Of a DNA stretch of 64,000 nt, positions 1 to 64,000 are shown in pieces. How positions within the stretch are numbered: position 1 is the stretch's first letter; every line of letters starts with the position of its first letter. The DNA comes from Candidatus Thorarchaeota archaeon. GTDB lineage: Archaea; Asgardarchaeota; Thorarchaeia; Thorarchaeales; Thorarchaeaceae. The stretch spans positions 64,171-128,170 of the forward strand of contig JACAEL010000038.1 in NCBI GenBank assembly GCA_013388835.1, written 5' to 3'. A model generated the notes under the pieces. That model had not been told where the DNA came from and did no database searches. It saw nothing but the letters and a program-made list of their open reading frames with translations. Position numbers and translations under genes: made by a program.

Positions 1-213
1 GAACAGAAGACAGACCCCTCTGCGTTTGGGCGTGGCATCCGCTATTGACATGGACTCTGCTCCGACTGCATCTAGTTGGGGTCTGGACATCCTGTGAGTA
101 TGTGCCGCCGAGAGGCTTATGAACTGCCACCTTGCGACACCTGAATGACGGGCCAGCATTGATAAGCAACGAGTGAAGACCCTAGCACACTCGGCACGAG
201 AGGATGATGGTGA
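1..213. other. left-edge sequence without a clear gene
   Basis: One plus-strand frame stays open from base 2 to a TGA near base 96 and could be the tail of a gene cut by the window edge, but the translated residues match no family I know and a second frame is also open. Nothing else is recognisable before the receiver-domain gene. Confidence 0.3.
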
Positions 214-609
214 GTGACCGCCAGATTACTCATTGTGGACGATGACATTGATGTGGCAAAGCTACTACGGGCATACCTGAAGAAGACAGGGTCGGATGTT
301 GAGATTAGCTATGCTCGCAGCTGCAAGAGAGCGATTCGGAAGGTGAAGGAAGCCATTCTCAGCGGCTTGCCGCCCCATGCATGTCTGGTCGACATAAAGC
401 TCCCAGACACAACTGGCACAGATTGCATACGTCAACTGCAGGCGATGGGACTGGCAAACCTCTGTGCTTTCACCGCATACTCGAAGCCCCAGATCATCGA
501 AGAGGCCAAGCGTGCCGGTGCAGTAATGGTCTTGAAGAAGAGTGCGGGCTTCGCGGCTATTGCGGACACGCTCGCTCAGCTACTGGACTTGGCCCCTCTT
601 GAGCTGTGA
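214..609 (+). CDS. stand-alone response regulator receiver domain
   Basis: A 131-residue single-domain receiver protein that would accept a phosphoryl group from a histidine kinase. The acidic pocket is at residues 9-11 (VDDD), the phospho-acceptor is Asp60 in LVDIKLPD, the switch Thr is Thr87 in CAFTAYS, and the conserved Lys is Lys108 in VLKKSAG. There is no output domain, so it may act through protein contacts or a phosphorelay. The start is GTG at 214. No kinase is adjacent; the PAS histidine kinase at 57-58.8 kb is the only one in the window and is too far away to be called a partner. The family assignment is secure; the role is unknown. Confidence 0.9.
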   Translation: MTARLLIVDDDIDVAKLLRAYLKKTGSDVEISYARSCKRAIRKVKEAILSGLPPHACLVDIKLPDTTGTDCIRQLQAMGLANLCAFTAYSKPQIIEEAKRAGAVMVLKKSAGFAAIADTLAQLLDLAPLEL

Positions 610-671
610 ATATGCAACAAAAACCCTTAACAGATGTGACGACTCGATGATAACTGTTCAGAAGTTGGGAG

Positions 672-2213
672 ATGACTGTCCGTATGCTCCATGTCACGCG
701 TCGAGGTCTTATGGTCTGTACAATGCTCTTCATGCTCAGCCTTTGGTGCCTAGGTTTCTCCACTGCAGCTGCCCAACCGACAGAAGAGTGGTTTGGCGAT
801 AGTCACATACAGATTTACATCGGTCTCGACGGCCGCAGCATCACCACTGCAACTGCGACTGACCCATTAGTGGTAGACCTCGAAACACCGACCGCACTGC
901 TACTCAAGGTCAACACGACGGGCAGTCAGGCAATCTACAACCTGACCGGTTCGATAGGCTTCTACTATCAGGGTATCAAGGTCTTCGCCATCAGCGTTCA
1001 GCAGGCCGTAGTACAGTACATTCCAGCTCCGCTGTCATTGCCCCCCGTAGCAACTGACATTGACTTTGGTGCCATCTTCAGCAGCAACTTCAGCGGCTAC
1101 TCCATTGACCTTGCCACAGGCATCTATCAGGCGTCTGTGGACTTCCAGTACTTCCTTGAAGGCGACCTCGTTCACCCTCAGACTGTCGGAACCGGTTTCT
1201 ATGTGACACTGCCCCCAAAGAGCTTCATTGATGTCGTCACTTCTGTTGCGGGCATTGCGGTGACCGCAGCCACAGCAGGTGCGGTCGTTGGCACTGCCGG
1301 CAGCATCAAGGCACTGCTTGACGGCCTTGCAACCGCCCACAAGGTCCGGAGCATTCAGAAGAAGGCCGGTGAGATTCGGTCCCTGCCAAACCTGACGGTC
1401 ATAGGTGCTCTGCCTGCTCTGTTCTCTGTACTATCAGCTATGGCACTGATGGGCAAGAAGAAGAAGAAGGGCACGGCCACAGTTGCAGAGCCCGAGTCCA
1501 AGGATGGTGTGAGCGAATATGTCCTGAGGCAGCGTGTGAGGGAGATTGCCCCTGAGGCATGGCAGGGCGACAAGTGTCCGAAGTGCAGGAAGAACTGGGA
1601 CAGGAAGAAGGACATGTGTGGGAAGTGTGGTCTTGACCATGAAGACGCAAAGCGCGAGTATGGAGAGTACCTGAGCAGCAGAGTCCCACGGGCAATCAAG
1701 GTGCTCGGCAAGAAGAAGTCGCTCAGCATAAAGAAGCTCTCAAAGAAGGCCAAGATGAGCCAGTACAGTGCGGGTGTCATCGGTGCAGCAATGGTCGACA
1801 CTGGCTTCACAGAGGTGACGAAGATTGACACTCCCCTGAGGAGTTTCGTGACGAACATAGGTGGACTAGCATTCCTTATTCTGACATGGCAACAGCTACT
1901 CGGCGGTGCTGCAAGCCAGTTCCAGACCACACTCACCGTCGTCGGTGGTGGTATGTCCGTCGCAGTCATAATCGCGCTCTACTTTGCAAGGAGGACGCAG
2001 ATCAAGAGACTGAAGGCCGACCTCGAGGCGGGGCGGAAGCTCATGCCAACGATGCGAGAGAGAGAGGAGCAGGCAGCAGGAACAGCTCCTTCAACGGACT
2101 CTCACGGACGGACTGACTCCACTGGTCCTGAAGAGACCTCGGTTCCAACATCAGGCGAGTCTTCTGAAGCTGAGTCGGCCGGTACTTCAGAAGATGAATC
2201 GGGAGATGTCTAG
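672..2213 (+). CDS. membrane protein with exported domain and cytoplasmic zinc ribbon
   Basis: This 513-residue protein has a signal peptide (about 1-35), a beta-rich exported region with NxS/T sequons (36-184), two hydrophobic segments near 186-216 and 241-260, then a basic KKKKK run. The presumed cytoplasmic part has a zinc ribbon (Cys302, Cys305, Cys316, Cys319: CPKC...CGKC) and a Lys-rich stretch (338-383) that could fold as a winged helix. Two more hydrophobic segments follow (393-411, 420-438), and the tail is Ser/Glu-rich. It could be a membrane-anchored sensor or nucleic-acid binder, but this is inference. The gene stands alone between the receiver gene and an oxidoreductase. I do not recognise a named family. 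Confidence 0.8.
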   Translation: MTVRMLHVTRRGLMVCTMLFMLSLWCLGFSTAAAQPTEEWFGDSHIQIYIGLDGRSITTATATDPLVVDLETPTALLLKVNTTGSQAIYNLTGSIGFYYQGIKVFAISVQQAVVQYIPAPLSLPPVATDIDFGAIFSSNFSGYSIDLATGIYQASVDFQYFLEGDLVHPQTVGTGFYVTLPPKSFIDVVTSVAGIAVTAATAGAVVGTAGSIKALLDGLATAHKVRSIQKKAGEIRSLPNLTVIGALPALFSVLSAMALMGKKKKKGTATVAEPESKDGVSEYVLRQRVREIAPEAWQGDKCPKCRKNWDRKKDMCGKCGLDHEDAKREYGEYLSSRVPRAIKVLGKKKSLSIKKLSKKAKMSQYSAGVIGAAMVDTGFTEVTKIDTPLRSFVTNIGGLAFLILTWQQLLGGAASQFQTTLTVVGGGMSVAVIIALYFARRTQIKRLKADLEAGRKLMPTMREREEQAAGTAPSTDSHGRTDSTGPEETSVPTSGESSEAESAGTSEDESGDV

Positions 2214-2307
2214 TCAGACTCCCTGTGTTATGCCTAGACGTTCACCTGCAGCGTACCGCAAAGATGATTAGGTTTACTCGTGGTCGGCGCCCACAACGTG
2301 ACAGACT

Positions 2308-3669
2308 ATGGTCGATAGTATAGCAGTCATTGGTTGCGGGGCTGCAGGAGCCACAGCAGCGATGCAGGCTCGTAAACAGAACAGGTCGGTCTCCATCTGG
2401 ATATTCGATGTAGAACGCCACTCGCAGTACTCCAGATGCGGCCTTCCCTATACGATATCCGGGAAGGTTGCCAAGTTCGAGGACGTTGTGCTGACCCCTC
2501 CTGAGAGCTGGGAGGGGCTGAAGATAACCGCTCACCTCGGGGTCAAGGTGACGGAAATAGACCATAGTGCTCACTCACTCACGGCAGAGGGGGTGGGCGG
2601 GTCTGTCACAGTCAACTACGACGCACTGATATTCGCAACCGGCTCATACAACGTGACTCCGCCGGTGAAGGGCCTTGACAAGAAGCACATCTACGGTCTA
2701 CGAACGCTCGACGATGCCAAGGCGCTCTCTAAGGAAGCGGAGAAGGCCAAGGATGTAGTGGTGATAGGCGGTGGGCTGATTGGAATGGAGACCGCCGAAG
2801 CACTGCATGAACGAGGACTGCGTGTTACAGTTGTCGAGTTCCTTCCCTATGTCCTACCCGCAATGGTCGATGCCGACATGGGTGAGATCATTCAAGAGCA
2901 CTGCAGGTCACACGGGTTGCAGATTCTTGTCAACACCGCCGCGCTGGAAGTTGTCGGCAACGAGCGTCCTGAATCAGTCATAGTGAAGGACAGAGCCACA
3001 GAAGCCACATCGTCGATACCAGCCGATGTGGTTGTTGTCGCGACAGGTGTACGTGCCAACACCGCGCTTGCCGAGCAAATTGGCGTGAAGGTGGGACCCA
3101 CCCGGGGAATCATCGTCAACGACCGAATGGAGACCAATCTGCCCAACGTGTACGCCTGTGGGGACTGTGCAGAGCATGTGGACTTCGTGACCAAGAAGCC
3201 AGCGGCTGCAGGACTTGGTACTGTTGCAGTGAGACAAGGGCGTGTCGCAGGAATAAACGCAGCAGGAGGGGATGTACGGTTCCCGGGCATTGTGGGTGCG
3301 AAGGTGACGAAGCTGTTTGGGCTGGAGATAGCCAGCACCGGCATCACGGAGGAACTCGCCAAGCGTTACGAACTGTCGGTCGTGAAGGGGTCAGTGAGAG
3401 GGCTGACCAAGCCGCCCTACTACACAGGTGGCAAGGAACTGAAAGTGAAGACCTACTTCGACAGAGACTCCGGTCGTCTAGTCGGCGGGCAGCTAGTCGG
3501 GGTTGAGGACGCAGCCATGAGGCTGAACGTGCTGACCATGGGCATACAGAGGGGCGTCGATGCTGCTGGCCTATTTGACTTTGAGAACTGCTATGCTCCA
3601 GCGGTGTGTGACACATGGGACCCACTGGTGACGTCAGCAGACGCGGCGCGCAAACGACTGAAGACCTGA
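2308..3669 (+). CDS. CoA-disulfide reductase / NADH oxidase-like flavoprotein
   Basis: A FAD- and NAD(P)H-dependent pyridine-nucleotide disulfide oxidoreductase of the CoADR/NOX/Npsr group. The FAD dinucleotide fold opens the protein (IGCGAAGATAA, residues 8-18), the single redox cysteine is Cys44 in YSRCGLPYTISG, the NAD(P) fold is at about 150 (VVVIGGGLIGMETAEAL), the second FAD motif is NVYACGDCAEH near 278, and a C-terminal dimerisation domain follows. The 453-residue length is normal for the family. Members reduce CoA disulfide, polysulfide or oxygen; the exact substrate cannot be read from sequence. ATG at 2308 puts the FAD motif at the N-terminus as expected. It is monocistronic as far as can be seen. 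Confidence 0.9.
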   Translation: MVDSIAVIGCGAAGATAAMQARKQNRSVSIWIFDVERHSQYSRCGLPYTISGKVAKFEDVVLTPPESWEGLKITAHLGVKVTEIDHSAHSLTAEGVGGSVTVNYDALIFATGSYNVTPPVKGLDKKHIYGLRTLDDAKALSKEAEKAKDVVVIGGGLIGMETAEALHERGLRVTVVEFLPYVLPAMVDADMGEIIQEHCRSHGLQILVNTAALEVVGNERPESVIVKDRATEATSSIPADVVVVATGVRANTALAEQIGVKVGPTRGIIVNDRMETNLPNVYACGDCAEHVDFVTKKPAAAGLGTVAVRQGRVAGINAAGGDVRFPGIVGAKVTKLFGLEIASTGITEELAKRYELSVVKGSVRGLTKPPYYTGGKELKVKTYFDRDSGRLVGGQLVGVEDAAMRLNVLTMGIQRGVDAAGLFDFENCYAPAVCDTWDPLVTSADAARKRLKT

Positions 3670-3806
3670 AGTGTCGGTGGACCATCGTGCTATTACAAGC
3701 ATCGCATGGTGATCTGGCCGTCAGTCTTCGGTTCGGGGCATGGAAGAGTGTCCATTCTCGTCACGACAGTGTGGTCTGCGTAGGACCTTGAATCAATCAT
3801 GCCAGA

Positions 3807-4292
3807 CTATCCGGAAATGGACTTCAATGCGTGCTCAACAGAACTGAGCTGTGTCGGCGATGACGTGACTATGACGACTCGCCGTACGCTGGTCTCCCCG
3901 GACGAGTGGTGTCGCAACGCTCTGACAATCTCATCAGCCACTTCCCAGCTGGGCACTCGTGCGACCTCGAGACCCAAGGTGTAGAGGCCCACTTCCTCTA
4001 TCTGCGCCCTCTTGGCCAGCGTGAGTGTGTTTCGGATTGCACGGTATATGGTCTTCCTCCGGTCCGGGCTCTCGACTGAGACCGGAGGCCAGTACTCGAC
4101 GCGCTCTGTTACACTCGTCTCCACATCATTGCCGACGCAAAGCCGTAGAGCACCATCACCGCCGTGATTGGACCTGCGTGGCGTCCCTTTGGGGTGTCTC
4201 TCCTTCGACTTGAGCACGAGGCCCATGCCTGACCCATTGTAAGGGCCAAGGTGAAGACACACTCTGACCTTGCCGACTGTCCACTCGGTCAC
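3807..4292 (-). CDS. degenerate macrodomain-like partner protein
   Basis: A 161-residue protein whose start overlaps the stop of the upstream macrodomain gene by ATGA, so the two are probably translated together. Its second half follows the same pattern as the end of the macrodomain upstream: a strand (EEVGLYTLGLEVARVP), a helix (EVADEIVRALRHH), a strand (VRRVVIVTSSPTQLSSV) and a final helix. The Gly-rich ligand loop of the true macrodomain is replaced by GLEVARVP, so ADP-ribose binding is doubtful. The first 70 residues are unlike the usual macrodomain start. I infer a diverged duplicate, perhaps a heterodimer partner; this rests on alignment by eye only. Confidence 0.65.
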   Translation of the reverse strand: MTEWTVGKVRVCLHLGPYNGSGMGLVLKSKERHPKGTPRRSNHGGDGALRLCVGNDVETSVTERVEYWPPVSVESPDRRKTIYRAIRNTLTLAKRAQIEEVGLYTLGLEVARVPSWEVADEIVRALRHHSSGETSVRRVVIVTSSPTQLSSVEHALKSISG

Positions 4293-4819
4293 TTCCTCTT
4301 TCCTCGTATCTCTTCTACGACTGAGGAGAGGACCTTCTCAAGTTCTTCGTTGTAGCCGACAAGAATCACCTGCTCAACAGAGCCACCCGTCCCCTCGAAG
4401 TCCTCCACAGCCTCCAATATCGCTCTAGCCGACTCAGTGGGGGTCAGGCCACCCACTCCCGCCCCAATCGCGGGAAACGCAATTCTCCTCAGATTCCTGC
4501 CGGACGCGATTGTCAGGGCATGTCGTGCAGAGTCTCTGACGTGCTTGTATTCCGCAGGTCTTCCCGGGGCCATCCCCGCGCAGTGTATCACGTACTTCGC
4601 CTTCAGACGACCAGCGCCAGTTATGACTGCTTCTCCCGGCCGTATTGGCCCCTTTGCCATGGCCTCGTTCTCTATCTCGACTCCGCCTCTTCGCTTGATC
4701 GCTCCAGCAACGCCTGAGCCCATCCACAGGTCAGAGTTCGCAGCATTGACTATTGCATCAACGTCCAAGTCCGTGATGTCGCCGTGCGTTGTCACAATGC
4801 CTACTCTCTTGCTCGGCAC
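4289..4819 (-). CDS. macrodomain (ADP-ribose binding/hydrolase) protein
   Basis: A 176-residue single macrodomain resembling the archaeal AF1521 and MacroD type. The ADP-ribose loop 1 is seen as VDAIVNAANSDLWMGSGVAG (about residues 20-39) with the catalytic-type Asn-Ala-Asn, and loop 2 as FPAIGAGVGG near 112. The family binds or removes ADP-ribose from proteins and O-acetyl-ADP-ribose. The start is GTG at 4819, preceded by a GAGGG Shine-Dalgarno-like stretch. It is the first gene of a two-gene minus-strand unit with the degenerate macrodomain-like gene. Confidence 0.9.
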   Translation of the reverse strand: MPSKRVGIVTTHGDITDLDVDAIVNAANSDLWMGSGVAGAIKRRGGVEIENEAMAKGPIRPGEAVITGAGRLKAKYVIHCAGMAPGRPAEYKHVRDSARHALTIASGRNLRRIAFPAIGAGVGGLTPTESARAILEAVEDFEGTGGSVEQVILVGYNEELEKVLSSVVEEIRGKRK

Positions 4820-5127
4820 AAGTCATCCCTCACAGTGTGATATGTACAAACACACAAAAAAAGTCTGTCCTCTTCGCCGGACGCTCCCGCGAATGGTCCG
4901 AAGGTATCAAGGCCGGACTAGGGCCGACAGATAAGCACTCCCGGCATCCATGTTCCTGCAAGTGAGATGAGACCACAACGGCTCCTAGCGCATGAGGTAC
5001 GACTCGTACGACACAGCCTCAAACTTGCGAGGGCTTTTATCTGTCTGTACGCTTCATACTTTGGATTCCGAACACGAACGAGCGCACACTACCAACAGCA
5101 CTACTGCTGTTCATTCTGATTTCGCCG

Positions 5128-7098
5128 TTGTTCGCCTGCCTGCAGTGTGCAGCAGCACCGAACAGTGTGACAGTAATCTCCGACGTTCTCGGACAGCAAG
5201 CAACTCTTTCTGAAGTCATGCCCAAGACCGTCAGAGTTGCAGTCTATGACGAGAGGAACTATACACTGCCGTCCTATGTGTCGGCGGCACTTGTATCCGT
5301 CAACGGAACAGTCATGGCGGCCTTCCTGTCCAGCCGTGGCTTCGATGTCACTCTTGTTGATGCCTCGGACATCACGTCACATGTCCTTAGCACCGCACGC
5401 TTCGATGTACTGGTTCTGCCTGACAACCTTCCGAGGGAGAACATAACCAATCAGGTCAAGGAGTTCTGGATTGGTGGCGGTGGCGTACTTAGCGTGGATA
5501 GCAGTATCGCATATCTGGGTTATGCGGGAATGCTACCGGCCGAGTCGGAAGGCGATGACGGGTATGGTGTCTATTGGGGATATGTGATAAGCGAAGTGCA
5601 GCAGGTCGCAGCCCTGCATCCGACCACCAAGAGCTACGACATTGGGGATAACCTCAACTCGACACAGCTCGACTGGGCCACATTTTACTGGACCACTCTG
5701 AGTGGAGTGGCAGACGCAGCATTCATGACGAAGATACTGTACGCTACCGGTCACACTGACTGGGCCACGGGTGTTGCCTATGATCCGAGTGAGAGAGGAG
5801 GAAAGGTCGTGCAGCTGCCCGGCTATGGGGATTCCATTGCTCCGGACCTTGCAGACTTGATTGCGGACTCCGTGACCTGGCTGGCACCTGTACCCAAGGC
5901 GCGTGTGGTCTTCGACATGAGCCATCAACCACGGAGGAGCATTGACTTGTGGGACGAACTCTCGGCCTTTCCGAACTCCTACACGGATCTGCGCAATATG
6001 CTTGTGTCCATGAGATTCACAGTTGACAAGCTGTATCCGTCATCCTCAGGGAATCTCACTCAGAACAACCTTGCTCCCTACAACATTCTGATTCTGGTGA
6101 CGCCGGACTACAACTACACCCCTGCTGAGACGTCCGCTGTGTCAGCATGGGTGAACGCCGGTGGCTCCCTGTGGGTGTTCGGTGAGAATCCGGGACTCTC
6201 CAACTTCAAGATGCTGGACGACCAGCTGAACCACATGATGCAGGGAATGGGTGTCCAGATATGGCTCGATGGCGGATCCTCCACCGATGTCACCTACACA
6301 GCCAAGTCCCATATCATCAACGAGAATATCGGAGACTTGTTCTCGACAGCCAAGGGATTCCTCAACCTGACCGGAACAGCTCAGGCACTGTGGTATCAAG
6401 GACCCGATGTGATTGCAGCTGTCAATCAGGTCGGGAAGGGAAGACTCTTCGCCTTTGCTGACATCAACTGGGCACAAGACGCTACGATAGCATCGAGCGA
6501 TAACGAGGACTTCGCCCGCAATGTCGCGGGCTGGCTGAGTGCCGCGGAGTCACAGATTCTCCTCTTCACAGATGAAACGTATAGTGTGAACAAATACAGG
6601 ACGCCTGTGGCCTTGGCTCTCAACGAACTAAAGCTGAATTACCAACTGGTGACAGTGGCGAGCACGATGAACCTTACGCTGGTTCAGGACACGTACGAGT
6701 TAGTGATTGTGGACTCGCCCTCTGGCACAATACATCACACTGTCTTGACCAGTCTGGCCACCTACGTCAAGGGGGGTGGTCGGCTTCTAATGTCCTACTA
6801 CCGTGCTTATGACGTGGCGGACCACCAACTATGGCCTCTGCTTGGTTTCCTGCCACTTACCCCCTTCAGTACTCACGATCCGTTCTACATGTGGGACCCC
6901 AATCATCCCGTGTTCAACCATCCCGTGGACTACGGCGCAACCCAGTTTGACAGTAGTAACATATATGCGGTAGAGGGCTGCATGCTACACCTGTTTGACA
7001 ACGCAACCCTTTTGCAGGTCACAGTTCTCTGCCCAGTACGAACCAGTCTCTCGTCGCCGAGCGAGCTGACCATCAGACACTGTACATCAGCTGGCTGA
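5128..7098 (+). CDS. large surface protein, N-terminal part (frame broken near 7023)
   Basis: The first 650 or so residues of a large exported protein. They contain repeated alpha/beta units of the class-I glutamine-amidotransferase-like fold without a recognisable catalytic triad: FDVLVLPDNLP near 90, YNILILVTPDYNY near 320 and TYELVIVDSPSG near 525. The listed TTG start at 5128 cuts a signal peptide: the frame is open back to 4996 and reads LLLFILISPLFACLQC just upstream, but no ATG/GTG/TTG exists there. A leaderless ATT at 5065, about 28 bases after a CTTTTAT box at 5034-5040, would give a normal signal peptide. The true protein continues in another frame to 7586. Confidence 0.75.
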   Translation: MFACLQCAAAPNSVTVISDVLGQQATLSEVMPKTVRVAVYDERNYTLPSYVSAALVSVNGTVMAAFLSSRGFDVTLVDASDITSHVLSTARFDVLVLPDNLPRENITNQVKEFWIGGGGVLSVDSSIAYLGYAGMLPAESEGDDGYGVYWGYVISEVQQVAALHPTTKSYDIGDNLNSTQLDWATFYWTTLSGVADAAFMTKILYATGHTDWATGVAYDPSERGGKVVQLPGYGDSIAPDLADLIADSVTWLAPVPKARVVFDMSHQPRRSIDLWDELSAFPNSYTDLRNMLVSMRFTVDKLYPSSSGNLTQNNLAPYNILILVTPDYNYTPAETSAVSAWVNAGGSLWVFGENPGLSNFKMLDDQLNHMMQGMGVQIWLDGGSSTDVTYTAKSHIINENIGDLFSTAKGFLNLTGTAQALWYQGPDVIAAVNQVGKGRLFAFADINWAQDATIASSDNEDFARNVAGWLSAAESQILLFTDETYSVNKYRTPVALALNELKLNYQLVTVASTMNLTLVQDTYELVIVDSPSGTIHHTVLTSLATYVKGGGRLLMSYYRAYDVADHQLWPLLGFLPLTPFSTHDPFYMWDPNHPVFNHPVDYGATQFDSSNIYAVEGCMLHLFDNATLLQVTVLCPVRTSLSSPSELTIRHCTSAG

Positions 7099-7151
7099 TT
7101 GACTCTTCCACGACTGACAAGGACAATTCCGCCTTCGCTGACAACTTCGAG

Positions 7152-7586
7152 TTGTGGTTGAACCTCGTAGCATACATGATGCGGCCAACCATCGATTCAC
7201 CCTCCGACGTCCAGTACCAGGTCGGCGCGACCGGTAACTCCATTGTCTGGCATCCGAGGAGCTACGCGCCTGACTCCTATTCGATAACGAGGAATGCGAC
7301 CAGCGCTGCATCAGGAGCATGGACTGGGACTGATGTGGTAATCAGCATCGACGGACTGGCAGTAGGCCACTATGTCTACCTCATCACTGTTGTCGACTGG
7401 GCGGGTCATACGGCGACAGACACTGTAGTGGTCACAGTGACAGCCGTACCTAGCTGGATTCCGGGTATTGATAATATGACCCTGCTGATCATTGCGGCAG
7501 CGGCCGGACTCCTAATCGTGGGTGCTGTTGTGTGCCGGAAACGTGGTGGGAGCGCACCGCCGCCCAAGAAGACCAAGTCCAAATAG
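7152..7586 (+). CDS. large surface protein, C-terminal part (Ig-like domain and membrane anchor)
   Basis: The continuation of the gene that starts near 5128. This frame is open from 6999, and the residues just before 7152 (NQSLVAERADHQ... then LYISWLIDSS) are clearly coding, so the real junction is near 7023. It contains an Ig/PKD-like beta-sandwich domain (residues 15-95, ending DTVVVTVTAV), a transmembrane helix (about 105-127, LLIIAAAAGLLIVGAVV) and a short basic tail. The layout indicates a cell-surface protein anchored by its C-terminus. The ATG at 7152 is an internal Met, not a true start. One base appears to be missing from the window sequence or the allele. Confidence 0.75.
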   Translation: MWLNLVAYMMRPTIDSPSDVQYQVGATGNSIVWHPRSYAPDSYSITRNATSAASGAWTGTDVVISIDGLAVGHYVYLITVVDWAGHTATDTVVVTVTAVPSWIPGIDNMTLLIIAAAAGLLIVGAVVCRKRGGSAPPPKKTKSK

Positions 7587-7715
7587 CTTCACCTGGCGGG
7601 TCCGCAAGGACTCGCCTTCTCTCTTTCTTCTCGTGGTTATCGACGAGTTGCCCGCAGACTGCTCACTTGACACATGTGGTTCGTCCGCCGGCATCCGAAT
7701 CGATGATATACAGCG

Positions 7716-8366
7716 ATGCAATCGAAACGTTTTTGGTCGGCGCTCTTTCAAGCGCGGGCTGCTTTGAACGACCTCGCAGAATCAGAGATTGCGGCTCTCA
7801 AACGGAGGTATGGAGTACCGGTACGCCGCAGTTTCAGGGCAGACTTCTTGGAGTTCGAGTGCAACCTAGTCAGACAGAGCACTTGCAAGGGTCGCAATCA
7901 CGACATCACCTGCTTCATTGAGGCAGCTGATGGCTATGTCGTCATACAGAAGCACGCATATGCCAACACGGGGATCTATCGTGCACCTTCAGGAGGTGCC
8001 AACGTCGGAGAGGACTTGGAGACTGCGGCCAAGCGTGAGATGCACGAGGAGACAGGTCTTGATATAGAGCTGGTGCGGTTTGTCCTAGACGTCACGCTGG
8101 ACATCCGTTGTCAAGACGGTGCGATACACTGGCGTTCACTTGTCTTCCTTGCCAGAAAGGTCTCGGGCGAGATGACCCCACTTGATACACATGAGGTCTA
8201 CGACATCGCGGTGATGACACATGACCAGCTGCTGAACGAAGTCAATCCTCTGATGGAAGCAACAGGTTGGGGAGGATTCCGGTATCGTGCCTTCCTCACC
8301 CGTGAGTTCTTCAAGTCGCTTGACAGACACAAGAGGCTTTTGAATGAGGAGCCGAACAAGGACTGA
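7716..8366 (+). CDS. Nudix hydrolase
   Basis: A 216-residue Nudix-family phosphohydrolase. The full Nudix box G-x5-E-x7-REMHEETGL lies at about residues 90-112 and binds the divalent metals used to cleave nucleoside diphosphate linkages. It has an N-terminal region of about 65 residues before the Nudix fold, which is longer than in minimal MutT proteins. The substrate cannot be predicted; NDP-sugars, ADP-ribose or capped nucleotides are all possible. ATG at 7716 is used. It is preceded by the surface-protein gene and followed by a gene-poor stretch. Confidence 0.9.
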   Translation: MQSKRFWSALFQARAALNDLAESEIAALKRRYGVPVRRSFRADFLEFECNLVRQSTCKGRNHDITCFIEAADGYVVIQKHAYANTGIYRAPSGGANVGEDLETAAKREMHEETGLDIELVRFVLDVTLDIRCQDGAIHWRSLVFLARKVSGEMTPLDTHEVYDIAVMTHDQLLNEVNPLMEATGWGGFRYRAFLTREFFKSLDRHKRLLNEEPNKD

Positions 8367-8860
8367 ACAGTACCGGAATTGCCGCCTCTTGTGCGCAATG
8401 GCTTAATGTCACTTGAATCGTTGTTCAGTTGATGGGGTCACTTCAAGTCGGAATTGCGTACTCATGATCCATACTCACATTCGGTGGTCAGTCTTGATGC
8501 CGCATTGTGGATGGAGGACACGTTGAATCAGCTCGAAATGACGAACTGTGGTAACCGTCAACGGACAGCTCACGGTCAGTACGCCGGAGTCCTATGCAGG
8601 AGCTGTGACCTTCCAAGGAAAGGGACTTGAATCCTCATTTCCGTCTCCAGTTGAAGCATCGGATTACCTCAGTTTCGCCGTCTGTATGTCAAGGGCCACA
8701 TGGCCACACACAGAGGAGGCCTTAGAATGCCAGTGATTCGGACCAACGTTGCGATCATTGACGGGACCACGGAAGCGCATCCTTTTTCTGCATATGTGCA
8801 AAACACACTGCAGCCACTTGAATGGCAACATGGAAACTGAAGACATGAAGAGCACTCATC
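8367..8860. other. gene-poor interval
   Basis: About 490 bases without a convincing gene. A GTG-initiated plus-strand frame at 8548-8736 (62 codons) has a plausible beginning (VTVNGQLTVS) but an unstructured end and no family resemblance; it may be a remnant. No tRNA or clear hairpin is seen. Confidence 0.4.
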
Positions 8861-9535
8861 GTGTTGTTGTACCAAACACTAGTGATTCTGCTGTTCCTGC
8901 CAGTGGTGTCAGCGATACCGACGTCTCAGGGACTTGAGTGGGGCGTCAGGCTGGGTTCTAGAGCAGACTACACACTGAGCAGCAACTGGCCGGGACTGGT
9001 AATGAACGAGAATATCTACATGAACGTCACAGCCATGCCCGGGGCTGCAATGCCGGACCCGGTGACGACATGGCTATCCATACCTGACCCCTCCATAGAC
9101 TTCTGGTGGGCAAACGGCACCAATATGGGACTGACGGCCTTGCTGTTCATACCGATATATGCAGTCGGCGGCCAGTTCGTGGCGCCTATCGGAAACTGGA
9201 CCCTGCTCCAGATCTTGCTGGCAACGGCGTTGACAGGTGAAACATTCTCTTCTACCAGCAGCCTCTGGCAGGTTGAGTACAAGATCAACATCAACGCCAC
9301 AGCGGAGTATCGGATCACACTTGCATACTCGAAGACTGACGGCTTCTTCTCGGTCTACAAGTATGAAACATGGAACACTGTGACCAGCACTCTTGTCCAC
9401 CACATTCACGCGACCAGGACAGGCATGACTACAACCTTCGACATTGTCGGATTCCTGAAGGACAACATGCTTCTAGTCGGCGCGGCTGTGGTCGTGATAG
9501 TCATTCTTGGAGTAGTATGCGCTAAGAGAAAGTAG
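8861..9535 (+). CDS. surface protein with signal peptide and C-terminal membrane anchor
   Basis: A 224-residue exported protein. The N-terminal signal peptide (LLYQTLVILLFLPVVSA) is followed by a beta-rich exported domain opening with LEWGVRLGSRADYTLS, several NxT/NxS sequons, and a single C-terminal transmembrane helix (about 200-219, MLLVGAAVVVIVILGVV) ending in CAKRK. The start is GTG at 8861; an in-frame TGA at 8846 and the lack of any other start fix it. No catalytic motif is seen. It is followed directly by a strong hairpin terminator. It shares the architecture, but not obvious sequence, of the surface protein at 5.1-7.6 kb. Confidence 0.8.
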   Translation: MLLYQTLVILLFLPVVSAIPTSQGLEWGVRLGSRADYTLSSNWPGLVMNENIYMNVTAMPGAAMPDPVTTWLSIPDPSIDFWWANGTNMGLTALLFIPIYAVGGQFVAPIGNWTLLQILLATALTGETFSSTSSLWQVEYKININATAEYRITLAYSKTDGFFSVYKYETWNTVTSTLVHHIHATRTGMTTTFDIVGFLKDNMLLVGAAVVVIVILGVVCAKRK

Positions 9536-9548
9536 TGATTCAAACCAA

Positions 9549-9566
9549 GGAGGGGGAATCCCCTCC
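9549..9566 (+). terminator. hairpin terminator
   Basis: Perfect 7-bp inverted repeat GGAGGGG / CCCCTCC with a 4-base loop, 14 bases after the stop of the surface-protein gene. There is no long T-run, so termination strength is uncertain. Confidence 0.6.
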
Positions 9567-10072
9567 AACCATGTTCTTCCGTCTCAACTCGAAACTATGA
9601 CTCCAGTTCGGAGTGTCCGTTTCTCTGTGCTGCGCCTGGTCTGACTATGACAGGGAGCGACTGACAAGTCTGTGTTCTGGGGTCGGCAGCAGCTGCCCAG
9701 AAGTTGGACGGTCTTGGTTAGACATCGCTGCGTGGTGCATGTATGCCTCCGTGCAGGAACGGAGAGCTCGAGGTTGGTTCGACACCTCATGAGACCTCTT
9801 CTCGAGGAGTGACCCTTCCCAGTGCCGTGTCCTGGTTGTGTGCAAATCCTGAAGGTCCATGGGATTGCACTCGAATGCGGGTGCAAGCCCTCCTGAGACG
9901 ACAGGACGAGGCGTCGACCTGTTGACGGCCTCTGTGGATCAGTTGAACAATGTGTCCAGTTGGATGCGACAGACCGATTGTGTTCAGACTGATATCACGT
10001 AAGATAGGTGCCAGAAGAATAAACAGAGATGAGAGCGGAGTTCGCGCCGCTCTCCGTCACTATTCGAATGCA
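9567..10072. other. unassigned intergenic region
   Basis: About 500 bases between the surface-protein terminator and the end of TFB. Reading frames on both strands are short and low-complexity Cys/His/Arg-rich shadows. Several GC-rich complementary segments (around 9765-9820 and 9860-9920) hint at a structured RNA, but I could not match the conserved cores of RNase P or SRP RNA. Confidence 0.35.
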
Positions 10073-11086
10073 CTACAAGTCTATGGTGATGCCGAGTTTC
10101 TGGACGAGCTCCTTGTAGCGGTTCCGGACTGTGACCTCGGTGACACCTGCCGCGAGAGCGATGTCTCTCTGGGTGACACGACAGTCGGTGAGTATTGACG
10201 CGATGTAGATGGCCGCCGCAGCCAGTCCCCTTGGGTCTCTACCTGTGACAAGGGTCCTCTTGCGTTTGGCCTCCTCCAAGATCTCAAGCACCTTCTGTTG
10301 GACTTTGCCAGGCAGTTTCAGCTGTGTGATGAATCTCGGAACGTAGTTTGCCGGGTCAGAAATGGGCATCCTCAGCTTCAGCTTCTCCACAAGAAGACGG
10401 TAGTGCTGACCAATCTTCTTCTTAGACACTCGTGAGTGGCGGGCAATCTCCTCAAGAGACCTCGGTGCCTCTCTGAGCCTGCAGGCCGCGTAGATGGAAG
10501 CGCCAACCATTGCATCTATGGACCTGCTGCGTGCAAGTCTGCGTACGATGAGTTTCCTGTAGAGAAGCGCTGCCAGCTCCTTGATTCCCTTTGTGAGACC
10601 CAGCTGTGAAGCCAGTCTGTCGAGCTCTGACATGGCCTGCGCCAGGTTCCGGTCCACTGAACTGTGCACACGGGTCCTAATCTGCCACTTCCGTAGCCGA
10701 TAGATCTCGGACCTCTTCTTGGCAGAGAACCGCCTTCCGCTGGAGTCGTAGTCGCGCCAGTCGATGGCCGTTGAGAGACCCTTGTCATGCATGGAGTAGT
10801 TTGTTGGAGCTCCAGCACGGGATCTTGCATCCTTCTCGTCAGAGGTGAAGGCTCTCCATTCAGGACCGGTGTCAATCCTGTGGTCACTGACCACGAGACC
10901 ACACGTTGCACAGGTTTTCTCCCCCTTCTCCAAGTTCTGGACTATGTCAGTACCGCCACACTCGGGACACACAAACCCGGTCTCGCCTGACATGTCGTCG
11001 GCTCTGTCTAACTGCCTTCTTGCTCTGTCAGACCTTGCTGCCATCTTCTTCACCTTTGGTTTTGCTCGGCGCGAACCCTCTCTCAT
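10073..11086 (-). CDS. tfb: transcription initiation factor IIB (TFB)
   Basis: The archaeal TFIIB homologue that bridges TBP-TATA complexes and RNA polymerase. It has a 40-residue basic N-terminal extension, then the zinc ribbon (CPECGGTDIV...CATCGLVV, about residues 40-60), the B-reader/linker (GPEWRAF near 75), and two cyclin folds (about 140-235 and 235-335), the second containing GRDPRGLAAAAIYIAS. Length 337 is normal. The start is uncertain: MSGETG at residue 33 would give a standard-length protein without the basic extension. A TATATATA element about 80 bases upstream of the listed start is a candidate promoter. Confidence 0.95.
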   Translation of the reverse strand: MREGSRRAKPKVKKMAARSDRARRQLDRADDMSGETGFVCPECGGTDIVQNLEKGEKTCATCGLVVSDHRIDTGPEWRAFTSDEKDARSRAGAPTNYSMHDKGLSTAIDWRDYDSSGRRFSAKKRSEIYRLRKWQIRTRVHSSVDRNLAQAMSELDRLASQLGLTKGIKELAALLYRKLIVRRLARSRSIDAMVGASIYAACRLREAPRSLEEIARHSRVSKKKIGQHYRLLVEKLKLRMPISDPANYVPRFITQLKLPGKVQQKVLEILEEAKRKRTLVTGRDPRGLAAAAIYIASILTDCRVTQRDIALAAGVTEVTVRNRYKELVQKLGITIDL

Positions 11087-11165
11087 CTGGAACCCTCTGT
11101 ATTGCCTAACCAGTGGCGCGAAAACGAAACCAGATGGTTCAGACCCCGGACAGGTTCAGCAAGCC

Positions 11166-11175
11166 TTATATATAC
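11166..11175 (-). promoter_or_regulatory. TATA-like element upstream of tfb
   Basis: On the minus strand this reads GTATATATAA, an archaeal TATA box roughly 80 bases before the tfb start, implying a leader of about 50 bases. A second A/T-rich element (GTTTAAATAC on the minus strand) lies near 11191-11200. Confidence 0.5.
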
Positions 11176-11344
11176 ATCATCCGCATCTACGTATTTAAAC
11201 TTTGGGGTAGCATCACTACCGTCTATTATCCCCCCTAGTGCTTATCTCCCCCAAGTCTGTAACACACCGCTGGGATATAAGCATTCCGAAGACGTGTCGG
11301 CTATACAAAGCGTATGCGAATCAGGCCAACCACGGCCACATAGA

Positions 11345-11360
11345 TTTAGGCAGACCTAAA
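11345..11360 (+). promoter_or_regulatory. candidate DtxR-type operator
   Basis: Perfect dyad TTTAGG-CAGA-CCTAAA immediately upstream of a TATA-like CTATAAG (11364-11370) and 40 bases before the DtxR-FeoA gene. The half-site TTAGG resembles DtxR/IdeR/MntR boxes. Its position next to the TATA box suggests iron-dependent autorepression of the regulator-feoB operon. Confidence 0.65.
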
Positions 11361-11399
11361 CCTCTATAAGCGAGACTGACAGCCGGGGCCTGACAGACC

Positions 11400-12170
11400 A
11401 TGATGAGTCGCAGCATCGAGGACTATCTGCGAGTGATTCACAGCTTCCACGAGATGGGAGTCGCAGCAAAGACGACGGACCTCGCGGAGAAGTTGAGAGT
11501 CACCCCACCCAGCGTGACCGAGATGATCAAGAGAATGGCAGAGGAGGGGCTGGTCGACTACCAACCCTACAAGGGAGTCACTCTGACGGCCAAGGGATTG
11601 GTGTATGCGGAGAAGATAGTACGGAAACATAGGCTGCTTGAACGCTTTCTGCATGATGTACTTGGTCTCAAGAGGGAGAGAGTGCATGAAGAGGCCTGCG
11701 AACTTGAACACAGTCTCTCCGATGAAGTAGCAGACGCCATGTGCAAGAGCATGGATCAGCCGGAGCTGTGCCCCGACGATGACAAGCCCATACCTCCGTG
11801 CGTGCTAGATGTGGAGGACTGCAGTGGCTGCGCAGAGGCACATGGCAGACCGGGGAGTGGCTCGAAGCTTGTGACCCGCCTATCAAGTCTGAGAACCGGA
11901 CACAAGGCCATCGTGTTGTTCATTCAGAAGGGTTCCACCGCCACCAGACGATTATTGGAAATGGGGCTTACACCCGGGACAGGTATCGAGATTCTTGCAG
12001 CGGCTCCGCTCAACGGCCCGATTCAGGTCAAGGTGCGAAACTCGAGTGTCGCGGTTGGGCGGGGACTTGCCTCCGCTGTGGTCGTGGAGGTCCTAGACGA
12101 GGAGGTCGTCCATCAGGTAACCAAGTCTGGCAGGCACAAGGAACGCCGTCACCGAGGGAAGGCAGCATGA
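11400..12170 (+). CDS. DtxR-family metal regulator fused to FeoA domain
   Basis: A 256-residue iron-dependent repressor. Residues 1-70 form the winged-helix DNA-binding domain (TTDLAEKLRVTPPSVTEMIK), 70-130 the metal-binding dimerisation domain (Glu/His-rich, HEEACELEHSLSDEV), followed by a Cys-containing linker (PCVLDVEDCSGCAEAH), and 165-240 an SH3-like FeoA domain (ATRRLLEMGLTPGTGIEIL). C-terminal FeoA-like domains are known in the family. The stop overlaps feoB by ATGA, so regulator and transporter are coupled. ATG at 11400 is 30 bases from the TATA element; a second ATG one codon later is equally possible. Expected to repress its own operon when Fe(II) is plentiful. Confidence 0.9.
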   Translation: MMSRSIEDYLRVIHSFHEMGVAAKTTDLAEKLRVTPPSVTEMIKRMAEEGLVDYQPYKGVTLTAKGLVYAEKIVRKHRLLERFLHDVLGLKRERVHEEACELEHSLSDEVADAMCKSMDQPELCPDDDKPIPPCVLDVEDCSGCAEAHGRPGSGSKLVTRLSSLRTGHKAIVLFIQKGSTATRRLLEMGLTPGTGIEILAAAPLNGPIQVKVRNSSVAVGRGLASAVVVEVLDEEVVHQVTKSGRHKERRHRGKAA

Positions 12171-14101
12171 CCGAGGCAACCATCCGTGTCGCATTGGTAG
12201 GTAATGCCAACGTTGGCAAGAGTGTCGTATTCAATGCTCTGACAGGCCTTCACCAGCATGTCAGCAACTGGCCCGGCAAGACAATTGAGAGAGCGGAGGG
12301 AACGCTCCACTATCGTGGACGAACAATCGACATCATAGACCTCCCCGGCACCTACAGTCTGACGCAGTATTCCGGAGAGGAGTCTGTCACTCGGGAGTAC
12401 ATAGAGTCCAAGGAGGCTGACGTGCTAGTCAACGTAATAGATGCGGGTGCTATGGAAAGAAACCTGTACCTCACTCTGCAGTTGCTGGAGATGCGCCCAA
12501 AGATGGTCGTTGCGCTCAACCAAGTTGACATGGCCGAGAGCCGCGGGATAAGGGCAAGCCCCGGCAGACTGTCCACCGCAATCGGTGTTCCTGTGGTGGC
12601 CACTGTTGCGACAAGTGAGATTGGCCTGACCACCCTAATGGATGAAGTAATCCGACGGTCAGGCACGGACGCGAATGCACCCACAGTCATCAAGTACAGC
12701 ACGGGGATAGAGACTAGGATTTGTGAGCTGGAGTCAGCCCTCTCAGGACTCGAACTTGACCATCCTCTGAGGTACGTAGCCATACGTCTGCTGGAGGAGG
12801 ACCAGAAGACCAGTGCAAAGCTCTACGCCATGCGACCCACACTCAGAACGACTGTTGACCGACTTAGAAAGGAGATTGAGGAGAGATACACTCAGGATGC
12901 GACGACCGTGCTGGCCTCGGAGAGGTACGCAATAGCCGCCAGGGTGGCTTCGATGGCCACAGAGCCGTGTACTCCCAAACGGTCACTCCTTCAGCACTTT
13001 GACAGAGTTGCGCTCAATCCGATACTGGGTTACCTGCTCATGCTGGTACTGCTGGGTGGCATGTTCTACGGAGTGTTCCAACTGGGGCACATCCTCAGCG
13101 GCTTGATTGATGATGGGTTCTCTGCATTGAGGTCCTCATACGATGCGGCTTTTCCCGGAGAGCTGTCGGCATTCATCTGGAGCGCGCTCATTGAGGGCGT
13201 TGTTGCCGGAGTCACTGTTGCCCTTCCTTACATACTGCCCATGTACATCGCGCTCTCACTTCTTGAAGACACGGGGTATCTGGCCAGAATAGCATTCTTG
13301 ATGGACTCGGTGATGCATAAGATTGGATTTCATGGAAAGGGATTCATTCCGCTCATCGTTGGATTTGGATGCAATGTCCCAGCCTGCATGGGATGCAGAG
13401 TGCTAGAGACCCAGCGCGAACGCCTCATCTGTGGCTTTGCCGCCAGCCTGGTACCCTGTACCGCGAGAAGCATCGTCATACTGGGCCTTGTGGCTGCGTA
13501 CGTTGGTTTCCACTGGGCCGTGATACTCTATGTGCTTGACTTCATTATCCTGTTCGTCCTGACCCGTGGTGCGTTCAGGCTGCTTCCGGGAGAACCCAAA
13601 GGACTGATCATGGACATGCCCTGCTATCGTAGGCCTTCGCCGTCTACAGTGGGGAAGAAGGCATGGACGAACATACGTGAGTTCGTCTACGTTGCATTTC
13701 CAATCATCATTGCGGGTAACCTTCTCCTTCAGCTGTCATCAGCAGTGGGTCTTCTGGATGTTGTGGGGTTGTATATGAGCCCGGTGATAGTCTTCTGGTT
13801 GGGGCTCCCAACGGTAGCAGGGATTGTTCTGCTCTTCGGTGTCCTGAGGAAGGAGTTGACACTGATCATGCTGGCTGCCCTTCTCGGCACGACCAACTTC
13901 GCATTGGTACTCACTCCTGGGCAGATGATTGTATTCGCATTCGTCGTCATGCTCTACGTACCGTGCCTCGCTACAATAGCCACGCTTGTGAAGGAATTCG
14001 GGTATCGGCGGGCGGCTCAGATAACCGTGGTCGAGGTCATCACAGCAGTAGTTCTCGGTGGTGTTCTACTCCGACTGCTACCACTGATTGGCATCTACTA
14101 G
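12167..14101 (+). CDS. feoB: ferrous iron transporter FeoB
   Basis: A 644-residue Fe(II) importer. The N-terminal G domain has G1 GNANVGKS (residues 9-16), G3 DLPGTYSL and G4 NQVD; a helical insertion domain of about 100 residues follows, then a polytopic membrane region with two Gate motifs, the first containing GFGCNVPACMGCR. I placed the start at ATG 12167, overlapping the regulator stop, because the G domain begins there; the frame is open 123 codons further upstream but only as the regulator's shadow. It forms an operon with the DtxR-FeoA gene. No separate feoA or feoC is seen; the FeoA domain is on the regulator. Confidence 0.95.
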   Translation: MTEATIRVALVGNANVGKSVVFNALTGLHQHVSNWPGKTIERAEGTLHYRGRTIDIIDLPGTYSLTQYSGEESVTREYIESKEADVLVNVIDAGAMERNLYLTLQLLEMRPKMVVALNQVDMAESRGIRASPGRLSTAIGVPVVATVATSEIGLTTLMDEVIRRSGTDANAPTVIKYSTGIETRICELESALSGLELDHPLRYVAIRLLEEDQKTSAKLYAMRPTLRTTVDRLRKEIEERYTQDATTVLASERYAIAARVASMATEPCTPKRSLLQHFDRVALNPILGYLLMLVLLGGMFYGVFQLGHILSGLIDDGFSALRSSYDAAFPGELSAFIWSALIEGVVAGVTVALPYILPMYIALSLLEDTGYLARIAFLMDSVMHKIGFHGKGFIPLIVGFGCNVPACMGCRVLETQRERLICGFAASLVPCTARSIVILGLVAAYVGFHWAVILYVLDFIILFVLTRGAFRLLPGEPKGLIMDMPCYRRPSPSTVGKKAWTNIREFVYVAFPIIIAGNLLLQLSSAVGLLDVVGLYMSPVIVFWLGLPTVAGIVLLFGVLRKELTLIMLAALLGTTNFALVLTPGQMIVFAFVVMLYVPCLATIATLVKEFGYRRAAQITVVEVITAVVLGGVLLRLLPLIGIY

Positions 14102-14153
14102 ACTGACCGCAATCGTTACATATCCTGCTGCAAGAGCACTAGTGGGGAATCAA

Positions 14154-15542
14154 ATGTCCTATCACAGAACGCCACTGAACTATGGCAGTACGGTCGTAGA
14201 CGAGTTCATTCCAAAGTCAATGAAGCGAGTCAAAGTGCTAAAGGTCAAGGAGTACAAGCCGGACTTCAAGGACTTTGCAAAGAAACTGGATGAGGTGCTT
14301 GCCAGACCAGTTGGCTCCAAGCCATTCGATCAGATTCTCAGAGAGAAGTACACGAAAGGCAAGAAGATAGTCATCCTTGTTGATGACAACACGAGACCCA
14401 ACATACACACCAGGGCCATTCTGCCTCTTTTGACGAAACGGATGATGTCTCTGGGTGTGAGCAAGGACGACATCCGCATAATGATAGCGAGCGGGTCTCA
14501 CGGTCGAGTGAAGCCGGAGGCCATCGAGAAGAAGGTCCTGCGAGAGCTGTATGGCGAATGGAAGGACCAAGTGCTTACGCATGACAGCGATTCGGGCAAC
14601 AGAGCGATGGGAAAGACATCTCGCGGCACGCCTATACTGATTGACGAGCAGGTCCTTGACTCCTGTCTGGTCATTGCACTCAGCGACAGCGAGTATCACT
14701 ACTTTGCCGGGCAGGCAGGGACTGTGAAGCTGTTCTGTCCCGGTGTGGCTGGCAGAGAGACCATCCGAATCAACCATCCACGTATGTTTGACCTCGAGAA
14801 GGGCTTTGTTGATGGTTGCAGACTTGGCAACACTGCTGACAACCCCGTCATACAGGACATGATTGAGATAGTGCAGATAATGCAGAAGCACCTGACGATC
14901 TTCTGCATCGACACAATCATCGACCACGGTGAGATAGTCTATGTACAGGCAGGAGACATCATCGAGTGCCACAAGGCTGCCTCTGCACCGCTTCGAAAAC
15001 TGCGCGTGGCTGATGTTGACACACCTGCCGATATCGTCTTCGTATCAGTAGGGGAGCTGGGCATCAACCTCTATCAGGCCGGAAAGGGCGTACACGCGGC
15101 ATGGAACGCGGTCAGGCACGACCAGAAGGGATGGATAGTCTTACTCGCCCCATGTGAAGAGGGGATAGGCAGTGCCGCCTACGAAGAGGCGATGCTTGCG
15201 GTAAAGGGCAAGTCTGTCAAGGAGGCGCTCAAGTACGTCATTCAGACGTACTGCTCCGAGAAGACATTCAAGATTGGGAACCAGAAGCCGCCAGACCTCT
15301 TCAGGATTCTATTGGATGTGAGAGAAGGCGACATAAAGGTCGTGACCATGCTGAAGCCGGATGTGATGCGTGACGTCTATCGGATGGAAGCGATAAACCC
15401 TGCGAGCCCTGCGGACGTCAGACAGGCACTCAGAGACCTTATCGAGAGGTGGAAGCGGGAGCATCCTGACAACACCGACCCGGTCATCTATGTGCTACCT
15501 GACTCTGGACTGTTGATTCAGGTCCACAAGCCCAGGAAGTAA
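14154..15542 (+). CDS. LarA-like nickel-pincer racemase family protein
   Basis: Resembles lactate racemase LarA (DUF2088 plus C-terminal domain). Visible hallmarks are VDDNTRPNIHT near residue 80, ASGSHGRVKPE near 105, EYHYFAGQAGTVKLFCPG near 178-195 with the Lys expected to hold the nickel-pincer nucleotide, and GRETIRINHPR just after. At 462 residues it is a little longer than typical LarA (about 425). LarB, LarC and LarE are not in the window, so cofactor supply and substrate are unknown; the family also covers racemases and epimerases of other hydroxyacids. ATG at 14154 is preferred to the earlier in-frame codon inside feoB. It lies 52 bases after feoB but is probably a separate function. 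Confidence 0.8.
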   Translation: MSYHRTPLNYGSTVVDEFIPKSMKRVKVLKVKEYKPDFKDFAKKLDEVLARPVGSKPFDQILREKYTKGKKIVILVDDNTRPNIHTRAILPLLTKRMMSLGVSKDDIRIMIASGSHGRVKPEAIEKKVLRELYGEWKDQVLTHDSDSGNRAMGKTSRGTPILIDEQVLDSCLVIALSDSEYHYFAGQAGTVKLFCPGVAGRETIRINHPRMFDLEKGFVDGCRLGNTADNPVIQDMIEIVQIMQKHLTIFCIDTIIDHGEIVYVQAGDIIECHKAASAPLRKLRVADVDTPADIVFVSVGELGINLYQAGKGVHAAWNAVRHDQKGWIVLLAPCEEGIGSAAYEEAMLAVKGKSVKEALKYVIQTYCSEKTFKIGNQKPPDLFRILLDVREGDIKVVTMLKPDVMRDVYRMEAINPASPADVRQALRDLIERWKREHPDNTDPVIYVLPDSGLLIQVHKPRK

Positions 15543-15546
15543 GAGG

Positions 15547-15569
15547 AGAGGAGGCAAGTCCTCCTCTCA
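15547..15569. terminator. bidirectional hairpin terminator
   Basis: Perfect 9-bp stem GAGAGGAGG / CCTCCTCTC with loop CAAGT, lying between the convergent larA-like and cysS genes and so placed to end transcription from both sides. Confidence 0.7.
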
Positions 15570-15590
15570 GTCCTCTTTGTGTCCAATGGT

Positions 15591-17027
15591 CTACTCAATC
15601 TTCCAGGTGGGTCCGTCCTTGGTGTCGACCACCGAGACACCCAGCTCACCCAGCCTGGTCCGGATTCGGTCAGCAGTTGCGTAGTCTTTGTTCTTCCTGC
15701 TGACCTCTCTCAGTTCAAGCAACAGCTCCACAGCACCCTTGAGCACCTCAGATGATTTGGACGTGATGACGCTGGTCTCTTGTGCATCCAGCCTGATACC
15801 GAGCACACCAAGAAGCTCGGTGAAGACGGCAAGGGCCTCTCGCAATATGGCTGCCCTCCCCGCCTTCGGCGCGTGCGTGTTGACAGACTTGATGAATGTG
15901 AACACCTCTGCCAGAGCACCTGGTGTGTTGAAGTCGTCGTCCATCTCACGTACAAATCCCTCTCTCAGTCTCCTGATGGACTCAGCAAGAGCCTTGTCTG
16001 ATGACGAGGGCTTGACGTCACCCCTTTCAACAATGGTCAACCGGCTCTTGATTGTCTCCGCAGCATTTCGAATCCGCTCAAGTGTCTGCACGGCCTGCTT
16101 CAGAGCCCCGGTGTTGTAGTCGAGAGGTTGTCTGTAATGTGCAGACACGAGGAAGTACCGGACTGCCTGGTGGTCGAAGTTGTCCAGCACCTCTCTGGCT
16201 GTCATGAAGTTCCCAAGAGACTTGGACATCTTCTCTGAGTTGATGGTGAGGAACGCATTGTGCAACCAGTACTTGACCGGGGTCCCCACCCCATAGGCAG
16301 CTGAGGTCTGGGCCAGCTCATTCTCATGGTGCGGGAAGATGAGGTCTTGACCGCCACCATGGATGTCAAACGGTACTCCGAGGTACTTTGCACCCATCAC
16401 TGAGCACTCGATATGCCAGCCCGGTCGGCCCCTTCCCCATGGGCTGTCCCACGAGGGCTCTCCAGGCTTTTCCGCCTTCCACAGAGCAAAGTCCTTCGGG
16501 TCAGACTTCTTCTCCTCAACTTCGACTCGGGCGCCTGCCTCCAGGTCTTCAAGAGATGTCTTTGAGAGCGTGCCGTACGTGGGCGACTCACTCACATCAA
16601 AGTAGACGTTTCCATCGACCACATAGGCCTTTCCCGCATCTATGATTCTCTGAATCATGGCAATCATCTCCTCGATGTGCTCGGTCGCACGCGGGTTGAG
16701 GGTGGCCGGCTTGAGGTTGAGCTGAGCTGCGACTGCAAAGTACTCGGCTATGAATCTCGCAGCAAGCTCTCCAAGTGAAACGCCCTCCTCGTTTGCCCGC
16801 CTGATCATCTTGTCGTCGACATCTGTGAGGTTCACAAGGTAGTCCACTCTGTAGCCGCGAAACTCTAGGTACCTGCGTACGGTGTCGAATGCCACGAACG
16901 AACGTGCGTTCCCTATGTGCGGATAGTCGTACACAGTAGGACCACAGACATAGATGCGTACCCTATTCCCGTCAAGTGGTTCGAAATCCTCCTTTGTCCG
17001 ACTCAATGTGTTGTAGACTCTGATCAT
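15591..17027 (-). CDS. cysS: cysteinyl-tRNA synthetase
   Basis: A class I aminoacyl-tRNA synthetase that charges tRNA-Cys. HIGH motif PHIGNAR (residues 36-42), KMSKSLGNF near 269, zinc-site residues Cys28 (YVCGP), Cys near 208 (WHIECSVMG) and His/Glu in HHENE, and the C-terminal anticodon-binding domain ending in a basic segment. The 478 residues are standard. ATG at 17027 puts the catalytic core at the N-terminus; the open frame extends 18 codons upstream without resemblance. A minus-strand TTTTTAT box near 17064-17071 is the likely promoter. A tRNA-Cys gene lies about 1.8 kb away. Confidence 0.95.
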   Translation of the reverse strand: MIRVYNTLSRTKEDFEPLDGNRVRIYVCGPTVYDYPHIGNARSFVAFDTVRRYLEFRGYRVDYLVNLTDVDDKMIRRANEEGVSLGELAARFIAEYFAVAAQLNLKPATLNPRATEHIEEMIAMIQRIIDAGKAYVVDGNVYFDVSESPTYGTLSKTSLEDLEAGARVEVEEKKSDPKDFALWKAEKPGEPSWDSPWGRGRPGWHIECSVMGAKYLGVPFDIHGGGQDLIFPHHENELAQTSAAYGVGTPVKYWLHNAFLTINSEKMSKSLGNFMTAREVLDNFDHQAVRYFLVSAHYRQPLDYNTGALKQAVQTLERIRNAAETIKSRLTIVERGDVKPSSSDKALAESIRRLREGFVREMDDDFNTPGALAEVFTFIKSVNTHAPKAGRAAILREALAVFTELLGVLGIRLDAQETSVITSKSSEVLKGAVELLLELREVSRKNKDYATADRIRTRLGELGVSVVDTKDGPTWKIE

Positions 17028-17058
17028 GCTAGGTGGACCCGGCAGGATGGCGGTCGAA

Positions 17059-17211
17059 TCAACATAAAAAGGCGTTTGCAATACTTGCCCGAAAGTCCGG
17101 CTCGAAAATCACACCGTCTGCATTCGGAAGAAGACTGTCAGTCACGGCGTCTATGTCTGCGAACCATGAAGCTGTCACAATGTGCTGTACTGCCGTGCGA
17201 GTGTGCCTCAC
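17059..17211 (-). CDS. possible small ORF upstream of cysS
   Basis: A 50-codon GTG-initiated frame reading VRHTRTAVQHIVTAS... and ending GVIFEPDFRASIANAFLC. The residue pattern is protein-like and it lies on the cysS strand, but the cysS promoter box overlaps its 3' end and no family is recognised. It could be a remnant of a longer gene. Confidence 0.25.
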   Translation of the reverse strand: MRHTRTAVQHIVTASWFADIDAVTDSLLPNADGVIFEPDFRASIANAFLC

Positions 17212-17474
17212 CGGGAACGGCTGGCCCCTCTACACCATCCGTGACTCACACGCACTTCGCCAGTGGCCGCATCACTGTAGACCAGCAGTTCAACCGTGCT
17301 CACGGTCACAATGTGTGCAACGGCGTGTGGGTGGGCGGACTCTGACCGTCTCAGCCTGCTGCCCCCCTGCGGGGTCCGGGCCTCTTTCAGCACCGCATGA
17401 GAACCTAGAAATACCACCTAGATTGATGAACCGAAACACAGGTCATTCGAGAGGCTCCTTGGGGGTCAATTCGG

Positions 17475-18224
17475 TTGAGTCAAGACAAACGGAGTATCCT
17501 TGCCCAAGTTGATGTGCTCGAACGGGAGGAGCAGTACCACAAGGCGGAGGCACTGCTGCGAAACAACGTGGCATCACTCGCTTCTGACCATGAGCTGGGT
17601 CTCAGATACGCCCTCATCTTGGTCAAGCTGGGTCGGGACAGAGACGCGGAGCGCACGCTGCGACAACTGCTCTCACAACACCCCGACGACACGGCGACCC
17701 TGATTGCACTTGGGCGTCTACTTGACAACAGTCTCAGGACCAAGGAGGCTGAGACTCTGTACAGGAGTTTCATGGAGAAACACCCCGACAGTCACGAAGT
17801 CATGGACGAGCTGTGTCAGCTTCTTGTCTCCGAGGACAGGAAGGATGAGGCGCTCGAGTCTGCCCGCAGGCACGCCATGATCTACTCGACCGATTATCAT
17901 GCATACGACGCACTCAGGCATGTCCTCATGGAGTGTTCCGAAGACTGCCAGGAGGCTCTCGATGACGAGGATGACAAAGAGACCGCGCTTGAAATGGCAG
18001 CCTCAAACCTCCTGGAGCAGCTTCGTGTATTAGGAGAAGTCAAGTCTGCTGTCGAACATGCCCCACCAGACCCTGCGGTCAGACAGGAACTGGAGGAGGA
18101 GGCCAGACGCCTTCTGGGGGAGGCTGAAGACCTTGAGCGATGGAGCAAATGGAACAAGGTCCGACTGCCACGTGGGTTCAAGACCGAGGTAGCCCGTGTG
18201 ACAGGACTGGTCCTAAGCAAGTGA
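17475..18224 (+). CDS. TPR-repeat protein
   Basis: A 249-residue all-helical protein with about four tetratricopeptide repeats between residues 8 and 150. They show the A/L/Y/A spacing, e.g. YHKAEALLRNNVA, LILVKLGRDRDAERTLRQLL and LGRLLDNSLRTKEAETLYR. An acidic stretch (EDDKETALEMAA) and a C-terminal helical-to-basic tail follow. TPR proteins act as scaffolds; no partner is evident here. The start is TTG at 17475, since no ATG or GTG precedes the first repeat in frame. Confidence 0.8.
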   Translation: MSQDKRSILAQVDVLEREEQYHKAEALLRNNVASLASDHELGLRYALILVKLGRDRDAERTLRQLLSQHPDDTATLIALGRLLDNSLRTKEAETLYRSFMEKHPDSHEVMDELCQLLVSEDRKDEALESARRHAMIYSTDYHAYDALRHVLMECSEDCQEALDDEDDKETALEMAASNLLEQLRVLGEVKSAVEHAPPDPAVRQELEEEARRLLGEAEDLERWSKWNKVRLPRGFKTEVARVTGLVLSK

Positions 18225-18232
18225 CCATGAGC

Positions 18233-18574
18233 CTATTGCCACTGGTAACCGGAGACACGTATCTCATCAGGCAGTGCATCCCGGGTAATGAAGACGAGGT
18301 CTTGACCACCCTCCGCGCCGAGCCAGATGTGCAGACCTGACTTTGCAAGTGCCTGAAGCATTGCGATTCGTCCCTCTTCAGGGAGACCCATCACTTTCAG
18401 CAGGCTGTTCAGGTTGACAACTCTGTCGAGGTTCTTCTCTGCTGACGCTAGTATCCTCTCTGCAGAACCTGGCTGCTTTGCCAGCACGTCCGTGTCCCGT
18501 AGAACCGCTTTCACTCTCAATCTGAAGCCGCCTCCTGAGTCCCTGACAATGTTGCATTGAAAAACCCAGCGCAT
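18233..18574 (-). CDS. hypothetical protein
   Basis: A 113-residue protein with a strand-rich start (MRWVFQCNIVRDSGGGFRL), a helical middle (AERILASAEKNLDRVVNLNSLLKVMG) and a mixed end that includes GLHIWLGAEGGQDLVFITRD. The composition and charge pattern look like a real gene, and it is convergent with the TPR gene, 8 bases away. I do not recognise a family; there are no metal or nucleotide motifs and no membrane segment. Confidence 0.6.
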   Translation of the reverse strand: MRWVFQCNIVRDSGGGFRLRVKAVLRDTDVLAKQPGSAERILASAEKNLDRVVNLNSLLKVMGLPEEGRIAMLQALAKSGLHIWLGAEGGQDLVFITRDALPDEIRVSGYQWQ

Positions 18575-18760
18575 CGTCGTGAGCTCTTGCCTGCCTCATG
18601 AGACATAGATGACCTTCGAAATGGGCCAGTGACCTATGACTGCCTGCTGCACATACTGTGCGGGAAGAGGCGAGATTGAGCTATCTCACCACTGTTGTTC
18701 AGAGGCGGTGGGACTGGCTGGCAGATGCAATGTGGATTCGGAGCAACTCTTGCCGACATG

Positions 18761-18768
18761 CTTTTAAT
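18761..18768 (+). promoter_or_regulatory. TATA-like box for tRNA-Cys
   Basis: CTTTTAAT about 50 bases upstream of the mature tRNA 5' end, leaving room for a short 5' leader removed by RNase P. Confidence 0.5.
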
Positions 18769-18816
18769 GTGTGGTTCTAGTGTGAGTGTAACGGCAAGCA
18801 GCCGGGAGAAACACAG

Positions 18817-18892
18817 GCCCGTCTGGCGGAGTAGCTTACGCGACAGACTGCAGATCTGTTCTACAGGGGTGCAATTCCCCTGGCGGGCTCCA
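18817..18892 (+). tRNA. tRNA-Cys (GCA)
   Basis: A full cloverleaf can be drawn. The 7-bp acceptor stem is GCCCGTC / GGCGGGC (one G-U), with a GCG/CGC D-arm and anticodon stem ACAGA/TCTGT with loop CTGCAGA (anticodon GCA). The variable loop is TCTAC and the T-stem AGGGG/CCCCT. The discriminator U73 is the cysteine identity base and CCA is encoded (18890-18892). There is no intron. Odd point: the T-loop reads TGCAATT, with G where the almost universal U55 is expected. The D-stem is short (3 bp plus a mismatch). Confidence 0.92.
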
Positions 18893-19046
18893 CATCCTAT
18901 TGTCACCTGTTTCTGTGCGAGTAGTCCTCTTGCTGAGAAGACAATCGTGTCAGGACGCGTCTTCAGATGAAACTCGAGTGAAACCGTTCAGTTGATATTC
19001 CATGGGGACAGATGCTTGACCTAAGTGGATTGCTCTCTCGAAATGG

Positions 19047-21305
19047 GTGAGTAACACTCGAGGTGAAATGCCGGACCTGACTCACACATTCGTGCTCAAG
19101 AGAGGAGTTGCATTATTGAACACCGAGACCCGACTGTCACCTGCCCAGCTCGCACTGTTTGCTATCCGACATACCCAGTCAGCAGCTATGATAGACAACC
19201 TTTCAGATGTGCTCGCTCTCAGGACGGGGATGGACGCTGCGAGAATAGCCGCACTAACGTGGCTGGCGGGCCAAGCTGTCGGGAGTGACCCAGTCGATCT
19301 CTTCGACAAGACGCGTCCTTTCTCCCATCTCTCATATCACGCCGAGAGAGTAGGGGTTTCTCGAGACGCAGTGCTAGGACGAGCAAGGCACATACTTGAG
19401 CTCGGTATTCCACCATGTGTTCCGCACTCCTTCTCTGGATTAGACTTCTTGGACTCCATGAGCCAGGTTCACTCCATCGGAAGTCACTTCTTCCTTCCCC
19501 TTGATAGAAAGGCCTCGTCAAGACACCTTCTCGGGATGTACTACACGCCATGGCCTGTAGCTAGATACATCGCCGAGCTGACGCTAGGACCTCCCCTGGA
19601 CGCACTGAAGAGACAGTACGCTGGGGACACAGAGGAATTCAGAAGACTTGTGAAGTCGGTCAGTGTGTTGGACCCAGCATGCGGTCCCGGTGTCTTTCTC
19701 TTCGCGTCACTATGTGCTATTGCCCATAGACTGGAGGCTGGGCTTCAAGACTCGCTCATCCCATCAGTGGCAGAGAACCTCTATGGTGTCGACATCGACA
19801 CTTCGGCTCTGGAGATTGCCGACTTTGGACTGAGTCTCCTTGCCGGTACCGTGGCTGAGAGACCATCGAGAAGCATCAGAAGAAGCCTGAAGACCGGCGA
19901 TGCACTCGTATCCATGTCAGGCAGTTGTCGGACTGGCGACCACATCTCCATCAGCGACCCTGAGAAACCGAGGCCCTTTGATTGGTTGGCGGCGTTTCCA
20001 GAGGTACTTGCAGGTTCAGACAGAGGGTTCGACTTCGTTGTGATGAATCCGCCATTTGACAGGATTCGACCGAACCTGCTGGAGTACATGCGTGAGAGGC
20101 TCTCCTACGGTGAGCGGAGCATAAGACTGGACGCGTTCGAGGCGGCAAGACAGCGGATGCGAGAGCGCGCAGCATACTTCAGGCAATGCACCGACTATGA
20201 GTTCTCCGCTACCAGCACCATCGACAGCCACAGACTCTTTGTTGAACGGGCGCTGTCCTTCCTTAGAGATGGTGGTAGACTCGGTGCCGTCGTCCCGTCA
20301 ACCATTCTTGGAGACCGGTCAGCGCGGCTGCTGCGCTCCCACCTCATCGAATCCAACCGGTTGGAGACCGTTGATATCTTTCCGGAAGGTGCGCGCCTAT
20401 TCCCAAGAGTCACTCAGTCTGTGGCCATTCTGACAGTGACAAAGGGGGGAAGCACAGAGACCGCGTCCGTCTCACCACCACTGATGGCCTTGCCCGCGGT
20501 CACAGACATTCAACGAATTCCAGTCTCAATTGCAGAGGTCCGAAGTGTGTTGGGTCATGACCTACCCATATGTCCATTGTCGCATCAAGACCTACGAGTC
20601 CTTAGAGTGATGCAGTCGTTTCCTGCACTGGACGCTCTGCCTTGGCTAACAGTCAGACGTGGTGAACTTGACCTTACACTCGACCGCACACTCATAACAA
20701 CCGACCGGACCCTCTGTCCTCTTGTCCGTGGGGCAAGAATCCGCCGCTTCACACTGGATGTGGATTACATGTCGGAGTTCGTCAGTCTCGAACGACTTGC
20801 CACCGTCAGACGCAAGTCATCACGAACTCACCATGTCTTGTCCACCAGACTGGCATGTCAACAGGTGTCAAACAGAGCTCAGAGATGGCGACTCAAGTTC
20901 GCACCAGTGCCTCCGCGACATGTACTGGCAAACTCGTGCAACTATGTCTATGTTGATGCTGCACTCCCGGGCCTTGAGTACTTCATGCTGGGTCTCCTGA
21001 ACTCCACACTCCTCAATTGGCGGTTCTCGCTTACAAGCACAAACAACCATGTATCGAATCATGAGTTGAAAACCATGCGAGTGTTTGACGCCATGACAGC
21101 GGGACGGGACACCGATGGGTGGATTCGGTTGGTGATAAGAGCCGCAGAACGAGCCTCCTCAGGTCGGTTCGACTCACTTGCCGAACTCGATGCTGCTGTG
21201 TTCCGACTCCACGGCCTCGACGCAACAGACGCGAGGTACATTCTGCATTCTGTAGGGGCTGATGAATACGAGACAGAGCAGGTCATCGTTAATACCAGGT
21301 CCTGA
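19047..21305 (+). CDS. Eco57I-like adenine-N6 DNA methyltransferase
   Basis: A 752-residue SAM-dependent DNA methyltransferase of the type II N6-adenine group. After a helical N-terminal region (1-155), motif X is seen as LGMYYTPWPVARYIAELTL (162-180), motif I as VLDPACGPGVFLFASL (207-222), the acidic ribose-binding region as NLYGVDIDTSALEIADF, and catalytic motif IV as NPPFDR near 335. The C-terminal half (about 440-700) is a target-recognition region. No PD-(D/E)XK or HNH nuclease is seen, so this is a modification subunit rather than a type IIG fusion. GTG at 19047 is listed; ATG at 19068 is an alternative. The next gene is a cytosine methyltransferase. Confidence 0.9.
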   Translation: MSNTRGEMPDLTHTFVLKRGVALLNTETRLSPAQLALFAIRHTQSAAMIDNLSDVLALRTGMDAARIAALTWLAGQAVGSDPVDLFDKTRPFSHLSYHAERVGVSRDAVLGRARHILELGIPPCVPHSFSGLDFLDSMSQVHSIGSHFFLPLDRKASSRHLLGMYYTPWPVARYIAELTLGPPLDALKRQYAGDTEEFRRLVKSVSVLDPACGPGVFLFASLCAIAHRLEAGLQDSLIPSVAENLYGVDIDTSALEIADFGLSLLAGTVAERPSRSIRRSLKTGDALVSMSGSCRTGDHISISDPEKPRPFDWLAAFPEVLAGSDRGFDFVVMNPPFDRIRPNLLEYMRERLSYGERSIRLDAFEAARQRMRERAAYFRQCTDYEFSATSTIDSHRLFVERALSFLRDGGRLGAVVPSTILGDRSARLLRSHLIESNRLETVDIFPEGARLFPRVTQSVAILTVTKGGSTETASVSPPLMALPAVTDIQRIPVSIAEVRSVLGHDLPICPLSHQDLRVLRVMQSFPALDALPWLTVRRGELDLTLDRTLITTDRTLCPLVRGARIRRFTLDVDYMSEFVSLERLATVRRKSSRTHHVLSTRLACQQVSNRAQRWRLKFAPVPPRHVLANSCNYVYVDAALPGLEYFMLGLLNSTLLNWRFSLTSTNNHVSNHELKTMRVFDAMTAGRDTDGWIRLVIRAAERASSGRFDSLAELDAAVFRLHGLDATDARYILHSVGADEYETEQVIVNTRS

Positions 21306-21358
21306 CACCAAAAGTTTTCTGCGAGTCAGAGCCTGCGTAGGTCACAGGTTAGAGCGAT

Positions 21359-22588
21359 TTGACCACACTTCTCGATGCTGCTGCTCAGGAGTCGTTTGGC
21401 AAGTCGACACTCTATGACCACATTGCACCGACTCTCAGCAGACTGGACATGGAGATAATCCGGAGCATTCCTGAAGGAGGCAATTGGCAAGACATCCCGC
21501 TGGAGGTGGCGAGCAAGTCGGTTCGGATAATGCGTATTCGTGCATCCGGAGGCAGGACCACTTACTATGGTAGACTCAGGAGAGATGCTCCCAGTCCGAC
21601 GGTAAACACGTTCTTTCACAGGCCCGGCAATGGTTCGTTCGTGCATCCTGTGCAAGACCGGATGATCTCCCTTCGGGAGGCAGCACGTCTCCAGTCATTC
21701 CCCGACTCATTCAGATTCGTCGGCCCTCGCTCATCCGTCTACAGACAGATTGGCAATGCCGTGCCGCCGCTTCTCGCCTATGCTCTCGGCCGTTGCGTCC
21801 ACAAGAGCCGCGTTGTGGACATGTTCTGCGGCGCGGGAGGCCTGTCTCAAGGCTTGAAGATGGCGGGCCATTCAGTTGTAGCCGCCTTTGACAGAGAACG
21901 GCACATGTGTTCGACCTTCAGACTCAATCACCCCGACGCACTTGTCAGAGAGGTCGCTGTCAGTAGTCTGTGTCTGCCAAGCATCGTGGAGGACATCGAG
22001 TCCGTTCTCCGAGGCCGTACACTTGGCCTGCTGGCCGGTGGCCCTCCATGCCAAGGCTTCTCCACAGCTGGAAGGATGGACAAGACTGACCCGCGCAACT
22101 CCCTTGTGTTCTCAATGACCGACCTTGTGAGAGAGCTGCAGCCTGAGGCCGTGCTCATCGAGAACGTCCTTGGTCTGCGGTCCTTCAGAGGAGGCGACAC
22201 AATTGCTGACTTGACAGGTCGACTGAATGAGCTGGGATATGAGACTGAGACGATGGTGCTCAAGGCGGAACAGTATGGTGTGCCGCAACGTAGAAGGCGA
22301 GTCTTCTTGGTTGCCAGCCGTGACGGTGAGAGACCAGAAGCTCCACGGACCATTCTGCCGGAGTATGCGCGGACTCGCAGATCGGGGAGTCGGTCAGCCA
22401 GTCACGCTGAAAGTGCGCCCATCACGGTGGAGGCAGCGATAGGAGACCTACCCGCGATACCATCTGGTGGCGGAGACCAAGTGATGACATATAGACCCGA
22501 GTGGACACGGACCGACTATCAACGGTATAGCAGAGGAACGCTTGACTCTGGCAGCTTCTTGGACCGTCTGTCACGTGTTAACACCTGA
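21359..22588 (+). CDS. circularly permuted C5-cytosine DNA methyltransferase
   Basis: All conserved m5C-methyltransferase motifs are present but rotated. The N-terminal 145 residues hold what is normally the C-terminal end: the end of the target-recognition domain (IPEGGNWQDIP, GGRTTYYGRL), motif IX (LREAARLQSFPD, 105-116) and motif X (YRQIGNAVPPLLA, 128-140). Motif I follows (VVDMFCGAGGLSQGL, 152-166), then motif IV with catalytic Cys231 (GGPPCQGFS), motif VI ENV (268-270) and motif VIII (QYGVPQRRRR, 305-314). The permutation point lies inside the TRD. M.BssHII is a known precedent for this order. The start is TTG at 21359; the frame is open further upstream into the previous gene, so the start is uncertain. 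Confidence 0.9.
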   Translation: MTTLLDAAAQESFGKSTLYDHIAPTLSRLDMEIIRSIPEGGNWQDIPLEVASKSVRIMRIRASGGRTTYYGRLRRDAPSPTVNTFFHRPGNGSFVHPVQDRMISLREAARLQSFPDSFRFVGPRSSVYRQIGNAVPPLLAYALGRCVHKSRVVDMFCGAGGLSQGLKMAGHSVVAAFDRERHMCSTFRLNHPDALVREVAVSSLCLPSIVEDIESVLRGRTLGLLAGGPPCQGFSTAGRMDKTDPRNSLVFSMTDLVRELQPEAVLIENVLGLRSFRGGDTIADLTGRLNELGYETETMVLKAEQYGVPQRRRRVFLVASRDGERPEAPRTILPEYARTRRSGSRSASHAESAPITVEAAIGDLPAIPSGGGDQVMTYRPEWTRTDYQRYSRGTLDSGSFLDRLSRVNT

Positions 22589-22658
22589 CATTTTATTAGC
22601 CAATTCTGCCCTTTTACCATGCTCCCGATGAGGTGAGTCTAATCTGATAGGGACCGTC

Positions 22659-24362
22659 ATGCTCTTGGACGTGCGGGGACCAAAGACCTTGGCCTCGCTC
22701 AAGTTCACGACCACTACGGTGAGTGAGGACCTGCTCGAAGAGATTCTGGGCAGGTATTATGAGCTGGCAGGCGTAGACGCAGTCAACTCCGTGGTCCCAG
22801 TCAGCCTCCATCAGAAGACCTGCTATATCTGTCGCACTACCGACACTAGTGTGTTGGTCGCAGTGTGTGACTCAAACCATGTGAGTCCTCTCGATCTTGA
22901 GAGGCTGACATCGCTGTGCAATGAGCTACAGAGGACCCTGCCCATTCGCCAACGGGGTGAGATTCGTTCCGACTTTGTACTGGCGGCTCGACGTCATCTG
23001 CAGAAGAGCCTGAAGGTGTGCTTTGTCGCGCAGTCGGATCCGTTGCATCACAACACCACCATAGCAGCAGTCGAACAGGTCTTCGCGAACTGCTCGGATG
23101 AGATGAGTCCTTTCACGAAACCAATCTCCATTGGTCCCCTCCTGGTCGAGGCGGCCCGATGCAACACCGAGGACTTGGCCACAGGGCTCTGGCCCGTGCA
23201 CCTGAATGACGTCAACATCCTTGCCATTGTGGTGGACTCTGGTCTTTCAGCAGAGTACTATGCGAGTGTGGCAAGTGTCATTCATGACAACTCCCAAGCC
23301 CACATTGTTGCGCTGCCAGCTTCAGAAGAAGACCTCGACTTCACAGAGGAGATTGCTGAATCCAACGCTATCGGTTTCGTCGATGCGGTACCGACGGTGG
23401 CTTCGGACCTGTTCTTCTCCACGCTTGCCGCCTCTGGACAGATGGATATGGAGCTGGACGAGGCAAAAGACCAATGGGTGTTCGACGAAGCAATCAATCA
23501 GTACGTGACTCGTGATCAGGTCCCTTCAAAGCCCTTGGGTCATCAGGCATTCTTCGTCGTGGACAGGACAAATGGCGAACCGGTCTTCTCTTACTACTAC
23601 GAGCACAAGTCGGTCGTCCTGGAGAGGGCACCCAATGTCGTTGCCGCCATATCGATGTTTACTGTCGAGAGCGACGGGGACCACAAGACCTCGGTGTTCA
23701 GAGCAGGCGACTTGGACTATGTGCTCATCGAACGAGAGAACCTGATCTTCACGCTGGTCACGGGCAGTCAGTACAATGTCGAGCAACTGCGCGAGAGATT
23801 CTCATTTCTTCCCGAACTGTACTTGGACGAGCGCCCTGAAGTTGTATCGCGCCCTGACGACCCATATTCCTCACCAGCCTTCACGCTCAAGCTACTCGCG
23901 ACTCTGCCCGGTGAGCAGCTCTGTGACAGGCATGTGCCCTACAAGATAAAGGCGCCAGACTGGGAGAGGTTTGAGTCGGCGATGGTAGCAGACTTCCTCG
24001 AGGCAGTTTGGGACAGCATTGATAACCAGTCCAAGTTGTCTAGGTACGTGCAAGAGCAGGCGGGGCCTCAGATGACATTGGGTGCGCTCCAATTCCTGAA
24101 ATCGCTGTCTGCTATCGGATTCAGACTGGACCTAGAAGCAACAGATGTGCCACGGATGATTAGTCCTCCAAGTGAGGATCTACTCAAAACCTACTCTGAG
24201 CTCAACGAGATTGTGAGCCTCGCTGACGGGATGCTCACAATAGAGGAGATTGGCGCAATGACAGGAGTGTCAACCGACGTGCTTCTGCATGTCTTCTCGG
24301 AGCTCTACAAGAGAGGCTCAGTGAGTCTTGAATCCACGAGCAGTACTGACGGACTAAGTTGA
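22659..24362 (+). CDS. longin-domain protein with winged-helix C-terminus
   Basis: A 567-residue protein. A longin-like fold is suggested at about residues 290-370 (HQAFFVVDRTNGEPVFSYYY ... DLDYVLIERENLIFTLVTGS), the pattern of five strands and two helices used by small-GTPase platforms and SNARE-type regulators. The N-terminal 270 residues show a further alpha/beta pattern that may be a diverged longin pair. The end (about 515-557, LTIEEIGAMTGVSTDVLLHVFSELYKRGSV) reads as a winged helix. It precedes the GTPase fusion gene by 76 bases on the same strand, so the two probably act together. No enzyme motif is seen. The longin call is from pattern, not search. Confidence 0.65.
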   Translation: MLLDVRGPKTLASLKFTTTTVSEDLLEEILGRYYELAGVDAVNSVVPVSLHQKTCYICRTTDTSVLVAVCDSNHVSPLDLERLTSLCNELQRTLPIRQRGEIRSDFVLAARRHLQKSLKVCFVAQSDPLHHNTTIAAVEQVFANCSDEMSPFTKPISIGPLLVEAARCNTEDLATGLWPVHLNDVNILAIVVDSGLSAEYYASVASVIHDNSQAHIVALPASEEDLDFTEEIAESNAIGFVDAVPTVASDLFFSTLAASGQMDMELDEAKDQWVFDEAINQYVTRDQVPSKPLGHQAFFVVDRTNGEPVFSYYYEHKSVVLERAPNVVAAISMFTVESDGDHKTSVFRAGDLDYVLIERENLIFTLVTGSQYNVEQLRERFSFLPELYLDERPEVVSRPDDPYSSPAFTLKLLATLPGEQLCDRHVPYKIKAPDWERFESAMVADFLEAVWDSIDNQSKLSRYVQEQAGPQMTLGALQFLKSLSAIGFRLDLEATDVPRMISPPSEDLLKTYSELNEIVSLADGMLTIEEIGAMTGVSTDVLLHVFSELYKRGSVSLESTSSTDGLS

Positions 24363-24438
24363 TATTCGAACGAGAATCACTACTCAGTCGCGAACAAGAC
24401 CACGACGCCCTCACAAGTGTGACGGGGGCCATCATCGA

Positions 24439-26397
24439 ATGATACACAACGTCCTTCTCATTGACAAGGTGGATGGAAGCGTCATCACTCGGGTCCGATT
24501 CTGGAAGATTGACTTCACAGAACAGCACATAGCCGAGTTCCTAGCAGGCTATCGTGACCTGATGAGCACACAAGGACTGGCAAGCGACACTCCCATCTTC
24601 GTCGGCAAGCACAAGGTCTTCCATGGACCAGTCGACGATGAGATGCTTCTTCTCTTTGTCACGGACGGCAGAGACGAGGACAGAGTAATCAGGCACAAGG
24701 TCAGAGAGGGCGCATCAAGAATCTCCGTTGCACTCCGAGGCAACACCATAAGCTACATCCGCGACAACCTGGACGAGCTCCTCGGAGAACTCATCTTCAC
24801 AAGGTTCAAAGTGAGCTTTGTGGGAAGTGGTGGTGTCGGAAAGAGCACACTCTTGAGGCTTCTGTTCGGTCGAGAGCCCGCGCCTGGTGGCTATGTCCCC
24901 ACCATAAACGTTGCAGTCGACTCCTCCGAGACAATCCAGTTTGGCACATTCATGGTGACAATGTGGGACTTCGCGGGACAGGCGGTCTTCCAGGACCTCT
25001 GGGCGTTCTATTTCCAGGGCACTGACGTCATATTCCTGATCACTGACTCGAGCTTTAGGAATGTCATGGCGACAAAGACACTCCTCCGCAACATACGGAA
25101 GGAGGCGCCTGCGGTACCCCTGTTCATAATTGCAAATAAGCAGGACCTGCCCGAGTCAATGAAGGCTGACAAGATACAGCGCCTGTTGGGGGCCCCAACC
25201 TTTCCAATGGTCGCGACAGACAAGGCACGACGCGAGGAGTTCATACGGCTCATGCTTGAGGTTGCTGCAAAGACAGTCGGAGTACAGCTGCCAGATATGC
25301 CATTGAGCGAGATGATCACGGTCCACAGGAAGACTGATGCTCGCGACATGCCGGACGCTATCGACACAAGCGGACCAAGGCCCAAGTCCGCCCAGACTGG
25401 ACTTGAGCATGTGCCATATGAAGCCCCCACCGAAGACCTCCCACCGGAATCGCACGCTGTTGGGCCGCCAACAGAGACAACCGGGTCGGCGCCCACGGTT
25501 GCAGAGGCAGAGTCTGGTCCGAGTGATGAAGCCAAGAAGGTGTCGGACACACGCGGTCCGTCGAAGCTGTTACAGCTGACCCTGATGGTGAGAAGAGAGG
25601 AGGCATTCGAAACCGTGCTTGAGCTTCCGTACGCCGAGGAGTTGTCCAGCGGCAGTCCAATCGCCGGACTGGTGTCTGCACTCGACTCATTCGGTGGTAT
25701 AGATGCGGAATCAGAAACAGCAGACAAGACAGACGCTCTTGAGACCATCGAACACGAGGGCAACCTTGTGATGGTGGAGAAGTCGAAGCACTTCGTCATG
25801 GCACTGACAGTCACCAATGACACTGACGAGGACGCACGTAGGCGGACCATGGCCTCAGCACTGCTTGACATAGAACGCGCCTATGCCGACTCATGGGACT
25901 CTTGGGATGGCAGCACTGACGCATTTGAGGGCGCAGTGTTCGCAATTGTCGAACGATTTCCACTCCGAGCCATCAGTGACGACTACACGGTTCGTGCTCG
26001 CGAGGTGGGACAGCCTCTGCCCTTCAACAGCAGAGAGGTGGGACGAGCGTTGGTCACTGTCTTGAAGGCCATCGAACAGAACACCACGGTCGGAACGCTT
26101 GTCAGCAAGCTAGACCTACCCCGGTCGACCGTGATTGGCAGCCTCCAGATACTTGCCCGGTTCGGATGGGTTGACTTCAAGGTCGAACTGAATCCGAAGA
26201 GTATCCCCAAGAAGGTTGGAGAGGTGGATGACGATCTAAGAAAGACCTACGGCGATGTGATTGTCAAGTTTGTCGACCTCTGTGACGGCAGGACCACGCT
26301 TGAGGATGTGGTGAAGAAAGTCAGTCTCAGTCTGCCAGCGATGCGCTTCGTGGCCACGAAGCTTGTGTTGCAGGGAGTCCTTGAGATTGTCGCCTAG
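24439..26397 (+). CDS. longin - Arf-like GTPase - longin-like - winged-helix fusion
   Basis: A 652-residue multidomain protein typical of Asgard archaea. Residues 1-115 are longin/roadblock-like (MIHNVLLIDKVDGSVI). Residues 122-280 are an Arf/Rag-type small GTPase: G1 GSGGVGKST (about 129-137), switch II WDFAGQ (about 176-181) and G4 NKQD (about 233-236). A low-complexity Pro/Glu/Ser linker (about 300-370) follows, then a second longin-like region (about 373-520, LLQLTLMVRREEAF ... FAIVERFPL) and one or two winged helices to the end (TLVSKLDLPRSTVIGSLQIL; TTLEDVVKKVSLSLPAMRF). The layout suggests a nucleotide switch with its own regulatory platform and a DNA- or protein-binding tail. Convergent with the beta-CASP gene, one base apart. 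Confidence 0.8.
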   Translation: MIHNVLLIDKVDGSVITRVRFWKIDFTEQHIAEFLAGYRDLMSTQGLASDTPIFVGKHKVFHGPVDDEMLLLFVTDGRDEDRVIRHKVREGASRISVALRGNTISYIRDNLDELLGELIFTRFKVSFVGSGGVGKSTLLRLLFGREPAPGGYVPTINVAVDSSETIQFGTFMVTMWDFAGQAVFQDLWAFYFQGTDVIFLITDSSFRNVMATKTLLRNIRKEAPAVPLFIIANKQDLPESMKADKIQRLLGAPTFPMVATDKARREEFIRLMLEVAAKTVGVQLPDMPLSEMITVHRKTDARDMPDAIDTSGPRPKSAQTGLEHVPYEAPTEDLPPESHAVGPPTETTGSAPTVAEAESGPSDEAKKVSDTRGPSKLLQLTLMVRREEAFETVLELPYAEELSSGSPIAGLVSALDSFGGIDAESETADKTDALETIEHEGNLVMVEKSKHFVMALTVTNDTDEDARRRTMASALLDIERAYADSWDSWDGSTDAFEGAVFAIVERFPLRAISDDYTVRAREVGQPLPFNSREVGRALVTVLKAIEQNTTVGTLVSKLDLPRSTVIGSLQILARFGWVDFKVELNPKSIPKKVGEVDDDLRKTYGDVIVKFVDLCDGRTTLEDVVKKVSLSLPAMRFVATKLVLQGVLEIVA

Positions 26398-26398
26398 T

Positions 26399-28531
26399 TC
26401 AGACCGAGAGCGTGATTCTCTGTCCCTGGGATGGCACAGTCACACCATCAGGAGGGGTTCTTTCGGGCGTGTGTACCATGACCTTGATCCCTGTGCATGA
26501 ACGGACCCACTCTTGCAGTCTGGTGGAAGAGGAGTGAGCTGACAACCGGGCATACTCGACACGACACTGGTGCTTTTCATAGCCATGAAGTAGGTTCCAG
26601 CCGGGTGTCCGAGGAGCAAGATACCCGCACAGGACAACTGCAGCCTCCTTGTTGTCCCTGTGTTCGTTGAAGAACTGTCTTGCAAGCCCTCCCGCCATCA
26701 TTCCACCTCCAGTGACCAATACGTCGTCCCTGTCTAGCCACGTCTTGTTCTTCTTCATTCCGGACCAACTCCCCTGGTACCCAGTCATCTTAGTTATCGT
26801 CTCCGCCATACCTGCTACCATGACGTTGCGCCTGGACGTGATGCCGGTCTTCTCGAGCATGGTCAGCACCTCCTGGGTCCTACCAACTGCAAAACTAGGG
26901 ATGATGACAGGGCCATTATTGCGGGTCACATCATCGAACAGTGCTGCGGCCCTCTGCCGGTCAAAGTCCTCTCGACCCCAATAAGTGCCATCAAAGATTG
27001 TCACATCGCTCTCCGTTGGCATCTGTGCTCCTGGGAATAGGAGAGAGTCATCAAGATTGAAGTCCCCAGTGTAGAGAATCTTCAGGCCCTCAATGTCCAC
27101 CAGATAGGCTACACTGCCTGGTATGTGACTTGCCTGGATAGGGGTGACCACAACGCCTGCGGCGACTTCGCTGCTCTTTCCCACTTCCAAGTTGACATGG
27201 TTCTTCGCAACTCTCTGAATGTTCTCCTTTGTGAAGCGCGACACCATATCAGTCGGGTCATTCTTTCGAGGAGGAAGCGGTGTTCCAACGTTCAGGGCGT
27301 CCTCAAGAAGCGTCATCGCCACGGCGCCTGTGGGTGCGACCGAGCACCACTTGCCCGTGAACTCCTCATAGAGTACCGGAAGTCCACCAACATGGTCAAG
27401 GTGTGAATGAGTCACGAGAACAGTGTCGATGAGATTCACTTCTGGTTCCCACAACGGTGTCGACTGATTTGCGACAGACAGTCCGAAGTCCATCAGAATC
27501 CCTCCCGAGCTGGTCTTCACCAGGACTGCACTGCGCCCTATCTCCTGTCCTCCAAGCAGGATGATCTCGACTTTCTTGGTCCGCGTGGAATAGACAATTG
27601 ACGGCATCAGCTGCACCCGCATCTTCTGCGGCACCATCTCGAAGACCACATGGTCCACGATGTCCGGAGAAGGAGGCCTCGCCAGCTGCTGTAGTCTGAC
27701 GGGAAGAATGTCATCCGGATGCGTCCTGAAGTCGCATTCAGCGAAGTAGTCACTCACTTTGCGGAAGGCGGCTCTCACATCATCTGCGTCGGAGACCAGT
27801 TGCTGTGCCTGTGCATACACAGCCCTTTGGAATTCTGAGAACAGCCTAGACGACAGCACCTCAGGGAGCCACTCGCGAGTCGCAGATCGCACATCATAGT
27901 ACTTCTTGCCCTGTGCAGCCTCGTACAGGTAGGCTGACCGCCTCTGTAGGGTGTCAGTCAGCCTGTAGTCTTCTTCTACAAGCAGTGGACCTATGTCGAT
28001 GCCAAGAGCGGCACAGACGTCAACGAAGCGAGCCGGCTGCCACAGTGGGGTCCCGAGATAGTCAATCCACCTTCTCACCTCCGACATTATCTCTCGGGGT
28101 GACGGACCGCATACGGCTGAGAGAATCACGAGCGCTTTTCGCATCCAATCATCTGTCGACTCACTGACCTGCGACTTCCACAGTGAATACCGGTAGAGAT
28201 ACCTAAAATCCTCATCCGTGTAGTTGCCCAGCAGGTGTCCATAGAGACACATTGCAAGCGCATCTTTGTAGAGGCCTTCGTCAAATGTGTCGGCTGAGTC
28301 GAGCATGTAAGAGTCAAGCGTAGCGGACACCTTTGCTGCGATGGGCAACGGGAGTGAGCTTGTCGTCCTCGTCCGGGCCAACTCGAAGAGCGCTATCTCA
28401 TGCGACTCGCCGAACAGACCCGAGTGAGAGGCGATTCTCTTTCCTTGTCTGAGCTTCTCAGTGTCAGCCTCTATGGACTCGAAGAAGCCGTCCATCGTCT
28501 TGATGCCAGTCACTGGATACCGCGGTGTCAA
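26399..28531 (-). CDS. beta-CASP metallo-beta-lactamase RNase-like protein with N-terminal extension
   Basis: A 710-residue protein whose residues 320-705 are a beta-CASP nuclease: metal motif 2 THSHLDHVGG (374-383), a later histidine in SHIPGSVAY, the metal Asp in YTGDFNLDDS, and the beta-CASP start SFAVGRTQE. The family cuts RNA as endonuclease or 5'-3' exonuclease (RNase J, CPSF73/aCPSF). It lacks the KH domains of archaeal aCPSF1. The first 310 residues are helical, of no family I recognise, and not found in ordinary RNase J. Start M1 or M13 is possible. It begins 10 bases after the NAD-kinase-like gene stop, so the two are likely co-transcribed. Confidence 0.8.
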   Translation of the reverse strand: MTPRYPVTGIKTMDGFFESIEADTEKLRQGKRIASHSGLFGESHEIALFELARTRTTSSLPLPIAAKVSATLDSYMLDSADTFDEGLYKDALAMCLYGHLLGNYTDEDFRYLYRYSLWKSQVSESTDDWMRKALVILSAVCGPSPREIMSEVRRWIDYLGTPLWQPARFVDVCAALGIDIGPLLVEEDYRLTDTLQRRSAYLYEAAQGKKYYDVRSATREWLPEVLSSRLFSEFQRAVYAQAQQLVSDADDVRAAFRKVSDYFAECDFRTHPDDILPVRLQQLARPPSPDIVDHVVFEMVPQKMRVQLMPSIVYSTRTKKVEIILLGGQEIGRSAVLVKTSSGGILMDFGLSVANQSTPLWEPEVNLIDTVLVTHSHLDHVGGLPVLYEEFTGKWCSVAPTGAVAMTLLEDALNVGTPLPPRKNDPTDMVSRFTKENIQRVAKNHVNLEVGKSSEVAAGVVVTPIQASHIPGSVAYLVDIEGLKILYTGDFNLDDSLLFPGAQMPTESDVTIFDGTYWGREDFDRQRAAALFDDVTRNNGPVIIPSFAVGRTQEVLTMLEKTGITSRRNVMVAGMAETITKMTGYQGSWSGMKKNKTWLDRDDVLVTGGGMMAGGLARQFFNEHRDNKEAAVVLCGYLAPRTPGWNLLHGYEKHQCRVEYARLSAHSSSTRLQEWVRSCTGIKVMVHTPERTPPDGVTVPSQGQRITLSV

Positions 28532-28540
28532 CTGTTGGAG

Positions 28541-29653
28541 TCACTTCCTTGTGTCTGGTGCCGGTTCGTCCTTCTTGCGTGGGTTCGTGAGTCTGAACAG
28601 GCCCTGTCGACTGTCTCTGAGTGACAGCTTCTTCATCACGAGCCCTTCACTGATGAGAATCGAGAGAGCGTGGCGTACTGTTCTGGCTGGCAGCTTGGTC
28701 TCTTCGATTATCTCCCTCTGACTGAGCTGTTCACCATACTCGAGGACCTTCAGAACTAGCTTGGCGCTTGGTGGCAGATCCTGTGCCACACTCTCGAAGA
28801 CCTCGATCTTCTTGAGCAGCTTTCCGTGGAGAGCTGCAACCCTCTCCTCCGGGAACTTGACGAACAGTGCATCGTTGGTGGAGCGAGTCACCTGAATCGA
28901 CTTGCCCCGCAGAGGCCGCCGGACTTGTCCATCGAAGATGACATCCACTGTCACCCTGCTGGAGATGTCCTTCACCTCCAGCGTCATCGAGTCGGGCACG
29001 ATGAGAGGCCTTCTTGCTGGATTAGCACTGTTCACAGCAATCACTGTCATTACAGGAGCCGGGGATACGACAACAGGTCCGCCCACGCTCATTGCATAGG
29101 CTGTGCTGCCGGTGGGGGTGGAGATGATCAGCCCATCGCTCATGTCTTTCCAGAACGGCTCACCTTCCAGATGCAAAGAATACCCGATGAGAATTGCACT
29201 AGTACGGGGAAAGATAGCAATCTCGTTGAGTATGAGTGGGGACTCTGCACCGTCCATGGTGATGTGGAGCCTTGCTCGTCTCTCGATACTCCATCTCCTT
29301 GCTACAAGGTCCTCTACTGCTTCCTCGAAGCTTGCAGCACTGACATCAAAGAGAAAACCGGGTTGGCCCCGAGATGCGACAGGTAGAACTGGAGAGCTTC
29401 TCTTGCCGAGCCGAAGAAGCGTGTTCAGCAGCGTGTGGTCTGAACCGACAACTGCCAGGACGTCAACGGACATCTTTCTGAGAGGTGTGCCAGTACTGCC
29501 TACTGCAGCAGCAAGTCCTTCCTCAAGCTCTACTTCCACACCCGCGTCGGTCAACAGCTGTGCCACTTGAGTTGCGTCCTCAACCATGGCCGAGGCCTGA
29601 CCTGAAGCAATGCCAACTCTCAAGCTGAGGACCTCATTGGGTTTGAGGAACAT
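28541..29653 (-). CDS. NAD kinase-like protein with C-terminal winged helix
   Basis: Residues 1-280 follow the NAD kinase fold (NAD + ATP to NADP). The GGDGT motif is replaced by VGSDHTLL (near 69-76), keeping the Asp but not two glycines. LNEIAIF (the NE motif, near 142) and the signature ISTPTGSTAYA (near 177-187) are intact. Residues about 295-352 form a winged helix (SQREIIEETKLPARTVRHALSILISEGLV) and the tail is basic. The fused DNA-binding domain and the divergent position relative to nadA suggest an NAD(P)-responsive regulator, possibly still a kinase. I chose ATG 29653 because a TTTAAAT box overlaps the alternative ATG at 29668. Confidence 0.75.
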   Translation of the reverse strand: MFLKPNEVLSLRVGIASGQASAMVEDATQVAQLLTDAGVEVELEEGLAAAVGSTGTPLRKMSVDVLAVVGSDHTLLNTLLRLGKRSSPVLPVASRGQPGFLFDVSAASFEEAVEDLVARRWSIERRARLHITMDGAESPLILNEIAIFPRTSAILIGYSLHLEGEPFWKDMSDGLIISTPTGSTAYAMSVGGPVVVSPAPVMTVIAVNSANPARRPLIVPDSMTLEVKDISSRVTVDVIFDGQVRRPLRGKSIQVTRSTNDALFVKFPEERVAALHGKLLKKIEVFESVAQDLPPSAKLVLKVLEYGEQLSQREIIEETKLPARTVRHALSILISEGLVMKKLSLRDSRQGLFRLTNPRKKDEPAPDTRK

Positions 29654-29767
29654 GACTCGAGACCGCATTTAAACCAGTTGACACACCTGCGGCAGATAGA
29701 TGCCGGGCAGATGGCAAGAATTGCCTCATGGTCTGCCGACTGTCAACAGTTGCCATTTGCGGACTGG

Positions 29768-29775
29768 TTAAATAA
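29768..29775 (+). promoter_or_regulatory. TATA box of nadA (leaderless)
   Basis: TTAAATAA centred about 23 bases before ATG 29795, the spacing for a leaderless archaeal transcript; it also decides the nadA start. The opposite-strand TTTAAAT at 29667-29673 would serve the divergent NAD-kinase-like gene. Confidence 0.7.
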
Positions 29776-29794
29776 CAATTGTGAAAGCACCTTG

Positions 29795-30769
29795 ATGATG
29801 TATATGTTGGACAGCGAGCTCAGTTCCCTGCAGAAGCGAATCCTGAGGCTGAAGGAGCAGCGGAAGGCGCTCATCCTGGCGCACAACTATCAGCCTCTAG
29901 AGATTCAGAGGATTGCCGACTTTGTTGGGGACTCCTTGCAGCTCGCACGAAAGTGCAAGGATGTTCAGGGCTATGAGATGATTGTGTTCTCGGCAGTTCG
30001 GTTCATGGCAGAGATGGCCGCCGTGTTGTCCCCTGACATCCCTGTGTACTTGCCTTCAGTCGACACGCTATGTCCGATGGCAGCATGGTTGACTCCCGAG
30101 AAGATTCGGGAGAAGCGAAAGGAGTACCCAGGTGTCCCCGTTGTTGTGTATGTGAACACAACGGCTGATGTGAAGGCCGAGGCCGATGTCATAGTGACAT
30201 CTGGCAGTGCAGTCGAAGCAGTTCGGAACCTTGGAGTCGACACGATTCTCTTCGGTCCAGACAAGAATCTTGCAGAGTACATACGGCAGCACACAGATGT
30301 GAAGGTGATAGACATTGAGCCAAGGGGTCACTGCTACGTTCATCAGCAGTTCGATCTTGCGCACATACTTCTGGCTAGAGAGCAGTATCCTGATGCAGTG
30401 GTAATCGCACATCCCGAGTGTCCCCCGGAGGTGCAACTGGAGGCGGACTTGATCGGGTCCACGGGCATGATGGTGAAGACCGTGGCTGAGAGCACTGCAA
30501 AGACCTTTGTGCTCGCTACAGAGATAGGACTCATCGAACAGCTGCAAGCCATGCACCCGGACAAGACTATCCTGCCTGCATACAGTGGAGCTCTCTGCCG
30601 TCAGATGAAGAAGAACTCTCTTGAACGGATACTCAGAGTGCTTGAGGAGCTTCCGCCAGAGAACATTGTGAGAGTGTCCGAAAGCATCGCCCCCAAAGTG
30701 AGAGCAATGCTTGAACAAATGGGCCAGACTCCGGCAATGAGACAGGCACGAAGAACAGTCAAGACCTAG
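29795..30769 (+). CDS. nadA: quinolinate synthase
   Basis: NadA condenses iminoaspartate with dihydroxyacetone phosphate to quinolinate in de novo NAD synthesis, using a 4Fe-4S cluster. Three-domain NadA signatures are visible: LILAHNYQPLEIQ near 25, VDTLCPMAAW with the first cluster Cys near 90, AHPECPPEVQLEADLIGSTG with the second near 205, and SGALCRQMKKN with the third near 270. The 324 residues fit the family. ATG 29795 was chosen over the open frame from 29678 because the TATA box lies just upstream. An upstream aspartate source could be relevant, but nadB/nadX and nadC are not in the window. Confidence 0.95.
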   Translation: MMYMLDSELSSLQKRILRLKEQRKALILAHNYQPLEIQRIADFVGDSLQLARKCKDVQGYEMIVFSAVRFMAEMAAVLSPDIPVYLPSVDTLCPMAAWLTPEKIREKRKEYPGVPVVVYVNTTADVKAEADVIVTSGSAVEAVRNLGVDTILFGPDKNLAEYIRQHTDVKVIDIEPRGHCYVHQQFDLAHILLAREQYPDAVVIAHPECPPEVQLEADLIGSTGMMVKTVAESTAKTFVLATEIGLIEQLQAMHPDKTILPAYSGALCRQMKKNSLERILRVLEELPPENIVRVSESIAPKVRAMLEQMGQTPAMRQARRTVKT

Positions 30770-31447
30770 CTAGACCCGGACAGTCACAAGTCCGGGCACA
30801 TCCGAGAGCTGACGCACAACTGGCCCTGTATGACCGGCCGCCCGGAAGTCATCTTCTCGGACCATTCCGACCATGCCAACAAAGGGACAGAAACCTCGTG
30901 AGCGCTCATAGTCCTTTATCGAGTCACCCACAAAGACGACATGGTCCAGTTGCAGGCCGTACGTGTTCTTGACATAGTTGAAGTGATGAGCTCCTTTCTC
31001 AAAGCCGGGCCTGTAGCCCATTATGTCTCGAAAGAGGAATCCCAGTGACCGTCTCTTGAAGTACTCTGTAATAGTGCTTTGGAATGTGGACGACGACACG
31101 AAGAGGTCCAGTCCCATACCTTTGAGTTCCATCAGCGCACTCACTGTGTCGGGAAAGAGTGACTGCTCGTAGATTCGCTGAATCTTGAGTGCCTCGAACT
31201 CCTTGATTGCCATGTCATTCTTCTCGTGCCCCGGGAAGTTGATCTTCACCTGCTGCTCATAGGGCAGACCCGTAGTCGTCCTGTATCGCCATGTGGCCTC
31301 CTCATGCGTGACCCCGTGGTACTTCATCATGACCGCCACTCCGATTCGCTCCAGGAAGGGCATACTGTCCGCTAGAGTGCCGTCGAAGTCAAAGATTATC
31401 GCCTTGCAACTGATCCTATCAGGCATGAGGGTTTCCCTCGCTTCCAT
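30770..31447 (-). CDS. HAD-superfamily phosphatase
   Basis: A 225-residue haloacid-dehalogenase-type hydrolase of the phosphoglycolate-phosphatase/beta-phosphoglucomutase subgroup. Motif I FDFDGTLADS (near residues 18-27), a helical cap domain, motif II VSSSTF near 116, and motif IV VFVGDSIKDYE near 172-182. The substrate cannot be predicted. The gene stops directly against nadA (convergent). M1 at 31447 fits a CTAAAAGG box about 20 bases upstream; M8 (MPDRIS) at 31426 is an alternative. Confidence 0.85.
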   Translation of the reverse strand: MEARETLMPDRISCKAIIFDFDGTLADSMPFLERIGVAVMMKYHGVTHEEATWRYRTTTGLPYEQQVKINFPGHEKNDMAIKEFEALKIQRIYEQSLFPDTVSALMELKGMGLDLFVSSSTFQSTITEYFKRRSLGFLFRDIMGYRPGFEKGAHHFNYVKNTYGLQLDHVVFVGDSIKDYERSRGFCPFVGMVGMVREDDFRAAGHTGPVVRQLSDVPGLVTVRV

Positions 31448-31692
31448 CCCGACCGTTTCCGGTCCTTTTAGGACGTTTCGGTATATCTACTGCCCAACCA
31501 ACAATGAGCGGTCAACAGATGTCTGATAGTGGAGGTATGACTCGACAGTGAGCATACCAAGCCACCGAAGCCACATGGGGAAGAGCACTACAACACCACG
31601 ACGTCGAGCCCTAGCTGTGAGTGGTATCGCTCAACAAGCTTTTTCAGCGTGGGAACAGTCATTCTCGGTCAGTTCAAACAGGAGGACACTCG

Positions 31693-32274
31693 TTGAGCGA
31701 CACAGATGCTGGCGATGCTCATGTCACAGGCGATGACACAGAGATGATGGATGTGGGTTCGCTGTTTCGAGGGACTGCCACAGTCACGTTCGTCGTCGAG
31801 GTGATAACAGCCATCATGATGCTAGGCTCGTTGGTTGCTTACATGGTAAGCCGGTCGGGTGTCGTGCAGATAATCGACATGGACCTTGCAGTCATATTGC
31901 TGCTCGTCGGAGCTATAGTCACCATGTTCTTCTTCCTGGCCACAATCGGCTTCTTCGTGAGAGTCAATCGCAGGATAAGCCGTGCGGTGATATGGGAGGG
32001 AGTACGTAGTCTGGACCTTAGGAAACCACGAGTGAAGACAGTGGTGCTAATCTACTGTTTTGCAGTGGGTCTCATCCTGGTCATTGGAATGTGGAGCTAC
32101 TATCTCCTCTGGAAAAACGTGCTCGCCCCCGTCGCAGCAACGTCGCTAAGCTGGTTCGGCTTCTCCATCTCGCTAGGCGGATTCGTACTTGCTCTACTTG
32201 TGCAGCTTGTTGTCGCAGCAGTGGGACGCACAGCCAGTTCGGTCATCAGGGTGGTTCTTGCAGAGTCGAGCTGA
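31693..32274 (+). CDS. four-helix membrane protein of unknown function
   Basis: About 193 residues with four predicted transmembrane segments: VTFVVEVITAIMMLGSLVAYM, LAVILLLVGAIVTMFFFL, VLIYCFAVGLILVIGMW and a C-terminal segment beginning SISLGGFVLALLVQ. A short acidic N-terminus and a basic loop (RVNRRISR) follow the inside-positive rule. Start TTG 31693 is chosen for the strong AGGAGG seven bases upstream; GTG 31621 would add 24 residues. No family recognised. Confidence 0.7.
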   Translation: MSDTDAGDAHVTGDDTEMMDVGSLFRGTATVTFVVEVITAIMMLGSLVAYMVSRSGVVQIIDMDLAVILLLVGAIVTMFFFLATIGFFVRVNRRISRAVIWEGVRSLDLRKPRVKTVVLIYCFAVGLILVIGMWSYYLLWKNVLAPVAATSLSWFGFSISLGGFVLALLVQLVVAAVGRTASSVIRVVLAESS

Positions 32275-32739
32275 AGACAGGCCCTTTGAGTGGCGTCAGC
32301 CTCGCTGCAGAGACCCTCCCCCATGGCAGCCCATTGAACACACATCTCTGTTGAACCAGTCATGGTCACGATGGCTGCTCAGAGGCCAGCCATGCCAAGT
32401 CAAGTCGTGTGTGGTATCAGTGTCTGCTGACAGAGGCTGGTGAGACTGAGACGCATGACCAAATCGATGGACATCAAGGAGAGAGTCCACTGTCACAGGC
32501 TCAGATGGACTAGACTCCTCTTTCGGACCACAGCGCTCCCACAATGAAGGAGACCCTCATGGTACTGCACTGAGAGACCGCTCGCACTGTTCTCTCGTCA
32601 GGTGCTTCAGATTCCTGCTATCAGCAGTCACCAACACAACCACAGTCTTCTGACACTCTGCCAACCGGAGCAGTCCGCTTCGAGAACGAGTCTGACAACG
32701 AAGTCGGTAGACGTCACTGCATCGGGACTGGTGCAACAT
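32275..32739. other. intergenic interval with one hairpin
   Basis: About 465 bases without a convincing gene. A 7-bp inverted repeat ATGGCTG / CAGCCAT (32371-32393, 9-base loop) lies 100 bases after the membrane-protein gene and may be a terminator. The rest shows only short, shadow-like frames. Confidence 0.4.
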
Positions 32740-32976
32740 CTAGAAGGTGCGAGGAGCCGGAATGAACTGAATCTTGACAATCGCTGAGATGAGCAGGAAC
32801 TGGTCTGGCTCTGCATCGTCTGTCTGCTTCACGGCAACGACGTTCTCCCCGACATGTGCGACCATTCCCTCTGCAAGGACAACCCCGGTCGGACCGAAGA
32901 ACCGGACAGTCTTATTCCTCTTTGCTGCGTCGAGTAGCACAGTCCTCAGATTGTGGTCTCTTTCGCCGTCGGGCAT
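32740..32976 (-). CDS. small Sm-like-patterned hypothetical protein
   Basis: 78 residues beginning MPDGERDHNLRTVLLDAAKR, then alternating strands (KTVRFFGPTGVVLAEGMVAHV, ENVVAVKQTDD, FLLISAIVKIQFIP). The helix-plus-five-strand order and the closing I-x-x-I-x-F resemble Sm/LSm folds, but the diagnostic Sm motifs are not clear. The ATG at 32976 is used; the frame is open upstream with low-quality sequence. It precedes nothing on its strand within 450 bases. Its own operon context is the KBL gene upstream, 100 bases away. Confidence 0.5.
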   Translation of the reverse strand: MPDGERDHNLRTVLLDAAKRNKTVRFFGPTGVVLAEGMVAHVGENVVAVKQTDDAEPDQFLLISAIVKIQFIPAPRTF

Positions 32977-33077
32977 CGTACAATCTATACTAGTCTGACA
33001 AGATAAGCTTTGGCAAGCCAATGAGGCCGAAGAGAGAGGGATGCCCGACCAGCAGGCCGAGCATCTCATGAACGCGT

Positions 33078-34268
33078 CTAGATGATGTGCAAACGCTTAC
33101 CGACGGTTTCGTACGCGTGGAGTGCCATGTCAAGGTCGTTGGTTGTGAGGCCGCTGTTCATTATGTTCCTGATTCTAGCCTTGTCACGGGCGACCATGGG
33201 AAACACTATGGGAAGTGCAAGTATTCCTTCCTTGTAGAGCCCGTCGCTGAGTGCCACAGCCTTCGCACTGTCACCAACTATTGCCGGCACAATGGGAGTC
33301 TGACTCCTCCCGATATCATACCCCATCTGAGTCAGTCCCTTCACAAAGTACTCTCTGTTGGCCCATAGCGTCTTCACATGCTGCTCCTCGGTCTCGAGTA
33401 CATCGATGGCTGCAATGCATGCCGCTGCTGTGGCAGGAGGATGGGATGCGCTTAGCAGCCATGAACGACTCTTGTTGAGCGCGTAGTTGACCATGTCTCG
33501 TGAGCCCGACACATGACCACCCATGACCCCGAAGGCCTTGCTGAATGTGCCCATCTCAAAGTGAACGTCCTTATGGGTCAGGTTGAAGTGGGATACAATC
33601 CCGCGACCACCCTTCCCCAACACCGCTTCACCATGAGCGTCATCCACATAGATCATCGCGCCGTGCTCCTTACCGGCTTTCACTATCTTGTCCAAAGGCG
33701 CGATATCCCCATCCATTGAGAAGACACCATCGGTTATGATCAGTATGCGTCGCGGCTTTTCTTTTTCGACCTCATTCAATACTCGTTCCAAGTCTGCTGT
33801 ATCGCAGTGCTTGTAGACGTACCTTGTGGCCTTGGTGAGCCTGACTCCGTCAATTATGCTGCCATGGTTCAGCTCATCAGACACAATAGCATCGCCTTGG
33901 TCAACCAGCTGCGGGATGAGTCCCTCATTGGCTGTGAACCCGGCAGAATATGTGATGGATGCCTCGGCACCCTTGAACTTGGCAAGTCTCCGTTCCAGCT
34001 CAAGGTGCAGGTCCATGGTCCCTGCAATTGCCCGCACCGAACCGGAGCCCACTCCATGAGTCTCAATCGCCTTCATGGCAGCTGCCTTCAGCTTCGGGTG
34101 GGTACTGAGATTGAGGTAGTTGTTGCTGCAAAGCATGAGGACTTCGACCCCATCGACCTTGGACCTTGGAACGCTGGGTCCCTGCAGCTCCCGAATCTTC
34201 CAGTCAAGTTTCTGTGCTACCAGGGTTTCGTACTCCGTACGCATCCAAGAAATCGGATCTCTCATCAT
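33078..34268 (-). CDS. kbl: glycine C-acetyltransferase / AONS-family PLP enzyme
   Basis: A 396-residue alpha-oxoamine synthase. Signatures: CSNNYLNLSTHPKLK near 47, GSGSVRAIAGT near 74, ELNHGSIIDG near 132, VDDAHGEAVLG near 208, and the PLP-binding lysine in GTFSKAFGVMGG (about Lys244). It most resembles 2-amino-3-ketobutyrate CoA ligase (threonine degradation), but 8-amino-7-oxononanoate synthase cannot be excluded without a tree. No threonine dehydrogenase or biotin genes are adjacent. An AGGTGG sits just before two consecutive ATGs (34268, 34265); the GTG at 34274 is too close to it. A CATAAATAG box lies 45 bases upstream. Confidence 0.85.
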   Translation of the reverse strand: MMRDPISWMRTEYETLVAQKLDWKIRELQGPSVPRSKVDGVEVLMLCSNNYLNLSTHPKLKAAAMKAIETHGVGSGSVRAIAGTMDLHLELERRLAKFKGAEASITYSAGFTANEGLIPQLVDQGDAIVSDELNHGSIIDGVRLTKATRYVYKHCDTADLERVLNEVEKEKPRRILIITDGVFSMDGDIAPLDKIVKAGKEHGAMIYVDDAHGEAVLGKGGRGIVSHFNLTHKDVHFEMGTFSKAFGVMGGHVSGSRDMVNYALNKSRSWLLSASHPPATAAACIAAIDVLETEEQHVKTLWANREYFVKGLTQMGYDIGRSQTPIVPAIVGDSAKAVALSDGLYKEGILALPIVFPMVARDKARIRNIMNSGLTTNDLDMALHAYETVGKRLHII

Positions 34269-34438
34269 AGCCACCTAGGTACAGGTTGTAGACAGATTGG
34301 GCGGGACTGGTGGTCTATTTATGGCCTTCGATGACAATCAGCTGGCAAGAGGTGCCCCGGCTCTGTACCTCGAACCTGTCTAGTGGATATCTGGCGCCTC
34401 GAATGATGGACTTCAGGGCTCACGAGGTCCCATAAGGA

Positions 34439-34475
34439 ACCAGGGGCAGACACCTTGAAGCTCAGCACCCCTGGT
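34439..34475. terminator. inverted repeat, possible terminator
   Basis: Perfect 8-bp arms ACCAGGGG / CCCCTGGT with a 21-base loop, 30 bases past the stop of the minus-strand HhH protein gene. Confidence 0.45.
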
Positions 34476-34504
34476 CATCACCAATGAGAGTCGTCGGAGT
34501 CTTC

Positions 34505-35128
34505 TCAGGACAGTAGGTCCTTTGCCTCAGCTATCCACTTCTTCACCCTGTCGAGCGTGATATTGTAGCCTTGGGGCATCTTCACATGTCCAAGAGACAC
34601 GCAGTCCTGAATCTGCTTGAGAAGCGACTCCGCGTCAGCTTGAGCCAGCTCTTCCAAGTCCATCATTCCGCCACCGTAGACTATGGCCTCGGCGTCTTCT
34701 TCAGACACTGACTTGAGCCAAGCAAAACGCCCTGTGGCAATCCAGCGACTCGCCACCTCTTCAGGTACACCCGCGACCTTTGCTACATCCTCCGGACTGG
34801 AAGCGAGAAGGTCTTGCACAGTCACTATTCCGGCATCCTTCAGCTTCTTCCCGTAGGTCACACCCACTCCTTCGATGGTCTCGATAGGAAGCTCTACGAG
34901 CTCAGCCTCGGGAATTTGGGCTTCCGGCACTTGCATCTCGAGCGACGTGTCAGTCTTCTTCGAGGACACGACCTCTCCCGCGCCCTTCTTGCCAGACTCA
35001 CAGATGACTCCGAGCATCAATGCAGTGGCGATCAGGAGTGGAAGGTCAGAGATTGACATAGAAGGCAGGTATGAAGCTACCGCACTCGTGGCAGCCAGAA
35101 ACACCGCAATGGTCAGATTTCTCGTCAT
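34505..35128 (-). CDS. membrane-anchored helix-hairpin-helix (DUF4332-like) protein
   Basis: A 207-residue protein with two N-terminal hydrophobic stretches (about 5-20 and 28-43, LPLLIATALMLGVICE), an acidic linker, and a C-terminal array of helix-hairpin-helix motifs: IEGVGVTYGKKLKDAGIVTV (about 85-104), PEDVAKVAGVPEEVASRWI and a third near 150-200. Such arrays resemble DUF4332 and the RNA-polymerase alpha C-terminal type of HhH. Membrane tethering is unusual for DNA-binding HhH, so it may bind protein. Function unknown. Confidence 0.7.
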   Translation of the reverse strand: MTRNLTIAVFLAATSAVASYLPSMSISDLPLLIATALMLGVICESGKKGAGEVVSSKKTDTSLEMQVPEAQIPEAELVELPIETIEGVGVTYGKKLKDAGIVTVQDLLASSPEDVAKVAGVPEEVASRWIATGRFAWLKSVSEEDAEAIVYGGGMMDLEELAQADAESLLKQIQDCVSLGHVKMPQGYNITLDRVKKWIAEAKDLLS

Positions 35129-35167
35129 GTCTCGCTAGCCTCGCATAACCTGTCTGCCGTAGGTCGT

Positions 35168-36490
35168 CTACAATAATGAACCTTGCTCCTGTTGCGGACC
35201 AACACAGGCTGCCGCGGTCTGCAATGTTCTGCTGTTGAGTCTAACGGCCACATACATTGGGATCACTGACAAGGGATACAGCACCATGGCGATTGGAAAG
35301 ACGATGGTCCCGAAGTCCACGATGCCACCGAACACGCCAGTTCCAAGCAGGACTGATGTGATGAGAGTGCCAGTCTGACGGGGAAAGTGCCACATAATGC
35401 GTGTGACTGCCCATGACGTGCCCCTGCGTGCAACATTGACCTGTTCCATGAAGAGGGAGTTTGTCGCTGGACGCGTCATGTTCGCCAGAGCCTCACGGAC
35501 CACATAGAACACGGCCATCACAAGAAACACTTCAGAAGTAACAATCCCGACGGTAAGGAGGGGCACCAGCAGATAGAGTATGAACACGGTCTTGAGCTTC
35601 CCTGCCCTCTCACTCACCATTCCAACAATCAACGTACCGGATGCTAGCGTGATGTTCGCAGCTGACGAGAGACCTCCAAGAACCAACTCTTCTGGACGGA
35701 ACGCGGCGTATATCCACGGAATCAGATAGGGGATCACCATACCTGAGCTTATCCCCATTAGCAGCTGACCGACTCCAAACAGGAATGCAGTCCTTGCATC
35801 ATCACTCCGAGTTGTGTTGGGTGAGTCATCGTGTGGCGAATCGGGACGGTTGGCCAGTCCATGGCGACCAAAGGATTTCGCACGAAGCCACCTCTCTGTG
35901 TACAGTCCACCAATGCCGCTCAGCAGCCTGAATGTCCCCATGATATAGAAGAGCAAGGCGAAGCGTGCAAGAGGGCTGCCGAGGAAGGGCAGGGTGTTCT
36001 CGTCGAGTATCGCTCCACCGACAAAGGGCCCAATGGTTGCAGCAAATGTTGCCACTCCGATTGCAACACCATATGACTTGGTTCTCTCCGCCCCCTTCTG
36101 CGTGTGGTCTGCAATCAGTGCGTCAACAGCATTCATCATAAGTCCATCACCGACACCCGTGAGTGCAAACACTGTCAAGACAGTGATAGGTGTCTCAACA
36201 TGCGGCAGCATGAAGAACGCCGCGCCACTGATGGCACCTCCGATTGCCATTGCAGGTCCTCTTCCTTTCTTGTCGCTCAGAGTGCCACCAGGAAGGAGAA
36301 AGAGTGCCTGGACGTAGCCAGCCGTTGCCATGAGAAGGCCATAGAATGCCTCGTCACTGTTGATCGCTAGGACAAACAGCGGCATCACAAGCAGTCTCAT
36401 CGTCATGACGAACCTGATCAGGGTGGTCAGCAATGACAGCCTCCACATCTTGGAGGAGGTGATTAGTCTGATAGAACTCGTACCATTCAT
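35168..36490 (-). CDS. major facilitator superfamily transporter
   Basis: A 440-residue permease with about 12 transmembrane segments in two halves, separated by a hydrophilic loop (about 190-225, RAKSFGRHGLANRPDSPHDD). The MFS A-like loop 2-3 motif is seen as PGGTLSDKKGRGPAM near 67-81. The substrate is unknown; this is a drug/metabolite-type exporter by resemblance only. It is transcribed away from the AAA ATPase gene across a 173-base divergent region. Confidence 0.85.
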   Translation of the reverse strand: MNGTSSIRLITSSKMWRLSLLTTLIRFVMTMRLLVMPLFVLAINSDEAFYGLLMATAGYVQALFLLPGGTLSDKKGRGPAMAIGGAISGAAFFMLPHVETPITVLTVFALTGVGDGLMMNAVDALIADHTQKGAERTKSYGVAIGVATFAATIGPFVGGAILDENTLPFLGSPLARFALLFYIMGTFRLLSGIGGLYTERWLRAKSFGRHGLANRPDSPHDDSPNTTRSDDARTAFLFGVGQLLMGISSGMVIPYLIPWIYAAFRPEELVLGGLSSAANITLASGTLIVGMVSERAGKLKTVFILYLLVPLLTVGIVTSEVFLVMAVFYVVREALANMTRPATNSLFMEQVNVARRGTSWAVTRIMWHFPRQTGTLITSVLLGTGVFGGIVDFGTIVFPIAMVLYPLSVIPMYVAVRLNSRTLQTAAACVGPQQEQGSLL

Positions 36491-36663
36491 TTAGGGGGCC
36501 ATCCTGCAAACCGGCCCGCTGGACGCTCGAACATCACAAAGATAAGGGCTATCTTCGCGGCCACTATTCGCTGCCAGTACTATCACGGGACATCTTTCAC
36601 TGTGAGGCTAAGGTTCATAATGCTCCACTGCGCACGCCATAGTGTCCTCACGGGGGTATTCGC

Positions 36664-38253
36664 TTGACTGGAACTGAAGTCTTCGATCCTACGATGCACA
36701 TCGAGGTTCTCAGGGAGAACCTGCCAATGAAGAGGTACGTGTCAAGAGGTGACACGCGAGATGTGGTTGATATTGCGGGGCCTCACGAAGAAGCAGACAG
36801 AGCGGCCCTTAGAGCAATCAGGTTCACCAGACAGGACAAGACACCGCGATTCCAGCCGGTCCTCGGAAGCGCAGGAATGGGGAAGACCCATCTGTTCTGG
36901 GTGCTTCGTGACCTAGCGGCCGACCCCAAGAATGGACAGTACTCTACTGTCTACGTGCCTTCGCCACCCTCACCTGTAAGAGTGCCACTCCACTTCTACT
37001 CGTGTCTTGTGGACGAGGCAGGAGACCGTTTCTTTGAACTTGCATCCTCAGCTCTGCTGGGCAAGTACGGTGCAAGCGCCGACATGGACACGGACAGAGT
37101 CAATGCGGTCATGGAACGTGCACTCATGGACTACCCCGGTATATCCTCTGATGCTGTCAATGTCCTTCTTCACTATGCTTTGGACAATGGAAAGAGAGCG
37201 CTTGCACGACGATGGTTGCTTGGTGACGCTCTGACCTCTGCAGAGCTGGAGCAGCTGAGCGTGAGGACAATTCTGGAAGAGGACGATGTCACTCTGGCCG
37301 CGTTCAAGCTGCTTGCAGACAACTCAGACAGCCCCATAGTCCTGTTCGTAGATGAGATGGAAGGACCATTCAATACGCATGGCGAAGAAGGAGAGAGGCA
37401 GTTCCTAGAGGTCATAAAGCGTCTCTACAACGAGTGCAAGAACCTTGTCATAGTCGCCTCATGCCTTTCTGAGATATGGCCTCGCATCTTCGAGATGGCC
37501 GATGCCCCAATGAGGTCACGCATGGAGGCACCGGTCAATCTCAGAGCCTTCAGCGAGCAGGACGTTGCCAACTTCGTCGCTCAGTCGATGGCCAAGTACT
37601 GGGAAGAACAGAACATGGAGCCTCCGCCAGACCCTCTCTTCCCTCTGACGGCGCGTCACATTCACGAGGCGTTTGTGAAGTCAAGAGGTGTCCCCAGAGA
37701 GGCAATCCGCCAGATCATCAACCTGCTGGACACCATTCTCTTAGGCAGGGTGGAGACTGCTGTTGCTCCGCAAGATGACCATGTCATCAAGCTGACATCA
37801 TCGGTCGTCATTGGCGGCGTTGTGAAAGCAGTACTGATTGCTGGCATAAGAGCAGGGGTTGACGTCCGACTCAAGACTGCCTCCGGAGGCGGTGCAAAGC
37901 AGGCGTCCGCGGTGGTGAGCATGACCCGACGCGGCATCACAAGACAGGTGTCTGTTGATGTCCCAAGTGTCAAGAACTGGGACAGAAGCGGAGGTGTAGC
38001 CGCTTTCTACTCGGCACAGCGAATCAAGAACACTATGGATGACGGCACTGCGGAACTTGGCATCGTGGCGGTGCCGGAAGGGACCAAGGGCGCCAAGTTT
38101 GAGTCCATGACCGCGGAACTCGGGAGCAGGCTGATTGTCATCCGATTCAATGAGACAAGTGCCACTCGGCTTGTTGCATCGACCAACAAGGCTCAGCTAG
38201 ATGACAGCGAACGAGAGATGTTCCGGGAGGTAGTTGAACGCGTGTTCAGCTGA
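36664..38253 (+). CDS. AAA-type P-loop ATPase with unknown C-terminal domain
   Basis: 529 residues. Walker A GSAGMGKTH (68-76), Walker B IVLFVDEME near 235, a sensor-1-like LVIVASCLSE near 263, and a helical lid with an arginine-rich segment (MRSRMEAPVNLRAFSEQDV) give an ORC/Cdc6- or STAND-like AAA core. The last 150 residues (380-529) are an alpha/beta domain I do not recognise. It may be a degenerate nuclease-type fold, since several such archaeal ATPases carry one, but no catalytic triad is visible. Start TTG at 36664. Its 3' end overlaps the convergent signal peptidase gene by 8 bases. Confidence 0.75.
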   Translation: MTGTEVFDPTMHIEVLRENLPMKRYVSRGDTRDVVDIAGPHEEADRAALRAIRFTRQDKTPRFQPVLGSAGMGKTHLFWVLRDLAADPKNGQYSTVYVPSPPSPVRVPLHFYSCLVDEAGDRFFELASSALLGKYGASADMDTDRVNAVMERALMDYPGISSDAVNVLLHYALDNGKRALARRWLLGDALTSAELEQLSVRTILEEDDVTLAAFKLLADNSDSPIVLFVDEMEGPFNTHGEEGERQFLEVIKRLYNECKNLVIVASCLSEIWPRIFEMADAPMRSRMEAPVNLRAFSEQDVANFVAQSMAKYWEEQNMEPPPDPLFPLTARHIHEAFVKSRGVPREAIRQIINLLDTILLGRVETAVAPQDDHVIKLTSSVVIGGVVKAVLIAGIRAGVDVRLKTASGGGAKQASAVVSMTRRGITRQVSVDVPSVKNWDRSGGVAAFYSAQRIKNTMDDGTAELGIVAVPEGTKGAKFESMTAELGSRLIVIRFNETSATRLVASTNKAQLDDSEREMFREVVERVFS

Positions 38254-38866
38254 CCGGAGCAGTGTCCGTCTGCGACGGGGCGCTCCCGTCCCCAGGCTCA
38301 TCCTTCTTCTCGTCCTTGCATGCCACCTCGGGTACCACAAGAATCACGATGAATACTACGACTATGAGGACTCGTCCCTCGGGCTGCTGCAGGAAGAGAG
38401 AGACGTGTCCAATTGCGGGTATCTGGAGTACGACCACTCCTACAACATCGGCATATACGCGGTATCCAATGTCTTCATGTGCATTCGCGTCACCCTTGGT
38501 ATAGTACCTGTACTCCCCGTTTACAGTCTCGATCCTGACAACGCGGTGGACGATGGGGGCCTCGGTGTACCAGCTTGCAGTGTAGACGATAATCTCTCCC
38601 AATTCTATCTCCTCGGGGGACTGCCGTTGAAGAACCAGCATGTCACCTCTATTCAGAGTGGGCACCATCGACTCGCTAGTGACGACGACAAGAGGAGAGG
38701 TGGTTCCCATGGCGAGCATGAAGATGCCATACCCACCGAAAACCCCACCGATGATTATCACCATCATGATGAGAGTCTTCACCAGTTCAGACCTCTGGTC
38801 CCACCGAAGGAACCGGCGAACACGTTCCAAGAAAGAATCACCATCCATCCGGAAGAGGTCATCCAA
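38246..38866 (-). CDS. signal peptidase I (ER/archaeal type)
   Basis: A 206-residue membrane serine protease that removes Sec signal peptides. An N-terminal membrane helix (30-52) is followed by the catalytic Ser66 in TSESMVPTLNRGD and the general base His107 in IVHRVV. Histidine in place of bacterial lysine marks the Sec11-like class. KGDANAHED is the conserved box D/E region, and a second membrane helix lies near the end (VLIVVVFIVILVV). The several exported proteins in this window are plausible substrates. The C-terminal tail is charged (CKDEKKDEPGDG). Confidence 0.92.
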   Translation of the reverse strand: MDDLFRMDGDSFLERVRRFLRWDQRSELVKTLIMMVIIIGGVFGGYGIFMLAMGTTSPLVVVTSESMVPTLNRGDMLVLQRQSPEEIELGEIIVYTASWYTEAPIVHRVVRIETVNGEYRYYTKGDANAHEDIGYRVYADVVGVVVLQIPAIGHVSLFLQQPEGRVLIVVVFIVILVVPEVACKDEKKDEPGDGSAPSQTDTAPVS

Positions 38867-39052
38867 TATAACGCTGACGCACTGTCTTGCGAATCACGCT
38901 TCTTGCTAGAGGGCTCTGCAGCCACAGGGACTGCATACTGCTTGGCTTGCTGCGACGCTGCAGTCCTGAGGTGAGAACTCTCTCGACATGTCATCTTCAG
39001 ACTACAATGCTTAAATGGAGGGGCTCTTGGTCGATGGAGCGAGAACAGACTC

Positions 39053-40198
39053 ATGAGCAGCATCTGGGTTCGAGCGTGGCGGTCTACACCAAGGATAGAC
39101 TGTGGACTCTGTGGGCTCTCAACATGTGCCAGTTACGCCAGAGCAGTGCTTGTCGGTGACACGAAGATTGAGACATGCCCAGTTCTTTCGCTGCCGGAGT
39201 TCTCGAGCCTTCAGACGGAGTTGACGGCCTCTGCAGAACGGATTCGTCCACCCAAGGACACCAAGGCGCCCGACAAGCCCAAGGGCGGAATCGTCTTCAC
39301 GCAGCCTTGCAAGGACGCAAACTCCAGATACATGGCCGAGCTGCGTGTCTTCAGTGGCATTGAACCGGGTTCAGAGGTCAGGTTCCCAGTCTTTGACCCT
39401 TCAATACTGTGCGACATGATGGAGTGCCTGAAGGAGAGATTTCAGGATGTGAAGTGCAGTCGAGAACTCGGATACGGGAGAGCGGATGACGGGGACCTGA
39501 ACATAACGATGCTTCAGGACGGAAGAATAAACATGCGTCGAGTGAATAGCAAAGAACATGTAGAGAGTCTCTTCGCTATTCTCGAGCGAACCATCATTGC
39601 CGCGACAGTCTGCAACTGTTGTGGCCGCGATATGCTGTCTGTGCTCTCAGCCTGCGAGTCTGGCACTGATAGGCACATGCATACAATCTTCAATGCTGGG
39701 ACAACATTCTCACTGGATTCCACGGTGGCAAAGCGCCCTATCACCAAGTCCGCTCTGTTGTCCACATTCGGCGATGATGCGGTTGCCGGAGTCAGGATAG
39801 TCGAGATGCTGCAGGACCACATCCAATGGCAGATTGAGGCCCTCGCGACGGGCGAGAGTCTGGATGAGGAGAGGAAACCCGACCTGCAGAGGACCAAGTG
39901 TGCCTTTGCAGAGCTGTTCCAATCGCCTTCAGCAAACGGGAACGAAACTCTGATTCTCAAGGGTTTGGCCTTAGTGTGGGCGCTGGAGGGGGCAATACTT
40001 GGTCTCGAGTCAGCAGCACATCACATGAGTAGCCTGTCGGTCGCTGACTCCGCTACTGCGAGGGAACTCCTAAAGGCCGCAAGCAACGGTCAGATTCCTG
40101 AGCGGATGGACCGCAGCTGGAGCTCTGGGCTGAAGCTGTGCTACGCGCATTTCACAAGACTGAATCGAGCGTCGTGTCTACTCAACAAGTGGAGCTGA
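39053..40198 (+). CDS. 4Fe-4S (CdhD/ACS-type cluster) domain protein
   Basis: 381 residues. The N-terminus has the PF04060-type cluster C-x2-C-x4-C-x16-C (Cys17, Cys20, Cys25, Cys42: DCGLCGLSTC ... CPVL), as in corrinoid Fe-S proteins and Fe-only hydrogenase partners. Residues 75-160 look like a mixed alpha/beta domain (AELRVFSGIEPGSEVRFPVF). A second cysteine cluster, CNCCGRDM, sits near 190, and the remaining 180 residues are helical. It could be an electron carrier or cluster sensor; no corrinoid or CODH genes are adjacent. A TTAAATGG box at 39011-39018 is the likely promoter. Confidence 0.7.
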   Translation: MSSIWVRAWRSTPRIDCGLCGLSTCASYARAVLVGDTKIETCPVLSLPEFSSLQTELTASAERIRPPKDTKAPDKPKGGIVFTQPCKDANSRYMAELRVFSGIEPGSEVRFPVFDPSILCDMMECLKERFQDVKCSRELGYGRADDGDLNITMLQDGRINMRRVNSKEHVESLFAILERTIIAATVCNCCGRDMLSVLSACESGTDRHMHTIFNAGTTFSLDSTVAKRPITKSALLSTFGDDAVAGVRIVEMLQDHIQWQIEALATGESLDEERKPDLQRTKCAFAELFQSPSANGNETLILKGLALVWALEGAILGLESAAHHMSSLSVADSATARELLKAASNGQIPERMDRSWSSGLKLCYAHFTRLNRASCLLNKWS

Positions 40199-40201
40199 CA
40201 A

Positions 40202-40657
40202 TCAGTGCAGGTATTTGGCACGGGCATCAGAGATCACGCTCAGGATTCGTTTGGCATCTGCGACGTTGTCTGGCTTCCAGTTCTCGACTGGTTTCACAAC
40301 AGCACCATTCTGTTTCTCCAAGAACTGCCTTAGAATCCGGAGCCGCTTCATCTCCGACTCAGCCGCTTTCGCCGCATCCTTAGCTGTCGGAAACCCGCTG
40401 GCTGGTGTTTCGGACGTGCTCATCACATACCATGTGGTCCCGTCAAGCTTGACTGCCACTATCTCGGCGGGAATGAGATCAATGTCCTCCTTGAACACCA
40501 CTGCCTCTCCAAACGACACATTGCCCTCCGTAGGGCGTCTTGTGCCATCATGTTGCTCCACGAATTCCAAGTAGTGCACCAGAACCCTGTCGGCCGCCTT
40601 TCTGAGAGTCGCGAGGTCTGTCTGGACCACAATCCCTTCTTCCGTATTCGCAAACAT
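40202..40657 (-). CDS. hypothetical protein
   Basis: 151 residues beginning MFANTEEGIVVQTDLATLRK, with an alpha/beta beginning (KAADRVLVHYLEFVEQ; AEIVAVKLDGTTWYVMSTSE) and a helical end. No known motif or membrane segment. The ATG at 40657 is preferred because the upstream 49 codons overlap the divergent MBL gene. It is convergent with the Fe-S protein gene (3 bases apart). Codon and residue use look genuine. Confidence 0.6.
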   Translation of the reverse strand: MFANTEEGIVVQTDLATLRKAADRVLVHYLEFVEQHDGTRRPTEGNVSFGEAVVFKEDIDLIPAEIVAVKLDGTTWYVMSTSETPASGFPTAKDAAKAAESEMKRLRILRQFLEKQNGAVVKPVENWKPDNVADAKRILSVISDARAKYLH

Positions 40658-40748
40658 GGTGTTCGCCTCCACAGGAATGTGACGTGCTCTGCTTAAGGAT
40701 TGTCCTTGTTGCCCGTGACACTGACTGAATGACTGTCGCATGCGGCAG

Positions 40749-40758
40749 CTTTTATCAT
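40749..40758 (+). promoter_or_regulatory. TATA-like box of the MBL-rhodanese gene
   Basis: CTTTTATCAT about 40 bases before ATG 40794; it matches the GCTTTTAT style of other boxes in this window. Confidence 0.5.
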
Positions 40759-40793
40759 ACAGGGACAGTCGTCGTGTAGGTGCATCGAATAGC

Positions 40794-42170
40794 ATGAGAG
40801 TCACGACTGTGCGTTCGGATGGCCTTGCTCATCTCTCGTACTTTGTCAGCTCAGAAGGTGAGGCCTTTGTCATTGACCCGCGTCGAGACGCAGGCATATA
40901 CGAGCAACTGTGCAGAGAGTCGCAGTGCAAGATAACGCATGTGTTCGAAACCCATAGAAACGAGGACTATGTCACAGGTTCTCTTGAGATACAGAATCTG
41001 TATCCCTCAGCACGGATTGGGCACAGCAATCTCACCGCATTCAAGTATGGTGATGATGCGCTCTCCGATGGGGACTCCTTTCGTATAGGCAAGACGATAG
41101 TCACTGCCCTCTCAACACCAGGCCATACGGATGACAGCATGTGCTATCTCGCTGCAGACTCGTCCGTTGGGAAGGACCCCGTAGCGGTCTTCACCGGAGA
41201 TACGCTGTTTGTGAACGAAGTGGGCCGGACGGACCTAGTAGACCCCAAGCTAACCGACCGGATGGCTGAGAAGCTGTACAAGAGTCTTACAGAGGTCTTG
41301 CTGCGCCTTGACGACGGCGTCATAGTGTACCCTGCGCATGGTGCAGGCTCTGTATGTGGCGGGGACATAGGCAACCGCGAAGTCAGCACGATAGGTTTCG
41401 AGCGCCGTCACAACAAGTGGCTCAGAATGGACGAGTCTGAGTTTGTCAGGGCCAAGTCTGAGCAGAAGCTGACCTTGTCGGCCTATTTCAAGCGATGTGA
41501 GCGACTCAACACAGTCGGTCCACCACTGATCTCCACTCTTGAAACGCCATCACCTATGGACGTCGCAACCTTCGATAGCATGATGAACCAGACGGGATGT
41601 GTAGTCATCGACACACGACCGCCACAGTCATTCATGCGTATGCACATACCTGGATCCATCAGTATCCCTCTACAGGGCATGGGTATGTCGGCAGGTTGGG
41701 TTCTCAGTTCTGAAGACAGGCATCTCGGTGTACTTGCCAGATCAGAGGACGTCACACAGGTGTGGGCATATCTTCTCCGTGTTGGTCTCGACAGCTTCGC
41801 CGGATACCTTGCCTCTGGTATCGATGAGTGGAAGTCCGGGGGACGCCCCACGAGGTCTCTGCATGAGTATGCGGTCCCCGAGACAAGGTCCCGACATGAG
41901 GCCGGGACAATCAAGATCATCGACGTCAGGCAGGGACACGAGTACGACAAGGAACACATCCAAGGGACTGTCTCGCTTCCACTGTCCGAATTCGAGACAG
42001 GAGTCATGTCGCTTGACAAGGGGAGCTCGTTCGTGACGGTATGTCCTTCAGGAGTCCGTAGCACAACGGCAGCAAGCCTGCTGGTTCGTCAGGGCTTCCG
42101 TGATGTCGGAGTGTTGGCTGCCGGCCTCAAGGCATGGAAGAGTCAAGGCTATCCACTGACGGACAAGTAG
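40794..42170 (+). CDS. metallo-beta-lactamase fold - double rhodanese fusion
   Basis: 458 residues. Residues 1-245 follow the ETHE1/persulfide-dioxygenase MBL fold (FVIDPRRDAGIYEQL, TPGHTDDSMCYL, FTGDTLFVNEVGRTDL, YPAHGAGSVCGG). However, the metal motif HxHxDH reads THRNEDYVTG, so two of its ligands are replaced; other members of this subfamily share this. Two rhodanese domains follow: about 263-355 (VIDTRPPQSFMRMHIPG, no active Cys seen) and 365-455, which has the sulfur-carrying Cys in VCPSGVRST. Probable role: persulfide or thiosulfate sulfur transfer. ATG 40794 was chosen because the fold starts there and the TATA box lies upstream of it. Confidence 0.85.
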   Translation: MRVTTVRSDGLAHLSYFVSSEGEAFVIDPRRDAGIYEQLCRESQCKITHVFETHRNEDYVTGSLEIQNLYPSARIGHSNLTAFKYGDDALSDGDSFRIGKTIVTALSTPGHTDDSMCYLAADSSVGKDPVAVFTGDTLFVNEVGRTDLVDPKLTDRMAEKLYKSLTEVLLRLDDGVIVYPAHGAGSVCGGDIGNREVSTIGFERRHNKWLRMDESEFVRAKSEQKLTLSAYFKRCERLNTVGPPLISTLETPSPMDVATFDSMMNQTGCVVIDTRPPQSFMRMHIPGSISIPLQGMGMSAGWVLSSEDRHLGVLARSEDVTQVWAYLLRVGLDSFAGYLASGIDEWKSGGRPTRSLHEYAVPETRSRHEAGTIKIIDVRQGHEYDKEHIQGTVSLPLSEFETGVMSLDKGSSFVTVCPSGVRSTTAASLLVRQGFRDVGVLAAGLKAWKSQGYPLTDK

Positions 42171-42413
42171 AACGGTTCATTGTCGGCTGGACAGGGGGCA
42201 GCACCCATGGTCTGTCACTGACGTATAGCTCGCGTGCATACTCCTCGAGGTCAGCTGAAGCATCGCACAGCATCAGTATGCACAGACGTGGACACTGACC
42301 GTGGCCGTCAGCCTGGAGAGTCGTGTCAGTCGTAGGTCATGGGACTCGACGCCAATAGACAGAAATCCACGACAAGTTGAACTGTCCATGTACGACTGGT
42401 TCTTGCTCAGGAC

Positions 42414-43898
42414 GTGGACAGATTGACTGAACAAACGGAAACTGCAGGCGCATACAGGGAGGAGACAGACCTTCTTGGCACATTGCAAGTCCCCCGTGAT
42501 GCCTACTGGGGTGTTCAGACGTTGAGGGCGCTTCAGAACTTCAGCGTCTCCCTTGTGCCTCTTAGGAACTACCCGACGCTGGTCCGGACACTGGCCATGG
42601 TCAAGAAGGCCTGTGCGCTCGCCAACTTCGACTTGGATCATCTTCCCGAGGACTACGCGGGAGCAATTGTCAAGGCCTGCGATGAGATAATTGGCGGAGC
42701 ACTGGTCGACCAGTTCGTGGTTGACATGATGCAAGGAGGAGCAGGCACTTCAACAAACATGAATGCCAACGAGGTCATCGCCTCTCGTGCAAACGAGATA
42801 CTAGGCCACTCTAGGAACTCCCAGAGCCCGGTCAGTGCGCTCGACCATGTGAACATGAGTCAGTCCACGAATGACGTCTATCCCACGGCCATCAAGATTG
42901 CGACAATCTATGGCTTTAGAGACCTGTCTGAAGCCCTGAGTGGACTGACAACTACGCTAGACCAAAAGGCAACCGAGTTCAAGGACATCCTCAAACTTGG
43001 ACGGACAGAGATGCAAGATGCAGTGCCGATAACGCTCGGACAGGAGTTCTCGGCTTGGTCTGCCGCTCTGAAGCGCGATCTCGTCCGAATCAGCAACGCG
43101 ATGGAGGTGCTGCAGACTCACAACATAGGTGCCACTGCAATCGGCACATCACTCAATGCAGACCCTGAGTACATTGACCTTGCAGAGGCGCATCTCAGAG
43201 AAGTCACTGGACTCCCTCGACTCACAACTGCAGAGAACCTCGTGGACGACACACAAAACGCAGACGAGTTCGTGCATGCCTCCTCTCTGCTCAGAGTGCT
43301 GGCGACCAACCTAGCAAAGATCAGTGGCGACATCATCCTTCTCTCATCGGGCCCAGTGGGTGGCTTCCATGAGATTTCGTTGCCCGCTGTTCAGCCGGGT
43401 TCCTCAATAATGCCCGGCAAGGTCAATCCGGTCATTGCAGAGATGGTCATGCAAGTTGCGTTTCAGGTGGTGGGCCATGACACGGTCATTTCAATGGCCG
43501 CACAGGCCGGACAGCTCGAACTCAATGCCTTTGAACCTCTGATTGCGTACAACTTCTTCCAAGCACTCAAGGTGTTGAGGAACGCGATTCCGATATTCAG
43601 GGAACGCTGTGTCTCGGGCATCCAGCCGAACAAAGAGGGACTTGATGTCGTCTACCGCAGTGTGGGAATCGTGACTGCACTGAATCCGGTTCTGGGGTAC
43701 AAGGCAACATCACGCATTGCAAAGAAAGCACTGGAGACCAAGCGGCCCGTTCGTGACATAGTCCTCGAGGAGAAACTCATTGACCCTGAGCTGCTGGACC
43801 GACTCCTCAGCCCGGAGAGAATGACTCGTGGCGGAGTCTACGGACACGACCATCCAAGAGTGAAGGCGTCGAGAGACAAGGGGACAGTGGGAGGGTGA
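42414..43898 (+). CDS. aspA: aspartate ammonia-lyase
   Basis: A 494-residue member of the aspartase/fumarase superfamily that would interconvert aspartate with fumarate and ammonia. Conserved regions: TSTNMNANEVIASRA near 119, NMSQSTNDVYPTA near 148, the signature GSSIMPGKVNPVI near 326 with the catalytic Ser, and VGRTE-like LGRTEMQDAVPITLGQ near 200. The ATAIGTSLNADPEYI loop resembles aspartase more than fumarase C. GTG at 42414 is the start. It forms a two-gene unit with the FMN-binding protein 6 bases downstream. Confidence 0.85.
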   Translation: MDRLTEQTETAGAYREETDLLGTLQVPRDAYWGVQTLRALQNFSVSLVPLRNYPTLVRTLAMVKKACALANFDLDHLPEDYAGAIVKACDEIIGGALVDQFVVDMMQGGAGTSTNMNANEVIASRANEILGHSRNSQSPVSALDHVNMSQSTNDVYPTAIKIATIYGFRDLSEALSGLTTTLDQKATEFKDILKLGRTEMQDAVPITLGQEFSAWSAALKRDLVRISNAMEVLQTHNIGATAIGTSLNADPEYIDLAEAHLREVTGLPRLTTAENLVDDTQNADEFVHASSLLRVLATNLAKISGDIILLSSGPVGGFHEISLPAVQPGSSIMPGKVNPVIAEMVMQVAFQVVGHDTVISMAAQAGQLELNAFEPLIAYNFFQALKVLRNAIPIFRERCVSGIQPNKEGLDVVYRSVGIVTALNPVLGYKATSRIAKKALETKRPVRDIVLEEKLIDPELLDRLLSPERMTRGGVYGHDHPRVKASRDKGTVGG

Positions 43899-43904
43899 CT
43901 GACA

Positions 43905-44360
43905 GTGAGAATCGCCGAGTTGAGTCCTCACTTCCGGGACTCACTGACACGGCTCCTCAACGAGCAGCTCACAGCAGTCCTCGCTACTCGTTCCGAGGAT
44001 GAGCTCTATTCATGTCTCGTCAGCTTTGCATTCACCGAGGACCTCAAGGGAATCGTGTTCTCAACAAAGAGGCAACGGAGGAAGTTCAGGGACATTATGC
44101 GAAGCCGGTCAGTCGCATTACTGATTGACAACAGACGAAACACACCTGACGACATCACGATGGCGAAGTTCGCTACGGTCATTGGAGATGCAATTGACAC
44201 TGAGGGAACAGAGCGAGACCGACTCGCGTCCATTCTCGCGACTCGTCACCCACATCTCGCCAACTTCATTGCAGAAGATGACACGGCCATCATCCTCGTG
44301 CAGGTAAGGAAAGTGTACCTTGTCAGTGACTTCGAGTCAGTGCAGCTCATAGAAGTGTGA
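43905..44360 (+). CDS. pyridoxamine 5'-phosphate oxidase-like FMN-binding protein
   Basis: A 151-residue split-barrel flavoprotein-like protein: LTRLLNEQLTAVLATRSEDELYS at the start, FAFTEDLKGIVFSTKRQRRKFRDI, then VALLIDNRR and a C-terminal strand VRKVYLVSDFE. Such proteins bind FMN, F420 or heme; the ligand is not clear. GTG at 43905, only 6 bases after the aspartase stop, so they are co-transcribed. A long hairpin follows the stop. Confidence 0.75.
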   Translation: MRIAELSPHFRDSLTRLLNEQLTAVLATRSEDELYSCLVSFAFTEDLKGIVFSTKRQRRKFRDIMRSRSVALLIDNRRNTPDDITMAKFATVIGDAIDTEGTERDRLASILATRHPHLANFIAEDDTAIILVQVRKVYLVSDFESVQLIEV

Positions 44361-44368
44361 ACCATGTA

Positions 44369-44426
44369 GCGGCAGAGTAGCAGTCGCCTGTTCCCGGCGC
44401 ACAAGGTCGTTCTGCTGTTCTGCCGC
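44369..44426 (+). ncRNA. long structured hairpin downstream of the aspartase operon
   Basis: Arms 44369-44383 and 44412-44426 pair over 15 bases with only two G-U wobbles and no mismatch. Inside the loop a second stem CGCC/GGCG (from 44385) can form. The wobble pairs point to selection at the RNA level on the plus strand. It starts 9 bases after the stop codon and has no T-run, so it could be a terminator, an mRNA 3'-end stabiliser or a small RNA. Confidence 0.5.
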
Positions 44427-44728
44427 CGTTAGACCGACCATGCCGCATCGACGCAACCGCGAGTCCAATCACGGTGACCTCCATTCCGCATCAAGCGGGA
44501 CTCTTGTCGACAGCAGCTTCGCGTCGGTCTGGTCCCCGGTGGGTGAACACAACGAACATCAGGCCTGCGATGGACAGCTGACTCTTGAGTCTCGTTGTGT
44601 GCCGTGCCGCACATGGCATACCGAATCCGGGAGTGGTGTCGAGGTCCGTACAAGTCAGGTGACAACACGCAGGTCTCACAGAGAATCGCAGAAAGGCAGA
44701 CCAGTGGCCGGTCGGTCTGTGGCCAGCA
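44427..44728. other. intergenic interval
   Basis: About 300 bases between the hairpin and the end of the minus-strand methyltransferase. Minus-strand frames across it are Arg/Thr/His-rich and look like shadows; nothing else recognised. Confidence 0.35.
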
Positions 44729-45463
44729 CTACGAGTTGGCCTTCGGACCATCGCTGTCACGAACAGACGGCTCATGACTGGAGAGTTCGAGTGAACCAGC
44801 CTGACTGTGCCGCCTGAAGACCATGCAGTAGCTGTGATCGTAACCAAAACCGTATGTCCCGCTTTCCGAGTCTTCACCCTCCCAGCACACGACGGTCTCA
44901 CCGAGGAAGTCCATGACGCGTGAGACCGCCCTTGCGACGTCCCACGCGAAGGGAGTGAATACCTCGTCCCTCAGATTGGAGACCTCGATGACGACAGTCC
45001 CATCAGGTCTCAGCAGCTGTGCAACCTGTCTGTACACATCTTGAAGAGCGTCGAGGTACATGTTGTAGGTCGCGGGTTCCCGTTCGCCCGTCAGAGGGTT
45101 CAGTCCGTAGTCAGAAGGCATGAAGGGAGGGGAACTCATCGAGAAGTCCACTCTCGGCAGCGAATACGACAATAGCTGACGCGAGTCACCGTGTATCATG
45201 TTGCCCTTTGAGCGCAGAAGTGAGCGGACATACTCGAACCTCACCGGGTCTCGCTCCACCCCAAATGGAATGCGACCCATCTCCTCGGCCACTGTGAGTG
45301 TGGTGCCGAAACCAGCAAACGGGTCAAGCACAATGTCACCGGGCTCGGTGAACTGCGCAAGAAAGAGTCGCACGAGGGACTCGGGAAACCTGTTGTCTTC
45401 CATCCAGAAAGAGCGTGGCAATGTCCTCTCTCTTATGAATGGTAATATCACGTAGCTCCTCAA
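44729..45463 (-). CDS. N4/N6-type DNA (or RNA) methyltransferase
   Basis: 244 residues. SAM-binding motif I LDPFAGFGTT with preceding FPESLVRLFLAQF (motif X-like) comes first (about 27-56), then the ribose-binding acid (GVERDPVRFEY), and catalytic motif IV SSPPFMPSD near 111-119. A C-terminal Rossmann end follows (RPDGTVVIEVSNL). The motif X and I wording is that of beta-class enzymes, where they normally come after motif IV, so here the order is permuted. It is small, with no obvious TRD, so it may be a housekeeping nucleic-acid methylase rather than part of R-M. It is 53 bases downstream of the radical SAM gene on the same strand. Confidence 0.8.
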   Translation of the reverse strand: MRSYVILPFIRERTLPRSFWMEDNRFPESLVRLFLAQFTEPGDIVLDPFAGFGTTLTVAEEMGRIPFGVERDPVRFEYVRSLLRSKGNMIHGDSRQLLSYSLPRVDFSMSSPPFMPSDYGLNPLTGEREPATYNMYLDALQDVYRQVAQLLRPDGTVVIEVSNLRDEVFTPFAWDVARAVSRVMDFLGETVVCWEGEDSESGTYGFGYDHSYCMVFRRHSQAGSLELSSHEPSVRDSDGPKANS

Positions 45464-45516
45464 TCCGTCACACCACCACGGCTGAATCTGTCAGGATACA
45501 GTGCCTGGTCCTTGCG

Positions 45517-46149
45517 TCAGCTCATCGCCCTTATGCCCACAAGGACCGCATCCGGACCTCGGAACGGTCGAACCACAAACTCAGCACTCATGCTGTCAGC
45601 TATGCGTCGGCACGCTTCAATGTCAATCACTGGCAGGTCGACCACCGACATCTCCAATGTCATCAGTCTGGAGCATCTCGCCGCGAACTCCAACATCGAG
45701 TGGTACGCCGCCTCACCGTGCTGTGGACGACACAGTCTGACATAGGTCTTGGCATCCTGCGCGTTCAGTGAGACTCTCACGACCTCAAAGCCGGCATCAG
45801 CCAGTTCTTGCGGCACGTCACGCTTTGGATGTATGAGCAGACCATGGCCATTGGTGTCGATTCGCAGTCGGGTGGGTCCGAGACCCTTGACTGCCTCACC
45901 AACCGCAACCACGCCTTCGAGATTCATTGTCGGCTCTCCAAAACCCACAACCGCGACTTCCTGGAAATCAGGAGTCCATGACCTGATCACAGCCTGAGAG
46001 AGCTCCTCCGGGGTGGGCTCATGGTCGAGCTTGAGTGTGAAGCCATAGACGCCATCTGAGAAGTTCCGGACGCAGAACCTGCAGGCGCATGTGCATTGGT
46101 TGGTGGGATTGACGTAGAGTGTCTTCTCCTTCCAGTAGACCAGACTCAT
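45517..46149 (-). CDS. TatD-linked-type radical SAM protein
   Basis: A 210-residue short radical SAM protein. The 4Fe-4S/SAM motif C-x3-C-x2-C is Cys19, Cys23, Cys26 in NQCTCACRFC, preceded by LYVNPTNQ, the usual start of the small TatD-associated radical SAM family. GFGEPTMNLEG (SAM-binding GGE-like region) lies near 70, followed by RIDTNGHG and RVSLNAQD. No SPASM or other C-terminal cluster is present. The reaction is unknown. No TatD gene is in the window. It is the first gene of a likely two-gene unit with the methyltransferase. Confidence 0.85.
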   Translation of the reverse strand: MSLVYWKEKTLYVNPTNQCTCACRFCVRNFSDGVYGFTLKLDHEPTPEELSQAVIRSWTPDFQEVAVVGFGEPTMNLEGVVAVGEAVKGLGPTRLRIDTNGHGLLIHPKRDVPQELADAGFEVVRVSLNAQDAKTYVRLCRPQHGEAAYHSMLEFAARCSRLMTLEMSVVDLPVIDIEACRRIADSMSAEFVVRPFRGPDAVLVGIRAMS

Positions 46150-46334
46150 ATCCTTCGCTGGTGCCTCGGCGCCACTCGCTCATAAGGACCACGATTGGTC
46201 TGGCAGTACCATGCGCGTGAGATTGCATCAATCCACAGGGGCATCAGTGAAGAGCCCGCGACTAGCAAGGCTGCTGGTGTTGGCAGTCTGTATAGGTTGT
46301 TTCTGCACCCGCAGAGCGTACTGTAGTAGGCATG

Positions 46335-46356
46335 TTAAATAGTGGTCTCAGAGACC
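46335..46356 (+). promoter_or_regulatory. TATA box with adjacent palindrome
   Basis: TTAAATAG (46335-46342) is followed directly by the 13-base near-perfect palindrome GGTCTCAGAGACC (46344-46356), in the place of an operator between TATA box and transcription start. It lies upstream of the SCP2/oxidase operon. Confidence 0.45.
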
Positions 46357-46394
46357 GCAGACCTGTCCATTCGTCGGTCCACAGGTGATACCAG

Positions 46395-46754
46395 ATGCTC
46401 CAGAAACCAAAGGACCTGCTGGGAGCTGTGCTCACGAAGATTCTCGAAGAGAAGGTAAGCAACACTGCACTTGCCTCCGGAGTGTCTAGGTGGCGCATGA
46501 CCGTCGTGATCGACACGGACTTCTATCCTGTGAGCATTGTGTTCGACCGAGGCATACGTGTCGAGTATGGTGCGCGACCCGATGCACAACTCCGTGTCAG
46601 AATGACAATGTCCACAATGTCGGATGTGTTTCAGAAGAGAGCGTCTGTTCTTCAGTCGGTCTTGAGGAGAAAGATACGGGTCCGAGGACTGGCACGACAC
46701 CCTGTCTCCGCACTCAGATTCTATCGCCTGATGAGCAGGCTGGTTGGTGATTGA
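46395..46754 (+). CDS. SCP2 sterol-carrier-like domain protein
   Basis: A 119-residue single SCP2-like lipid-binding domain: strands WRMTVVIDTDFYPVSIVFDR and IRVEYGARPDAQLRVRM, then helices TMSDVFQKRASVLQSVLRR and VSALRFYRLM. Such domains bind acyl or isoprenoid ligands. Start ATG 46395 has AGGTGA 6 bases upstream. First gene of an operon with an FAD oxidase and an Fe-S reductase (1-base and overlapping spacing), which suggests a role in delivering a hydrophobic substrate or quinone; this is inference. Confidence 0.75.
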   Translation: MLQKPKDLLGAVLTKILEEKVSNTALASGVSRWRMTVVIDTDFYPVSIVFDRGIRVEYGARPDAQLRVRMTMSTMSDVFQKRASVLQSVLRRKIRVRGLARHPVSALRFYRLMSRLVGD

Positions 46755-46755
46755 C

Positions 46756-48183
46756 ATGTCAGACCTCAAGACCGAGCTGTGTCAGGTAGTGGGCGACGAG
46801 TATGTCTCTGACGGACTGGGCGAGCGATACGTCTACTCGTACGATATGACAGAGAACCCACCACAGGAACCAGCTCTTGTGGTGATGCCTCAGAGCGTGG
46901 AAGAGGTTCAGAGCATAGTCCGTCTGGCAAACAGGACGAAGACCCCTCTCGTGCCTTTCGTGACAGGCCAGAACGTTGGAGGACTCACAATCCCGCAGAC
47001 TAGAGGAGCTGTCATTGTGGACCTCAAGCGCATGGACCGCATTGTGGAACTGGACCAGAACGCCATGTACATCGTCGTGGAGCCCGGGATCACATTCGGG
47101 CATGTCAGAAGGTACCTCAATGAACATGCACCCAATCTGCGATACACGTATCCGCTCGCACCACCCTATGCGTCCGTGATGTCGAATGCGCTGCTACAGG
47201 GCCTATGTGACCTGTCCACTGCACACGGAGCAATGGCCGACTTCATCACGGGTCTTGAGGCGGTATTGCCCACTGGCGAACTGGTCAGAGTCGGCTCGGC
47301 CATAATGGGCGATGGCAACTGGTTTGGACGGTATCCGCTTCCCGACCTTGTCGGTCTGTTCAGCGGCTGGCAGGGCATGACAGGAATCGTCACCAAGATA
47401 GGACTCAAGCTCTGGCCCCGTCTTCCTGAGACCGAGCACTTCGCGCTACTTACGTTCGGCGAGAAGGCTACCACAGACCTGCTTACCAGGATATGCCAGA
47501 GGCAGATCATTGATGACGGTGACTGTATGTCACTGACTCTGCTGAAGATGCTCCTTGGGGTCGAGTATCCGGTGGGGGTCTTCGAAGGCGAGCCCGACTA
47601 CGCCACTCTTCTGACACTGTCAGCCAATACTCGTACAGAACTCGCGGCGAAGTGCTCAGTCCTAGAGTCAGTTGTACAGGAGGCGAGAGCGGAAGAGCCC
47701 CGGCAGACTCTGCTTGCATGGCCCGCAGTGGCAGCCATCATGGGTTCTGACGCCCACTCGTGGATAGACTTCCCTTCTGACGCCTTCAAGATACTGACCG
47801 AGTTCGACGGTCTCACATGGGTGGGCACATACATCCATCCGGCGCGGTGGGGAGAGGCACTAGAGGGCGGTCGCAGAATCGTCGAGAAGTATGGGTTCGA
47901 ATTGATGGCCTTTCTGAAGCCGATGGATGGGATGCACTTTGGCGAGTTCAAGTTCATAATACGATTTCCGAAGGACGAAGACACTGTTCAGCGTGTCAGA
48001 CGGTGCAATGCAGAGCTGCTCGACCATGCGCTCAGTCTGAAAGCCATCCCCTACAAGACACCCGTCTGGTCTGCCAAGAAGTTGCAACAGGTAGCGGACC
48101 CGGGTTTCGTCATGTTGCTACGCAAGGTCAAGGAGGCGCTTGATCCGAATGGTATCATGAACCCTGGGAGGTGGGGGCTATGA
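46756..48183 (+). CDS. FAD-linked oxidase (GlcD / D-lactate dehydrogenase type)
   Basis: About 475 residues. The PCMH-type FAD domain shows MPQSVEEVQSIVRLANR near 44, VPFVTGQNVGGLTIPQ near 70 (FAD pyrophosphate loop), VDLKRMDRIVELD and VEPGITFGHVRRYL; the C-terminal oxidase cap follows, ending with LDPNGIMNPGRWG. The family oxidises 2-hydroxyacids or aryl-glycerols and passes electrons to an Fe-S partner, here the next gene, whose start overlaps this stop (ATGA). ATG 46756 follows the SCP2 stop by one base; an in-frame TTG at 46744 would overlap it. Confidence 0.88.
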   Translation: MSDLKTELCQVVGDEYVSDGLGERYVYSYDMTENPPQEPALVVMPQSVEEVQSIVRLANRTKTPLVPFVTGQNVGGLTIPQTRGAVIVDLKRMDRIVELDQNAMYIVVEPGITFGHVRRYLNEHAPNLRYTYPLAPPYASVMSNALLQGLCDLSTAHGAMADFITGLEAVLPTGELVRVGSAIMGDGNWFGRYPLPDLVGLFSGWQGMTGIVTKIGLKLWPRLPETEHFALLTFGEKATTDLLTRICQRQIIDDGDCMSLTLLKMLLGVEYPVGVFEGEPDYATLLTLSANTRTELAAKCSVLESVVQEARAEEPRQTLLAWPAVAAIMGSDAHSWIDFPSDAFKILTEFDGLTWVGTYIHPARWGEALEGGRRIVEKYGFELMAFLKPMDGMHFGEFKFIIRFPKDEDTVQRVRRCNAELLDHALSLKAIPYKTPVWSAKKLQQVADPGFVMLLRKVKEALDPNGIMNPGRWGL

Positions 48184-49313
48184 CGACGAGTCCGTCCGTG
48201 ATTGACGAGTGGCTTCACAGATGCATTCGGTGTGGTAACTGCAAGTATGTCTTCAGGGACTATTCACCCTCGTGTCCATCAGGAGAGAGGTTCCGCTTCG
48301 AGACCTATTTCGCATCAGGTCGGCTGAGACTCGCACAGGCCACCAAGCGGGGGCTGCTGAAGTGGGACGAGTCGCTCATGAGACCCATCTTCGCATGCAC
48401 TACATGCGGGAACTGTGAAGTCCAGTGTCTTGCCCCTCATAGAGAGCATATCGTCGAGATCATAGAGGAGATGAGGGCAAGCGCAGTGGAGAGGCTCGGG
48501 GCGCTTCCGTCTCATGCGCGACTCAGAGACAGCATCGCCAATATGCACAATCCCTACAATGAGACGCACCATGCCCGGTCTCTTCAGGCCCTGCACGCGT
48601 TGCCAGACGAGGCGGAGCTTGTGTACTTTGTTGGCTGCACGTCAAACTACCGTGAGACCGTCATTCGGGATGCAACAATCTCGGTCCTGAAGAAGGCGAA
48701 GGTCTCGTTCACCGTCGTTGACGAGTTCTGCTGTGGCTCACCACTTCTGCGCACCGGCCAGAGAGACCTTGTTGCCGACCTGGCCTCTCACAACATCGAG
48801 CAGTTTGAGGCCGCTGGGGCAAGCAGGGTTGTCACCTCCTGCTCTGGGTGCTACAGGACAATGATGCGGGACTACAGGTCAATGGGCGTGAGACCGAGTC
48901 AGAGAGTCTTGCACGCGTCTCAGCTGTTCAACGAGCTGCTTGAGGAGGGTCGCCTAGTGCCGAAGAAGGGCGCCACCATGCTCGACGTGACCTATCATGA
49001 CCCCTGCCATCTTGGCAGACACATGAAGGTATACGATGAACCCAGAGCCGTCCTGTCAGCATTACCTCTGGAACTCACTGAGATGCCACTCATCAGAGAG
49101 AATGCCTTCTGTTGTGGTGCAGGTGGTGGCGTCAGGGCAGCCTTTGGCGAGTGGAGCCTCGATACCGCCCGAAGACGAATCAGTCAGGCAGCATCTACGG
49201 GGGCCAGTGCTGTTGTGAGTGCCTGCCCTTTCTGTGTTCGAAATCTGAGAGACGCCGCCAGCGGAAGCACGAGTGTCATGGACCTCTCACAAGTGCTGGA
49301 CAACATGGTGTGA
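48180..49313 (+). CDS. (Fe-S) oxidoreductase, GlcF / HdrD-like
   Basis: A 377-residue electron-transfer subunit. Two N-terminal 4Fe-4S motifs: CIRCGNCKYVFRDYSPSCPSG (near 15-34) and CTTCGNCEVQC near 79-89. Two CCG domains of the heterodisulfide-reductase type follow: FVGCTSNYR ... FCCGSPL ... CSGCYRT, and YHDPCHLGRH ... FCCGAGGGVR ... CPFCVRNL. It would accept electrons from the FAD oxidase and give them to a quinone, thiol or disulfide carrier. Overlapping start with the oxidase gene. No membrane segments, so it is cytoplasmic or membrane-associated. Confidence 0.9.
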   Translation: MTTSPSVIDEWLHRCIRCGNCKYVFRDYSPSCPSGERFRFETYFASGRLRLAQATKRGLLKWDESLMRPIFACTTCGNCEVQCLAPHREHIVEIIEEMRASAVERLGALPSHARLRDSIANMHNPYNETHHARSLQALHALPDEAELVYFVGCTSNYRETVIRDATISVLKKAKVSFTVVDEFCCGSPLLRTGQRDLVADLASHNIEQFEAAGASRVVTSCSGCYRTMMRDYRSMGVRPSQRVLHASQLFNELLEEGRLVPKKGATMLDVTYHDPCHLGRHMKVYDEPRAVLSALPLELTEMPLIRENAFCCGAGGGVRAAFGEWSLDTARRRISQAASTGASAVVSACPFCVRNLRDAASGSTSVMDLSQVLDNMV

Positions 49314-49428
49314 CAGATGACGCTCCAAGTGCCACACAGAGGACATGAGCTATGCCCTCCTGAGGTTGATATGTGATGATGATGCAGCCGCGAGATGGCA
49401 GCAGCGCGTCACGAATCGGCAAGTCGGA

Positions 49429-50673
49429 CTACAGTGACGCAGCCAACGATGGGTCCATCAGATGAGCCCACTGTTTGTAACACGCAGCTTGCGCCCGCAG
49501 CACCAAGTCCTCCGCCTTCTCCTGACCAAGAGCCTCTGTCAGCTCGTCGAACACCCGGTCCTGAAGGTAGATCAGTGCGAGACGGGTGTCATCCAAGTCC
49601 GTCGGACTCATCGTGTCATCGAGCCGGCATCGAGCATGGAGGTCTCCATCAACAGAGATTCTTCCAATCCATGGGTGTGCACGGCTACCAGCCTTCATGG
49701 CACGTCGAATGAGTGCCTCCGTTGCTGCCACGCCGAGATACTTTCCGCATGAGATCAAGAGTGACGACACGATACACTCGGTGACAAAGACAAGTATGCG
49801 TTCGAAGGACTCCCTCTGCACATACCCCTTGTTCAGGAGAATGCCAAGCTCTCTGAGAGTAGCATCCTTGTCTGCAGGTTCTATGATCTCGATCAGTCGG
49901 GCGAGTTCAGACCTTCCATCGGTCATGGAGAGCAGGAGGAGCGTGTCAGGACTCAGATTGGCGGGATTGCCTCTGCCAAGAAGTACGCTTGAGGAGCCTT
50001 CTGAGAGTGACAGGAGGTCTTCATCAGAGGGGACGTAGACCATTGAGGCAAGCCGATGCCATACCGCTTGCGATGCACAGTCTGTGACATCGTCAATGTT
50101 CATGCCCAGCTCGGCAGACACATCCCCCAAGGTCTTGCCGTCGTCAGCACGGGTCATGAAGTCTACGACTCTCTGAGAGATCTCCTCAGGCGGCAGACAC
50201 CGCCCCCTCTCGACCCAGTCAGGTCTCTTAAGGAATATTGACCGCTCTGAGACACGGCTGTCAACAAACTCGTGCCGCACAATGCTGTCAAACTCGGTGT
50301 ATATCCCGCCCTCAATCCCGTCGCAGTCCTTCATGAACGCAAAGTCCTTCTCGAAGCGTTTCACTATGCTCCTGACCCTGCTTCTCAGCTCGCTGGTCAC
50401 CCGCGAAACTGCAAGGACTCCGACTATCCAGTCGCCGGCCTCAACGAGTAGAGTGGAGTCTGACCCATACTCGGTCTTCCAGGACTTCTGGCTTGACCCG
50501 AGAGCCTCTTGCATGAAGGAGAGGATTGCCGAGACGAAGCCAGACAGCACCTGAACATCCATCATGGTGTCTATGAAGGCATGAGAGTACGGAGCAAGTC
50601 CGTGTCGAGCGTTGAACAGGAAGAGGATTCTCTCGTTCGATGCATTGTCTGTGGAATCAATGCTTCCGTGCAA
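49429..50673 (-). CDS. longin-like domain protein of Asgard type
   Basis: 414 residues. The N-terminus (about 14-115: ILFLFNARHGLAPYSHAFID, then GSDSTLLVEAGDWIVGVLAVS) has the strand-helix-strand pattern of a longin domain. A winged-helix-like stretch (about 175-215, GKTLGDVSAELGMNIDDVTD) and a second one near 255-290 (GRSELARLIEIIEPADKDATLRELGILLNKGYV) follow. The last 120 residues are mixed and Cys-containing. Similar architecture to the longin-winged-helix proteins at 22.7-26.4 kb, suggesting one signalling family. It is preceded on its strand by the Eis-like acetyltransferase, 247 bases away. The function is not established. Confidence 0.6.
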   Translation of the reverse strand: MHGSIDSTDNASNERILFLFNARHGLAPYSHAFIDTMMDVQVLSGFVSAILSFMQEALGSSQKSWKTEYGSDSTLLVEAGDWIVGVLAVSRVTSELRSRVRSIVKRFEKDFAFMKDCDGIEGGIYTEFDSIVRHEFVDSRVSERSIFLKRPDWVERGRCLPPEEISQRVVDFMTRADDGKTLGDVSAELGMNIDDVTDCASQAVWHRLASMVYVPSDEDLLSLSEGSSSVLLGRGNPANLSPDTLLLLSMTDGRSELARLIEIIEPADKDATLRELGILLNKGYVQRESFERILVFVTECIVSSLLISCGKYLGVAATEALIRRAMKAGSRAHPWIGRISVDGDLHARCRLDDTMSPTDLDDTRLALIYLQDRVFDELTEALGQEKAEDLVLRAQAACYKQWAHLMDPSLAASL

Positions 50674-50919
50674 TCAACCCGCCTCTAACACCTAGTCTTG
50701 ACTCTCCATTGGTTCTTCCGATGGATGCACTCTTGGCTTGAGCACTCCCCTAAATCAACCTTGCCTCCATGTAGTGGACTCAATACATGGCTCCAGTAGA
50801 GGCACACATGCAATGTCACGGCGCGCTTCTTGCCACTAGCATGGAAACCAAGAGCCCAGTGTACACATGTGGGCGACTCAAGGCGAACATTTGAGAGAAG
50901 TCAGCACACGCCATGACGG

Positions 50920-52128
50920 CTAGAATTCAAGAGCATTGTGGATGCTCCTTCTGGGAAACCAGATGCGCAGGAGCTTTCGAGCAGCATCAGTCCCAATCCG
51001 AGCCCATCCCATGTGTTCAATCTCATCTATGGCCATCGTGCCGTAGACAAGAGCTGAGATTCCTGCAGAGACCAGATGGCAATCCGGTTCACTCTCTGTG
51101 CTCTGAACATCTAGTCTGCCATCGCGCTCCGAGACCTCCAACACGCTCTTGCTGTCCCCACAAGACTCGTCAGTGATGGACATCACAATGCGACCGCTCT
51201 GTTCGGCAGGCAGTCCCATGAGAGACCGTTGTGCATCAATCACTCGAACGCACCATGCCTGCCATGTCTTCATCTGCCACTCCGCGTCCGGGAACAAGAG
51301 CTCCAAGTGCTCGTTGAGAGGCATATACAGCGACACCTCACGGACCTGTCCTGTATGTTGACCTATGAAGCGAAGTAGAGCATCACGAGCCTCTAGGTCA
51401 CTCCAGTACATCTCTAGGATCTGCAGCGACTGTTCATCTTCTCCGGGAAGCTCGAGCCGCCTCACGTTAATCCGATACTTGACAATCCCGACGGGACGTC
51501 CGTCCCTGCGGGCCACTGCAAGGACAGCGTCCTTCGCACGGTCCTTCCACTCCCAGTCAGAGACAGACGGTGCGTATGCGAATCCGTGGTATCGAGGTAT
51601 GCAGACCGCCCTGACAAAGTCCATGTACAGCTCTCGTGCGTCTGCCATCGACACACGCTCAATCGTGATTGCTGGATTGGGCCGAATGCTCAGAAGGCTT
51701 TGCAGATGATTACCTGAGGTCTTCGCGAACGGACTCGTGTTTGCAGGAACGTAGCCAAACTGACGATAATAGCTTCGCTTGAAGGCAGACAACATGCTGA
51801 CAGGCATGCATCGCTCATGCATTCTCTCAAACACCACTCTGAACAGCTCTCGGATGTGCCCCCTTCGTCTGTTCTCGGGGTATGAGGCCACAGCAGATAT
51901 TCCCCCCATGGCCTTTGGGACTCCTCGGATGGACTGCACGAGTGGTCTGAGTGTCACTCCGGAAACCAGTACTTCATCCTCGAATAGCCCGAAGGTCTCA
52001 TTGCCCTTGAGCCAGCTTGTCCAGTCTTCGCTGGGCGCATCTCTTGTGCCGCCGAAGGCGTACCTGTGTAGCCGGGATACAGACTCCAGATCATCCTCCT
52101 CCAAGAGGCGGACAGTGTATTGTGGCAT
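50920..52128 (-). CDS. Eis-like GNAT acetyltransferase
   Basis: A 402-residue protein with the Eis three-part layout. The N-terminal GNAT domain has the acetyl-CoA loop VASYPENRRRGHIRELF near 81-97; a second GNAT-like domain (about 150-285) and a C-terminal SCP2-like domain (about 300-400, ending with a terminal carboxylate group that in Eis serves catalysis: ...RRSIHNALEF) follow. Eis enzymes acetylate amines, including aminoglycosides and protein lysines; the substrate here is unknown. ATG at 52128. Confidence 0.85.
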   Translation of the reverse strand: MPQYTVRLLEEDDLESVSRLHRYAFGGTRDAPSEDWTSWLKGNETFGLFEDEVLVSGVTLRPLVQSIRGVPKAMGGISAVASYPENRRRGHIRELFRVVFERMHERCMPVSMLSAFKRSYYRQFGYVPANTSPFAKTSGNHLQSLLSIRPNPAITIERVSMADARELYMDFVRAVCIPRYHGFAYAPSVSDWEWKDRAKDAVLAVARRDGRPVGIVKYRINVRRLELPGEDEQSLQILEMYWSDLEARDALLRFIGQHTGQVREVSLYMPLNEHLELLFPDAEWQMKTWQAWCVRVIDAQRSLMGLPAEQSGRIVMSITDESCGDSKSVLEVSERDGRLDVQSTESEPDCHLVSAGISALVYGTMAIDEIEHMGWARIGTDAARKLLRIWFPRRSIHNALEF

Positions 52129-52211
52129 AACTCACGATGGTCACGGACCTCCCTTTAAGACTCGTGAACGCGTCGCAGTTCAAGACTTGGAATGCCTGCC
52201 TGACATGAGAT

Positions 52212-52430
52212 TCAAACGCAGAGGCAGAACCTGCACGAAAGGTGCTGCTCGATGAGAATGCGCGCTTGTCCGCAGCCCCGGGAGATGCCCACTTCCGATT
52301 GCCACCATCTGGCATGGCCCGCCAAGAGGAGTTGTAGCGGACATGGCCCGATGAATGACAACCAGCTCAGAATCAGTGTTATCATCATGCCGACGACAAG
52401 TCCGAGTGTGGCAATATCCCTTGAGATCAT
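52212..52430 (-). CDS. possible small membrane protein
   Basis: A 72-codon frame whose first 40 residues (MISRDIATLGLVVGMMITLILSW...) form a convincing transmembrane helix, while the rest is Cys/His-rich and shadow-like. It sits in an otherwise empty 480-base stretch. No ribosome-binding site is seen. It may be a short membrane peptide, a remnant or chance. Confidence 0.25.
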   Translation of the reverse strand: MISRDIATLGLVVGMMITLILSWLSFIGPCPLQLLLAGHARWWQSEVGISRGCGQARILIEQHLSCRFCLCV

Positions 52431-52579
52431 ACCAAGACCAGTCCGCTCTTCGGAGGGTCATCCATGGGAGCCGTGACCACTCCATGCTCACTTGTGAGTC
52501 TTTGCTCTTCTGGCAGTGGCTATGGCTCAAGTGGTCGGTGGCAGCATTAGTCATCAGCCATGGGGCCATATATCGATTG

Positions 52580-52590
52580 TTTTAAATATC
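52580..52590 (+). promoter_or_regulatory. TATA box of the arsenic operon
   Basis: TTTTAAATATC about 25 bases before ATG 52611, with AGGTGA (52600-52605) in between. It marks the start of the ACR3 operon. No clear ArsR dyad could be identified by eye around it. Confidence 0.7.
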
Positions 52591-52610
52591 TGGAATATCA
52601 GGTGAAATTC

Positions 52611-53759
52611 ATGCGGCCCATGAATGAATCAGACGATGGACAGCCCGGACGAAGTCCGGACTCTTCAGAGAGAAGCGTCTTGAAACGGCTCAGTACGCTG
52701 GACAGGTTTCTCCCCCTATGGATCTTTGCAGCGATGGCATTGGGGCTCCTATTAGGATACCTAGTGCCGGGTCTGGCGGAGGCCCTCGACTTTCTCCGGA
52801 TAGACACGGTGTCACTGCCGATAGCCATTGGTCTTCTGTGGATGATGTATCCTGTGCTTGCAAAGGTGAAGTATGAAGAGCTCGGAAAGCTGAAACGAGA
52901 GGGTAGAATGATGGGAGTATCACTGACACTAAACTGGCTTATCGGGCCGTTCCTCATGTTCGGACTTGCATGGCTGTTCTTGGCAGACATGCCAGACTAC
53001 CGGACTGGAATCGTTCTGGTAGGGCTTGCTCGCTGCATCGCCATGGTACTCATATGGAACATGATGGCAGGAGGATGTGGCGAGTCCTGTGCGGTTCTTG
53101 TGGCGCTGAACTCAATCTTTCAGATCATCATGTACAGTCCAGAGGCATGGTTCTTTGTCACATACCTTCCATCGGCACTAGGTCTAGGTGCAGGAGAGAT
53201 TGTGGAAGTCTCCATCATGGACATTGCTAGGAGTGTGTTCATCTTCCTTGGAATACCACTTATCGCGGGTCTCATTACACGTTACACACTTGTGAGGAGA
53301 AGGTCCAAGGAGTGGTATGATACACAGTTTGCACCCAAGCTTGGTCCCTATGCGATAGTGGGTCTGCTATTCACAATAGTCGTGATGTTCTCACTGAAGG
53401 GTGATGTCATCCTCACTCTCCCCCTTGACGTACTGCGAATCTCACTTCCTCTCTTCTCCTACTTCGTCATCATGTTCTTCGTCTCGTTCGGCATTGCCTA
53501 TGCTCTGAAGTTCGCATATGACAAGAACGTCACGCTGTCATTCACCGCGGCCAGTAACAACTTCGAACTGGCCATAGCTGTGGCGATTGGTGTGTTCGGA
53601 ATAGAGTCAGGACAGGCTCTTGCAGCAGTGGTCGGTCCACTCATTGAGGTGCCAGTCCTCATCACACTGGTCTATGCAGCAATATGGCTTGGCAAACGGC
53701 TATACGGCCGACAAGCTGGCGACATGTCAGAGTGCGACGCACCAACAAGCGCTCGCTAG
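52611..53759 (+). CDS. acr3: arsenite efflux transporter ACR3
   Basis: A 382-residue, ten-helix arsenite exporter of the BART superfamily. The conserved cysteine is Cys142 in GLARCIAMVLIWNMMAGG, and the later signature SFTAASNNFELAIAVAIG (near 310) holds the conserved Glu. The family extrudes As(OH)3 using the proton gradient. Start ATG 52611 is set by TATA and Shine-Dalgarno; the frame is open 17 codons upstream across the promoter. First gene of an eight-gene plus-strand run ending in arsR. Confidence 0.92.
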   Translation: MRPMNESDDGQPGRSPDSSERSVLKRLSTLDRFLPLWIFAAMALGLLLGYLVPGLAEALDFLRIDTVSLPIAIGLLWMMYPVLAKVKYEELGKLKREGRMMGVSLTLNWLIGPFLMFGLAWLFLADMPDYRTGIVLVGLARCIAMVLIWNMMAGGCGESCAVLVALNSIFQIIMYSPEAWFFVTYLPSALGLGAGEIVEVSIMDIARSVFIFLGIPLIAGLITRYTLVRRRSKEWYDTQFAPKLGPYAIVGLLFTIVVMFSLKGDVILTLPLDVLRISLPLFSYFVIMFFVSFGIAYALKFAYDKNVTLSFTAASNNFELAIAVAIGVFGIESGQALAAVVGPLIEVPVLITLVYAAIWLGKRLYGRQAGDMSECDAPTSAR

Positions 53760-53787
53760 GAGGTGAGGAGAGATACAAGAGAAACCC

Positions 53788-54144
53788 GTGTTCATAATGT
53801 GTGTGTGCACAGGCAAGTGTCCCGGCTTCGAGAAGATGGACATCTGGGACTTTGTGAACGTTGTGAGAATGACACTTCCCGTGCAGTACGGTGTCATTCA
53901 CCCACAGCTGTGCGAAGCAGATGGGGATCGCTATCTTGAACTCACCCTCAAGCCAGGCACACGCGTCTTCATTGGTGGTTGTGCCCCTGCGATGCAGTAC
54001 AAGCTGTTTCGCGACGCATTCGCACGAGTGGGCATGGATGCGAAGACCGATCTGGTTCCCATTGATATTCGGGACATGACGACCGAGCAGGCCGTTGAGA
54101 AGGTCAGGCAGGAGCTGAAGAAACATGGATACGACGCAGAGTGA
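53788..54144 (+). CDS. HdrA-like small redox protein
   Basis: 118 residues resembling the N-terminal part of heterodisulfide reductase subunit A: CVCTGKCPGFE near residue 5-15, then RVFIGGCAPAMQYKLFRDAF near 59-78 and DLVPIDIRDMTTEQA near 89. Full HdrA carries FAD and several clusters; here only this Cys-containing Rossmann-like piece exists, so it may present a cluster or thiol to the next-encoded ferredoxin. GTG 53788 is listed. However, GGAGGTGA (53759-53766) is placed for an in-frame ATA at 53773, which would add KP before VFIM as in HdrA. The ferredoxin gene overlaps its end by 20 bases. Confidence 0.7.
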   Translation: MFIMCVCTGKCPGFEKMDIWDFVNVVRMTLPVQYGVIHPQLCEADGDRYLELTLKPGTRVFIGGCAPAMQYKLFRDAFARVGMDAKTDLVPIDIRDMTTEQAVEKVRQELKKHGYDAE

Positions 54145-54442
54145 CTCCGGTCCGGAACCGACGTTCATGGGCGTGCCCAGGGAAAAGATACCGTGGTGGC
54201 CCCGTATCGACCAAGACAAGTGCGACGGATGTGCCGGCGAGTATGACTGTTTCAAGTTCTGCCCGCATCGTGTCTATAGGAAGAGGACAGACCCACCCAA
54301 GATAGAAGTGGAGAACAGATACAACTGCGTCGTCTTCTGCCAGGCATGCAGGAAGATGTGCCCCAGAGATGCAATATCCTTTCCCGACAAGGCAGAGATT
54401 CTACAAGTCATCAAGGCGGCCCGGACCGCTTCTGGAGTGTGA
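54125..54442 (+). CDS. double 4Fe-4S ferredoxin
   Basis: 105 residues with two cluster motifs: C-x2-C-x5-C-x3-CP (KCDGCAGEYDCFKFCPH, near 32-48) and C-x3-C-x2-C-x3-CP (CVVFCQACRKMCPRD, near 69-83). The aberrant x5 and x3 spacings are like those of HdrA/aldehyde-reductase-linked ferredoxins. It overlaps the HdrA-like gene and precedes the DGC-GcvH gene by 5 bases, so it is the likely electron donor of the module. ATG 54125 is listed; ATG 54167 (MGVPRE) is possible. Confidence 0.85.
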   Translation: MDTTQSDSGPEPTFMGVPREKIPWWPRIDQDKCDGCAGEYDCFKFCPHRVYRKRTDPPKIEVENRYNCVVFCQACRKMCPRDAISFPDKAEILQVIKAARTASGV

Positions 54443-54447
54443 ACGGG

Positions 54448-55299
54448 ATGGGAAAGACATACATACTTCCATGTGCTGGTTATGACCGTCCGGGCGGGAA
54501 AGTGACACGAGATGTAGCAGAGCTACTCCTGAAGTCGAAACACCCTCATGTCGTGGGGAGTGTTGCTGCACTGGTCAACGAGAGGCCGGGGGAGGTCAAG
54601 GACTTCTCGTCATCAAGTGTGATCTGCCTTGATGGGTGCAGCATGAGATGTGCCTCAAAGATAGCGGAGGCTAGGGGTGCTCGAGCAATACAGTCCATTG
54701 AGGTGTCAGAGGTTGCTGCTCCTGACGAGGACGACAATCGAAGGGCACAGAGGGTGTTGGAAATGCTGGAGACACTCCTGGAAGGACTCATGAGCGAGTC
54801 GAAGCACTCGGTGTCTTTAGGGGCCGTCGCAGACAGAGAGGAGTTCCTGACAGAAAAGGTGGACAAGTTCACGCTGAGAGTGAAGAGCGGACTCTACTAC
54901 AGCGACAATGACTTCTGGGTAGCAGTAGAGAATGGAAGAGTAAGGGTTGGGGCCTCAGACCTGCTCCAGCAGTCAGTCTCAGACATCTACTATGTCGAAC
55001 TCGCGGAGTTGGGACACAGGTTCACGCTGGGCGATGACATCGGAAGACTTGAGTCCACAAAGACGATGATTGAGATAATCGCACCTATCTCAGGAGAGAT
55101 CATCGAGAGGAATGACCAGCTTGAGTCCAGTCCAGAACTAATCAATGAGTCACCCTATGACAAGGGCTGGCTCTACATACTGAGACCTGAGGACATGAGC
55201 GAACTCGAACTCCTGAAGGATGCACACGAATACATCCAGCACGCCTCACAGAAGGCCAAGCATGAACTAGGAAAAAGGGAGACAGGACAGTCAAGATGA
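54448..55299 (+). CDS. DGC zinc-binding domain fused to GcvH-like lipoyl domain
   Basis: 283 residues. Residues 1-90 are a DGC-type putative metal-binding domain (ILPCAGYDRPGGKVTRDVA; then ICLDGCSMRCASK with Cys60, Cys64, Cys68). Residues 130-250 are a glycine-cleavage-H-like domain (FTLRVKSGLYYSDNDFWV; GRLESTKTMIEIIAPISGEI), with Lys205 in the position of the lipoyl-lysine and the usual closing pattern SPYDKGWLYIL. The fusion is not one I know. A dithiol lipoyl arm next to Cys-rich domains in an arsenic operon suggests handling of thiol-bound arsenic or electrons. ATG 54448 was chosen because it follows the ferredoxin stop; the open frame upstream is shadow. Confidence 0.85.
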   Translation: MGKTYILPCAGYDRPGGKVTRDVAELLLKSKHPHVVGSVAALVNERPGEVKDFSSSSVICLDGCSMRCASKIAEARGARAIQSIEVSEVAAPDEDDNRRAQRVLEMLETLLEGLMSESKHSVSLGAVADREEFLTEKVDKFTLRVKSGLYYSDNDFWVAVENGRVRVGASDLLQQSVSDIYYVELAELGHRFTLGDDIGRLESTKTMIEIIAPISGEIIERNDQLESSPELINESPYDKGWLYILRPEDMSELELLKDAHEYIQHASQKAKHELGKRETGQSR

Positions 55300-55688
55300 A
55301 CACCAAGAAGAAGATAATAGTGCCCTGTAGCGGAATCGGCAAGGGCTTCGGCAGTGTAACCCGCGAAGCGACCGCACTCATTACAGATAGACTTCACCCA
55401 GACCGGTACCGCACCGTCTGCCTACCACTCTTCGTGATTGGAGACGAGGAGGCCGTCCGACTTGTCAGGGAGTCAGAGGTCGTCACGATAGACGGATGTC
55501 CAAAGAGGTGTGCAACTGTGGGTGTTAGGGAAGCCGGGGGTGCGCCAGTCATGGAGATAATGGTGCCCAAGGTGTTGGCAGAGAACCCCACACACAAACC
55601 CGGTAGCGTGCTTGATATCGGGGAAGGTGGAAGACTTCTTGCCAATGATATTGCCGGGAGGATCCTGCAACTGGAGGAGAAAGAGTGA
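55296..55688 (+). CDS. DGC-domain putative zinc-binding protein (second copy)
   Basis: 130 residues, with the same layout as the N-terminal domain of the previous protein: IIVPCSGIGKGFGSVTREATALI (Cys near 11) and VVTIDGCPKRCATVG (Cys68, Cys72). The region between (LPLFVIGDEEAVRLVRES) resembles that of the third copy. Start overlaps the previous stop (ATGA), and the stop overlaps the next gene. The family is described as putative zinc-binding; the ligand here could be arsenic(III) or an Fe-S cluster. Confidence 0.8.
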   Translation: MNTKKKIIVPCSGIGKGFGSVTREATALITDRLHPDRYRTVCLPLFVIGDEEAVRLVRESEVVTIDGCPKRCATVGVREAGGAPVMEIMVPKVLAENPTHKPGSVLDIGEGGRLLANDIAGRILQLEEKE

Positions 55689-56092
55689 TGACATTTAAGC
55701 CCAAGGTCGGAATCATCGCATGTAGTGGAGAAGACTGCCCCGGAGGGGTTGTGTCTCGTCAGGCTGCGCTGCAAGTCCTTCACAAACTGAGACCAAACGA
55801 GACCGTTACCATATGTCTGCCCCTCTTCCTTGCCGGCAATGAGGACGAGAGGGAATTTGCGCGAGTGTTTCCCACCATAACGATTGACGGCTGCAGCAAG
55901 ATGTGCGCAGCCATAGCAACAGCAAAGTACAGCAGCGAGCCAGCTGTGAAACTGAATGTCGAGGACCACATGAAAGACCCCTGTTCTTCGCGTTCAGACG
56001 CAGACGCTACCAACCAAACCGAGGAGATAGTGACTCGAATCGCAGAGGAGACAGCTTCTGCGGTAGACAGGCTCAGACAAGGCAAGAGATGA
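55688..56092 (+). CDS. DGC-domain putative zinc-binding protein (third copy)
   Basis: 134 residues: VGIIACSGEDCPGGVVSRQAAL (Cys13 and Cys18), ICLPLFLAGNEDEREFARVF, TITIDGCSKMCAAIATAKY (Cys near 67 and 71), then a polar tail and a closing helix. It is clearly a paralogue of the two preceding DGC domains. Start ATG 55688 overlaps the stop of the second copy (GTGATG); a GTG one codon earlier is also possible. It precedes the thioredoxin-like gene by 6 bases. Confidence 0.8.
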   Translation: MTFKPKVGIIACSGEDCPGGVVSRQAALQVLHKLRPNETVTICLPLFLAGNEDEREFARVFPTITIDGCSKMCAAIATAKYSSEPAVKLNVEDHMKDPCSSRSDADATNQTEEIVTRIAEETASAVDRLRQGKR

Positions 56093-56098
56093 TCTGAT

Positions 56099-56371
56099 AT
56101 GGATAAGAAGGTGAAAGTGACAGTGTTTCTTCCCGTTGGAGTATGCGGCTGCAGCCAGACCGGCTTTCTCCAGCGTGTCTACATGGCTGTGCAAAAGCAC
56201 TCTGACATCGTTGAATACGACGAGGCCTCTGCCGACAGCGAAGCCGCCAAGAAAGCAGGAGTGTCGTATCGCGGTGTGCTTGTAGGAAGCCGCCTGTTGC
56301 AGGCGAACCCGACAGTTCAGATGATTGAAGAGGCCATACTGGCAGAAGCAGAACAAATGAGAAAGAGATAG
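56099..56371 (+). CDS. small CxC thioredoxin-fold-like protein
   Basis: A 90-residue beta-alpha-beta-alpha protein: VTVFLPVGVCGCSQTGFLQRV (Cys16, Cys18), helix, DIVEYDEASADSEAAKKAGV, YRGVLVGSRLL and a final helix. The order matches small thioredoxin/glutaredoxin-like folds, but with CxC rather than CxxC. It might reduce the DGC proteins or bind As(III). Two bases before arsR. Confidence 0.65.
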   Translation: MDKKVKVTVFLPVGVCGCSQTGFLQRVYMAVQKHSDIVEYDEASADSEAAKKAGVSYRGVLVGSRLLQANPTVQMIEEAILAEAEQMRKR

Positions 56372-56372
56372 T

Positions 56373-56669
56373 ATGTCAGCAGAACGGACATCCAAGTGGA
56401 TGGCGGAATTCCATGCAGCATTAGCCAATCCAGTCCGCCTCCAGATTATCGACTATCTCATGGATGGAGAGCGCTGTCAGTGTGACATACTTCCAAAGAT
56501 CAACATGTCTCAGTCGGTGGTCTCGTCGTATCTGACCCGGCTCGTCAAGGCCGGAGTCCTCAGTGTTCGCCGTGACGGGACACGGAAACTCTACAGCATC
56601 AAGAGTCCAGAGGTAAGGGCACTCCTCCAGCAGTCTCGCGCCCTTGCAGAGGTAGAGAATACTCCATAG
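56373..56669 (+). CDS. arsR: ArsR-family repressor
   Basis: A 98-residue winged-helix repressor. Metal-sensing CxC in the alpha-3 helix, GERCQCDIL (Cys35, Cys37), recognition helix NMSQSVVSSYLTRLVKAGVL, and wing VRRDGTRKLYSI. As(III) or Sb(III) binding would release it from DNA. It lies last in the operon it probably controls, 1 base after the CxC protein. This assignment ties the run of redox genes to metalloid stress. Confidence 0.92.
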   Translation: MSAERTSKWMAEFHAALANPVRLQIIDYLMDGERCQCDILPKINMSQSVVSSYLTRLVKAGVLSVRRDGTRKLYSIKSPEVRALLQQSRALAEVENTP

Positions 56670-56751
56670 AGTGCAGTCAGTTCGGACCAGCAGGACATCC
56701 AAACGACCGCCCAGGAGATTGCGACCATACTCTAGCATCTTGAACGCAAGG

Positions 56752-56979
56752 ATGCCAAGTGGCAACAGGGGCCGAGTGTCAGTAGCAACTCATCAGACAA
56801 GGACGTGCGACCACAAGGTCTACGTCACGGGAGCATTTCATGCGGGCAAGACGACACTAGTACATGCACTAGACCCGGATGCAATCTCAGTCGAGCGAGA
56901 CCTGCGTGAGGAATGCCGAAGTCAAGGACCGCCAGACTTGTCCAGTATGCCGCCCGCCGATTACGCATCAGAGGCGTAA
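56752..56979 (+). pseudogene. truncated small-GTPase (G-domain start only)
   Basis: A short open frame encodes the beginning of an archaeal COG2229-like GTPase: DHKVYVTGAFHAGKTTLVHAL with a full P-loop, then DPDAISVERDLREEC as switch I. It ends within 25 residues in unrelated sequence; no frame continues the G domain. The window thus holds a 3'-truncated remnant. It follows arsR by 80 bases. An intact copy elsewhere in the genome would be expected. Confidence 0.6.
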
Positions 56980-57046
56980 TGGAGGAAGGGAACGGATTAG
57001 GTGACGCGCTAGTGCACGACTCAGTAGACCGCTCATCTCTACGCTC

Positions 57047-58831
57047 CTAGGGCCTCTTGAACACCAGCAAGACAGACAGCCCCTGAGTGTGATCTCCCTC
57101 GATTCGGTCTTCAAGCATGAGTGTGGCATCGTACTTGGCTGCTAAGGTGCGTACGATATGGAAACCAACGCCTCCAAAACGTCGCTCTGACAGAAGCAGT
57201 CGTTCCTTCTGCGCGTCGTCCAACCCGGGACCATTGTCCGACACTCGCAGCTCGAACTCGGTCCTTGTCTTCTTCCCACGGACCCATACCATCTTGTCCT
57301 TCCGGGGATTGTGCCGGACCGCATTCTCAAGGATGTTCCACACGAGCTGGCTCATGGCCCCGTCACCAAGGACCTCGATGTGCTCCGGAACAGTAGCGAG
57401 CTTCGGCCTGACGCCATATGCAGCTTCAATGGCCTTCACCTGTGCAGCGATGATAACCCCGAGGTCCGTGGGCTTCAGAGGTTCGTTCCTTGCTTCCTCG
57501 ACGCTTCTTATCTTCCGGATGAGCTCCAAGCACCTCTGACTTCCGTCACGTATGTACTGCATGGATGACTCAATCACGTCGTAGGGGGAGTCCGGGCTAC
57601 ACAGGTCCACACCGCCCAGAATCAGCTGAAGCTGGTTGCCCACGTCATGCAACAGAAGGTCAAGCAGAAAGGTCGAGCGAGCCTCGGCCTGTTTGAGCCC
57701 CGAGATGTCCGAAAAGATCCCGAACGATCCGATGTATCGACCGTCCATGTCAAGCATCGGAGACGCACTGATAAGGACTGGCACCAGACTGCCATTGCGA
57801 TGGATGAGCGAGGTCTCGTATCGCTCCGTGATTCCTGCGCGCCTGGCCGCTGCCTTCTGTGCTGCTACACTGTCCGTAAAACCATAGATTATGTCCGAGT
57901 TTCTCACACCCACGAGTTCCATCGCAGATGAATACCCTACCATCTTGGCTAGTGCATCGTTCGCGTAGATTATGATTCCGTCCTCATTGTCTGCAGCCAG
58001 ACCGTCCACCATGGTCTCAACGAGGGAGCGGTACCTGTGTTCACTTGCTTTCAAAGCCCGTTCCCTTGCCAGCTCCGCTGTTATGTCGTGCAGGTGGGCA
58101 ACAGTCTTAATCGCTCCACCCCGAGTCATGGTGACCACGCTCGCTATTCGCACGTCCACGGTGTGGCCGTCCTTGTGAAGAATCTTGAACTCGTATACAG
58201 ACGGCACCTTCTCGCCGCGTTGTCGTCGGATGTATCTGTCTTGGACAAGCTCGATACTGTCTGGATGAAGGAACTCACGGAAGTCGTGGTGGAGCACCTC
58301 ATTCCTTGTGCGGCCAAGCATCTCACATAGCCGGTCATTGATGTAGTCGAACCTGAAGTCAGTGCCTACAACCAGAATCCCCACGGGAGAGTGCTCAACG
58401 GCGAACTGCAGCAAATCCCTCTGTTCCAGCGCTTTCTCCTCGACAAGCTGTCGTCTGCGCAGGTCGAGAAGGTAGACGACATAGCCGCAGACTGCTCCTT
58501 GCTCATGAGTGAGGGCTGCATACGCTTCCACTGGCACCTCGATTCCATCCCGGCGCACTATCCTGATTGACACCGACGTGGAGCTCTGTGCGGTCCTAAG
58601 CATCTCGAGACCTCGACGTACAAGCGTACGAAAGTCCTCAGCTACAAGGTCGTCTATGGACACACCCTTCTTGAGTAGTGAAGGATTGCTGCCGAGAATG
58701 GCATGGCCCGCCTGGTTCAAGTACACAACGCGTAGATTCAAGTCAAACTCGCAGACCGGGATGTGCATAGTGTCAGCGACGGCGCGTATCAGTCTCCTCT
58801 CTAGGAGAGGAAGCCCATCGTCGTTCGTCAT
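57047..58831 (-). CDS. PAS-domain sensor histidine kinase
   Basis: 594 residues, cytoplasmic (no membrane segments). Three PAS domains at about 14-125, 138-258 and 265-382 (FGIFSDISGLKQ closes the third). The phospho-acceptor is His395 in LLLHDVGNQLQLILGG, followed by an N-box (WNILENAVRHNP), G1 (VSDNGPGLDD) and G2 (FGGVGFHIVRTLA). The ATP-binding domain is complete. No receiver is fused or adjacent; the lone receiver at 0.2 kb is too far away to be linked. Start ATG 58831; the open frame extends 87 codons upstream without coding character. Confidence 0.9.
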   Translation of the reverse strand: MTNDDGLPLLERRLIRAVADTMHIPVCEFDLNLRVVYLNQAGHAILGSNPSLLKKGVSIDDLVAEDFRTLVRRGLEMLRTAQSSTSVSIRIVRRDGIEVPVEAYAALTHEQGAVCGYVVYLLDLRRRQLVEEKALEQRDLLQFAVEHSPVGILVVGTDFRFDYINDRLCEMLGRTRNEVLHHDFREFLHPDSIELVQDRYIRRQRGEKVPSVYEFKILHKDGHTVDVRIASVVTMTRGGAIKTVAHLHDITAELARERALKASEHRYRSLVETMVDGLAADNEDGIIIYANDALAKMVGYSSAMELVGVRNSDIIYGFTDSVAAQKAAARRAGITERYETSLIHRNGSLVPVLISASPMLDMDGRYIGSFGIFSDISGLKQAEARSTFLLDLLLHDVGNQLQLILGGVDLCSPDSPYDVIESSMQYIRDGSQRCLELIRKIRSVEEARNEPLKPTDLGVIIAAQVKAIEAAYGVRPKLATVPEHIEVLGDGAMSQLVWNILENAVRHNPRKDKMVWVRGKKTRTEFELRVSDNGPGLDDAQKERLLLSERRFGGVGFHIVRTLAAKYDATLMLEDRIEGDHTQGLSVLLVFKRP

Positions 58832-59088
58832 TGTGTTCGGCCTGCCAACTATGCTCTTGCTAGGTTTCGCATAGAAACCGAGGGTGAAGCAGAACTGTGT
58901 CAACAACCTAAATGTACTTTGGTTGGATGAAGCCAACACTGGAGCCCTCGAAACAAGAGTGGTACATCCATGAGTCCTACGCCACGGACAGAGACCCAGC
59001 TGGAGAGGCAGCCACGAGTGACACGGGACAACTGACTTGGTGGACCGGCGCCAAACGACTTGTACCATGCCGCTCCTCAGGCTCGCCC

Positions 59089-59500
59089 TCAACTCATCTT
59101 GCCGGGATGGAGCAGTGCGCCCACAATGAGGTTAGAAAAGAGGTAGGCAAGCAGGACGTACGACCACATGAGACCAGCGAGGATGTTCCATCCTATCAGG
59201 AACTCCTCCACTGGGCGTCCAATAACAAGTTCCGCCCCACTCGAAACACAACTCCAGAGTGAGCCAGAGCAAGCCGATATGGACAAGATCCATTAGACCG
59301 TACTCCTTCGCATATCGTAACGACATGTAAGCGAAAATGAAGATGTAGCCAATCCTAGTGCTCATCCCTGTCTGGTGAGCAACGAGCGCGCCCCAGACGG
59401 GCTCGTATACCAGATTCATCAGAACAAGGAGGTTGAACCCTGAAACCAGCGTTTCGACCAGTCAAACACGGGCAGCGGTGATCAAGAGATGTCGGTTCAT
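59089..59500 (-). pseudogene. broken small membrane protein gene
   Basis: Reassembled product: MNRHLLITAARV, an in-frame TGA (59462-59464), then VETLVSGFNLLVLMNLVYEPVWG, helices through LMDLVHIGLLWLTLELCFEWG, a one-base frame loss in the C-run 59235-59238, and then ELVIGRPVEEFLIGWNILAG plus a final hydrophobic segment to 59089. The start ATG 59500 has a good GGTGAG ribosome site. Roughly four membrane helices, about 137 residues. Two independent lesions suggest real decay; the TGA at an aromatic-looking position could instead be a sequencing error. The family is not known by name. Confidence 0.7.
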
Positions 59501-59712
59501 GGATTCTCACCCCATGCGCAGGCTTTGCCTTAACGAGTCTGGTTGTTCACGCTCCAGCTCCAGCAATGAACTGGTCACTTCTCTGTACTCATCATCCCGA
59601 CAAGACACGTCGCATCGCTCATCACCGCAGCTCTCGGGGCGGACACTCATCTAGAGTTGCGCGAACTTAACACTCCTGTCTATGAGACCTCATTGCATGG
59701 CACACATCGGTC

Positions 59713-61227
59713 TCATATCCGACTGGTTGGGCACTCGACATTGTCGAAGACGCGAGAGAACCGGGAGAGAGCATCATCAATGACCTCGTCCGTGTCGGCC
59801 ATACTGGTGTACATCCGTGAGCCAGCAAGTGTGATAATCCCCTCAGCTGTGTATGCCGCACCCATCTCCTCCATCGCGTGCTTCCTGGCTTTGATCTCTT
59901 TCAGCACCGACCGTATCTTCAGGTAGTTCAGCCTCACGAACATCGCCCCCACGGTTTCAAGATGGCATATTGCACCCTGGTTGTATGCGACATAGGGCAA
60001 CCCCCGGTCCTCAATCATGTCGCTGAGACCCCTTGTGAGACGGTCTCCCGCGCGTCCGGCTTTCTCGCAGGCCTTCGTCCGCTCAATCTCCTGAATGGTG
60101 AAGTAGCCGGCCGCAGAGCTGAGAGGATTGGCTGACAGTGTACCTCCGACGTAGGCCCTCTTCTTGCCGCTCTCGATTCCCGCTGCAAGATGTTCCATCA
60201 GGTCACGCCTGCCTCCCAGACCACCGGCTCCCGGATAGCCGCCCGCAACGACCTTTCCAAACACTGTGAGGTCTGGCCTGACACCATAGTATCCCTGGGC
60301 GCCGCTCAGTCCAATCCTTCCGAAGGTCACCACCTCGTCAAAGATGAGAAGAACATCGTACTGGTCGCACAGCTCGCGGACCTGTCTGTTATAGTCCCGG
60401 TCTACTGGACGGGTGCCAGACTCAGGACCGACGGGCTCAACAATCACTGCTGCCGTGCCCCCCTTGAGTCGGTTTCTTGACAGGTTCCTCTTGAGCGCGC
60501 CTATGCTGTTTGGATAGACTTCCTGAGTGTGCTTCCTGTAGCTCGATGGAATCCCATGTGCCTCAAAGCCTCGAGTACCGGGGATGTGGAGCCCATAGAC
60601 CATCTGGTCGCTCCACCCGTGATAGGCGCCGCCCATCTTGATTATCTTCTTCCGCTTCGAAGCCAGGCGAACCACGCGAGCAGCAGCCATCACGGACTCG
60701 GTCCCGCTCCCCAGCATCCGGAACATCTCGACCGAGGGCAAGTGCCTGTTGATCTCCTTCGCGAGCTTGAGCTCATACTCGGAGAAGAGGCCCGTCACTG
60801 GACCACACTCGCCTATCAGCTTGAGCACCTTTTCACGTACGGGCCCGTAGTTGTGACCGAGGATGACAGGACCGCCGGCCTGAAGGAAATCGATGTACCT
60901 GTTTCCGTCCACATCCCACAGGTAGGCCCCATCCGCTCTCTCAATGGCGATGGGGAAAGGAAGATTGAATGCCAGGTTGTGCTGGACGCCTCCGGGAATG
61001 AACTGGCGGGCCTGTGCGGCCAACTCCTTCGAACGCTTACAATGAGTCTCGAAGTAGTCCAGGTACTTCGCCATTGCATCGGGCCGGATACCGTGGATGC
61101 CGAGCTGCATCAGCCTGTCTATTCTGCGATAGACCTCTGCAGTGTCCGGATAGGTGATGATGCTCGCTTCACTCACGGCAATCACAGTGTCAATATGCGC
61201 AAGGACATGAAAAGACTTGTGGAGCAA
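59713..61227 (-). CDS. class III (GSA-type) aminotransferase
   Basis: A 504-residue PLP enzyme resembling glutamate-1-semialdehyde 2,1-aminomutase. FIPGGVQHNLAF near 78, YIDFLQAGGPVILGHNYGP near 112, SGTESVMAAARVVRLA near 172, LIFDEVVTFGRIG near 292 and the PLP lysine in FGKVVAGGYPGAGGLGG near 320. No heme genes are close, and the sequence is longer than HemL (about 430), with about 60 extra N-terminal residues. It may be a different aminotransferase acting on a semialdehyde or an amino sugar. The start is uncertain within the first 30 residues. Confidence 0.85.
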   Translation of the reverse strand: MLHKSFHVLAHIDTVIAVSEASIITYPDTAEVYRRIDRLMQLGIHGIRPDAMAKYLDYFETHCKRSKELAAQARQFIPGGVQHNLAFNLPFPIAIERADGAYLWDVDGNRYIDFLQAGGPVILGHNYGPVREKVLKLIGECGPVTGLFSEYELKLAKEINRHLPSVEMFRMLGSGTESVMAAARVVRLASKRKKIIKMGGAYHGWSDQMVYGLHIPGTRGFEAHGIPSSYRKHTQEVYPNSIGALKRNLSRNRLKGGTAAVIVEPVGPESGTRPVDRDYNRQVRELCDQYDVLLIFDEVVTFGRIGLSGAQGYYGVRPDLTVFGKVVAGGYPGAGGLGGRRDLMEHLAAGIESGKKRAYVGGTLSANPLSSAAGYFTIQEIERTKACEKAGRAGDRLTRGLSDMIEDRGLPYVAYNQGAICHLETVGAMFVRLNYLKIRSVLKEIKARKHAMEEMGAAYTAEGIITLAGSRMYTSMADTDEVIDDALSRFSRVFDNVECPTSRI

Positions 61228-61597
61228 AGACTAGACACGTAGTGCCGCCTTCATGGACAAGAACTACTCTTGTCTGCGAATGCCTTTTCATCTGGAACAT
61301 ACAGACGAACACTCGAGAGGAAGGTCAAGAGTCCGCGCAGATTCCTCTCTCTGCTGTCACACCGCTCGAACGCAGACTTGGGGTCATGGACTGCGTACTG
61401 GTCCCGGCCATGAGGTGAGGAATCCGAACACCCAGTCTGACAGAGACCATCGTTCAGACGCGGGTGGGAGAAGACCGGTGCTTGCGGGAACGATATCACG
61501 GTACAGGAGGGACCACGATGAAGGAGATGGAGACCGCAGAGGAGTACAACAGTGCTGGGGGAGTTCAAAAGGGAGAGAGACCACTCGACTACTGGCT
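61228..61597. other. intergenic interval
   Basis: About 370 bases between the divergent aminotransferase and BRCT-LRR genes. The plus-strand frame of the BRCT-LRR gene is open through it, but its residues are His/Arg-rich and not protein-like. No TATA box or hairpin stands out. Confidence 0.35.
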
Positions 61598-63370
61598 ATG
61601 CGCATCTATGTGACGGGGAAAGTCGAAGGCCTCACCAAGGAGCAAGTCAAGGCGCTAGTAGAGTCCAAGGGATACGAGTTCCATGCATTTGGTCCAAACA
61701 CCGAGCTGCTAGTCTATGCAGGGAAACCCGGAAGAGCCAAGATTGCCAGAGCCAACAGCCAGGGAATCAGGACGATGAGCTGGGAGGAGTTCGCCACTGT
61801 CCTGGAGAGTAGTGGAAACTCTGCCTCGGGAGTGCAAGGGGAGCACGAAACAGGGACGCTGCCGCACCAGAGCAGCGACCGATATGTGGCATTCCCTGTT
61901 GAAAAACGGACAAAGAGAACCACTTTCAACGTGCTCAGGTCAAGTGCGTTCGTCTGGATGAACAGCATGGGTCTCTCACGAATCGACCTCGCTCCGGTAG
62001 AAGGGATGGCAAACCTAGAACGGCTCTACCTGCAGCACAACAGGCTGACTGAGATTGACCTGTCACCACTCAAAGACTGCAAACGCCTGCAGTGGCTGAA
62101 CCTATCTGGCAACCTCCTGACCGGTGTCGATTTGCAGCCGCTCTCACTATGCACAGGACTCCGGGTGCTAGAACTGGCACAGAACCGGATGGGTAAGGTC
62201 GACCTCTCGCCGCTCTCCCTATGCAGTGAACTGGGAACACTTGTCTTATCGTCAAACCTAATCAGCAGTGCGGACTTGAGCCCGCTCAGGGAGTGCAAGG
62301 GACTCAAGCATCTCCATCTCACGAACAACAAACTGACCACTATTGACCTCTCGCCTCTGTCCGATTGCAAGAGCCTGCAAACGCTGTTCATTGACAGCAA
62401 CAATCTGACCCATGTTGACCTCTCTGGTCTTCAGTCATGTGGGTTTCTTTGCTGTCTCAACCTCTCGCATAACCAGCTAGAAGAAGTAGACCTCAGTCCG
62501 CTATCGGGACTGTCCAATCTCTGTTTCCTGAGCATTGATAATGCAGGGATGATAGACGTCGACCTCACACCCATGGTCGAGTCATGGATTGATGAAATGA
62601 GAAAATGCAGGGATAGGCCAACGATCAATGTGAGAGAATCAGAGAGATACACCCGCGACATACTTGCCTATCTAGACCTAGACGGATGCCGCCGTCATAC
62701 ACTTCTTGAGATCTCTGACAATACCGTTCTGCTTGTCGACTCGACATACAGGCGGCAGATTGAGAGTGAGGACTTTCCCGAATTACATATCAGAGGAGAA
62801 GGAATATCCTGGGTGAGTGGTTCGGAGCTGGCTAGGAGGCTATACAACAGATATGGGTGGACCGGACTGCGGAAGAGACTGGAATTCCTCCCGAGAAAGG
62901 CGGCATTGAGTGCGCTCTCAATGAGCGAACTCGCGGGTCTAGATGCATCGGCGGAGGAGGTGATGTCTTGGATTCCGGAGGACATCTCTTTCACCGACGG
63001 TCTCTCGCAGGTCCACTCAATAGCAGTCGCGCGGCTTAGACAGCAGTTGGAGGAAAGCAGGGAGACGGAAGGGTTCGACGTTGAGGCGCTGAAGAGTACA
63101 GCGGCTGCAGTCCTGATTCCTCGAATCTTGGAGATAAGGGCGAGTGAGATTCGGTCTCTGACGCTGCGACTCGACGAGCGGGGAGAAGTGGACCTTCAGG
63201 ACCTCTTGAAGACACACTATGGTCGTCGACTGGCACAGGAGTTAGGACTCTACCAGAAGACTGACATGACAGGACTCCAGAAGATACTGGACGCTTTCGC
63301 CCAGATTGGTCTTCGCATTGCAGTTCAGCACGAGCGGAGTCCAGACAAGGAGCCAGAATCATCAAGGTGA
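61598..63370 (+). CDS. BRCT domain - leucine-rich repeat protein
   Basis: 590 residues. Residues 1-75 read as a BRCT domain (MRIYVTGKVEGLTKEQVKAL; ...GIRTMSWEEFATVLES), as found in DNA ligase and repair scaffolds. Residues 125-325 hold about nine 22-residue LRRs of the form L-x-x-L-x-L-x-x-N-x-L-x-x-V/I-D-L-S-P-L, the DLSPL ending being nearly invariant. The last 260 residues are helical, with no family recognised. LRRs bind protein; BRCT binds phosphopeptides or DNA ends. ATG 61598 sets the BRCT fold at the N-terminus. Followed by the FVTNSSS gene 7 bases later. Confidence 0.8.
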   Translation: MRIYVTGKVEGLTKEQVKALVESKGYEFHAFGPNTELLVYAGKPGRAKIARANSQGIRTMSWEEFATVLESSGNSASGVQGEHETGTLPHQSSDRYVAFPVEKRTKRTTFNVLRSSAFVWMNSMGLSRIDLAPVEGMANLERLYLQHNRLTEIDLSPLKDCKRLQWLNLSGNLLTGVDLQPLSLCTGLRVLELAQNRMGKVDLSPLSLCSELGTLVLSSNLISSADLSPLRECKGLKHLHLTNNKLTTIDLSPLSDCKSLQTLFIDSNNLTHVDLSGLQSCGFLCCLNLSHNQLEEVDLSPLSGLSNLCFLSIDNAGMIDVDLTPMVESWIDEMRKCRDRPTINVRESERYTRDILAYLDLDGCRRHTLLEISDNTVLLVDSTYRRQIESEDFPELHIRGEGISWVSGSELARRLYNRYGWTGLRKRLEFLPRKAALSALSMSELAGLDASAEEVMSWIPEDISFTDGLSQVHSIAVARLRQQLEESRETEGFDVEALKSTAAAVLIPRILEIRASEIRSLTLRLDERGEVDLQDLLKTHYGRRLAQELGLYQKTDMTGLQKILDAFAQIGLRIAVQHERSPDKEPESSR

Positions 63371-63377
63371 TTGCGGG

Positions 63378-63731
63378 ATGAAGATACGTACGGACTTTGT
63401 AACCAACAGCAGTAGTGCGATCTACATAGTAGAGAACAAGGGCCCATATACACTCACCATGCTGGACCTGCTAGAGGACGCTGCAGCAGGACCATGGGCG
63501 TATCTGGATTGGCCATACAAGGACGACTGGCCGCCTGATGTTGAGGTCCCTCCTCCTCCTAAAGACCCTGAATTACTCCAGCAGTTCCGGGAAGCCGTTG
63601 CCCGATTGGAGACGTTCCCGCCACATGTCAAAGTCGAGGTCGCAATCACGTACAGCGACGAGGGACCAATCTATTGTCCGCAAGGGCTTCGAAGTTTCAG
63701 TGGAAGGTTCAGGATCTGGGACATCACATAA
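63378..63731 (+). CDS. small protein with N-terminal FVTNSSS motif
   Basis: 117 residues starting MKIRTDFVTNSSSAIYIVEN. This N-terminal motif (FVTNSSS/FVSNSSS) recurs in many otherwise different small proteins of unknown function. The rest is acidic and proline-rich (WPPDVEVPPPPKDPELLQQF) with a closing strand-rich part and one Cys (IYCPQG). ATG 63378 has GCGGG upstream. It lies between the BRCT-LRR gene and a radical SAM gene 21 bases downstream, so it may be the substrate or partner of that enzyme; this is inference. Confidence 0.7.
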   Translation: MKIRTDFVTNSSSAIYIVENKGPYTLTMLDLLEDAAAGPWAYLDWPYKDDWPPDVEVPPPPKDPELLQQFREAVARLETFPPHVKVEVAITYSDEGPIYCPQGLRSFSGRFRIWDIT

Positions 63732-63752
63732 GCCTGCAGGAGGGGAGTCGAA

Positions 63753-64000
63753 GTGGAGGTCCTCAAGACCGATGAACTGTGTGGGGTGAGAGCTCCTGGA
63801 TACAACTACATCTTCAGGAAGAGCGACGGCCGCGCCATTCGCTGGGGCAGCACCATGCAAGAAGACCCATTCTGGGCACCGGTCCCGGAGCTGGCGGACA
63901 TCTCTATCTCCAACCGGTGCTCAAACGGGTGTTCATTCTGCTATCGCGACTCGCGCCCTGACGGCTCTCTGATGACCAAGGAGGACTTCGGGTTCGTACT
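63753..64000 (+). CDS. radical SAM protein, N-terminal part (cut by window end)
   Basis: GTG 63753 with AGGAGG ten bases upstream opens a frame running off the window after 82 codons. The start shows LKTDELCGVRAPGYNYIFRK, then ELADISISNRCSNGCSFCYR with the C-x3-C-x2-C cluster (near residues 64-71) and DGSLMTKEDFGFV. This opening resembles a radical SAM family found next to FVTNSSS-type proteins in mobile or accessory regions, but I say so from memory only. The reaction is unknown. Confidence 0.8.
   Translation, partial: MEVLKTDELCGVRAPGYNYIFRKSDGRAIRWGSTMQEDPFWAPVPELADISISNRCSNGCSFCYRDSRPDGSLMTKEDFGFV

Follow-up and report, generated by a model that had tools for sequence, protein, structure and literature searches.

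The region described here lies in a window of 64,000 nucleotides of DNA from a Candidatus Thorarchaeota archaeon. Two DNA methyltransferase (MTase) genes, M6A and M5C, stand there with a gap of 53 bp between them and M6A upstream. They are followed by c2, which starts 70 bp after M5C, and by c3. The features, with the evidence for each in brackets, are as follows.

19047 to 21305, forward strand: M6A, adenine-N6 DNA methyltransferase of Alw26I type, 752 aa, with NPPF and DPACGPG motifs (TIGR02987, PF07669, PDLC03237)
21359 to 22588, forward strand: M5C, circularly permuted C5-cytosine DNA methyltransferase, 409 aa (PF00145, PDLC03237, AlphaFold2 model)
21410 to 21643, forward strand: N-terminal conserved part of the target-recognition domain (TRD) of M5C, residues 18-95, LYDH...GGNWQDIP...GGRTTYYGRL (alignments)
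21668 to 21706, forward strand: M5C motif IX, SLREAARLQSFPD, REAARLQSFPD (invariant alignment columns)
21743 to 21769, forward strand: M5C motif X, RQIGNAVPP (alignment, motif check in relatives)
21818 to 21841, forward strand: M5C motif I, AdoMet binding, DMFCGAGG (alignment, motif check in relatives)
22037 to 22063, forward strand: M5C motif IV with catalytic Cys231, GGPPCQGFS (motif check in relatives)
22160 to 22168, forward strand: M5C motif VI, ENV (alignment, motif check in relatives)
22286 to 22300, forward strand: M5C motif VIII, QRRRR (alignment, motif check in relatives)
22659 to 24362, forward strand: c2, predicted pseudo-GTPase and roadblock/longin protein (synteny, weak Fuz_longin_1 match, AlphaFold2 model)
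24439 to 26397, forward strand: c3, protein with an Arf/Ras/Roc-type GTPase domain (Pfam, synteny)

The M5C reading frame is uninterrupted and begins with a TTG start two codons past an in-frame TAG. Its motifs come in the order IX, X, I, IV, VI, VIII, with IX and X ahead of I to VIII as in other circularly permuted C5-MTases. PF00145 matches the protein twice and in swapped order, first over profile positions 247-320 and then over 2-169 (whole-protein E 2e-58). When M5C is rotated at residue 146, so that its first 146 residues are moved to the end, the result is a single unbroken match to positions 2-319 of the 324 in the profile, with the score unchanged. The motifs recur with few substitutions in the relatives that were checked, and the catalytic PPCQGFS is kept in every full-length one. 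Against a linear homologue (L127), residues 6-150 of M5C correspond to residues 234-371 and residues 152-408 to residues 17-259, and the counterpart of the N-terminal TRD segment comes after motif VIII. By this alignment, the break falls in variable sequence that lies past motif VIII and ahead of most of the TRD, in agreement with a preliminary description of this DNA that had put it within the target-recognition region.

The AlphaFold2 model of M5C has a pLDDT of 87 and a pTM of 0.89. The best structural match of its catalytic domain is M.HaeIII (Z 20.1), and DNMT1 and M.HhaI were also matched. Foldseek and VIA-align follow chain order and matched the catalytic domain alone, so they are uninformative on the permutation either way. 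As modelled, M5C has the ordinary two-domain fold of C5-MTases, and the permutation simply relocates its termini to the variable stretch that precedes the TRD. Because the original termini are linked and the new ones lie in a variable segment, catalysis would be as in any C5-MTase, with a predicted attack by Cys231 and methyl transfer from AdoMet. A second C5-MTase gene, which is linear, is present in the window's own genome (G000:C92:41037-41984, L080). This copy, M.HhaI, M.HaeIII, and DNMT1 share the catalytic-domain fold and motifs with M5C but have the canonical order I to X.

The preliminary description had reported an intact circularly permuted C5-MTase in an archaeon and had named a misassembly, or two partial genes joined together, as what would speak against it. 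Nothing was found in favor of such an artefact at 21359-22588. About 30 independent genomes have the permuted arrangement at this location, it is also found in bacteria, the motifs are intact, and the gene is under purifying selection. These comparative data rule out a misassembly or gene fusion, which is given next to no credence here. At the level of sequence, the open reading frame is confirmed as a real, intact, circularly permuted cytosine C5-MTase.

The same description was right that M5C is intact and permuted, but the m6A partner immediately upstream had been overlooked. The best NCBIfam match of M6A is TIGR02987, met_A_Alw26 (E 2.5e-69), with 234 bits, which is under the curated cut-off of 353.5, and the protein also matches PF07669. 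The PADLOC profile PDLC03237 (1036 positions, m6A plus permuted m5C) spans both proteins and is the top profile for each. It matches M6A with E 3.1e-57 and M5C over positions 653-1012 with E 9.3e-117, the best of 62 families. Profiles of DISARM (DrmMII) and Druantia (DruM) were weaker than PDLC03237 on M5C, and no such system was found among the neighbors examined.

M.BssHII belongs to a different system, with the site GCGCGC, and it is not known to have an m6A partner. It had been put forward as a bacterial precedent for M5C. This holds in that M.BssHII is a natural circular permutation with its new N-terminus in the variable region (PMC5944983), but the profile matches of M5C do not support it as the nearest kin and point to the Alw26I/Eco31I/Esp3I/BsaI family as the closer precedent. 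Natural permuted C5-MTases include M.BssHII, M.Alw26I, M2.Eco31I, M.Esp3I, and M2.BsaI, and 22 more from REBASE brought the total to 27 in 2018 (PMC5944983). The permutation in itself is therefore already known, and M5C is, by its profile matches, a member of the documented permuted Type IIS MTases. An asymmetric site requires one MTase per strand (PMC3874165), and the products of the Eco31I pair are GGT(m5C)TC and GAG(m6A)CC (PMC4659465). In Lactococcus and E. faecalis, the bacterial permuted m5C homologues form one protein with the m6A half, and in E. coli the homologue is encoded by a separate gene; in all three they adjoin TIGR02986 endonucleases. Thermus phage phiLo (L124, MH673673) possesses a permuted m5C-MTase at 4992-6191 that is 43.5% identical to the M5C of the window, and no m6A-MTase of Alw26I type was found in the stretch of this phage that was examined.

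The two genes that follow the MTases adjoin them in most genomes of the family. The model of c2 contains a GTPase-like part (116-263) and a roadblock/longin part (292-393), with matches to Rag/Ragulator, TRAPP, and MglB proteins at Z 10-12, and its sequence has a weak MON1/HPS1/FUZ longin match. As far as shown, c2 has no part in the modification activity. Together, c2 and c3 may form a pseudo-GTPase/GTPase pair, which would be of interest for eukaryote-like trafficking or signaling.

A search of the 227 genomes of the phylum with PDLC03237 at E 1e-20 gave matches in 106. Those that come from families other than the window's mostly resemble ordinary linear C5-MTases. Of the 47 genomes in the window's own Thorarchaeota family, 33 have a detected M5C, so the permuted enzyme, an arrangement that had been called rare, is not rare there. 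The nearest named relative that was found, Ca. Thorarchaeota AB_25, belongs to the same family. The gene order M6A, M5C, c2, c3 is kept at about 30 loci, at one chromosomal place. The m5C tree follows that of rpoB (Mantel r 0.70, with 0 of 2000 permutations as high), and dN/dS is 0.06-0.25 across both M6A and M5C in the pairs tested, which indicates purifying selection. The two deepest-branching genomes under a midpoint root have c2, c3, and c4 and no pair. In G184 (L074, G184:C1 about 928700-931850), M6A and c2 are kept with no room between them for M5C. Seven metagenome-assembled contigs (L046, L048, L013, L054, L065, L067, and L077) end inside or beside the MTase genes. These ends may reflect strain variation there and could account for some of the apparent absences.

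The Alw26I-type endonuclease (TIGR02986/PF09665) had no match in the window's own genome. It was found in two of the 47 family genomes, G186 and G199, at loci away from the conserved place. The M6A proteins of these two systems (L043 in G186, L073 in G199) have 820-838 aa, their m5C halves group together with full support, and the endonuclease match of L073 is partial and at a contig end. G199 carries the core M6A-M5C pair in addition to its endonuclease gene. The distribution suggests that the pair is a persistent, vertically inherited modification that acts in this family without an endonuclease.

The GTCTC core site known for the enzyme family was named as a hypothesis ahead of any k-mer count. 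In a maximal-order Markov scan, GTCTC had the lowest ratio between genomes with and without the pair, first of 512 5-mers. In site-to-product tests, the change of C3 to T in GTCTC ranked first of 1280; C3 is the base methylated by the bacterial homologues, and the product rises most there. By z under a codon-shuffle null that keeps proteins and codon usage constant, TGTCTC took rank 1 and AGTCTC rank 3 among 2080 6-mers. GTCTC itself was only 11th of 512 5-mers by z under this null because it includes the enriched GGTCTC.

Whole-genome 6-mer counts, with the reversed word as the control, gave the clearest contrast. The ratio of TGTCTC to the control was 0.17-0.59 (median 0.33) in the 33 genomes with M5C. 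It was 0.89, 0.90, 0.98, and 1.00 in four well-covered genomes without M5C, which represent three lineages. These are the top four ratios, with a chance of 1.5e-5 if labels are exchangeable, and kinship reduces the four to three independent events. Two close contrasts are available. The ratio for the site was 1.00 in G191 and 0.33 in G192, with 0.95 and 1.57 for TGTTTC and 1.04 and 1.22 for TGTCTT. In G184 and G185, the site stood at 0.89 and 0.27, TGTTTC at 1.08 and 1.63, and TGTCTT at 1.09 and 1.41. In both, the loss of the site is accompanied by a gain of TGTTTC that exceeds the gain of TGTCTT. G184 has naturally lost M5C and retained M6A, and its site frequency is near-normal, so the m5C half is the likely cause of the depletion. 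G191 also has no c2, and its call of M5C absence rests on 93% completeness; the locus may be unassembled. Ten incomplete genomes with no detected M5C are all depleted (0.24-0.47), including G213 (77% complete), where M6A is present and the ratio is 0.29. For these genomes the prediction is that M5C is unassembled or was recently lost.

The depletion is mild in the window's own genome, with a TGTCTC ratio of 0.58 and codon-shuffle ratios of 0.82, 0.89, and 0.61 when T, A, or C comes before GTCTC. GGTCTC is much less depleted than the other N-GTCTC words. It is over-represented in several genomes with M5C, reaching 2.9-fold in the coding DNA of G181, where no longer shared motif was found that would explain the excess. 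Either plain GTCTC is not the exact target or GGTCTC is subject to some other force. With the codon-shuffle null, the product is enriched less strongly than the site is depleted, and part of this enrichment is also seen in genomes without M5C. Two other words were strongly depleted in the DNA sampled from the window's own genome under this null, CCAGG (0.40) and GATC (0.45). CCAGG is low in other Thorarchaeota sets too, and GATC is low in most and over-represented in G181. Other methyltransferases or restriction are possibly responsible.

The k-mer signal could be a composition effect of certain lineages that has no relation to the pair. The independent lineages without M5C are few, and AAATC and GCCGGC also differ between the M5C groups. 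However, the word was named in advance, and the effect is gone in three separate lineages without M5C, including close relatives of genomes with it. The median ratio in 180 genomes of other families is 0.98, with one genome below 0.6. A composition effect is accordingly held to be quite improbable. Nearly as little weight is given to the proposal that the pair supplies the modification in a functional restriction-modification system, with an endonuclease that is not of Alw26I type or is encoded elsewhere, and that the sites are lost through avoidance of cleavage. The enzyme family is one of restriction-modification, and G186 and G199 do carry a TIGR02986 endonuclease with the pair, but no further Alw26I-type endonuclease was found in the family genomes searched, and the conserved neighbors encode longin/GTPase proteins and no nuclease. 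The loss of M5C alone would be expected to be lethal if a cognate nuclease were active, whereas G184 has lost it, has kept M6A, and has near-normal sites.

It is conceivable, if rather doubtful, that the pair serves as a shield, or 'vaccine', against Alw26I-type systems that circulate in Thorarchaeota and their viruses. The biochemistry would be as in the preferred explanation, and the selective reason would differ. The endonuclease genes of G186 and G199, the second beside a core pair, are in keeping with such a role, as are the m5C relatives on viral contigs and in phage phiLo. Against it, the nuclease occurs in just two of 47 genomes, and stable inheritance keeps the pair at a single location. 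In the explanation preferred here, which is considered very probable, M6A and M5C each form one half of a modification enzyme of Alw26I/Eco31I/Esp3I type that works with no cognate endonuclease and has long been persistent and active on a GTCTC-type site.

On this preferred explanation, M5C would make GT(m5C)TC and M6A would presumably make GAG(m6A)C on the opposite strand, each enzyme marking one strand because the site is not palindromic. There would be a preference in these archaea against G preceding the site (HGTCTC). If M5C has methylated HGTCTC over a long period, the resulting m5C would deaminate to T and the site would wear away; deamination is the likely cause of the site loss. As the loss is genome-wide, the pair appears to have been methylating over a long time. 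Judged from sequence data, it appears to be a persistent modification without restriction that operates in vivo on GT(m5C)TC/GAG(m6A)C.

The pair shares with the Alw26I group (M.Alw26I, M1 and M2.Eco31I, M.Esp3I, M2.BsaI) a permuted m5C-MTase with an Alw26I-type m6A-MTase, the match to PDLC03237, and a site depletion that is consistent with GT(m5C)TC. As in Eco31I, the two MTase genes are adjacent. It differs from this group in that the endonuclease is missing from its own genome and from 45 of the 47 family genomes, in its vertical inheritance in an archaeal family, in apparently disfavoring G before the site, and in an M6A that is under the curated TIGR02987 cut-off. Other orphan MTases persist in archaea, such as the HG2 group for CCWGG and those for CTAG/GATC in haloarchaea. 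They too are conserved across a taxon with no endonuclease, and in Halobacteria they have site-frequency signatures (PMC10609329, PMC6471742), but no permutation is described for them, nor a set of two enzymes that share an asymmetric site. In the survey of these MTases, the one Asgard genome, from Lokiarchaeota, had no m5C MTase gene. A literature search for DNA methylation in Asgard archaea found no relevant paper.

What is new is that a Thorarchaeota family keeps an M6A-M5C pair at one chromosomal place, usually without an endonuclease, and that its predicted target is depleted genome-wide. What began as a curiosity of protein architecture is now likely to be an active system of chromosomal methylation in Asgard archaea. 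The permuted C5-MTase has been retained through the divergence of most genera of the family, and its topology is thus evolutionarily stable. The wear of the site shows that the target of a methyltransferase can be assigned by sequence statistics alone. The predicted site and modified bases can be checked in existing long-read data, and G184 and the lineages without M5C serve as natural knock-outs. The biological use may be protection from GTCTC-type restriction or an epigenetic mark. On balance, the pair is probably of Alw26I type with its restriction role lost, and would now provide a stably inherited, family-wide, two-base epigenetic mark at HGTCTC, with m5C on one strand and m6A on the other, encoded beside longin/GTPase genes.

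Follow-up and report, generated by a model that had tools for sequence, protein, structure and literature searches.

A longin–Arf-like GTPase–winged-helix protein of Thorarchaeota and its adjoining pseudo-GTPase paralogue: a putative Rag/GATOR1-style switch

Results

Domain organization of P0001

In the window, that is, the whole 64,000-nucleotide stretch of Candidatus Thorarchaeota DNA analysed here, an open reading frame on the forward strand (24439..26397, +) encodes a 652-residue protein (hereafter designated P0001), in which a longin domain, an Arf-like GTPase (G) domain, a linker, a second longin domain, and two winged-helix (wHTH) units follow one another in a single chain. This order, proposed in the first-pass annotation, is borne out by the AF2 model, a Pfam Arf match, and relatives of nearly full length. 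The AF2 model, calculated with 23 orthologues in the alignment, shows the longin topology ββ-α-βββ-αα twice and then two winged-helix units, with pLDDT values of mostly 75–92 for the longins and winged helices, so that both kinds of fold appear in the full-chain structure prediction that had been put forward as a check. Longin 1 occupies residues 1–119 (24439..24795, +; pLDDT 64–92 by block) and longin 2 residues 376–508 (25564..25962, +), the longin topology being modelled at 1–119 and 377–506, on either side of the GTPase as had been surmised. Longin 2 is acidic and, by AF2, hhalign, and alignment, Npr2/3-like, and contains an invariant Arg (R468). It is preceded by a variable, disordered acidic linker (residues 291–374; 25309..25560, +; pLDDT <40; 23% mean identity). 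The winged helices, modelled as units at residues 532–592 and 598–650, are assigned to residues 530–592 (26026..26214, +), where weak Pfam HTH matches were all under the cut-off, and to residues 596–650 (26224..26388, +), within the C-terminal half that aligns as a whole with a tandem pair of longin-wH proteins described below. Foldseek searches with P0001 returned AP and COPI small chains, which have the longin fold, Rho/Rac GTPases, and GATOR1 chains. The N-terminus of L054, a protein homologous to P0001 in longin 1, matched Fuz_longin_1 (2.8e-4) and Clat_adaptor_s (1.4e-3), both under the Pfam cut-offs.

The G domain (residues 121–285; 24799..25293, +) has all of its G1–G4 motifs intact. 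Pfam Arf matches residues 122–252 with an E-value of 9.3e-18 and 64.7 bits against a cut-off of 22.3, and Roc and Ras match more weakly; P0001 thus combines a score over the Pfam cut-off with G1, G3, G4, and the switch I Thr, as expected of Arf and Arf-like proteins. At the positions tested, GSGGVGKST, T155, DFAGQ, and NKQD do not vary among the 23 P0001 sequences, and P0001 is therefore predicted to bind and hydrolyse GTP. The amphipathic, myristoylated N-terminal helix of Arf is not found in P0001, in which a longin sits before the G domain in the AF2 model. With a mean identity of 92% to its orthologues, the G domain was poorly modelled by AF2 (pLDDT 41–73) because the aligned G domains are nearly invariant, and its assignment therefore rests on sequence. 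The source genome (3.0 Mb, 125 contigs) contains 34 Arf-family matches, in line with Asgard archaea.

Relatives of P0001 in the genome collection numbered 29, the majority near full length, at 60–67% identity. Full-length orthologues were confined to the Thorarchaeota family of the window, where 39 of the 47 genomes possess one, and other Asgard families gave partial matches to the C-terminal half only. A 553-residue paralogue of P0001 was also observed (L051:6829-8490), a longin-GTPase whose long acidic tail contains EEQGTVAEEQGTV repeats.

An adjacent paralogue with a dead GTPase domain

The adjacent upstream gene (22659..24362, +) encodes a 567-residue protein (P0002), which hhalign, AF2, and Foldseek identify as a paralogue of P0001, alike in its five-domain layout but with its G domain dead. 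A link to this protein, starting at 22.66 kb, had been suggested in the first-pass annotation and is supported; that the neighbour is a full-length paralogue with a dead GTPase goes beyond the earlier reading and is the most informative fact at the locus. When the family profiles, which are shallow (Neff 1.4–4), were compared by hhalign, positions 1–646 of P0001 were aligned to 11–572 of P0002 with an E-value of 2e-14 and a probability of 98.3%, and the N- and C-terminal halves gave 3.6e-10 and 9e-12, respectively, as against 0.19 and 0.085 (probability <1%) for negative controls with an unrelated family. The homology of the C-terminal regions was detected by BLASTP alone (~1e-6).

The AF2 model of P0002 (mean pLDDT 82.9) comprises longin 1 (residues 1–114; 22659..23000, +; also covered by the N-half hhalign alignment), a G-like α/β domain (residues 116–258; 23004..23432, +; pLDDT 82–96 by block), longin 2 (residues 294–392; 23538..23834, +; invariant R378; Fuz_longin_1 at 0.0015, under the cut-off), and winged helices 1 (residues 440–500; 23976..24158, +) and 2 (residues 505–558; 24171..24332, +). 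The P-loop, DxxGQ, and [NT]KxD are missing in 18/18 P0002 orthologues. Since the nucleotide motifs are gone from all of them, we regard P0002, on the grounds of sequence and model, as a pseudo-GTPase, whose G-like fold is homologous to that of a GTPase and lacks G1, G3, and G4. P0002 is also fast-evolving, with 26% identity in the G-like domain versus 92% in the G domain of P0001; all domains are nevertheless kept.

Foldseek placed RagA, RagC, Gtr1, and Gtr2 at the top of the matches of P0002 (E from 1.8e-7), followed at lower ranks by Npr2/Npr3 of SEA/GATOR1, FLCN/FNIP, CPLANE, Mon1–Ccz1, and single longins (VAMP7, AP sigma); the chain letters presumably denote these subunits, as assigned from entry titles. 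Whole-chain TM-scores were low (0.12–0.19 of the query), so that the Foldseek matches of both proteins are to be read at the level of domains. The match rows carry no residue ranges by which a match could be assigned to one or the other longin.

Resemblance to Npr2/Npr3 and Rag/Gtr proteins

Npr2 and Npr3 are heterodimerising paralogues composed of a longin and tandem wHTH units (PMC3521125, PMC8534245), and NPRL2/NPRL3 of eukaryotes serve as a GAP in trans on RagA (PMC8534245). Similarly, P0001 and P0002 are two paralogous chains in which a longin is followed by tandem winged helices, and the likeness extends to Foldseek matches from both chains and to weak sequence matches with NPRL2 and the NPRL3 HTH. 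In hmmsearch against PDB sequences, human NPRL2 was the top match of the P0002 C-terminal profile, with an alignment (E 0.064) that covers winged helix 2 and the strand preceding it. NPRL2 was retrieved from these sequences only by the P0002 and tandem-pair profiles (E 0.06–0.36), and the profile of the P0001 C-terminal half gave no match at E 10.

This tandem pair consists of longin-wH-wH proteins of 272 and 287 residues, encoded in the source genome (C53; L050:5298-6976) a few genes from a roadblock-like protein, and is present in the majority of the genomes of the family. By hhalign (3.5e-33), the pair shares homology with the C-terminal half of P0001; it constitutes an independent paralogous pair of the P0001-type C-terminal lobe and the strongest Npr2/Npr3-like candidates encountered. 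Over 228 Asgard genomes, Pfam HTH_NPRL3 had tandem-pair proteins among its top matches, one of them over the cut-off (1e-5), and Pfam NPR2 gave nothing over the cut-off. The Pfam scan of P0001 and P0002 reported no HTH_NPRL3 match, whereas the sister tandem pair does match. In another Asgard family, a 343-residue protein (G082; L076:1480-2511) exceeds the HTH_NPRL3 cut-off (8.5e-7), appears longin-like by eye at its N-terminus, and is a candidate Npr3-like protein outside Thorarchaeota.

P0001 and P0002 differ from Npr2/Npr3 in having two wHTH units rather than three and in the longin and G domain added N-terminally; moreover, no DEPDC5/Iml1 partner was seen for them, and the Pfam NPR2 cut-off was not reached. 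A further difference concerns the arginine finger of NPRL2, Arg78, which appears to lie in the longin β4–β5 loop: on this placement, the loop in longin 2 contains an invariant Lys (K448) in P0001 and an Arg (R359) in 15/18 P0002 sequences. One other site of longin 2 is an invariant Arg, namely, R468 in P0001, R378 in P0002, and R89 in the tandem pair. R468 was weighed as an arginine finger and is recorded here simply as invariant, since it falls within the opening turn of the helix that follows strand 5 of the longin, unlike the apparent position of Arg78 in NPRL2. Because the Pfam NPR2 cut-off is not attained and an arginine finger cannot be clearly recognised, we do not assign the proteins to Npr2/3. 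Collectively, independent lines from sequences and models agree that the C-terminal half of each chain resembles Npr2/3, no single sequence test being decisive.

The pair also resembles Rag/Gtr in that a G domain is followed by a dimerisation domain of the longin/roadblock type, as seen by AF2 and Foldseek and most clearly for P0002, and in that two unequal paralogous chains are present, RagA/RagC and Gtr1/Gtr2 being the top Foldseek matches of P0002. In sequence, however, the G domain of P0001 is Arf-like, scoring 64.7 bits with Arf and 21.2 bits with Gtr1_RagA (cut-off 22, not reached), and the N-terminal longin and C-terminal wHTH units are additional to the Rag/Gtr layout. Furthermore, Rag/Gtr proteins are obligate heterodimers of two nucleotide-binding chains, whereas P0002 is devoid of any nucleotide-binding motif.

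Linkage of the two genes

Both P0001 and P0002 are present in 36 genomes, in 28 of which the two lie on one contig at coordinates that agree with adjacency; in 5 of the remaining 8, P0002 is followed directly by the beginning of P0001, truncated there by the contig end. Two exceptions were found. A closed chromosome (G214, L093) lacks P0002 and has a P0001 without its first 30 residues, which is probably an assembly fault because its genus-mate G213 has P0002. The other is a single MAG contig (L032), in which P0001 occurs without P0002 within the contig. At this locus (L032:5617-10054), the P0001 orthologue has neither P0002 nor methylases beside it and adjoins an apparent two-receiver response regulator and a histidine kinase, identified by reading the sequence.

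The linkage, together with the retention of five domains in P0002 despite its dead G domain, points to a structural partnership. The same two observations weigh against the foremost alternative, namely, that P0001, whether monomeric or homodimeric, is by itself a complete Arf-like switch that serves to organise membranes or vesicles, with P0002 being a regulator or competitor, not an obligate subunit, that owes its adjacency to tandem duplication: P0001–P0002 linkage holds in nearly all family genomes that could be checked, and P0002 has kept all five domains. The L032 contig, the much faster evolution of P0002, and the longin-GTPase chains that stand alone, L001 and L002 in the source genome and L054 in a different Asgard family, are consistent with this alternative, which we hold to be rather unlikely.

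Methyltransferase genes upstream and the role of the winged helices

Two DNA methyltransferase genes precede the pair. The first encodes an N6-adenine (m6A) enzyme of the Alw26I/Eco31I/Esp3I type (19047..21305, +; TIGR02987 at 2.5e-69, under its cut-off; Eco57I at 8.4e-19), and the second a circularly permuted C5 (m5C) enzyme (21359..22588, +; Pfam 2e-58), in which motifs IX and X stand ahead of motif I, both in the window copy and in nearly all orthologues. The two genes thereby supply the m6A and the circularly permuted m5C methylase of the Alw26I/Eco31I/Esp3I family, for which such a permuted m5C methylase has been described (PMC5944983), and both match halves of a single fused 1036-residue PADLOC model. 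They are separate adjoining genes here and, as orphan methylases, are kept in most Thorarchaeota sampled. The restriction endonuclease PF09665 is absent from the source genome and is over the cut-off in just 2 of the 47 family genomes (G187 and G200), where the methylase on its contig is another, longer one (843–847 residues). The co-directional order m6A–m5C–P0002–P0001 was found at 16 loci in addition to the window, with gaps of usually 0–130 bp. In genus g12 (G218 and G219), the GTPase pair is retained and the cassette methylases are absent; the link between methylases and GTPase pair is therefore conserved and not obligatory.

On the opposite strand, P0001 has as its constant convergent neighbour a 710-residue β-CASP metallo-β-lactamase with a long N-terminal extension (26399-28531, −), which gave aCPSF1- and Cas14-like NCBIfam matches under the cut-off. 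Next follows an NAD kinase with a fused C-terminal winged helix (28541-29668, −), adjoining NadA.

The conserved gene order and the lack of an Alw26I-type restriction enzyme beside the methylases would fit a GTP-controlled chromosomal regulator, in which the pair works with the upstream methyltransferases, its winged helices binding DNA or the methylases and its GTP state gating or reading methylation. Genus g12 speaks against this reading, as does the charge of the winged helices: averaged over orthologues, the net charge of the winged helices and of their recognition helices is near neutral or acidic. The closest namesakes of these winged helices are the C-lobes of Npr2/Npr3, in which the winged helices are protein-interaction lobes. 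On charge, scaffolding is thus favoured over DNA reading, and the DNA-binding output envisaged in the first-pass annotation is disfavoured and left as the weaker branch; we judge a chromosomal regulator of this kind improbable. Far less probable still is restriction or anti-phage defence by the four-gene cassette, with the GTPase pair in place of the restriction enzyme or as an abortive switch: the restriction-modification family of the methylases and the constant β-CASP nuclease-like neighbour point that way, whereas the vertical, syntenic conservation across the family differs from patchy defence islands, the pair contains no nuclease domain, and PADLOC found no convincing defence family in P0001 or P0002.

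Discussion

The domain content, the paralogy, the loss of motifs from P0002, and the gene linkage, all computed directly, are the ground for the reading that we favour by a modest measure: P0001 and P0002, as judged from sequences and models, probably form a Rag/GATOR1-style heterodimeric small-GTPase switch with one live and one dead chain. Both chains would have descended from an ancestor of the order longin–G domain–longin–wHTH–wHTH, from which P0001 would retain a fully equipped Arf-like GTPase and P0002, with nucleotide binding lost, would have become a fixed pseudo-GTPase partner. Pairing would presumably occur via the Npr2/Npr3-like C-terminal lobes and probably the longins too, the winged helices, like those of Npr2/Npr3, providing dimerisation and a scaffold and not DNA reading. 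The live G domain may rest on a longin platform by which its GTP cycle is controlled, through GAP or GEF action, in cis or across the dimer, and a conserved effector may be recruited by the near-invariant G-domain surface of P0001 once GTP is bound. Any functional link of the heterodimer to the methyltransferases is likewise inferred.

More speculatively, the pair might be an Asgard one-chain counterpart of the Rag–GATOR1 module, each subunit carrying both a GTPase and the Npr2/3-like lobe that regulates it, the GTPase of the second subunit having decayed to a pseudo-GTPase, possibly tied to DNA methylation. Such an arrangement could be ancestral, dating from before the separation of Rag and Npr2/3 in eukaryotes, or a parallel fusion; we offer this proposal tentatively, as one of the less likely possibilities.

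In eukaryotes, pseudo-GTPase partners are amply documented; a limited literature search found no description of them in Asgard archaea. Longin-GTPase, GTPase-roadblock, and longin-GTPase-roadblock chains are on record in the lokiarchaeote MK-D1, along with a Rag-like operon pair predicted to heterodimerise like Gtr1–Gtr2 (PMC10933270, in the portion available). The first-pass picture of a GTPase switch between longin platforms stands as a description of the single chain, and the GTPase-longin fusion itself is not new, because Asgard longin-GTPase chains are recorded in that portion of PMC10933270. The MK-D1 fusions are alike in joining Arf-annotated Asgard GTPases to a longin or roadblock; they differ in that the same portion of the paper mentions no wHTH or Npr-like lobe, pseudo-GTPase partner, or methylase cassette. 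Likewise, one of the asCOGs already bears the name 'NPRL2-like longin domain' (PMC9834061), so that Npr2-like longins are already annotated in Asgard archaea, whereas a GTPase fusion or partner is not described in the part of that source available. Within the literature searched, the new features are the fusion that joins a GTPase with a longin-wHTH lobe of Npr2/3-like character, a sister gene encoding a pseudo-GTPase, and the position of the two behind orphan Esp3I-type methylases.

The origin of the Rag–GATOR nutrient-sensing switch and of longin platforms is an open question on the emergence of eukaryotes. In archaea nearest to eukaryotes, we find a GTPase covalently joined to an Npr2/3-like longin-wHTH lobe, with the gene for a dead-GTPase partner adjoining it. 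The locus thus permits, from two genes, a direct test of whether the chains pair and whether GTP hydrolysis is under the control, in cis, of a longin lobe.
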